From assembly GCA_016190995.1 (NCBI GenBank), contig JACPPN010000062.1, forward strand, positions 1 through 34,485: DNA of 34,485 nt, written 5' to 3'. A program made the position numbers and the translations under genes. Under the pieces are notes generated by a model, which was not told the DNA's origin, made no database searches, and saw nothing but the letters and a program-made list of their open reading frames with translations. Below, one piece after another: positions 1-34,485 of this stretch (the first letter of the stretch is position 1; each line of letters opens with the position of its first letter). Source of the DNA: Acidobacteriota bacterium. GTDB taxonomy: Bacteria > Acidobacteriota > Vicinamibacteria > Vicinamibacterales > JACPPN01.

Positions 1-30
1 CGTTCACACATATCAATGGATCGCATTAAA

Positions 31-190
31 CATCTCCTAAGGCCAGAACGGTGACAGATGAAGCAAGTTTTCTGTCATGAGCCTTAGGAGCTGTCGTAGC
101 CGCGGCCGCCGTGGCGGCCGCGCCGCTAGTAGCGAAGGTTCGCCTGTCCCGGCCGTGTCTTGTCACTCGGCGGTTTGAGGCGAAGCTTCG

Positions 191-194
<4 letters not shown>
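31..194 (-). repeat. Dispersed repeat A, copy 1 (extended form)
   Basis: The core (129-194) has terminal inverted repeats of 16 bp with one mismatch: GTAGCGAAGCTTCGCC at one end and GGCGAACCTTCGCTAC at the other, read on the minus strand. Each arm contains a near-palindrome. Next to the core, 101-122 is a perfect hairpin (CGCGGCCGCC, two-base loop, GGCGGCCGCG). The segment 31-75 (CATCTCCTAAGGCC, then TGACAGATGAAGCAAG) is shared with the copies at 18812 and 33427. The kinase-hydrolase stop codon (TAG, 191-193) lies inside the repeat edge. Nothing else convincing is coded in 1-190. It could be a MITE, a REP-like element or a structured 3' RNA. Confidence 0.85.
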
Positions 195-3064
<2,870 letters not shown>

Positions 3065-3084
3065 TCACCCCTTGACTCAGTGAT

Positions 3085-3128
3085 CCTGAATCCGGCGTCA
3101 AGAGCGCTCACCGCAGAGTACACGGAGG
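3085..3128. repeat. Dispersed repeat B, copy 1 (short)
   Basis: This copy begins CCTGAATCCGGCGTCAAGAG and continues through CTCACCGCAGAG to CACGGAGG. It matches the arms of the copies at 10296 and 30164. It lies about 20 bp upstream of the kinase-hydrolase start, in the 5' leader, in the 152-bp gap behind the DNA methylase stop. Confidence 0.75.
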
Positions 3129-3216
3129 TGTACTCCTCCTACTATCGGCTTGGGCGGTCGAAGCAACTAGTACGGCCGGCGCGTCCCGTCGGGACCGTGC
3201 GTGGCGGCGAGCCGGG

Positions 3217-6200
3217 TCATGGCGAGCCCCCCTTGAACTGTTCGAACGCCACTCTCTTCTCTGCGTCCTCCACCAGCGGGAACGTCCCCAGCACGTGCTG
3301 GAATTCCGTGTCCGTCAGGCCGTACAGGCGCGCGACCAGTCCCTGCAGTTGCCCTGACAAGGCTGCGCGCTCCGCCGGCCGCATCGACAACATCGCCGCC
3401 AGCTTCGCGATGGTCGTCGCCACCGGATCGCCGCTCGGGAAACGTGGCATGGGAAGCCGTTCGATGACCGCGACGCTGACGTGCGTCGTGACGCGCGGGC
3501 GAACGAGATAGTTGGCGACGAAGCTGTTGAGCACCCCACACAGATAGGCCTGCTGCTCGTCGGACAGCTCGGACTGGAGGCAGAAGACCGTGTGCGTCGT
3601 GACCGCGCGGGCCGGCACGATGGCCGCGATGAGCGTCAGCCGGTTGGTCGGCGAAGCGACGTCGCGGTACGCGAGTCGTCGGCGTGTGAACCCGCTTCCG
3701 CGTCCGAGAAGCGCGCGCGCCGTCCGTTCGGCCATCCCGTATCGAACCATCCGGAGGGAAGCGGCGAATGGCTCGAGCTGCTTGCCTTCGACGACCGGAA
3801 TCATCTGCCGGTCGGATGCACGATGCGTCCAGTGTTGGAAGAAGCCCGGTTCCACCTCGACGAAGTGCTCGCGATCGTCGGTCGCATTCAGCTCGCGGCC
3901 GAACCGGATGTTCCAGCCCTCGGGAGAGCCGAACGGCGGGACGCGCGCGGAGATGCTGTCGACGATGGCGACGTCGAGCGGGGTGCGGAGCTCGGGAATC
4001 GCGCAGGCGTCGCCGGAAACTCGCGCGATGAAAGCCCGCGTCAGGGTGACGGGAAACGAAGCGGGATCACGCGCCTCGTCCGGAACCGTGTCGAGCGATG
4101 AGGGATCCCGCTCGCCGAAGCGGCAGCGCAGCCGTGTCGTGGACCCGCCTTTCGTGGAGGTGACGAGGAGGAACCTGACGCTGCGGTGAATCGGAAACAC
4201 GCCGCTGCGATTCTCGAACCCAACCAGCATGTCCGTATCGCAGCGGTCCAGGAGCATCCGACGCAATCCGCTGCACCCGCGATCCAGCGCGAGGCCTGAT
4301 GGAACGATCATTCCGAGCCGGCCGCCGCGCCGGAGCAGCGAATGAGCGCGCTCGATGAAGAGCTGATAGCTGTTCGGGTGTCCGTCCCGCAGCTCGCGGT
4401 ACACACCCGCGTCCCGTGCGAACCGCACGAGACGTTGGCGCCCTGAGCGCTCGCGCGCTCGCGCCTCCCGTTCCGCGCCGTCGGCCCGGACGACGTCCCA
4501 CGGCGGATTGCCGAGAATGGCATCGAAGCCGGGATTCGGCAACGGCCGGCCGGTCTCATCGAAGAAGATTTCAGGGAACTCGAGCGTCCAGTGAAAAAAG
4601 CGGTGCGCCGCCGCGATGCGCGCCGCCTCTTGCAACCAGGCCCCCAGCGGCGCGTCGACGCTGGTCGCCTGGCGCGCAAGAACCGCGTCTTGAAGCGCTC
4701 CAAATAGCTTACGCGACGGCACCGGTGAGCCGTCCCAGAACCAGCACGCACACCAGAGATCGGCTGCGCGCTTCCATCGCGCCAGCGGCGCCGCGGGCGC
4801 ACACAAGTCTTCGAGCGCGCGTTCCTTGTCGCGGACGATCGCGACCGTGTCGTCCGGCTGCAGCGCAAGGCGCCATCGCTCCGGAACCACGACGCTCATG
4901 GCGTTCGGCAGATCGGCTGGATCGAAGAGCGGCAGGCTGCCTGGCCGCCGTCTCCTGATCCTCGCGGGTGGCTGGCGCGCCAGGTCATCGAGCGAGGCGC
5001 CGACCAGACTGTCGCCCGCGCGGAAGTGATGATCGAGAAAGGTGAGCGGCCGATCGGCCGCCAGGGTCGCGAGCCACAATGACAGCCGCGCGAGCTGCAC
5101 GGCCATGGGATTCAGATCGACGCCATACAGGCAACGCTGTGCAATGGTCCGCCTGAACCCCGCCCGCATCCCGTCGTCGATGTCCGGCGACGCGCAGTCG
5201 CCGTTCGCGACGAGCGCGTTCTCGTACGCGGCCGCGAGATAGCGGCCCGCGCTCACGAGGAACGCGCCGCTTCCCATCGATGGATCGAGAACCCGGAGCC
5301 CGAGAATCTGCTCGGCGGTCGCCGTGTGCGTCAAGGGGTGGAGCGTCCGGCGGACGAGAAAGTCGGTGAGCGAGCGCGGCGTGTAGAACGTGCCGGTCGC
5401 CTTGCGGCGCGAGTCGCCCGGGCGGCGCGCGATCCGGACGGTGGCGTTGCGGCCGTCAGGCTCGAGTTCGGGCACGTAGTCGAGGACACCCTCGTAGACC
5501 GCGCCGAGCTGCTCGACGCCGAGATCTCGGTACGCGATCGGTTCCCGCCGATGCCCATCGCGCGCCACGCGGGTCGTCAAGGCCAGGACCGCGCGGCCCG
5601 CGAAGTGATCCCCGACGCGCGATTCGGCCATCGGCGTCCGCGAGGGCGCGAAGAGCCGGCCGTTGAACGGCGTCACGTGCAGGTCACCGGCGCGGCACCC
5701 GGCATGCGCCAGGCGGCAGATCGCCTGGAGCGCTTCCCACAGGCCTCGTGCCGGAGTTGTGTCGTCGATCGATCGGCGCAGCGATTCGATGGTGTAGCTG
5801 TCGCGGTAGACCGGATGCCAGACCGGCACCAAGTGGCGTGCCTCGGCGAAGAGCAGAAAGAGCACGCGGTAGACGATGGTGAGCGCCTGGTCGAAGCAGT
5901 CGTCCAGGCGAAGCGACACCTTGCCGCCTGGACGGCGTCCGGCGGCGAACGCGAGGAGAAGCTCGGACAGCGCCTCGCGGACGCCTTGCTGCAGGGAAGC
6001 GCAGACGCTCGACGCATGTCGATCCGAGGCCTGAAGGGCCTGCTCGACGAATGAAGGACCCTCGAACGATTCCGCCGCCAGGAGACGAAGCGCAAGCGTT
6101 GCTTTGCCGTCATCGTCCGCGAGCGCAGCAAGATCGATGTCCAGGTGGCGTCGCGCGTACGAACGGTGCGCGTCGACGAGGCGCAGCCATGAACCGTTGA

Positions 6201-6597
6201 AGCAGAAGCACCAGCGCGAGGCTGACGCGAGCGCCTCGCGCACGGCAGCACGCCATACGCCATTCAGGCTGGCGTTCCACGTCACGATGGCAATCGGGAC
6301 CCCGGTGCCCCGCGCGGTCGTCAGCAGGCCGAGGGCCGCCGCCGGAGTGTCCCATCTGACGATCTGCAGATCGAAGCCCAGCACCGCGGCGAGCGGAACG
6401 GCGGCACAGTCGATCAACAGGCGCAGCCCCGTCGCCGGTCCGACGCTTGCACACGTCTGGAGCCACCAGCGCCGGAACGCGCGGGCGCGCCGATCCAGCG
6501 ACGGTGGCGGCACGCTGCCGCCCATCTCGGCCAGCTCGGATTCGAGAAAGGAAATGGAAAAGAGAGAACCACGGAAGACGGCGGGCATGGAACCCAT
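3217..6597 (-). CDS. Eco57I/DrmMI-like adenine-specific DNA methyltransferase
   Basis: This predicted N6-adenine DNA methyltransferase has about 1126 residues. Counting from the chosen ATG, an N-terminal helical region of about 400 residues precedes 'YTPRSLTDFLV' (about 405), AdoMet motif I DPSMGSGAF (438-446), and the catalytic motif NPPW (697-700) within FDAILGNPPW. The last 300 residues resemble a TaqI/Eco57I-type target-recognition region ('PVVEGKQLEPF'). The start at 6597 is supported by a strong ribosome site (AAGGAGG, 7 nt upstream). A start at 6690 would overlap the helicase gene and adds an unconvincing leader. The stop-to-start gap from the helicase is about 37 bp, so the two are probably one transcript. 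I see no clear PD-(D/E)XK nuclease motif. The size, motif order and helicase partner resemble DrmMI of class 1 DISARM and also PglX/Eco57I-type enzymes; choosing between them needs a profile search. Confidence 0.85.
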   Translation of the reverse strand: MGSMPAVFRGSLFSISFLESELAEMGGSVPPPSLDRRARAFRRWWLQTCASVGPATGLRLLIDCAAVPLAAVLGFDLQIVRWDTPAAALGLLTTARGTGVPIAIVTWNASLNGVWRAAVREALASASRWCFCFNGSWLRLVDAHRSYARRHLDIDLAALADDDGKATLALRLLAAESFEGPSFVEQALQASDRHASSVCASLQQGVREALSELLLAFAAGRRPGGKVSLRLDDCFDQALTIVYRVLFLLFAEARHLVPVWHPVYRDSYTIESLRRSIDDTTPARGLWEALQAICRLAHAGCRAGDLHVTPFNGRLFAPSRTPMAESRVGDHFAGRAVLALTTRVARDGHRREPIAYRDLGVEQLGAVYEGVLDYVPELEPDGRNATVRIARRPGDSRRKATGTFYTPRSLTDFLVRRTLHPLTHTATAEQILGLRVLDPSMGSGAFLVSAGRYLAAAYENALVANGDCASPDIDDGMRAGFRRTIAQRCLYGVDLNPMAVQLARLSLWLATLAADRPLTFLDHHFRAGDSLVGASLDDLARQPPARIRRRRPGSLPLFDPADLPNAMSVVVPERWRLALQPDDTVAIVRDKERALEDLCAPAAPLARWKRAADLWCACWFWDGSPVPSRKLFGALQDAVLARQATSVDAPLGAWLQEAARIAAAHRFFHWTLEFPEIFFDETGRPLPNPGFDAILGNPPWDVVRADGAEREARARERSGRQRLVRFARDAGVYRELRDGHPNSYQLFIERAHSLLRRGGRLGMIVPSGLALDRGCSGLRRMLLDRCDTDMLVGFENRSGVFPIHRSVRFLLVTSTKGGSTTRLRCRFGERDPSSLDTVPDEARDPASFPVTLTRAFIARVSGDACAIPELRTPLDVAIVDSISARVPPFGSPEGWNIRFGRELNATDDREHFVEVEPGFFQHWTHRASDRQMIPVVEGKQLEPFAASLRMVRYGMAERTARALLGRGSGFTRRRLAYRDVASPTNRLTLIAAIVPARAVTTHTVFCLQSELSDEQQAYLCGVLNSFVANYLVRPRVTTHVSVAVIERLPMPRFPSGDPVATTIAKLAAMLSMRPAERAALSGQLQGLVARLYGLTDTEFQHVLGTFPLVEDAEKRVAFEQFKGGSP

Positions 6598-6615
6598 GTC
6601 ACTTCCTCCTTGTTG

Positions 6616-6632
6616 CCGAATCCCGAATCCCG
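6616..6632. repeat. Short CCCGAATC repeat before the DNA methylase gene
   Basis: CCGAATCCCGAATCCCG sits in the short gap between the helicase stop (6635) and the methylase ribosome site. The same sequence type recurs at 9376-9392, so the helicase gene is bracketed by it. Confidence 0.6.
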
Positions 6633-6634
6633 CC

Positions 6635-9184
6635 TCAGACGACCCCAACGAGCACCAACTCCATCTCCTCGCGCTCGCGTCGCGCGGCACCGGCCGCCGC
6701 CGCGAGACGCCGCTCCAGCTCTTCGATCAGCAGCTCGCCCTCGGTGGCCTGACGCGGTCCCTCCTCGCGCGCGCGGGGATCGAACAACCCCGGTTGATGA
6801 AGCTGGCGTGACTCGCGCAAGGCATGTTCGAACAGAACGCGGTCGCGGTCGCGCTGAGCGGCAGACCCGGCGAGATGCCGGTCCACTGCGGCGAGCTTCG
6901 ATCGAGCCTCGACGCCAGCGCGATCCGTCAAGATCGGCCGCCACTTCACGAGAAGCTCTTCGATCTTGTGTCGCGCGTCGACGTGAGCGTGGAAGCGCGC
7001 GGGGAGGCGCGCGGGAAGGTGCATAGCGATCATGTCGCTGTGGATCGGCCGGCCAGTGCCGTCGAGACACGCGAGTCGAAAGATCGCGAGAAGCCCCTGG
7101 CGGTTCAGGACTCGGCTTCTCCTCAACGTGCTCACCCAAGGGCCGCGTCGCTCGAGGTTGGCAACCAGCGTGGCCGAGTCCGCTCGCGACAGCGAGTGTG
7201 GCGCATCCGGTGGCGCGAGCAGCCTCCGGACGGTCTGGAGACGACCAAGCTCGACTTCCGCTGCGGCTGAGACATCGACGTGCCTGAAATCCGTCCCCGC
7301 CACCCCGGGGGAGTTGGCACGGGCCCCGGCGTCGTGTGCCGATCGACTATCGAGACCATTGATGGCATCAGAAAAGACGCTGTCGCCGCCGAGCATCGCG
7401 ACGGGAATCGAGTCCGCGGGAATTCGTCCCAGGACATCGGCCACGTCACCGATCTGGCGTCGCACGCGCTCGACCCGCGTGGCGAGTCGCCCGAGAAGGC
7501 TTTCCTCGCGCGTGCCCCGCGCGACGAGATGCGTCGCGTGCACGCGGCGCTGCTGCCCGATGCGATCGAGGCGGCCGACCCGCTGCTCGAGACGCATCGG
7601 GTTCCAGGGCAGCTCGTAGTTGACGACCCATCGCGCGCGCGCCTGCAGATTCAGGCCCTCGCCCGCCGCGTCGGTCGCCAGCAGAACACGCGCGCTGCCC
7701 GTGTTGAAGCGCTTTTCCGACTCTCTACGGTCGGCGCGCGAAAGGCCGCCGTGCAGGAGTGCGACCGTCCCCAGTGGCGCGACGGCTTCGGCCAGTCGGG
7801 CCAGGGTGTCGCGGTATTCCGTGAAGACGATCACCGAATCCGTGGTGCGACGGATCACCCGCTGGAGCGCGCGGCACTTGCTTTCGTGCAGCGCGGCGCG
7901 TCTGGCCGCCTCGAGCACCCGCGTCAGGCATGTCCGTTCGGTTGCCCGATCGATCATTCCCGGCGACGCGAGAACCGAGGCCGGTTCCTCGTCGGCCTCG
8001 TCCGTCTCACCCAGACAGCGTGGATCCTCGAAGGGCAGCGACCCCTGTTCGGCGGCCGCCCCCGGGTCGTCGACGAGCTGCAGGCGCCGCGCGACCGAGC
8101 GCGCCAGGGAGTCGGCGCTCGACAACGCGCGCTTCTGGAGGACGCACATGGCGACGATCGGCTGGCTCGTCTCGCGGCCCGCGGTTTCCGCGACGACCAG
8201 CCGGATGTACCGATCCAGCTCGTCGTGCATGCACCGTTCGTCCGGCGTTGTGGCCACGTGCAGCAGCTTCGTCACCCGCGTCGTGAGCTGCCCGACGTCG
8301 CGGCGCGTACGGCGGAACATCGCGATCGGGTCACGCGCGCGTTCGCCGATGCGCCCGATGCCGCACATCCATGCGAAGGCGGCGTCATCGCCCGCGTGTG
8401 GCGTGGCTGTCAGGAGAAGGACCCGGCGGCTGTTCGATGCGATGACGCGCGCGGCGGCGCCGCGGTCGGTGCCAATCGACGCGCCGTGCGCTTCGTCGAT
8501 GACGAGCAGATCCCACGGCACGCGACGTATCGCGGCCAGCACGTGCGCCTGCTTGATGAAATCGAGCGAAGCAATCGCAAGACGGGGGACCATCCACGGA
8601 TTGATCGACGATGGAAGCAGGGCGCTTTCCCGTCTGAGTATTGCGGCATCGAGGATCGAGACCTCGAGACCGAACCGATCCAAGAGCTCCTCGCGCCACT
8701 GATCGCGAATACCGGCCGGCGTGAGAATCAAGGCACGCCGCATGTCGCCGCGTGCCCAGAGCTCGGCGAGCGCCAGCGCCGCCTGCACGGTCTTGCCCAG
8801 TCCCACTTCGTCGGCCAGCAGCACGCGCGAGCTGAGGCCGCCGACCAGGGCGAGCGCGGGCTCGAGCTGGTAGGAGACGAGGGTGACGCGCGCGAAGGCG
8901 GCGACATGCAGGCCGTCGCAGGGCGCGGACGTTACCGCCAGGGCACGAAACGCGCGCGCCCACCGGCCGCGTCCGACCATCCGCACCGCTTCGGTCCGCG
9001 TGAGGCGATGCGGCCTGTCAAACGGACACAGAAAGGTGCGGCGCTGGTCGCGGTTGGCCGGCTCAACGCCCGTGACCGCTATGGCCGTGCAATCGTCGAA
9101 TGGCTGCACGTGCCGAACGCGCCACGCGTAGTCGCGCACCCGGACGAGATCGCCAGCTCGCACCTCGAATGACGGTTTCTGCAA
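6635..9184 (-). CDS. SNF2/DrmD-like DEAH-box helicase
   Basis: This superfamily 2 helicase/translocase has about 849 residues. Its N-terminal beta-rich segment (FEVRAGDLVRVRDYAWRVR) is typical of SNF2/RapA-like defence helicases. Counting from the TTG start, Walker A is ADEVGLGKT (about 124-132), the Walker B/DEAH box is VIDEAHGA (about 228-235) and motif III is TATPH (about 259-263). The C-terminal RecA lobe has VIVFTEYRD, ATDAAGEGLNLQ and QRVGRLDRIGQ. A final helical region of about 250 residues has no recognised motif. I prefer the TTG at 9184 because AAAGGTG precedes it and the 15 extra residues from the GTG at 9229 are cysteine-rich and unlike the family. It precedes the adenine methylase, and the pair resembles drmD-drmMI. 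It probably translocates on DNA using ATP. Whether it provides restriction cannot be told from sequence alone. Confidence 0.87.
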   Translation of the reverse strand: MQKPSFEVRAGDLVRVRDYAWRVRHVQPFDDCTAIAVTGVEPANRDQRRTFLCPFDRPHRLTRTEAVRMVGRGRWARAFRALAVTSAPCDGLHVAAFARVTLVSYQLEPALALVGGLSSRVLLADEVGLGKTVQAALALAELWARGDMRRALILTPAGIRDQWREELLDRFGLEVSILDAAILRRESALLPSSINPWMVPRLAIASLDFIKQAHVLAAIRRVPWDLLVIDEAHGASIGTDRGAAARVIASNSRRVLLLTATPHAGDDAAFAWMCGIGRIGERARDPIAMFRRTRRDVGQLTTRVTKLLHVATTPDERCMHDELDRYIRLVVAETAGRETSQPIVAMCVLQKRALSSADSLARSVARRLQLVDDPGAAAEQGSLPFEDPRCLGETDEADEEPASVLASPGMIDRATERTCLTRVLEAARRAALHESKCRALQRVIRRTTDSVIVFTEYRDTLARLAEAVAPLGTVALLHGGLSRADRRESEKRFNTGSARVLLATDAAGEGLNLQARARWVVNYELPWNPMRLEQRVGRLDRIGQQRRVHATHLVARGTREESLLGRLATRVERVRRQIGDVADVLGRIPADSIPVAMLGGDSVFSDAINGLDSRSAHDAGARANSPGVAGTDFRHVDVSAAAEVELGRLQTVRRLLAPPDAPHSLSRADSATLVANLERRGPWVSTLRRSRVLNRQGLLAIFRLACLDGTGRPIHSDMIAMHLPARLPARFHAHVDARHKIEELLVKWRPILTDRAGVEARSKLAAVDRHLAGSAAQRDRDRVLFEHALRESRQLHQPGLFDPRAREEGPRQATEGELLIEELERRLAAAAGAARREREEMELVLVGVV

Positions 9185-9296
9185 TGTGCACCTTTGAGCT
9201 CGGGCGCAGCAATCGCGATGCAGCGGCACGCGCTCGCCGTCTGGCGTGGGAACGCCGAGCGGCGTGCCTCCAGGAAAGGCAAGCGGGATACCAGTC

Positions 9297-9369
9297 GGGG
9301 CTTGGGACTCGGGGCTCGGGATTGGGGATTCGGGGCTCGGGCTCGGGACTTGGGATTAGGGGCTCGGGG
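9297..9369 (+). repeat. G-rich degenerate tandem tract with quadruplex potential
   Basis: Eleven runs of three or four G are separated by loops of three or four bases (CTC, ATT, ATTC, ACTT and similar) on the plus strand. It lies in the 220-bp gap upstream of the helicase, so the G-rich strand is the template strand for the minus-strand operon. GGATTCGGG at 9326-9334 can also pair with CCCGAATCC at 9376-9384. Confidence 0.8.
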
Positions 9370-9375
9370 TTCAAT

Positions 9376-9392
9376 CCCGAATCCCGAATCCG
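9376..9392. repeat. Short CCCGAATC repeat upstream of the helicase gene
   Basis: CCCGAATCCCGAATCCG follows directly after the G-rich tract and is complementary to parts of it. It matches 6616-6632. Confidence 0.6.
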
Positions 9393-9404
9393 TCGGACCG
9401 GACG

Positions 9405-10283
9405 CTACGGCGCGGGGACCGCTTTCGCGTAGATGTCGAGGAGGCTGCCGAGGCCCCATGACTCGAGCAGGCGCCGATACATGGTGACCGCCGTGGCGAA
9501 GCGGCCGCGTGGTGCGGGCATCGGCGTTTCCCGCAGCGTCACGCCGAATCCCGCCACCACCATCAGGCGCGCGAGCGTTCGCGGCGTGAAGAACCACAAG
9601 TGATGCACGGCCGCGTAGTGACGCCAGCGATGTCGCTTCAGGCCGAGGCGGCTCTGCCAGCTCTTGATGCGCGCACTGACGCCGGCGAGGTTCGGCACGG
9701 CGACGAGCAGAACGCCCCCTTCGTCGAGAAGCTCCCGCGCGCGCCGCAGCTGAACGAGCGGATCTGGCGTGTGTTCGAGCACCTGGTTGAAGCGCACCGC
9801 CGCGAACTTCCGATCGCCGAAGTCGATCGACTCGAGCGGGCCCCTCCACAGCCCGGTCGCGCTTCCCGCCGCCAGCGGGCTCAAGACGATGTCCATTCCG
9901 AAGACGCGCCAGCCTCGCTCGGACGCGAACCGGAGGAACGCCCCGGCGCCGCAGCCGACGTCGAGCAGGTCGCCGCGGTGTCCCGTCAGCCGTTCGAGAC
10001 GATCGAGCTGCCGCCCGAACATCGCGCGCTGCACGGGAGACACGGTCGCTTCGTGTGCCCGGTGGTACTCGTCCGTGTAGAGCGCGCGGGCGAGGTCGTC
10101 GGCCGGCGGACGCGGGCTGTGGAGCTCGAGGCCGCAGCGCGAACACCGCGCGAGACGAAATCCCTGGTAGTCGATGGCGAACGGCACTGGCGGGACGCCG
10201 CAGATCGGGCAATCGACCGGCTCGCGACGGGGCAGCGCGGCCTCGACGACCGCGCGCGGCTGACCGAAGAGCGGTTGGGCCAT
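9405..10283 (-). CDS. Class I SAM-dependent methyltransferase with N-terminal zinc ribbon
   Basis: This protein has about 292 residues. The N-terminus carries two Cys-x2-Cys pairs (CPIC near residue 20 and CSRC near residue 40) as in zinc-ribbon methyltransferases. AdoMet motif I is LLDVGCGAGAF (about 105-115), followed by GMDI as the acidic end of motif II. A later segment, FNQVLEHTPDPL, is the usual post-motif of the Methyltransf_11/23 group. Such enzymes often act on sugars, lipids or small molecules, and nothing shows the substrate here. The start at the ATG 10283 is set by AGGTGA about nine bases upstream, part of which belongs to the end of repeat B. The gene is the first of the minus-strand run leading into the helicase and methylase, but the 220-bp gap suggests separate regulation. 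Confidence 0.85.
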   Translation of the reverse strand: MAQPLFGQPRAVVEAALPRREPVDCPICGVPPVPFAIDYQGFRLARCSRCGLELHSPRPPADDLARALYTDEYHRAHEATVSPVQRAMFGRQLDRLERLTGHRGDLLDVGCGAGAFLRFASERGWRVFGMDIVLSPLAAGSATGLWRGPLESIDFGDRKFAAVRFNQVLEHTPDPLVQLRRARELLDEGGVLLVAVPNLAGVSARIKSWQSRLGLKRHRWRHYAAVHHLWFFTPRTLARLMVVAGFGVTLRETPMPAPRGRFATAVTMYRRLLESWGLGSLLDIYAKAVPAP

Positions 10284-10295
10284 CAACTCATTTCA

Positions 10296-10378
10296 CCTGA
10301 ATCCGGCAGTCAAAAGCTCTCACCACAGAGAGCGCGGAGCCCGCGGAGACTGGAAAAGCTGACCGCGAGCTCACGGAG
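10296..10378. repeat. Dispersed repeat B, copy 2 (half unit)
   Basis: It starts CCTGAATCCGGCAGTCAAAAG and continues through CTCTCACCACAGAG and GGAGACTGGAAAAGCTGA, which match copy 3 (30164-30300). The end facing the methyltransferase contributes to that gene's ribosome site. The copy lies in the divergent gap between the methyltransferase and the first LysR gene. Confidence 0.8.
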
Positions 10379-10495
10379 ATCGCGTCACGCGGCCGTGGAC
10401 GCTATTGCAGCGCGGTCCGGTCGCCGGAACCGGGATTCGCAGCCGGGCGACGCCAACACAAGTGCACCTCGGAATAGGCCCCGTGCCGCGCAGAG

Positions 10496-10504
10496 TGCTA
10501 GAAT
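10496..10504 (+). promoter_or_regulatory. Extended -10 promoter candidate for the first lysR gene
   Basis: TGCTAGAAT has the TGn extended -10 followed by TAGAAT, 59 bp upstream of the start codon. The same nine bases occur before the paralogous lysR at 29192, although most of the surrounding leader differs. No good -35 hexamer is visible, as is usual for extended -10 promoters. Confidence 0.5.
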
Positions 10505-10562
10505 GTCGCTCCTCCCGGGTCCACGGCGCTGGTGCAATCCACGTCGAGAATAGAGGTCAGCG

Positions 10563-11507
10563 ATGGACATCCATCAGCTCGAGCACTTCTTGGCTGTCGT
10601 CGACGAAGGCACCTTTACGCGCGCCGCCGGAAAGATGTGCCGGACCCAGCCGGCAGTGAGCCAAAGCATCAAGAAGCTCGAGGACGAGCTCGGTACCGCG
10701 CTCTTCGAACGCGACACCCACGATCTGACGCTGACGGATGCGGGCAAGCACTTGGTGGGTTACGCGCGGCGCATGATCCAGCTTCGAGACGAGGCGGTAC
10801 GATCGGTCGGCGAACTCCGGGAATTGAGCGCGGGCACGCTCGCGATCGCCTCGCACGAGACCGCGGCCCTCTACCTGCTGCCCGGACCGCTGCGAAAGTA
10901 CGCCCAACAGTTTCCCGAGGTCAGAGTCGGCGTCTCTCGTAGCCCGCTCGACGAGATCCCCCGGCGCGTGCTCGATCGAGAAGTCGACCTCGGCTTCGTG
11001 ACCGAGGACCCTGGCACGCCCGACTTGGCCTCGTTGCAAATGTACTCGGACGAGCTGGTCCTCATCGCATCGCCCGGGCATCCTCTAATCACCCGGAAGG
11101 TCGTACGAATTGGCGATCTGGGCAGCGAGCATTTCGTCATCCACCACCTGTGTGCTACCAGCGTCCGCAGGATTCTTCAGGTCTTCGACCAGCATCACAC
11201 GCCGTTCAGAGTGGTCGCCGAGCTCTGGAGCTTCGAGAACATCAAGGACTTCGTCGAGCAGGACATCGGGTTGGCCATCGTGCCGCGTGTCACTGTCCTG
11301 CAGGAGCTGCGCACAGGCCTCCTCGTCGAAGTGCCCGTCGCCGGCCTTCAGATTCCGCGCCGAACGCTCCTTCTCTTCCGGGATCGGTACGTGTCGGATG
11401 CCGCGCGCGGGCTGTTGAACATCGTGAGCACCTTTGACTGGAGCCGCTGGCACGCCGAGAAGACCGTCGGTATCGGAGCAGAATCGCGCGCCCTCAGAAC
11501 AGGCTGA
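10563..11507 (+). CDS. LysR-family transcriptional regulator (copy 1)
   Basis: This protein of 314 residues has the typical LysR N-terminal winged helix-turn-helix (residues 1-60; TFTRAAGKMCRTQPAVSQSI is the recognition region). It continues with a linker helix (RRMIQLRDEAVR) and a two-lobed substrate-binding domain (about 90-295). It aligns without gaps to the second LysR at 29192 and is about two thirds identical by eye, so they are recent paralogues. LysR proteins usually bind a metabolite of the pathway they control and regulate divergent or nearby genes. Its neighbours are the convergent TonB receptor gene downstream and the divergent methyltransferase upstream. The effector is unknown. 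The start is set by conservation with the paralogue; the nearby ribosome site (AGAGGT) is adequate. Confidence 0.92.
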   Translation: MDIHQLEHFLAVVDEGTFTRAAGKMCRTQPAVSQSIKKLEDELGTALFERDTHDLTLTDAGKHLVGYARRMIQLRDEAVRSVGELRELSAGTLAIASHETAALYLLPGPLRKYAQQFPEVRVGVSRSPLDEIPRRVLDREVDLGFVTEDPGTPDLASLQMYSDELVLIASPGHPLITRKVVRIGDLGSEHFVIHHLCATSVRRILQVFDQHHTPFRVVAELWSFENIKDFVEQDIGLAIVPRVTVLQELRTGLLVEVPVAGLQIPRRTLLLFRDRYVSDAARGLLNIVSTFDWSRWHAEKTVGIGAESRALRTG

Positions 11508-11537
11508 TGCGGCCAGCGTCCTAGCCTCGCAAAAGAA

Positions 11538-11598
11538 GACGCGCCGGCCGCGTCGCGCGCGGGACTTGATGGGACGCACGCGACGCGGCCGGCGCGTC
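11538..11598. terminator. Long perfect hairpin between convergent genes
   Basis: The arms 11538-11557 and 11579-11598 are perfectly complementary over 20 bp with a 21-base loop, and three further pairs follow after one mismatch. The hairpin fills the 118-bp gap between the stop of lysR copy 1 and the stop of the TonB receptor gene, so it could end transcription from both sides. No long T-tract follows on either strand, so it is not a textbook intrinsic terminator. Confidence 0.65.
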
Positions 11599-11625
11599 GA
11601 ATCGAACGATCGGCCCCGACTCTGA

Positions 11626-14460
11626 CTAGAACGTGACCTTGCCCCCGATTCGAACGAGGCGTGGGTTGATGGTGGCCGAAACCCGGCCAAGACTCGGCCC
11701 GATGGTCGTGACCTCGTCCAAGACCGTGTTGCGGTTCAAGACGTTGTACGCGTCGATGAAGGGTTCGATCTGCGATCCGCCCAGCCTGAACACGCGCCCA
11801 GCACGCAGATCGAGCATGACCCACGAGTCGTAACGGTTCACGTAGTTGGACTCGACATTCACCGTCTGAGTGGCCCGCGTCAGGTTGGGAACGAGCGCGC
11901 GACCGACATTGAGCCTCCTCACGCGCGGGAGCCCGGAATTCGCGATAAAGGATCCGCTGACCGAGATGCTGCCCGGCAGCAGGTGGTTTCCCGACACTTT
12001 GAACTGGTGGGTTTGGTCACTCCCAATCGCCCCTGTTCCAAAGATGAGGTTGTTGGGGTCGGAAGGGTCCGCCACGTTCGACGCGGTGCCGGCGCCCGTC
12101 GATACCGTGTTGATCAAACCCCTGGTCTTGCCGTAGGAATACCCGCCCTGCACGAGCGAGCCCGCCGAGAATCGACGCACGAACGAAATGTCGACGCCGT
12201 TGTACGTTGTATCTACGGCCGAGGAGTTCGCCAGCAGGTTGTCCTGCCTGCCCGCTGTCGCGGGGTTCTGGTTATAGATCGTCAGCGGCTCCCCGTTCAG
12301 CGGGTTCGTGATGACAACCGGGATGTAGCTCGCGGTCGGGACGGCGCGATTGATGGTCGTTCTGTTGTCCCGATTCTCGCGCCGGTTGAGCATGACCGAG
12401 ATCCGGAGGTTGGACGCCAGCTGATGCTCGATCCCCACACTGTACTCGTCGTTGAAGGGGCGCCTCAGATTCGGGTCCATGGTCGTCGTCGTGCCCCCGC
12501 TCCACCCCTGACAGCGGCTGAGCTCGTTCGCCTGCGCGTTGAGGTCACCGTTGAGGTCTGTCCAGGCGCAGCGGTTGGTCTGCAGGAAGATTGGATTGAG
12601 GCTCTCGGCCAGGCCCACCCCCTCATTACCCACGTAACGGCTGAAGCTGCCTTTCAGTACGGTCTTCCCCCGTCCTGTGAGGTCGTAGGCGACGCCTAAC
12701 CGCGGGACCACATTTCGCCACGTCTTCGCGTCCCTTTTAGGAACCCGGCGCTCGGAGACCCACGCTCCAGCCCCGGCAACCTGGTCAGGGTAGTAAACGT
12801 GGATGTCGTCGTACCGGACGCCTGCGTTGATAGTCAGGCGGTTGGCTATCATCCACCGATCCTGGACGAAGAGTCCGACCGTGCGGCCTTTGTTGTCCGA
12901 GTGGATGGGCGAATTCATGAGATCGACGGAATCGGGTACTCCGTTGCGGACCCGAAGAATGATGTCGCCGTGTTTCGTGAAGTCGTTGATCGTCTCGTAC
13001 CCCCCGAAGTCGTATTGCGCGCCGGTCTGGAGCTCGTGACTGCCCAGCCAGTTCCCCACGCGCGTGACTGAACCCGAGAGGACGGTTCGGTACGGGTGGC
13101 CTTCCCGGATGCGCGTTGGGGCACCCGAGAGCGTTGATGTCGCGATGTCCAGGCGGGCGACAGCGTTGGGCTCGACCTCCGGCCGGTATCGCTCTCTGTT
13201 TGTGAGAGACATGTTGGACATGCGGACCTCGAAGATCCAGGCGTTCGATGGCGTCCCGGTCCAGGTCCCTGCGACGAAACGGTTGAAGGGATTCTGCGTG
13301 TTGAAGTTCGCGGCTTCCGGCATCACGAAGGTCGCTCCCTGCCGGCGATGCGGTCGATAGATTCCCTCGCGGCTGTCTCCCACCGTGATCTTGTTGTTAT
13401 GGTTCAACTGCCACGTTACCTTGGCGAAGTAATCCGTACGCCGCACGTACGATTGCATCTGGGACCCATCGGTCCAGAACTGGTTCGCCAAGAGCTCGGT
13501 GTATGACCAGATGCGGGCATCTCCGAAGAACCAGACTTTGTCCCGCTTGATGGGCCCGCCGAGAGAGAGATCGACGTCGTAGCCCTTTGTGCCACCGCTG
13601 GTTGCCGTTACTCCACGCTTCCTCAGCTCGTCGTCGAGATTCGACGACTGCATTCCCCGGACGAAGCCCGAAGTGAAGGCAGTGCCGCTCAGCCGGTTGC
13701 CGCCGCTTTTTGTGACCATCATCATGACCATGCCGCCGATAGGCACTGAGGCGGGGATCGCGGTGGTCTGGAAGTTCAGCTCGTCATTCGCGCCGGTGCC
13801 GCCGTAGGACATGGGCGCGTCCCCACCGCTGAAATAGGAGCTGGAGGGGAGGCCGTCGCGGAAATAGCTTCGATCGATGCTGCGGTTGCCGTGGATCTGC
13901 CACCCGTTGCCGTAGTTTTGTGACAGGGAACCACCGACTTCTGGCCGGCCGGTCGAAAACCCGACCATGAGCTTCCCGATGTCCATGACATTCCGCGAGG
14001 TCGGAATGGTGTTGACGACTTCGTCCGTTACCACTAACTGTGTCGTCGTGCCGCGGACGTCCACCAGCGGCGACTGGCCGGTTACGGTGAGTGTCTCGGC
14101 CAAGGCGCCCACGGCGAGCACGGCGTTGATGGTGGCGGTGAATCCCGAGTTGATTCCCACGTCGACGCGCTCGACCGTCGCAAACCCCGGCAAGGAAAAC
14201 TTCACGGCGTACTTGCCCACCGGGAGGCGCAGGAACCGGTAGTTGCCCGTGTCCTCGGTGACCGTCTCCCTCGTGCGTTCGATCAAGGCCGGTGAGGTGA
14301 TTGCCACCGTCACCCCCGGCAACACGCCGCCGCTTTCGTCTCGCACCACGCCCTCGATCCCGCCCGTATCTGTTTGTCCCCAGGCGGGCAGAACCAGCAC
14401 CGTACAGAGCACCACGACCAGTTCCGCCACGCGCCAGCTGCTTCGTAGACGTGCCTTCAT
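11626..14460 (-). CDS. TonB-dependent outer-membrane receptor, Oar-like, with N-terminal carboxypeptidase-regulatory domain
   Basis: This protein has 944 residues. A signal peptide (about 1-28, ending LPAWGQ) is followed by a Cna-B/CarboxypepD_reg domain (about 33-115; GGIEGVVRDESGGVLPGVTV). Next comes a plug domain (about 125-250; ALAETLTVTGQSPLVD, TIPTSRNVMDI), then a beta-barrel of about 690 residues ending in phenylalanine (GGKVTF), as needed for outer-membrane insertion. This layout is common in Acidobacteriota. It should import a ligand using TonB energy. The cluster context suggests uptake of the compound metabolised by the hydantoinase and amidase genes, but the specificity is not visible. 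GGAGGTGG stands just before the ATG. It lies downstream of hyuB on the same strand with a 371-bp gap that holds its own candidate promoter and palindromes. Confidence 0.92.
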   Translation of the reverse strand: MKARLRSSWRVAELVVVLCTVLVLPAWGQTDTGGIEGVVRDESGGVLPGVTVAITSPALIERTRETVTEDTGNYRFLRLPVGKYAVKFSLPGFATVERVDVGINSGFTATINAVLAVGALAETLTVTGQSPLVDVRGTTTQLVVTDEVVNTIPTSRNVMDIGKLMVGFSTGRPEVGGSLSQNYGNGWQIHGNRSIDRSYFRDGLPSSSYFSGGDAPMSYGGTGANDELNFQTTAIPASVPIGGMVMMMVTKSGGNRLSGTAFTSGFVRGMQSSNLDDELRKRGVTATSGGTKGYDVDLSLGGPIKRDKVWFFGDARIWSYTELLANQFWTDGSQMQSYVRRTDYFAKVTWQLNHNNKITVGDSREGIYRPHRRQGATFVMPEAANFNTQNPFNRFVAGTWTGTPSNAWIFEVRMSNMSLTNRERYRPEVEPNAVARLDIATSTLSGAPTRIREGHPYRTVLSGSVTRVGNWLGSHELQTGAQYDFGGYETINDFTKHGDIILRVRNGVPDSVDLMNSPIHSDNKGRTVGLFVQDRWMIANRLTINAGVRYDDIHVYYPDQVAGAGAWVSERRVPKRDAKTWRNVVPRLGVAYDLTGRGKTVLKGSFSRYVGNEGVGLAESLNPIFLQTNRCAWTDLNGDLNAQANELSRCQGWSGGTTTTMDPNLRRPFNDEYSVGIEHQLASNLRISVMLNRRENRDNRTTINRAVPTASYIPVVITNPLNGEPLTIYNQNPATAGRQDNLLANSSAVDTTYNGVDISFVRRFSAGSLVQGGYSYGKTRGLINTVSTGAGTASNVADPSDPNNLIFGTGAIGSDQTHQFKVSGNHLLPGSISVSGSFIANSGLPRVRRLNVGRALVPNLTRATQTVNVESNYVNRYDSWVMLDLRAGRVFRLGGSQIEPFIDAYNVLNRNTVLDEVTTIGPSLGRVSATINPRLVRIGGKVTF

Positions 14461-14713
14461 ACGCCACCTCCACTTGCCGCGCCCAGTCTCACGCGAGGAC
14501 GTGGGCCCGACCCGGGCGATTTAACGGGACTCTGCGACTACCAAACGAGGTCGACCAGCTCACCGCGAACTCGATAGCGTTCAGCGGGAGCTCTCAGTCC
14601 GACAGCGCGCCAAAATGCCATTGGGCACAGCGTGCACGGTGCGCCGACACCGGCCGCTTCCTTTTACCGATGAGAGGGTTCAGTAGCTCCGAACCGCCCA
14701 GCCCGGCGGATGC

Positions 14714-14747
14714 GCCCTATCATAGGGCCCATGGCGACACAAGTGTC
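14714..14747 (-). promoter_or_regulatory. Twin palindromes and promoter candidate upstream of the TonB receptor gene
   Basis: In the 371-bp gap 14461-14831, GCCCTATCATAGGGC (14714-14728) is a perfect 7+1+7 palindrome, and GACACAAGTGTC (14736-14747) is a 5+2+5 palindrome seven bases away. On the minus strand TATGAT (14724-14719) could be a -10, with an A-rich stretch (14750-14768) upstream and TGGACA at a long 19-bp spacing. The pattern suits an operator overlapping a promoter. I see nothing else in this gap. Confidence 0.4.
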
Positions 14748-14831
14748 CAATCGATTTTTGTTTTTGGCCCATAAGCGGAACGCCCGGAAGCGACCGATGC
14801 GAGTGTGACCCGGGATATGGAGCCGGTCCGG

Positions 14832-16598
14832 CTATCTGGTCACGGAAGGAATCTCGCTCCAGCCGCGCGCGAGGCGAAGCTGGTCGCGGAGCCGGGTCGT
14901 GGCACCCTCGTCGATCGTCCATGTCGATGGATCGAGCACGATGCCGTAGTCGTCACGAGCGGACGCGAAGCTGACCAGTTCATTGCGCACGTCGCGAAGC
15001 ACCCACGCGGGATCGCGCTGGAGCGGATCGCCCCAGCCGCCGGCACCAGGTTGCTCGTGCCTGAATACATCGTCGCGCTGGATCGTCATCGTGACCTTCG
15101 AGGTGAGCTCGCGGTGCTCCGAGGCCGGGTTGAGGACGTTCCGCGACGGTCGGCCCGGCTTGCCACCATAGAGGCCATACGGCCTGAAGATACGACGGTC
15201 CGCTCGGACCTGAAGCACGGCCTCCTCTTCGAGCAGACGGTAGTCTCTTCGAACCGACATCCCGCCGCGGTACCTGCCCGGCCCACCGGCATCCTGGATG
15301 AGCTCGCAGCACAGGATTTCGAGCGGCTGCTCGATCTCGGTCATTTCGGCTGATGGCAGCGACATATTGGTGAACAAATTGGCATTACCGTCGAGGCCGT
15401 CAGCCCACGGCCGTCCACCCCATGCGGTGCAGAAGAACTCCACGAAGATGAACGGTGTGCGATCCGGATAGTAGCCTCCAATGGAGACTCCCGTATTGCC
15501 GCCTTCAGACGCGGCGACGATTCGGTCGGGGAGCATCTGCGCCAGCGCCCCGAAGCATGTATCGACCATCCGGAAGCCCGTCAGACCGCGGGCGGCGCAC
15601 GCGGCCGGCGGGACGGCATTGGCGATCGTTCCCGGCGGGGCGATGACATCGATGGCCCGATAGAACCCCGCGTTGCACGGGATGTCCGGGGGAAGCACGG
15701 ACTTCATGCACGTGTACGTGGCGGCCTTCGTGTACGACAACGTGTTGTTGATGGCGCCTTTCACCTGGGGCGAGCTGCCCGTCCAGTCCACGACCAGGTG
15801 GTCGCCCTTCTTGCGCAGCGTCACGTTCAACGGGATCGGACGCCCGAAGTCGATGCCATCGTCGTCGATCCAGTCGGTGAAGCTCCACTCCCCGTCCGGC
15901 AATTGGCAGACCGCCGCGCGTGTCATCCGCTCCGTGTAATCGAGGATCTCTTCCATGTACGCCTTGACTCGAGCAGTGCCGTGCTTCGCCAAGAGGCGCA
16001 GAAACGACTCCTCAGCGATGTGGCAGGCAGCGAGTTGCGCGCGCATGTCCCCCAGCACCCGCACCGGCAGGCGCACGTTCTTCTCCAGCAAGCGGAAGAG
16101 GGTCTCATTGGGCTCGCCGGCGTCGTACATCTTCACGGGCGGGATACGGAGGCCTTCCTGGAAAATCTCGGTTGAATCGGAGGCGTTCGAGCCGGCCACC
16201 CGTCCACCCATGTCGGTCTGGTGGCAGATGGTCGTGGCGAATGCGATGCGCTCTCCCTCGTAAAAGATCGGCTTGAGGATGAAGACGTCAGGCAGGTGCA
16301 TGCCGCCCTCGAACGGATCGTTCAAGCAGTACACGTCGCCCGGACGCATCCGGTTGCTGTATCGCTCGAGAGTGGCGGCGAGCGCGTCGGGGAACGAGGC
16401 CAGATGCGCGGGAAGCGTAAGTCCCTGGGCGACCGTCCTTCCCTCCGCGTCCGCGAAGGCGGTCGAGTAATCCATGTTGTCCTTGAGAATGCCCGAGTAG
16501 GAGGTCCGCAGGATCGTCAGCGCCATCTCGTCGGCGATGGATAGAAGCATGTTCTTGAACACCTCGAATCCGATTGGGTCGCGTGGCGTGTTGCTCAC
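14832..16598 (-). CDS. hyuB: Hydantoinase/oxoprolinase family protein, subunit B
   Basis: This protein has about 588 residues, the usual size of the HyuB/N-methylhydantoinase B family. It opens PIGFEVFKNMLLSIADEM and contains the family hallmarks ILRTSYSGILKDNMDYSTA, HQTDMGGRVAGSNA, and the C-terminal GGWGDPLQRDP. HyuB works with HyuA in ATP-dependent ring opening of hydantoins or 5-oxoproline; related pairs carboxylate ketones, so the substrate is open. The GTG start at 16598 follows GAAGGAG at a spacing of about seven, whereas the longer frame reaching 16682 overlaps hyuA and has an Arg-rich leader unlike the family. It begins 11 bp after the hyuA stop, so the two are translated from one message. 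Confidence 0.92.
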   Translation of the reverse strand: MSNTPRDPIGFEVFKNMLLSIADEMALTILRTSYSGILKDNMDYSTAFADAEGRTVAQGLTLPAHLASFPDALAATLERYSNRMRPGDVYCLNDPFEGGMHLPDVFILKPIFYEGERIAFATTICHQTDMGGRVAGSNASDSTEIFQEGLRIPPVKMYDAGEPNETLFRLLEKNVRLPVRVLGDMRAQLAACHIAEESFLRLLAKHGTARVKAYMEEILDYTERMTRAAVCQLPDGEWSFTDWIDDDGIDFGRPIPLNVTLRKKGDHLVVDWTGSSPQVKGAINNTLSYTKAATYTCMKSVLPPDIPCNAGFYRAIDVIAPPGTIANAVPPAACAARGLTGFRMVDTCFGALAQMLPDRIVAASEGGNTGVSIGGYYPDRTPFIFVEFFCTAWGGRPWADGLDGNANLFTNMSLPSAEMTEIEQPLEILCCELIQDAGGPGRYRGGMSVRRDYRLLEEEAVLQVRADRRIFRPYGLYGGKPGRPSRNVLNPASEHRELTSKVTMTIQRDDVFRHEQPGAGGWGDPLQRDPAWVLRDVRNELVSFASARDDYGIVLDPSTWTIDEGATTRLRDQLRLARGWSEIPSVTR

Positions 16599-16609
16599 GA
16601 CAGTCTCCT

Positions 16610-18814
16610 TCAGACTCCGGGCACGCGCGGCGCTTCGCCTGCCGTCCCCGACCCGCCAAGACAGATGGCTGTTTCCGGCCATCTGCTCGATTCACGCCTC
16701 GTTGATTCCTCGTTCTGGACCGCAATCACGATGTTGCCGAATTCGTCGAGGACGCCGCTCGCCAGCGGAGGGATGAGGCAGGTTGAATCGTACTCCTCAA
16801 CGATGCAGGGCCCGCTCCGGGCGATCGCGAGATCGGCGCGGCCGAGGATTGGTGTGTTCAGCCAGCCGGTGTCAGGACCAAAGCACACGCGGCGCTGGCG
16901 TGGCCCTGCGGCCTGGGCCTGACCTCGAGCGACTTGGATCTTTCCGGGAACGCGGGGCCACTCTGGAATACCTTGGCCGACCACACGAAGACTGACGATC
17001 TCCACTGGCTCGTCGGGACCAGCCCGGTGGCCATACGTGAGCTCGTGCTCCTGGGCGAACGCTTCCTCGAGCTCGGCGACACCTTGTGCATCGACTGTTC
17101 CGGGACGGACAGGGATCGTGAGCTCGTATGACTGTCCCTGATAACGCACGTCGGCCGAGCGACGGATTCGGGCCGCGTGCCCCGTGAAGCCTTCGGCCGC
17201 GAGCTGGGCGAGCGCCTGAGTCTCCATTCGACTCCAAACCTCGTTCAGTACGTTGAGGTCGAGCTGGCGTGTTCCATGCCACCACGTCCGGACGTAATGG
17301 TGCTCGACATCGGAGTAGAGAAGGCCGAACGCGGAGAAGAGCCCGGGTGAGGGCGGCACGACGATCCGGCGGATCTCGAGCGACTGCGCGATGCGAGCGG
17401 CGAACAGCGGTCCGTTGCCTCCGAACGCGAAGAGCGCGTACTCGCGCGGATCACGCCCTCGCTCGCTCGACACGGCTCGGATCGCCCGCATCATGTTTGA
17501 CGCAGCAATCACGTGCGCGCCGTGGGCAGCCTCTTCGAGCGGCAGCCGGAGCGGCGTTGCAATCCTTTTCTCGAAAACCTCCAGCGACCGCGCGGCGTTC
17601 AGCTTGACGGCTCCGCCCACCAGTTGCAATGGGTTCAAGTAGCCGAGAACCAAGCTGGCGTCGGTGATTGTCGGCTCGGTGCCGCCGAGGTCGTAGCAGA
17701 GCGGCCCAGGGAATGCGCCGGCGCTGCGGGGACCCACTTGAAGCGAACCGCCAGCGTCGATCCACACCAGCGAGCCACCGCCGGCGCCGACCTCGGCGAG
17801 GTCGATCGCCGGGACGCGAATCAGGTACCCGGCGCCCGTCAGCAAGCGAGAGCCGTGCATCATGCCGCCGCCCACCTGATACTCGCCGGCCCGGCTCACC
17901 TCGCCGTCCTCTACGATCGAGGCCTTGGCGGTCGTGCCTCCCATATCAAACGTGATCGCCTTGGAGAGTCCCATCCGGCGCGCGAGAAACTGCACACCGA
18001 CGACGCCCGCAGCCGGCCCCGACTCGATAATGTGCACGGGCATGCGGGCTGCCGCCTCGGCGGTCATGAGGCCGCCGTTCGATTGCATGATCAGTACGGG
18101 CGCCTTCACGCCGATCCTCTCGAGATCCGCACCCAACGCCTCCAGATATGCCCGCACGACCGGCATCACATAGGTGTTGATGACGGTCGTCGACGTTCGC
18201 TCGTACTCCCTGATTGCGGGCTGGACGTCTGCGCTGATACAGAGCGGAAGGTCAGGATTCCGCCGCCGCACGATCTCTTTGATCCGCTCCTCGTGGACGG
18301 GATTCGCATATGAGTTGAGCAGGCAGACGGCGATTGCCTCGACGTGCTCGGCCAGTAACCGGTCCACGGCTCGCTCGGCATCGGCGATGTCGAGCGGCGT
18401 AACCACCCCGCCGCGCGCGTTCACACGCTCGCTGACCTCGACGCGGAGGTAGCGCTCCACGAGCGCGATGGGCTTTTCCCAGGTGAGGTCGTACAGGCGC
18501 GGCATGCGCAGGCGCCGGATTTCGAGCACATCGCGGAATCCCTTGGTCGTGATGAGCCCTGTACGTGCTCCCTGCAGCTCGAGGATCGTGTTCGAGGCGA
18601 CGGTGGTGCCATGGAGAATCTCGCCGACATCCGCGCCGGTGAGCCCGGTTTCGCGGAACACCTGGCACAGCCCGTCGACGATGGCGCGCGCGTAATCGTC
18701 GACGCTGGAGGAGATCTTCTTGGTGTGAATCCGACCCTCTGGGTCCAGAAAGACGATATCCGTGAACGTGCCACCGATGTCGACGCCAACCCGAAACGCA
18801 CTCATGCTAGACAT
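16610..18814 (-). CDS. hyuA: Hydantoinase/oxoprolinase family protein, subunit A (ATP-binding)
   Basis: This protein of 734 residues (731 if Met4 is used) belongs to the HyuA/N-methylhydantoinase A family. It has the N-terminal ASKHA-type phosphate loop VGVDIGGTFTDIVFLD, a Hydant_A_N domain over about the first 180 residues, and the central motif TFDMGGTTAKASIV (about 290-303). The GGGSLVWIDAGGSLQVGP and FGGNGPLFA segments are also family features. It supplies ATP-dependent activation while HyuB contributes the rest of the active site. The first ATG (18814) lies exactly at the edge of repeat A; the alternative ATG at 18805 begins MSAFRVGVDIGG and is preceded by AGAAG at eight bases, so the start is uncertain. 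It is probably in the same transcript as the upstream VPS10-like and MFS genes, though 296 bp containing repeat A separate them. Confidence 0.92.
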   Translation of the reverse strand: MSSMSAFRVGVDIGGTFTDIVFLDPEGRIHTKKISSSVDDYARAIVDGLCQVFRETGLTGADVGEILHGTTVASNTILELQGARTGLITTKGFRDVLEIRRLRMPRLYDLTWEKPIALVERYLRVEVSERVNARGGVVTPLDIADAERAVDRLLAEHVEAIAVCLLNSYANPVHEERIKEIVRRRNPDLPLCISADVQPAIREYERTSTTVINTYVMPVVRAYLEALGADLERIGVKAPVLIMQSNGGLMTAEAAARMPVHIIESGPAAGVVGVQFLARRMGLSKAITFDMGGTTAKASIVEDGEVSRAGEYQVGGGMMHGSRLLTGAGYLIRVPAIDLAEVGAGGGSLVWIDAGGSLQVGPRSAGAFPGPLCYDLGGTEPTITDASLVLGYLNPLQLVGGAVKLNAARSLEVFEKRIATPLRLPLEEAAHGAHVIAASNMMRAIRAVSSERGRDPREYALFAFGGNGPLFAARIAQSLEIRRIVVPPSPGLFSAFGLLYSDVEHHYVRTWWHGTRQLDLNVLNEVWSRMETQALAQLAAEGFTGHAARIRRSADVRYQGQSYELTIPVRPGTVDAQGVAELEEAFAQEHELTYGHRAGPDEPVEIVSLRVVGQGIPEWPRVPGKIQVARGQAQAAGPRQRRVCFGPDTGWLNTPILGRADLAIARSGPCIVEEYDSTCLIPPLASGVLDEFGNIVIAVQNEESTRRESSRWPETAICLGGSGTAGEAPRVPGV

Positions 18815-18980
18815 CTTCTAGAGCCAATGTCCTGACAAATGAAGCAACTTCTTCGTCGATGCCGCTTGAGAAGCTGTCTTAGCCGGGTCTTAGCCGCGGC
18901 CGCGGAGCGGCCGCCCAGTAACGAAGCTTCGCCGCCACTGCATCGTTTCTGCTCGTCGGTTTGAGGCGGAGCGTCGCGAC
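18812..18980 (-). repeat. Dispersed repeat A, copy 3 (extended form)
   Basis: This diverged copy of the 31-194 element contains CATCTTCTAGAGCC, CTGACAAATGAAGCAAC, a hairpin GCGGCCGC-GGA-GCGGCCGC (18896-18914), AACGAAGCTTCGCC, and GGTTTGAGGCGGAGCGTCGC. It fills most of the gap between the VPS10-like gene stop (19111) and hyuA. I see nothing else supportable in 18981-19110. Confidence 0.8.
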
Positions 18981-19110
18981 AGCTCTGCCTCCGGTATCCG
19001 AACCTTCAAACCTGGTGAAGTGCGCACGCGTCGCCCGGGCCGGTGTGGATGACGTGCGATCTCGCTCGGTCACCACCAGCGCCCACAGGGTCTGACTTGG
19101 CCAGGTGGCG

Positions 19111-22100
19111 TCAGCGGCCGTTCTGGGCCGACGTCTCCGTTCGTTTGAGGAAGTGGGAGATGTCTGACGCGATCAGCGCGTCCAGTTCCTTGGCTTGAGC
19201 GGCCAGCCGTGCCGACAGCTCCTCGAACACGCTGTACGTCCAGCGGGTCGGTGCTGCATCAGCGCTGCCGATGACTTCCGTCAAGGTCGCGAGCATCTGG
19301 TTCACACCCTTGGGCGGGAGCTGCATCGGATTCGGCCCGACGACGCGCGTGAGGCGCGCCTCGATGGTCGCCAGTCGCGCCTTGATCTGCTCGGCTGCTT
19401 CCTTCATCCCCGGCTGCGCCGCGCGTCGCGCGCGGTCTTCCACCTGTTTCCGCGCGTCGCGCAACCGATTGACAGCGTCCGTACTCTCCGAGACCTTGTC
19501 GCGAGCCGCGATCCAGAGGGTGAATTGCGCCTCGAGATCTGCTGCGCTCGCCAAGACCCGTGGGTCTCTTCGGATCTCAAACGCCTGCTCGTGTATCTGG
19601 CCGGCGATGTCAAGCTGCACGAAGTACTTCCCAGGAGGCGCGACCGGCGCGGTCGCCCGAGGCCACTCGATTGTCGACAGCGCCGCACCTGGCGAGAGCT
19701 GACGGGCGTTGGGATACCGCAGGTCCCATACGAAACGGTTCGTCCCAGGCTCGGCGGAGGCGCGCGGCTCGCCGGACGCTGGCTCGCCGGAGAATCGCCG
19801 GATCACGCCACCCGTCTCGTCCTTGATCGTCAGCTTCATCTCCGACGTGGGCTTCTCCTTCAGGTAGTAAGTGAACACAACCCCGCGGGGAGGGTTTTGG
19901 CCGGCGTTCGCGTAGATGCGCTTCAGGCCGCCATCCGGATTCTCGAGGTCTCGGAAAGCAACCTGGCCTTCGCGGTAGGCGAACGCGTCCCGGCCCTGTG
20001 CGCCACCGCCGCTCTCGCCGCGACCCAAGTATCGATAGGCGGGTGTCACGCTGAACAGGTGCGCTCCCGACCGCGCCACCTGGTCCGTAATCTGCCGCAG
20101 CGGCGTGACATCGTCAAGAATCCAGAAGCCACGCGAATGCGTGCCGATCACCACATCGGTGTCTTTCACGAGCAGATCGTGCACCGCAACGCCCGGCAGG
20201 TTGAGCTGCAGCGACTGCCAGGACGCCCCGGCATCGAAGGAGATGTACACGCCACGTTCCGTTCCGGCGTAGAGCAGCCCGGCGCGGGCCGGGTCTTCGC
20301 GAATGACGCGCGCAAAGGCGTTTGGGTGGATCCCGTTGGCAATCGCCTGCCATGTCCTGCCGTAGTCGGTCGTCTTGTAGAGGTATGGGCGCTGATCGTC
20401 CATCAGGTATCGATTTGCGGCGATATACGCGGTCCCGGCATCGTGACGCGACAGATCGATGGTGTTGATCCGGAGCCAGCCGGGCCAGTCCTTCGGCGTG
20501 ATGTTCGCCCAGGTCTTGCCGCCGTCCGGGGACAGATGGACCAGACCGTCGTCCGAGCCGGCCCACAGCTCACCTGGTCTGATCGGCGACTCGGCCAGCG
20601 AGAACACCACACTGGTGTACGTCTGCGCGAAACCCAGGGAGCTGAGCCCGCCGCTCACTGGCACCATCACGCTCGTGTCGTTTCTCGTGAGGTCGGGGCT
20701 GATGACGGTCCAACTGTGCCCGAGATCCGTCGAGCGAAAGACGACATTTCCCGCCACGTAGAGCACATCGGGATCGTGCGGCGAGAAGAGGATCGGATAG
20801 GTCCAATTGAAGCGGTACTTCATGTCCTTGAGGCTGTGCGAGCTGTAAGTGTCCTCGGGCCAGACGGACATGAGGCGGTCCTGGCGGCTGCGGTGGTCGT
20901 ACTTCTTGAGGATGCCGATTCCACCCGCCGCGCTGCCGTAGGCGCCGGCGAACACGATGTTCGGATCGTCCGGCTTGACCGCAATGTGCCCGCTCTCGCC
21001 GCCCGCCGTGCGGTAGGCGTGCTCGTACCCGATCACTGCATCATCCGTCTGACTCGGCAGGCTGATGGAGCTGCCGTCCTGCAGGGTGCCGTACACGCGA
21101 TAGGGATACTGGCTGTCGACGGCAATGCGATAGACAGCGGCAGCCGCCTGGTTTTTCTGCGCAGACCAGCTCACTCCCCCGTTGAACGTGACGGTCCCCC
21201 CCCCATCGTTGCCTTCGATCATTCGGTCCGGATTGCGCGGATCGATCCAGAGGGCATGATTGTCCCCGTGCGTCGTCGTCCACAACGAGAAGCTCTTCCC
21301 GCCATCGGTGGACTTCCAAGCGGAATACGACAGGATATAAAGCTTCTCGGGATCCGTGGGATGTGCATACACATGCATATACGACGAGGGGCTGCGACGC
21401 AAATCCCGCTGCTCGTTGAGCCGTTCCCAGCTCGCCCCGCCGTTTTCCGATCGAAACAGCGCGCCGTTCTCAGCCTCGACAATCGCCCACACGCGGCTCG
21501 GCTTCGCCGGCGACACGGCGACGCCAATGCGCCCCTTGATGCCCGTCGGCAGCCCGGCCGTCAGCTCGGTCCACGTATCGCCGCCATCGGTCGTCTTGTA
21601 GAGCCCGCTGTCAGGCCCGCCGCTCACTTCGTCCCACGGCTTGCGGACGAACTGATAGATGGCCGCATACAGCACGCGTGGGTTCGTCCGGTCCATCGCC
21701 AAGTCGATTGCGCCCGCTCGCTCGCTCTTGAACAGCACCCGCTCCCACGTCTTGCCGCCGTCTTTCGACCGGTACACCCCGCGCTCCGGGTTCGTTCCAA
21801 AGGCATGACCGAATGCCGCGACATACACGAGGTTGGCGTCCCGGGGGTGCACCAGGATCCGCCCGATGTGGCGAGTCTCTTCGAGACCCATGTGCGTCCA
21901 GGACTTGCCCGCATCGGTCGACTTGTACACGCCGTCGCCCGACGCCATGTCGGGTCGCATGCATGTGTCACCCATCCCGGCGTAGATGACGTTGGGATCT
22001 GACTCGGCCACCGCCAGAGCCCCGACCGGGCCAGTCTTGAAACCCCCGTCCGAGACCGGCAGCCACCAGGCTCCTCCGTCGACCGTCTTGAAGACGCCGC

Positions 22101-22362
22101 CTCCGTTTCCTCCGAAGTAGAAGACGAGCGGGTCACGCGGGTCGCCGACGACAGCAGAGACGCGGTTGGCGTGGGCGGGGCCGATGAATCGCCACTGCAA
22201 CGCGCGGAGGAAGCTCGGCGCCACGCCGGCGTATTCCGGCGCGCTCGTCGGAACAGCCTGCTCGCTTTCCTCGTTCTGATTCATTGGCGCAGACTGGCCC
22301 ACGGCGGACGCCAGCAGCACGCACAACCCGAGAGCAATCAGCCTCCAGTTCGTCATGTTCAT
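19111..22362 (-). CDS. Secreted VPS10/sortilin-like Asp-box propeller protein
   Basis: This protein of 1083 residues has a signal peptide (about 1-25, ending SAVGQSAP). It carries at least nine Asp-box/BNR motifs of the form S-x-D-x-G-x-T-W, including STDAGKSW, SKDGGKTW, TTDGGDTW, SENGGASW, STDLGHSW, SPDGGKTW, TTDYGRTW and SFDAGASW. These build one or two beta-propellers over about residues 50-720, followed by a beta-sandwich-like segment (GGVIRRFSG, FVWDLRYP, PPGKYFVQL) and a charged helical tail (about 950-1050). Proteins of this type are common in Acidobacteriota and Bacteroidota and are often annotated as glycosyl hydrolases, but no catalytic residues can be assigned. It may bind substrate or protein at the cell surface. 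The ATG follows AAGGAG at about eight bases. It starts 48 bp after the MFS gene stop, so it is probably cotranscribed with that gene. Confidence 0.88.
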   Translation of the reverse strand: MNMTNWRLIALGLCVLLASAVGQSAPMNQNEESEQAVPTSAPEYAGVAPSFLRALQWRFIGPAHANRVSAVVGDPRDPLVFYFGGNGGGVFKTVDGGAWWLPVSDGGFKTGPVGALAVAESDPNVIYAGMGDTCMRPDMASGDGVYKSTDAGKSWTHMGLEETRHIGRILVHPRDANLVYVAAFGHAFGTNPERGVYRSKDGGKTWERVLFKSERAGAIDLAMDRTNPRVLYAAIYQFVRKPWDEVSGGPDSGLYKTTDGGDTWTELTAGLPTGIKGRIGVAVSPAKPSRVWAIVEAENGALFRSENGGASWERLNEQRDLRRSPSSYMHVYAHPTDPEKLYILSYSAWKSTDGGKSFSLWTTTHGDNHALWIDPRNPDRMIEGNDGGGTVTFNGGVSWSAQKNQAAAAVYRIAVDSQYPYRVYGTLQDGSSISLPSQTDDAVIGYEHAYRTAGGESGHIAVKPDDPNIVFAGAYGSAAGGIGILKKYDHRSRQDRLMSVWPEDTYSSHSLKDMKYRFNWTYPILFSPHDPDVLYVAGNVVFRSTDLGHSWTVISPDLTRNDTSVMVPVSGGLSSLGFAQTYTSVVFSLAESPIRPGELWAGSDDGLVHLSPDGGKTWANITPKDWPGWLRINTIDLSRHDAGTAYIAANRYLMDDQRPYLYKTTDYGRTWQAIANGIHPNAFARVIREDPARAGLLYAGTERGVYISFDAGASWQSLQLNLPGVAVHDLLVKDTDVVIGTHSRGFWILDDVTPLRQITDQVARSGAHLFSVTPAYRYLGRGESGGGAQGRDAFAYREGQVAFRDLENPDGGLKRIYANAGQNPPRGVVFTYYLKEKPTSEMKLTIKDETGGVIRRFSGEPASGEPRASAEPGTNRFVWDLRYPNARQLSPGAALSTIEWPRATAPVAPPGKYFVQLDIAGQIHEQAFEIRRDPRVLASAADLEAQFTLWIAARDKVSESTDAVNRLRDARKQVEDRARRAAQPGMKEAAEQIKARLATIEARLTRVVGPNPMQLPPKGVNQMLATLTEVIGSADAAPTRWTYSVFEELSARLAAQAKELDALIASDISHFLKRTETSAQNGR

Positions 22363-22410
22363 GGCAGGCTCCTTGTCATATCCAACTCCTGGTCCACGCG
22401 CTCCCGCGGA

Positions 22411-23709
22411 CTATTCGAGCGCCTTTCCCTTGGTCTCGGGAATCCAGATCCAGGCGACTCCCGCGAGGAGGAACGCCAAGGCCGCGAGGGAGAGTGCTGC
22501 CCGAAACCCATGGGTCCGGGCAATCGACCCTACCGCGAAGGGCGCCACGGCGCTCGCTACCCGTCCGATGTTGTAGGTGAACCCCTGCGCGGTCGCACGG
22601 ATGTCGGTCGCATAGATCTCCGCGGTGAAGGCGCCGAACCCGGACGACCATCCCGTGCCGAAGAATGCGACGAACGGTCCGAGAAGCAGCAGAACGAGCG
22701 GCTGCCTGGTGGCGGTGTACGCCAGGATGAGGACGGCTGCCGACAAGACGTAGAGGACGTACGTCCGCTTTCGGCCCACCGCATCGCTGATGTAACCGAA
22801 TGTCACGTACCCGAACCACATCCCGACCTGCATCGCGATGATGAGGCCTGACATGGCGACGGCGCTCAGGCCGATGCCTCCCCGGGCCTGCGGCAGCGAA
22901 AGGTAGGCAGGAATCCAGAGGTTGAAGGCCCACCATCCGAACATCGTGCACGCGTTCATCAAGGTGATCGCGATGGTAAGGCGGCGCAGCGGGCCCTGAA
23001 AGATCGCGCTGAACCGGCCTCGGGGTAGGTGGCGTCCTCGCGAGCGACGCCAGATGGCCGGCTCCTCCACGTGACGGCGCACCCAAAACGTAAAGAACGC
23101 TGGCAACACACCGACGAAGAACACCGCGCGCCATCCCCAAACGGGCAGGACGATCGCCGTCACGGCCGCCGCGCAGGCGTAGCCCACTGCCCAGGCGCTC
23201 TGCATGAAGCCGAGCGCCCTGCCGCGGTGCTCGTCTGGCCAGGTTTCCGAGACGAGGGCGGCGCCACTCGCCCATTCGCCGCCCATGCCGAGCCCGAGCA
23301 GGATCCGGAACACGGCGAGCTGGCCGACCGTTTGGGCCAGACCGCACGCGGCGGTGAACACCGAATACATGAGAATGCTCACCATCAGCGCGCGCGTGCG
23401 CCCATAGCGATCGGCCGCGATGCCGAACGCGATGCCGCCGACACCAGACGCGACGAGCGTGATCGATCCCAGCAGGCCTGCAATGGCGGTATCCAGGCTC
23501 AGGTCGGTGATGAGCGATGCCAGAACGAGCGCGTACAGCATGACGTCGAAGGAATCGAGCATCCATCCGAGGAAGGCCGCGATGAACGCCCGATGCGCTT
23601 CGGGCGGCGACGCTCTCCACCAGCCGAAGAGTCCGCGTGAATCGGTCGACTGCAAGGAGCCGACAGCCAACGCCTCGCTGTCGGGCGTCACGGTTAACTC
23701 AGTCCCCAT
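22411..23709 (-). CDS. MFS transporter, AAHS/SHS-like metabolite:H+ symporter
   Basis: This protein of 432 residues has about twelve predicted membrane helices. The first helix contains DSFDVMLYALVLASLI. The loop 2-3 signature appears as GIAADRYGRTRAL, and the helix 4-5 region as FRILLGLGMGGEWASGAAL with WPDEHRGRALGFMQS. These features fit the carboxylate/aromatic-acid or sialate branches of the MFS, which take up organic acids with protons. The ATG at 23709 is preceded by GGAAGGAA at about six bases. As first gene of the minus-strand run (MFS, VPS10-like, hyuA, hyuB, TonB receptor), it probably moves the same compound, or its product, across the inner membrane. Its upstream gap (23710-24243) is shared with the divergent aldolase gene. 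Confidence 0.9.
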   Translation of the reverse strand: MGTELTVTPDSEALAVGSLQSTDSRGLFGWWRASPPEAHRAFIAAFLGWMLDSFDVMLYALVLASLITDLSLDTAIAGLLGSITLVASGVGGIAFGIAADRYGRTRALMVSILMYSVFTAACGLAQTVGQLAVFRILLGLGMGGEWASGAALVSETWPDEHRGRALGFMQSAWAVGYACAAAVTAIVLPVWGWRAVFFVGVLPAFFTFWVRRHVEEPAIWRRSRGRHLPRGRFSAIFQGPLRRLTIAITLMNACTMFGWWAFNLWIPAYLSLPQARGGIGLSAVAMSGLIIAMQVGMWFGYVTFGYISDAVGRKRTYVLYVLSAAVLILAYTATRQPLVLLLLGPFVAFFGTGWSSGFGAFTAEIYATDIRATAQGFTYNIGRVASAVAPFAVGSIARTHGFRAALSLAALAFLLAGVAWIWIPETKGKALE

Positions 23710-23893
23710 GGGGCGTTCCTTCCGGCCCAGTTCATCGGTTTACAGACGGCGTCGACCCAGATCGCAGATTCGGTCGGACGGGGTGAGTCTACAAAACGAT
23801 GAGTTCGGGAAGCCAATCACTATTTCTTTTCAGTCTATAAGTCCCTTTCTCCGCGGCTCCAGCAAGGTTATGGCGAACACCAGGATGCCCTGT

Positions 23894-23919
23894 GCGAGAG
23901 CACCGCGCGGTGCTCTCGC
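23894..23919. promoter_or_regulatory. Perfect 26-bp palindrome in the divergent promoter gap
   Basis: The half-sites GCGAGAGCACCGC (23894-23906) and GCGGTGCTCTCGC (23907-23919) are exact inverted repeats with no spacer. The palindrome is in the 534-bp gap between the divergent MFS and aldolase genes, where a terminator is not expected, so an operator is the simplest reading. The rest of the gap is relatively AT-rich around 23800-23850 and 24010-24060 and contains no convincing gene. Confidence 0.5.
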
Positions 23920-24053
23920 GAGATCCGCGCCCTCTCCTCTTGGAGGTCCGCGGAATTTGGTCGACGCGAACCAGGAACCGGCCGCGATCGCCCGGCGATT
24001 CCCGCGTTTCCTTCGAAATTAGCAGGGCTTATAGGTTCAAAAGAATAATCAGG

Positions 24054-24082
24054 TGGACAAGGTCCGCCAGCCAGCCTAGAGT
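24054..24082 (+). promoter_or_regulatory. Sigma-70-like promoter candidate for the aldolase-amidase unit
   Basis: TGGACA (24054-24059) and TAGAGT (24077-24082) are separated by exactly 17 bp and preceded by an AT-rich stretch. The predicted leader to the ATG at 24244 is about 155 bases. Confidence 0.45.
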
Positions 24083-24243
24083 GCGTTCGCGCGCCGCATA
24101 GGGGATCTTCAGGAAACCGGTGTCGACTTGAACCTGCCGTTCGAACTGGTGAGCAGCGAGGAACGCGGACGCCGTCAATCGATACGGGACCGGTGGACCT
24201 GTACGTCGCTTCGAGAGATTCTCAGTCACCAAAGGAGTGTCAA

Positions 24244-25095
24244 ATGAAAGCGCAGCGGATCATCTTCACGGGAGCGCTGCTCGGCCTGCTTGGCTTTGCC
24301 GCAGATGTGACGTCCGCCCAAGGCCGGCGGAACCACCTCATCCAGGTGCTCGAGAGCGGCAAGCCGGCGATCGGAGTCTGGACGGGGGCTCTTGCCGCGA
24401 CCCGCATCGCGAAGGTCGTTGCTACGAGTGACGTGGATTTCATCGTGGCCGACGTCGAGCACGACGTCTACGATTTCCCGACGTTGCAGCGTTTCTTGCT
24501 GCAGGTCCAGGACTTCAGCCACCGGTTCAGGACGCAACCTCGTGAAGCCCCCGCCGTTCTCGTGAAGCTCGGCCACCGTGGCGGGTGGGAGCCGAGCTAC
24601 GAAATCGCCGAGACGCTGAAGATTGGCCCCGCGCTGGGCGTCTGGATTCCGGTCGTCGAGAGCCGCCGTGAGCTCGAGCGCGCAATTGCGGCCGTCCATC
24701 ACGCGGAGACGAGCCTTGGAGCGGGCTTGAACCTGCCGTACGACCAGGTTGACGTATGGCCGCTCAATCCAAAAGGGGAGATGTTCGTCGTCGCGATGAT
24801 TGAAACACCCGAAGGAGTCCGCAACGCGCAGGAGATCGTCGAGACGCCCGGCGTGGGCGCGATCCACACGGTGCACATCTCGGAGGCTGATGCCGCCAAG
24901 GTGCTGAAGCTGTGCCTCGACCGAAAGGTCATCGCCGCCGCCGATGCCAATCCCACCAACGCAAAAGCGAAACTCGATGCAGGGTACCGGCTCCTGAGCC
25001 TGGGATGGGATTTCGGCATGCTGCAGCGACAGCTCAACGAGAACATCAAAGGGGTACGAGGCGCAGCCGCTACTGGAACGAGCACGCGCCCATAG
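24244..25095 (+). CDS. Exported HpcH/HpaI-family aldolase
   Basis: This protein of 283 residues belongs to the class II metal-dependent HpcH/HpaI (2-keto-acid aldolase/citrate lyase beta-like) family. Family landmarks are FIVADVEHD (Glu72-His73, matching the catalytic His region of HpaI), AMIETPEG (Glu187, metal ligand) and HISEADAAK (Asp216 at the position of the second metal ligand). The usual GP-A-D loop is altered to HISEAD, and the Arg-containing strand reads LVKLGHRGG, so the substrate preference probably differs from HpaI. Unusually, it begins with a clear signal peptide (MKAQRIIFTGALLGLLGFAA, cut near SAQ-G at about 26), which places it in the periplasm. AAAGGAG six bases before the ATG fixes the start. 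It leads a plus-strand unit with the amidase 54 bp downstream. Confidence 0.88.
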   Translation: MKAQRIIFTGALLGLLGFAADVTSAQGRRNHLIQVLESGKPAIGVWTGALAATRIAKVVATSDVDFIVADVEHDVYDFPTLQRFLLQVQDFSHRFRTQPREAPAVLVKLGHRGGWEPSYEIAETLKIGPALGVWIPVVESRRELERAIAAVHHAETSLGAGLNLPYDQVDVWPLNPKGEMFVVAMIETPEGVRNAQEIVETPGVGAIHTVHISEADAAKVLKLCLDRKVIAAADANPTNAKAKLDAGYRLLSLGWDFGMLQRQLNENIKGVRGAAATGTSTRP

Positions 25096-25149
25096 CCCCT
25101 GGCCGGCGAAGGGAATCGCTGCGGAGCACAAATCAAGGAAGGAGGGAGC

Positions 25150-26544
25150 ATGCCCCGTGACGCCTTGGTGTTCTCGAGCTTGACCGAGCTGTCACGCATG
25201 ATCAGATCAAAACGGATCTCGCCGGTCGAGCTCGCCCAGGAGCATATCGCCCGTATCAAGGGCCTCGACGCGAAGCTCCTGTCCGTCATCACCCTGACCG
25301 AGGAGCTCGCGCTGGAGCAGGCACGACAGGCGGAGAAGGAGATCTCGAGGTCGCAGTATCGCGGACCGCTTCATGGCATCCCTTATGGAGTCAAAGACCT
25401 GCTGGATACGAAGAACATCCGTACCACCTGGGGCCTCAAGCATCACGGGAACCGGATCCCAACAGAAGATGCCACTGTGGTCGCGAAGCTCGGCACGGCA
25501 GGAGGTGTGCTGATCGCCAAGCTGTCAATGGGCGAGCTCGCTCGCGGCGCGACCTGGTTTGGCGGGACCACGCGATGTCCGTGGGACACCACTCGGTCCA
25601 GCGGTGGCTCGTCGGCGGGACCGGGTGCTGCAACGGCCGCCGGGTTCGTGGTGTTCAGTATAGGCAGCGAGACCATGGGTTCGCTGCTTGGACCGGCGGC
25701 GGCATGCGGCGTGACGGGCCTTCGCCCCACCTATGGTCGCGTGAGTCGGGCCGGCGCGATGGCTCTTTCGTGGACGATAGACAAGCTGGGACCGATGTGC
25801 CGAAGTGTCGGGGATTGCGCCCACGTCTTCGACGCGATCCGCGGCGCTGATCCGCGCGATCCCTCCGTTGTAGAGGTCCCGCACCGGTGGAATCCTACAC
25901 TTCGTCTTCCAAAGCTTCGTGTCGGTGTGGTGGAGAGTGAGTTCGACGGCGTCAGCGACGACCGCGTGAAGAAGGTGCTGATGGATGCCGTTGCGGCAAT
26001 CGAGAAGCTGGGGATGACGGTCAAGCCGATCGAGTTGCCCGATTACCCCTATCAGGCGGTGTTCGAGATGGTGCGGGGCGCGGAAGCCGCGGTGTTCTTC
26101 GAGGAGCTCATTCAGGATGGCCTGGATTCTCTCACCGACAACGCGCCGCGCGCGTGGAAGAACCTTCTACGTGTCGCCCGATTCACGCCGGCCGTGCACT
26201 ATCTCAAGGCCCAACAAGTCCGGACGATGATGCAGACCGACGTCAGTCGGCTCATGCAAGAGATCGACCTGTGGGTGGCTCCGGCGGGCGGACCGGCGAC
26301 GCCCATTGACCGTCCGGCCCAGGAACCTCGAGCGGCCCCGCGCCCTGCTCCTCAGCCGCGAACTCTTAACTTGACGAACCTCACGGGTCAGCCGGCGCTG
26401 TGCCTCCCTGCCGGCTTCGTTGATGGCTTGCCGATAGGCACGCAGCTGGTTGGCCGGAGTTTCGACGAACAGTCACTCCTGGCACTCGGACATGCCTATC
26501 AGCAGGCGACCGGCTGGCATTTACGCCACCCCACGCTCTCCTGA
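25150..26544 (+). CDS. Amidase-signature family amidase (GatA-like)
   Basis: This protein of 464 residues covers the amidase-signature core. The catalytic Lys is Lys82 in PYGVKDLLD, the cis-Ser lies in RSSGGSSAG (Ser154/155), and the nucleophile is Ser178 in GSETMGSLLGP. The last motif differs from the classical D-T-G-G-S-I-R by Glu174, Met176 and LLGP, placing it in a divergent branch. It should hydrolyse a carboxamide or carbamoyl-type bond. It is not a likely GatA because no gatB or gatC is nearby. No signal peptide is visible, so it is cytoplasmic, unlike the upstream aldolase. The ribosome site GGAAGGAGG stands just before the ATG. The next small gene starts 11 bp after its stop, so all three are probably cotranscribed. 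Confidence 0.92.
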   Translation: MPRDALVFSSLTELSRMIRSKRISPVELAQEHIARIKGLDAKLLSVITLTEELALEQARQAEKEISRSQYRGPLHGIPYGVKDLLDTKNIRTTWGLKHHGNRIPTEDATVVAKLGTAGGVLIAKLSMGELARGATWFGGTTRCPWDTTRSSGGSSAGPGAATAAGFVVFSIGSETMGSLLGPAAACGVTGLRPTYGRVSRAGAMALSWTIDKLGPMCRSVGDCAHVFDAIRGADPRDPSVVEVPHRWNPTLRLPKLRVGVVESEFDGVSDDRVKKVLMDAVAAIEKLGMTVKPIELPDYPYQAVFEMVRGAEAAVFFEELIQDGLDSLTDNAPRAWKNLLRVARFTPAVHYLKAQQVRTMMQTDVSRLMQEIDLWVAPAGGPATPIDRPAQEPRAAPRPAPQPRTLNLTNLTGQPALCLPAGFVDGLPIGTQLVGRSFDEQSLLALGHAYQQATGWHLRHPTLS

Positions 26545-26555
26545 AGGACAGACCC

Positions 26556-26876
26556 ATGGCTCCCATCGATCAAAGCAGGCGAACGTTTGCCGCGGCTCTT
26601 GGTGGCCTGCTCCTCGCACCCGCTCTCCTGGAGTCCGCCGTACAAGAGCTGAATCAGAGTGGAAAGATCAGCAGGGAGACGCTGACGAGCGCCCTGCGGC
26701 TCACGGGTGACGCACTGACGGAAGAGCAAATCAATCGGACGAGTCCGGCGTTGGAGATGCTGATCAACGACTTCGCCGCGCTTCGAAAGGTCAGCATTCC
26801 ACCCGGCGTAGAGCCGGCCGTGCGCTTCTACGCAGCGGCTCGCGTTTCGACGGCACCGAGCCCGACGAGATCCTGA
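26556..26876 (+). CDS. Small Tat-signal protein resembling the leader domain of secreted amidases
   Basis: This protein of 106 residues begins with a twin-arginine-like signal (RRTFAAALGGLLLAPALL) and continues as a short helical region (LTEEQINRTSPALEMLINDFAALRKVSIPPGVEPAVRF). From memory, similar Tat leaders and a 'YELLRKV...PP' helical segment occur at the front of exported amidases; this is not checked. It begins 11 bp after the amidase stop with GAAGGA as ribosome site. The end is abrupt (YAAARVSTAPSPTRS). Another frame stays open from about 26838 with RFDGTEPDEILTGFYDALV, so the gene may be frameshifted or truncated. It ends about 40 bp before the convergent DapA-like stop. Confidence 0.55.
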   Translation: MAPIDQSRRTFAAALGGLLLAPALLESAVQELNQSGKISRETLTSALRLTGDALTEEQINRTSPALEMLINDFAALRKVSIPPGVEPAVRFYAAARVSTAPSPTRS

Positions 26877-26918
26877 CGGGATTCTACGACGCTCTCGTCA
26901 ACCGGCAGTCGTTTCTTC

Positions 26919-27866
26919 TCATCTGGAGACGGCGCTGGCGGAAAGCTGCCGCTCCAGACGCGCCATGAGGCAATCCAGTTCCGCGCGATCGTCAGCCGAC
27001 AGGACGTACCCGGGAGGCCGGAGCGCGGGAGAAGCAATTGCCCGGCGGCGAAACAAGATCTCCTTCCTGATGGCCAGGCCCATCCCTGGCTGTTGCTCGT
27101 ACCGGAGGATCGGCAGATAGGCATCAAAGACGTCCTCGGCACCCTCGGCATCGCCATCAGTGAACCGCTCGAAAACCTCCACGAGCATTTCCGGGTACGC
27201 AAAGCCTGTCATTGCCCCGTCCGCCCCGCGGCGCAGCTCAAGAGGGTAGTAAAGCGCCCCGTTGCCGATGAGAATGCTGGTCCTGCGGAGTCCCTGGCGC
27301 TCCGCCTCGGTTCTGATCTGGGTAATCTTCGCGAGGCCCGGGCAGTCCTCATGCTTGAGCATGACGAGTTGAGGGAAGTCACGCACGAGCCGATGGAATA
27401 GCGATGCCGACAGATACACCCCCGTCGTCTGGGGGTAGTCTTGATAGACGACGGGCACGTCCGGCCCGATGGTCTCGAACACCTTCGCGTAATAACTGTA
27501 GGTCTGATCATCGGTCCGAAGTCCCGCTCCCGGTGCAATCATCACACCCGCAGCCCCGTCGTCCATGGCTGCCTTCGTGAGACCCTTCATCACCGAGAGC
27601 GCGGGCCCCGATACGCCGACGACAACCGGCAGACGAGCCCCCACGTGCCGGAGGACATGGCGCGTAAGCGACAGCGCCTCGTCGCAGGTTAGCTTCTGCG
27701 CCTCACCCATGACGCCGAGGATCGTGATGCCATGCACACGCGTTTCGACGTAGAAATCGAGCATGGAATCCACGCTTCGGTCGTCGATCGTGCCGGTGTC
27801 GGAAAACGGGGTCACTGCGATAGCGAACACGCCGCGCGTCTGCTCGCTCAGTAGGTATTTCCCCAT
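26919..27866 (-). CDS. DapA/NanA-family class I aldolase or lyase
   Basis: This TIM-barrel protein has about 315 residues. The Schiff-base lysine is Lys171 in QLVMLKHEDCPGL, and the conserved Tyr region is VPVVYQDYPQTTG (Tyr141/144). The substrate loop reads GVMGEAQKL (51-59), where true dihydrodipicolinate synthase has G-T-T-G-E. The catalytic Thr pair is therefore absent and lysine biosynthesis is unlikely; a pyruvate- or keto-acid-dependent aldolase or dehydratase is more probable. The start at 27866 is chosen because AGGAAGGAG precedes it and MGKYLLSEQTRGVFAIAVTPF fits the family. A longer frame to 27935 runs through repeat A and gives an Arg-rich leader. It is downstream of the cyclodeaminase-like gene, from which repeat A separates it, and is probably cotranscribed with that gene. 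Confidence 0.88.
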   Translation of the reverse strand: MGKYLLSEQTRGVFAIAVTPFSDTGTIDDRSVDSMLDFYVETRVHGITILGVMGEAQKLTCDEALSLTRHVLRHVGARLPVVVGVSGPALSVMKGLTKAAMDDGAAGVMIAPGAGLRTDDQTYSYYAKVFETIGPDVPVVYQDYPQTTGVYLSASLFHRLVRDFPQLVMLKHEDCPGLAKITQIRTEAERQGLRRTSILIGNGALYYPLELRRGADGAMTGFAYPEMLVEVFERFTDGDAEGAEDVFDAYLPILRYEQQPGMGLAIRKEILFRRRAIASPALRPPGYVLSADDRAELDCLMARLERQLSASAVSR

Positions 27867-27897
27867 AGGCTCCTTCCTCTCGCGCGCATCATTGCCC

Positions 27898-27963
27898 CTA
27901 GCGAAGGTTCGCCTGTCCCGGCAGTGTCTTGTCACTCGGCGGGTCGAGGCGAAGCTTCGCTAC
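27898..27963 (-). repeat. Dispersed repeat A, copy 2 (core only)
   Basis: This is a 66-bp core nearly identical to 129-194, with GTAGCGAAGCTTCGCC and GGCGAACCTTCGCTA as inverted ends on the minus strand. It lacks the GC hairpin and outer part. The TAG stop of the cyclodeaminase-like gene (27960-27962) is formed by the repeat edge. Confidence 0.85.
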
Positions 27964-28991
27964 GCGCCGGCGGCACTCCGGACTCCGACAGGTTCGATTG
28001 CCGCCACGGTGGCGTCGGCCAGCGCCACCGGCGTGCCCAATGCGCTGGCCATCGCGCGCGTGTAGACGAAGGCTGCGGTCGCGACATCCTCGATGGCCAC
28101 TCCGACGGATTTGAAGAGCGTGATTTCTGCGGCGGTCTGGCGCCCCTGCTTGCGACCAGCCACGATCTCGCCCAGCTGGGCGTGCACGGCATCCGCAGCG
28201 AATGCCCCGCCCTCGATGGCCGCGCGCAGATCGCCGGCCTCTTCGAGCACCTGGTCCTTGAAGTCGACGACGACCTTGCTGCGGCGGAAGGTCTCGCCAT
28301 CCAGTTCGCGCTTGGCCGGCGTGTTTGAGCCCACCCCGCTCACGTGGGTGCCTTCCTCGAGCCATTCACCGGAAAAAACAGGCGCGCTGGAGGTGGTGGC
28401 GGTCACAACGAGATCGCTTCCGGCGACCGTCTCGCGCGCGCTCGCCCCCGGGCGCGCCGCGACGTTCAGCTCCCTCTCGATCCAGCCTGCGAAATCGAGG
28501 GCCTTCCCCGCGTCGACGTCGAACACCTTGACGAGCGTGATCCGACGAACTTCGGCGAGGGCAGCCACTTGGTGGCGCGCCTGGACGCCGCCGCCAAAGA
28601 TACCGATCACGGAAGCATCGTCGCGTGCCAGATACCGGGCCGCCACGCCGGTCGACGCGCCGGTCCGGATCCCGGTGATGTGGTTGGCAGCGATCACCGC
28701 CCGCAACGCGCCGTCGCTCGCGTCGAACAGCAACAGGGCAAAGTACGTTTCACCGTGAGCGCGGCGACCGGGATAACCGGTCAACGTTTTCACTCCAAAG
28801 ACTCCGGCGCGCGGAAGTACGGCCGCCATGGCTCGAAAGGCGCCCCCGCTGCCGGGAATGTTCATGCTGAGGCGCGGCACCAGGATCGTCTCGCCGGCCG
28901 CGTGTTGGCGGAAGACATCCTCGATGAGCCGCACGCCGTCTGACATGCCAAGGACCGACGCCACGTCGAATTCGGATAGGACGAGAACCAT
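27960..28991 (-). CDS. Ornithine cyclodeaminase/mu-crystallin family protein
   Basis: This protein has about 343 residues, the normal family size. It has a Rossmann NAD(P)-binding motif VIGIFGGGVQARHQVAAL, the substrate-side lysine in FGVKTLTGYPG, IRTGASTGVAARYLA, DLVVTATTS, and VSGVGSNTPAKRELD. These are all typical of ornithine cyclodeaminase, ketimine reductase and related amino-acid dehydrogenases. The exact reaction (deamination, imine reduction or N-alkyl amino acid oxidation) cannot be told. The ATG at 28991 is preceded by GGAG seven bases upstream; a longer frame to 29087 gives an unconvincing leader. It is divergent from lysR copy 2 (200-bp gap), the usual layout for a LysR target, and precedes the DapA-like gene. 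Confidence 0.9.
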   Translation of the reverse strand: MVLVLSEFDVASVLGMSDGVRLIEDVFRQHAAGETILVPRLSMNIPGSGGAFRAMAAVLPRAGVFGVKTLTGYPGRRAHGETYFALLLFDASDGALRAVIAANHITGIRTGASTGVAARYLARDDASVIGIFGGGVQARHQVAALAEVRRITLVKVFDVDAGKALDFAGWIERELNVAARPGASARETVAGSDLVVTATTSSAPVFSGEWLEEGTHVSGVGSNTPAKRELDGETFRRSKVVVDFKDQVLEEAGDLRAAIEGGAFAADAVHAQLGEIVAGRKQGRQTAAEITLFKSVGVAIEDVATAAFVYTRAMASALGTPVALADATVAAIEPVGVRSAAGA

Positions 28992-29109
28992 GAGACTGCT
29001 CCGGGAAATGGCTGAAAGGTCACAGCGAGAACGCAGGATATTGAAGGTCCATGACGCTGATCCAATCAATAATTGTTTGCTCCCCATAAGCCACGCCGGC
29101 TGTGCAGCA

Positions 29110-29118
29110 TGCTAGAAT
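29110..29118 (+). promoter_or_regulatory. Extended -10 promoter candidate for the second lysR gene
   Basis: TGCTAGAAT is identical to the element before the first lysR gene and lies 74 bp upstream of the start codon. The divergent gap also has an AT-rich block with CAATAATTG (29067-29075), a small palindrome that could be part of a LysR site or of the opposing promoter. Confidence 0.5.
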
Positions 29119-29191
29119 GCCTGCCTTCTCGACCGTCGACCGGCCTGTCAGTTGCGCGGCCTATTCATGCGGATAGTCGCAGGAGTCGTCG

Positions 29192-30154
29192 ATGGACATC
29201 CATCAGCTCGAGCACTTCCTGGCAGTCGTCGATGAGCGCACCTTCACGCGGGCCGCGGGACGGTTGTGCCGGACGCAGCCAGCCGTGAGCCAGAGCATCA
29301 GGAAGCTGGAAGAGGAGCTTGAAGGTCCGCTACTCGCGCGCGACAAGCACGGCCTCATCTTGACGGAAACGGGCAAGCGTCTCCTCGACTATGCGCGGCG
29401 GATGATTCACCTGCGGGATGAAGCCGTGCGCACGCTCGGAGAGCTGCGTGACCGGAGCAGCGGCACGTTGTCGATCGCGTCGCACGAGACGGCCGCGCTG
29501 TATCTCTTGCCGGGGCCCCTGCGGGCCTATGCGCGCCAGTTCCAGGAGGTTCGTGTCGGCGTCTATCGCAGCCCGCTCGACGAGATTCCCGAACGGGTGC
29601 TGGATCGCGAGGTCGATCTCGGCTTCGTGGCCGAAGAGCCGCTCTCGCGCGATCTCCATTCCGTGCACATCTACTCCGACGAACTGATCCTCGTCGCATC
29701 CCCGCGCCACCCCGTGGCCGCGCGCCGGGCGGTGCAGATCACCGAGCTCGGGCAAGAGCACTTCGTGACGCACCATTTGTGCACGAGCAGCCTGCGGAAG
29801 ATTCTTGACGTGTTCCATCAGCACCGTACGCCGTTCAAGGTGGCGGCGGACCTGTGGAGCTTCGGAAACATCAAGGATTTCGTCGAGCAGGACATTGGTT
29901 TGGCAATCGTCCCACGGGTCACCGTCCTTCAGAGCTTGCGGTCGGGCCAGCTGGTGGAGGTTCAAGTCCAACAGATCCACATTCCGCGACAGACCTACGT
30001 AATCTTCCGCGACCCTCAGTACATGTCCGCGGCGGCCCGCGGGCTCTTGAAGATCCTGAGCGATTTCGACTGGAACCACTGGCAGGCCCAGAAAGGACTT
30101 CAGCCGCCACCCATGGCTGCGCGTGCCCAGATGGGGCGCTTGCGACGGGTCTGA
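29192..30154 (+). CDS. LysR-family transcriptional regulator (copy 2)
   Basis: This protein of 320 residues has the same architecture as copy 1: a DNA-binding domain at 1-60 (TFTRAAGRLCRTQPAVSQSI), a linker helix, and an effector domain containing GTLSIASHETAALYLLPGP and LDREVDLGFV. The two proteins share long identical blocks such as NIKDFVEQDIGLAIVPRVTV, so effector and operator are probably similar. The divergent partner is the cyclodeaminase/DapA-like pair, which it most likely controls; autoregulation would be usual for the family. It uses the ATG after GCAGGAG. Downstream is the full repeat B, then the convergent M14 peptidase gene. The C-terminal 25 residues differ from copy 1 and look unstructured. 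Confidence 0.92.
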   Translation: MDIHQLEHFLAVVDERTFTRAAGRLCRTQPAVSQSIRKLEEELEGPLLARDKHGLILTETGKRLLDYARRMIHLRDEAVRTLGELRDRSSGTLSIASHETAALYLLPGPLRAYARQFQEVRVGVYRSPLDEIPERVLDREVDLGFVAEEPLSRDLHSVHIYSDELILVASPRHPVAARRAVQITELGQEHFVTHHLCTSSLRKILDVFHQHRTPFKVAADLWSFGNIKDFVEQDIGLAIVPRVTVLQSLRSGQLVEVQVQQIHIPRQTYVIFRDPQYMSAAARGLLKILSDFDWNHWQAQKGLQPPPMAARAQMGRLRRV

Positions 30155-30163
30155 AAACCTCGA

Positions 30164-30300
30164 CCTGAATCCGGTGTCAAAAGCGTTCACCACAGAGACC
30201 TCGGAGCACCCGGAGACTGGAAAAGCTGAGTCGTCGATGTCTGGAGTTCTCCGTGCTCTCTGCGTCCTCTGTGGTGAGAGCTTTTGACGCCGGATTCAGG
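30164..30300. repeat. Dispersed repeat B, copy 3 (full palindromic unit)
   Basis: The left arm begins CCTGAATCCGGTGTCAAAAG and the right arm ends CTTTTGACGCCGGATTCAGG; the arms pair over about 34 bp with a few mismatches (through CACCACAGAG). The unit fills the 170-bp gap between the convergent LysR and M14 peptidase genes and could fold into a long hairpin in either transcript, so it may also end transcription. Confidence 0.85.
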
Positions 30301-30324
30301 TTGAACCAGTGCACGGTCTCCGCA

Positions 30325-33045
30325 CTACCTCTTGATGCCCGTCGTGAGGATCGCGTTGAACAGCAGCCGGAAGGTTGCGTGCGACTGCGCCCGGTGCTGC
30401 GCGCGAAATCCGATGAGCACGACGCGCCCGAGCCCGGCACGCGCCTCGACGACGGCGGCTTGTCCCGCAACCCGGTCTCCCCCTTCCAGCCAGCCGCTCA
30501 ACAGCAAGTCTTTGCTGCCGTAGCGTCCAACGATCTGAATCGGCGCCGTGAGCTCGCCGGGACCACTGTGGCCGGTGGCGGAGCCCCGCGATCGCGTCGT
30601 CGCGACGGCGGTCTCCTCGGTCGTTTCCCGCGGCGCGGTAATCTCATACGCGGCGCTGTAGGCGAAGAAGGCGGCCGTGTGCTCCGGCATTCCGTACGCG
30701 AGCGGCTGCGCAGGATCGAGGTCGAGCCGGAGGATCGATCCGGGACAGAAGAATTCATCGGGCCGCGCGTCGCGGACGAGGTCGCGGACGGGCAGCTTGA
30801 AGGCGTTGATGGCGAGGTCGCCCGACGAATCGAGCGCGATGAGCGTGCCCCCGGCTTCGACGAAGCGCTTGAGCCCCGTGATGCCTTCCTCGCCGAGTCC
30901 GCCCGCATACTCCGGAGGCACGGCGCCGGCGGCATGTCCCGCGATCAGACGCTCCGCCGGGGCATCAGGAAGCATGATGGCATCGAACCGGGCTCCCAGG
31001 TCGGTGCGCCGCACGTCCTGATCACTGATGGACGTGAACGGGAACTCGTACTGTTCGAACAACCATCGCGTCCAGCCCTCATCGATGCTCCGCACCCAGG
31101 GCTTGTAGAGCGCGAGGCGGACGGGCTGCAGCCGCAGCAGACCCGACGGGAGCTTGCCTCTGGCGCCTGACGCGGCAAGACCGAGCTCGCGCGCGACGCG
31201 CTGGACCGACTGGCGCGCGCGCCGTGAGTCGCCGACGACGATCGAACCTCGCGCAAACCGGCGTCTGGACACGTTCGTGTCGGTGCTGGTCCACGACGCC
31301 TGCAAGCCGGCGGCGCGCAGGCGCATGACGGCCATGGCCCCCCCGTTGCCCCGTCCCTCGACGATCAAGTACGACGCCCGTCTTTCGCCGCCGACCTCGG
31401 CCGGCGGGATGGTCGCGCGTTCGAGGCGGCTCGTCATCGGCAGCCTGAACGGGCGATCGACAACCGTCACGGTCACGCCCATCTGATACGGCAGGGTCCA
31501 GCCGGCCACGTCGTACGGGCGCTCGGGCGGTCCCTGTGGGGCCAGGCGGCGCGCGGGATAGTCCTGCCGCTCGAGCAGCGTCTTCACGTAGGCGCGGTAC
31601 GGTTGCGCCATCACGACGATGGCCGTGCCGATCGGATACTCGACGCCGCCCGCGCGAAACGGCTCTTCCGCACGCTGGATCTCGACGCCGCCCTGGATGA
31701 GCAGATTCGTGAGCTTGGCCGCCGCGTGCGGGTCGTACTGATCGGGAGGAATGAGGAACGCGAAGGGACCGGTTGCGCTTCCTTTTTCAACGGCGCGCTT
31801 TCCCATCAGGTAGAAGTTCTGGAGCAGCGATTCGCGGTAGCGCGAGGCGGCGCCGAGCAGCCCCTTCACTGCCGTGAGGTCGTAGTCGACGATGTCGGCA
31901 AGCGTCCAGGTGCCGCCGGGCCACGGATTCGGGAAGTTGATCTGCGGCCGATACTGCGGAAGTCCGTGGGGCGAGCCGCTCAATTCGGAGGGCGCCACGA
32001 CGACCGGCAGGGCCAGGCGTGCGGAGGCCACCTCCGTCAGAAGGCAGACCGTGTTGTGGCCCAGCGGCGCCGAGTCTTCATAACCGGGCCAGTAGTAATC
32101 GAACAGCGCGTTCGAGACGACGCCGGACTTGCCTGCGTGCTCGAGCTCGAGCGCCATCGCGTGACCGAGCAATCCGGCTTCGCGCCAGATGAGCGGGTCG
32201 TAGTTCGGATCGATCGGCTCGTAGTTCGGCGGGACGAAGAACCTCGGCCCCTTCGAACCCATCTGATGCATCGTCAGGAACACTTGTGGATGCCACTCGG
32301 TGTAAAAGAAGCGCGCGAGGTTGCGGTTCTCCGCGAGGTTCATCATGAAGGCGTCGCGATTGATGTCGTGGCCGACGTACCTGTGATACAGCCACGGCAT
32401 CGGAGCGGCTTCGAACGGCGTCCCTCTGTTCTTCTCGAACCAGTTCACGACCAGGGTGTGGCCGTCGGGATTGAGTGATGGCATCAGGACGAGGACGACG
32501 TTGCGCAGCATCTCGAGCGTGGACGGATCGGTCGCGGTCGCGAGGTGATAGAGGAGCTCGTTGGCGGCTTGCGTCGCCCCGATTTCGTCCGCATGAATGC
32601 TGCACCCGATGGCGACGATGACCTTCTGATCCGCGGCGAGGCGTGCGGCTTCCTCGGGAGAGAGGGTGCGCGGATCCGCGAGACGCTGATTGGCTTCGCG
32701 GATGGCGGCCAGCCGCGCGATGTTCTCAGGCGCGCTGACGATCGCGGCGATGAGACGATTGCCCTCCGTCGTGACGCCGACTTCCGTCAGCTCGACCCGA
32801 TCGGATGCGCGCGCGACCGTGTCGAAGTACTTGCTGATCTCGGTCCAGCTCGCGAGACGGCCCTCTGTGCCCGGCTTGAACCCGAAAGACGCTTCCGGCG
32901 TCGGGATCGATTCGCTTCCGGTCCCGGGCGCGCGCGCCGCGAGGGCGATCGGGCCGAGTCCGCCCGTCGGCAGCGTGAGACCCGCGAGCGCGACCAGGAA
33001 CAGGGCGCAGACACCATGCAGTCGCAATGGGCGCATGGCGCCCAT
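30325..33045 (-). CDS. Secreted M14-family zinc carboxypeptidase
   Basis: This protein has about 906 residues. An N-terminal hydrophobic signal (LHGVCALFLVALAGLTLP) is followed by an M14 metallopeptidase domain. The zinc motif HADE (H-x-x-E, about residues 151-154) lies in AIGCSIHADEIGA, LMPSLNPDGH and DINRD follow, and LTMHQMGSKG supplies the likely third zinc ligand. The C-terminal half (about 400-900) is a long extension with a glutamine-amidotransferase-like feel in places (RFDAIMLPD, LKRFVEAGGTLIALDSSG). This layout is frequent in Acidobacteriota M14 proteins. It should trim peptides in the periplasm or outside the cell. The start is uncertain among GTG 33063, ATG 33045 and ATG 33036, since none has a good ribosome site; the signal peptide is kept in all. 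It is convergent to lysR copy 2 and not clearly tied to the catabolic locus. Confidence 0.87.
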   Translation of the reverse strand: MGAMRPLRLHGVCALFLVALAGLTLPTGGLGPIALAARAPGTGSESIPTPEASFGFKPGTEGRLASWTEISKYFDTVARASDRVELTEVGVTTEGNRLIAAIVSAPENIARLAAIREANQRLADPRTLSPEEAARLAADQKVIVAIGCSIHADEIGATQAANELLYHLATATDPSTLEMLRNVVLVLMPSLNPDGHTLVVNWFEKNRGTPFEAAPMPWLYHRYVGHDINRDAFMMNLAENRNLARFFYTEWHPQVFLTMHQMGSKGPRFFVPPNYEPIDPNYDPLIWREAGLLGHAMALELEHAGKSGVVSNALFDYYWPGYEDSAPLGHNTVCLLTEVASARLALPVVVAPSELSGSPHGLPQYRPQINFPNPWPGGTWTLADIVDYDLTAVKGLLGAASRYRESLLQNFYLMGKRAVEKGSATGPFAFLIPPDQYDPHAAAKLTNLLIQGGVEIQRAEEPFRAGGVEYPIGTAIVVMAQPYRAYVKTLLERQDYPARRLAPQGPPERPYDVAGWTLPYQMGVTVTVVDRPFRLPMTSRLERATIPPAEVGGERRASYLIVEGRGNGGAMAVMRLRAAGLQASWTSTDTNVSRRRFARGSIVVGDSRRARQSVQRVARELGLAASGARGKLPSGLLRLQPVRLALYKPWVRSIDEGWTRWLFEQYEFPFTSISDQDVRRTDLGARFDAIMLPDAPAERLIAGHAAGAVPPEYAGGLGEEGITGLKRFVEAGGTLIALDSSGDLAINAFKLPVRDLVRDARPDEFFCPGSILRLDLDPAQPLAYGMPEHTAAFFAYSAAYEITAPRETTEETAVATTRSRGSATGHSGPGELTAPIQIVGRYGSKDLLLSGWLEGGDRVAGQAAVVEARAGLGRVVLIGFRAQHRAQSHATFRLLFNAILTTGIKR

Positions 33046-33134
33046 CGTAGCGCGAACCGTCACTGACGCGAAATGGTCGACTCTCGACCGTCAACGACAG
33101 AGCCGCCGGATGGTTGGAAGCACATCTGAAGAAG

Positions 33135-34485
33135 TCATCGAGATGCCCTGCCAAGTGTCGACTGCCTTTCAGCTCGCAGTTCCGCCAGCGTGCGGCGGGA
33201 AAGGATGATGAGCGGTCCGTCCGACGTCTTTCGACCGCGCCTGCGCACGCGCACGCGCCCGATGCGGCACCCCGTGCCGTAAGTGACGCCCGCGACGTGA
33301 TACGGTACGCCCATTCCTTTCAGGAGCGCCTGAACATCATCCTCCTTCGGCCGGGGCGGGTTTGGGTCGACCCAATGCCACTCGATGTCGCTCGCACGTC
33401 GTGTCCACTTCGCGAGCGGCGCCAGCCATCCTCTAAGGCCGACATCGTCACAAGTGAAGGAAGTTCTTGTGGTGCCTAGTAACGAAGCTTCGTCACTCCG
33501 CCCCCCGGGCCCTTCACTCGGCGGTTTGAGGCGAAGCTTCGTTCCCGTTCTCGATCCTGACCCTGCACGAATGGCCTGCTCCGCAGGGGCGGCGGTCATC
33601 TGACCGAGCGGCGCGGTCGAATCGGGTTTCCGTTCCTTGACCCGGCGACGTCTCGACCGCTTTCGCGGTGCGGTTGCTTTCGTCACAAGCCGCGGTCCAG
33701 ATTCCCCCTCGTCGACAGGAGCGGGAACAGGAATCGTTTTGGGTTCAACGATGGCACGCCGGTCCTCCTGAAGGGGCGGCCGCTCCTGTCGCAGCGCAGC
33801 GATGATCGCGAGGATCGAATCGAGCTCCGGCTCGGCGGGCTGGTTCATGATTCGGTCGATCGTCTGCGCATCGAGGGTACGGATCTCGAGGACTGAGCTG
33901 CTTGGATCAGCCTGATCTGACTGCGCTCGGACCACCGCTTCATCACCTGTCGCGGGCTCTGGAGTCCGCTCCTCGAGAGTCGCCGCCTCGACAGCCTGGC
34001 TTGCGACTGGCGTGGCTGGCATGACCTGCTCGTCGATGGTCTCCGTCTCCACAACCCGACTCACGACGATCCCGGCCTCAGCAATCCGCTGGTCAACTCG
34101 CGCAGCGGCTGGTGCTTGCTCGACGAGGTTCGCCACTTCAACAAGGGATTCGCCGCCTGACGCGCCTTCTGCGATCTGTTCGCCGACCTGCACGGTCTCG
34201 CCAGCGACCTCGTGAACGGCGACGTTTGCAGCCGATTCATCCGGCGTCAACATCTCGACAATCGGTTCGCCGATGTTGACGGGTTCGACCACGAGCTCAT
34301 CGACGCCCGTGGGCTCCGGCGGCGCAGGGGAGCCGACGTCTTCGATCGTGGCCGGACCGCCTGCGTGGGTGGCCAAGTCGCCGGCGATTGACGTCTCGTC
34401 GGCGACTGGAGCGACCTCGAGGCGGCGTTCGTTCGTTGGAGGCGTTTCGACTGGTGCCGCGGAGATTTCTTCGACTCCGGGAAAC
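33135..34485 (-). CDS. Low-complexity Val/Glu/Ala/Pro-rich protein, 5' end outside the window (partial)
   Basis: The frame stays open to the right edge, so the N-terminus is missing; the visible part is about 450 residues. The upstream two thirds are acidic and rich in Val, Glu, Ala, Pro and Thr, with loosely repeated phrases (VEPVNIGEPIVEM, GETVQVGEQIAEG, RVVETETIDEQVM), like a disordered scaffold or stalk. A basic patch follows (RKRSRRRRVKERK), then about 40 residues encoded by repeat A (TKLRLKPPSEGP onward). A C-terminal segment of about 95 residues (WHWVDPNPPRPKEDDVQALL, RIGRVRVRRRGRK, PLIILSRRTLAEL) looks globular. I do not recognise the protein. The segment after the repeat could be a remnant or a separate gene joined by the insertion. 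Confidence 0.6.
   Translation of the reverse strand, partial: FPGVEEISAAPVETPPTNERRLEVAPVADETSIAGDLATHAGGPATIEDVGSPAPPEPTGVDELVVEPVNIGEPIVEMLTPDESAANVAVHEVAGETVQVGEQIAEGASGGESLVEVANLVEQAPAAARVDQRIAEAGIVVSRVVETETIDEQVMPATPVASQAVEAATLEERTPEPATGDEAVVRAQSDQADPSSSVLEIRTLDAQTIDRIMNQPAEPELDSILAIIAALRQERPPLQEDRRAIVEPKTIPVPAPVDEGESGPRLVTKATAPRKRSRRRRVKERKPDSTAPLGQMTAAPAEQAIRAGSGSRTGTKLRLKPPSEGPGGRSDEASLLGTTRTSFTCDDVGLRGWLAPLAKWTRRASDIEWHWVDPNPPRPKEDDVQALLKGMGVPYHVAGVTYGTGCRIGRVRVRRRGRKTSDGPLIILSRRTLAELRAERQSTLGRASR
33427..33545 (-). repeat. Dispersed repeat A, copy 4 (inside an open reading frame)
   Basis: It contains CATCCTCTAAGGCC, TCACAAGTGAAGGAAGTT, CTAGTAACGAAGCTTCG and CGGCGGTTTGAGGCGAAGCTTCG, but lacks the GC hairpin found in copies 1 and 3. 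The TAG at the core edge is changed (GAACGAAGC in place of TAGCGAAGC on the minus strand), and the surrounding frame reads through the entire element. Confidence 0.75.

Follow-up and report, generated by a model that had tools for sequence, protein, structure and literature searches.

The window analysed here is a 34,485-nt stretch, one contig of the 3.82-Mb draft genome (400 contigs, 86% complete) of an acidobacterium of the order Vicinamibacterales, and it carries two adjacent genes on its minus strand, to which all coordinates of the pair given below refer. The upstream gene (6635..9184) encodes an SNF2/RapA-type helicase of 849 aa, counted from a TTG start at 9184 (the open frame extends to 9229), in which Pfam recognizes the Helicase_C (7e-23) and SNF2 domains. 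It is followed, after an intergenic gap of 37 bp (6598..6634) in which the ribosome-binding site AAGGAGG precedes the ATG at 6597, by a gene (3217..6597) for a putative Eco57I-type gamma-class adenine-N6 DNA methyltransferase of 1126 aa, matched by the Eco57I (1.5e-22) and N6_Mtase families. The preliminary description of this DNA had reported a helicase and an Eco57I-type methylase about 37 bp apart, with intact ATPase and AdoMet/NPPW motifs; the arrangement was found as described, and reading of the sequence together with alignments of orthologues confirmed the motifs. In the helicase, the Walker A motif ADEVGLGKT (8789..8815) is nearly invariant and the DEAH box (8486..8497) is invariant among 34 orthologues, and the motif VI region, GRLDRIGQ, lies at 7576-7553. 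The methylase exhibits the motif X region FYTPR (5374..5388), the AdoMet-binding motif I DPSMGSGA (5263..5286), the catalytic motif IV NPPW (4498..4509), which is invariant in 40 orthologues, and a target-recognition region (3418..4152). The pair is under purifying selection, with dN/dS values for close pairs of 0.17-0.23 in the methylase and 0.24-0.32 in the helicase; conservation in dozens of genomes together with these values among close relatives indicates that the two genes are not a chance association.

The AlphaFold2 model of the helicase (pLDDT 85.3) finds its best structural match in RapA (Z 23.3, 577 residues over positions 64-848), the bacterial SNF2 ATPase responsible for recycling RNA polymerase. 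Many other SNF2 motors match the model at tied Z scores, but among the matches listed RapA is the only solved structure that aligns with the whole protein, its C-terminal part included. The RapA structures 8spg and 6bog align up to residue 848, over 577-643 residues and with an rmsd of 8-9 A, so the interdomain geometry differs. The helicase is also set apart from RapA by a sequence identity of about 20% and by being always paired with a methylase. Its C-terminal region (6638..7414) evolves fast, as judged from low column identity, and no nuclease motif was seen there; we rejected a nuclease hidden in this region because it aligns with that of RapA to the end.

The model of the methylase (pLDDT 87.9) matches best CamA of Clostridioides difficile (Z 26.4, 504 residues), followed by BrxX and LlaGI (both 24.4) and then DrdV. 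CamA, which every C. difficile genome carries as an orphan methylase (PMC8187626), is likewise a gamma-class adenine methylase without a nuclease, spread through its whole lineage and rare outside it, but it comprises only about 577 aa, lacks the 400-residue N-terminal part and has no known helicase partner. With BrxX/PglX of BREX and with the type ISP enzyme LlaGI the methylase shares a core preceded by a long helical N-terminal part. In LlaGI, however, a single chain unites the nuclease with the helicase and the methylase, a fusion that does not exist here, and BrxX works with brxZ, brxL and other genes of a set that is absent here: PglX models match the methylase weakly, and the Pfam annotation of the window and of neighbour genes includes no pglZ/brxZ, brxC or brxL.

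Orthologues of the methylase (matches at E<=1e-100) are present in 102 of the 162 Vicinamibacterales genomes, that is, in more than half of the related species; they are 40-56% identical over the full length and occur almost always as one copy per genome, and at 1e-20 the number of genomes with a match rises to 112/162. In a sample of 396 genomes of the phylum, searched at E<=1e-60, all 29 matches fell within Vicinamibacterales and none outside. Families f13 and f14 (37 genomes) and f8 (one genome) have no orthologue, which leaves 102 of 124 genomes elsewhere in the order with the methylase and 22 (about 18%) without the pair, incomplete assemblies being among the causes; because of this fraction the pair is not essential. 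The helicase has nearly the same spread. A survey of homologous neighbourhoods, suggested along with the preliminary description, compared 70 genomes: in each of them the helicase lies directly upstream, sharing strand and contig with the methylase, and in 69 the distance to the matched part is at most 1.5 kb; the pair usually occupies a recurring site marked by HU, QueF and PanE. Orphan methylases are conserved at the genus level in 57% of cases, as compared to 9% for restriction-associated ones (Blow et al. 2016, PMC4752239), and by that yardstick the predicted enzyme is a conserved orphan-type methylase, unusual for its dedicated RapA-like partner; no nuclease gene or motif was seen in the pair or in its recurring neighbours, a distant partner being possible. 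In some copies of the core methylase the matched open frame contains an in-frame stop (genomes G106, at C130:11985-15332, G069 and G070), which represents either recent decay or assembly errors.

The recurring neighbourhood, compared at 40 loci, comprises genes for a sigma-54 activator, a radical SAM protein, a solute-binding protein, a divergent HU, QueF and Smr, then the helicase and methylase, and beyond these in some loci NrfD and a molybdopterin oxidoreductase, followed by divergent TauE and PanE; none of these neighbours is a defence gene. In short form the order is HU-QueF-(Smr)-[pair]-TauE-PanE, with QueF present at 27 and HU at 25 of 41 pair loci. Among genomes without the pair, one (G076) exhibits an empty site flanked as in pair-bearing relatives by an M14 peptidase and then PanE, another (G078) retains a fragment of the methylase C-terminus at the site, and a third (G064) a helicase fragment beside QueF, and therefore the pair has been lost in at least some of the genomes without it. 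In the genome studied here QueF and HU lie on another contig, hence the pair or its flank has moved there; the window contains, at 30328-33063, an M14 peptidase gene resembling the one at other loci. Searches of plasmids, phages and viral contigs returned no close copy (best identities about 33%, partial), and an origin as a mobile element or phage gene was rejected.

When 40 methylases are placed on a tree, their family labels require 10 changes, compared with a minimum of 9 and a mean of 26.8 after shuffling, with a few families (f15, f2) split. Distances of the methylase and the helicase correlate at r 0.92, and at a partial 0.76 given QueF and HU, which, being linked to the pair as neighbours, do not serve as an independent marker of the species; relative to these two genes the pair evolves at 2-3 times the rate. 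Over 780 pairs, identity in the recognition region follows that of the catalytic core (r 0.78, with a residual SD of 0.04 and a largest drop of 0.12): the drift is smooth, no abrupt swap of the recognition domain was seen in any of these pairs, and switching was discarded as an explanation. This pattern argues for a stable specificity, and judged by its gene tree and distribution the pair forms a near-core locus passed on vertically, not a patchy island.

Several rival explanations of such a locus have to be weighed. The preliminary description saw no nuclease motif in either protein, which our analysis upholds, and placed a possible restriction activity in an unrecognised domain, either the first 400 residues of the methylase or the last 250 of the helicase, a suggestion that the tests of both regions do not support. 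The N-terminal domain of the methylase (6058..6597) displays an alpha-beta-beta-beta-alpha-beta order that reads as PD-(D/E)XK-like, a reading taken from the DSSP string of the model and not from a domain fold search, and the alignments of some type IIG and ISP structures set in at this region. Both observations speak for a type IIG/ISP-like restriction system with an unrecognised nuclease, in either protein or encoded elsewhere, but strand 3 (TGVPIAIVTW, ~6277-6306 by DSSP of the model) carries neither [DE]xK nor QxK in any of the 40 orthologues. The same kind of search recovered the D...[DE]xK motif in 39 of 69 testable distant relatives, drawn from a survey beyond Acidobacteriota that covered the best 80 loci of a contig scan. 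With the catalytic residues missing throughout, a hidden nuclease in the methylase N-terminus was rejected and, the helicase C-terminus being RapA-like, restriction of this type appears very unlikely.

The pair had further been likened to an orphan drmD-drmMI pair or a degenerate DISARM. DrmD and DrmMI are indeed its best PADLOC families, the two protein kinds stand in the same order and orientation as in class 1 DISARM, and [DE]xK is likewise missing from the aligned part of DrmMI. However, the pair scores only 280 bits against DrmD and 338 bits, in two stretches, against DrmMI (PDLC02643), about a quarter of the 1068 and 1353 bits reached by genuine DrmD and DrmMI in G106, a genome of the same order that possesses these together with DrmA (972 bits) in one locus besides the core pair; the DrmMI match of 1353 bits to PDLC02643, listed for the DISARM locus L160, extends from end to end. 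The helicase attains 329.7 bits with the NCBI DrmD model NF038317, below its cut-off of 610, and the two proteins measure 849 and 1126 aa as opposed to 1071 and 1321 in L160. Class 1 DISARM occurs patchily in the order, whereas the pair is near-core and vertical. In agreement with the preliminary description, no drmA, drmB or drmC was found among the annotated genes of the window, nor among the recurring neighbours. The preliminary description had named such genes elsewhere in the same genome, acting with the pair, as grounds for refutation; the order-wide survey shows there a single DUF1998/MZB protein, an 868-aa ORF that is not DrmB but an MrfA-like housekeeping protein encoded by almost all genomes of Vicinamibacterales. 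MZB proteins of DrmB size occur only sporadically in these genomes, and neither such a partner nor DruE was found elsewhere in this 86% complete genome. Thus, of the earlier interpretation there stands an adjacent pair distantly related to DrmD and DrmMI, devoid of DrmA/B/C and of a recognisable nuclease, while the orphan or degenerate DISARM is not supported. A DISARM remnant left after the loss of drmA/B/C is largely contradicted by the profile scores, by maintenance of the pair in about 100 genomes and by the complement of G106; we rejected it, and find it hardly credible.

A fixed, constitutive two-gene defence deserves more consideration, although we regard it as somewhat unlikely. The methylase would mark self DNA and the RapA-like translocase would block or strip replication or transcription from unmarked phage DNA, a scheme that would work without a nuclease, as proposed for a nuclease-dispensable step of DISARM, whose activity is independent of its nuclease DrmC (PMC9142583). 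Both parts have homologues that function in DISARM and BREX, and the closest relatives outside the order point in the same direction. In Verrucosispora sioxanthis (L088:2594-14492) and in a Thermococcus MAG (L122:360-13223) the genes for a RapA/DrmD-like helicase and a DrmMI-like methylase precede one for a DruE-like giant helicase, in a three-gene module that looks like a DISARM-Druantia hybrid; in Thermus scotoductus (L095:920-8817) a BrxL-like gene precedes the helicase and an Eco57I methylase, possibly a minimal BREX-like set. Since the two-gene core thus appears in several defence settings, a defence origin is suggested. Fast evolution of the pair, together with the very variable helicase C-terminus, would also fit an arms race. 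On the other hand, defence genes do not usually show vertical inheritance at a housekeeping site, a near-core distribution, an unswapped recognition domain and a lack of close copies on phages or plasmids, and neither DrmA/B nor DruE stands beside the pair. Among the distant Eco57I methylases of the survey beyond Acidobacteriota (L088-L159), D...[DE]xK is absent in 8/8 of those with an upstream SNF2 helicase and present in 35/49 of those without a detected one, the probability of the former by chance being 2e-4 if the rows were independent, which they are not; nuclease loss seems to go with having a helicase partner.

The explanation that we favour, with a probability of roughly 0.6, is that the pair is a vertically inherited unit, near-core in Vicinamibacterales, in which a nuclease-free m6A methylase is accompanied by an obligate RapA-like translocase. 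Because it is fixed and inherited in most members of the order, a constant DNA-methylation mark, which may serve regulation of the cell, is more probable than mobile phage defence. The gamma-class enzyme, whose specificity is probably constant, would methylate a constant motif genome-wide, and the SNF2 double-stranded DNA translocase may clear or move bound proteins, thereby opening sites to the methylase, or alternatively may act on DNA according to its methylation state. The role would be housekeeping or epigenetic, as for CamA, Dam and CcrM, and not restriction, and the parts probably go back to a defence module of the DISARM, BREX or Druantia kind that an ancestor of the order took over. 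Against this explanation we count the defence-type genes adjoining the nearest relatives outside the order. A bolder version, quite unlikely in our estimate, would make the pair a bacterial equivalent of the eukaryotic partnership between SNF2 remodellers and DNA methylases (DDM1/LSH with DNMTs): a dedicated RapA-like translocase would give or deny a single lineage-wide core m6A methylase access to protein-covered DNA, and the whole order would possess an epigenetic mark along with a remodeller for it.

There are only a few core orphan methylases, and examples such as Dam, CcrM and CamA have been studied well; to our knowledge none of these three has an SNF2 translocase of its own. If true, the favoured reading of the pair as a core methylation unit would show how a phage-defence module becomes domesticated across an order of abundant soil bacteria, and it would be a warning that matches to DISARM-type profiles do not always signify defence. 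The idea of a core mark lends itself to a direct test, since Luteitalea, placed in Vicinamibacterales, Acidobacteriota, by the NCBI taxonomy, provides cultured members of the order and long reads show methylation; a literature search for a methylome or defence study of Vicinamibacterales returned nothing specific.

Directly downstream of the pair, at 191-3064 of the window, lies a gene for a Ser/Thr kinase fused to an FGE-sulfatase (formylglycine-generating-like) domain. Just upstream of this gene, at 3076-3127, is an interspersed repeat about 50 bp long (CTCTGCGGTGAGCGCTCTTGACGCCGGATTCAGGATC), for which the same genome shows 40 matches at 79-94% identity; seven other copies were checked and none adjoins such a kinase. 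A perfect inverted repeat, GAGTACAC-CTCC-GTGTACTC, is located ahead of the kinase gene at 3116-3135 and occurs once in the genome, even when two mismatches are allowed.
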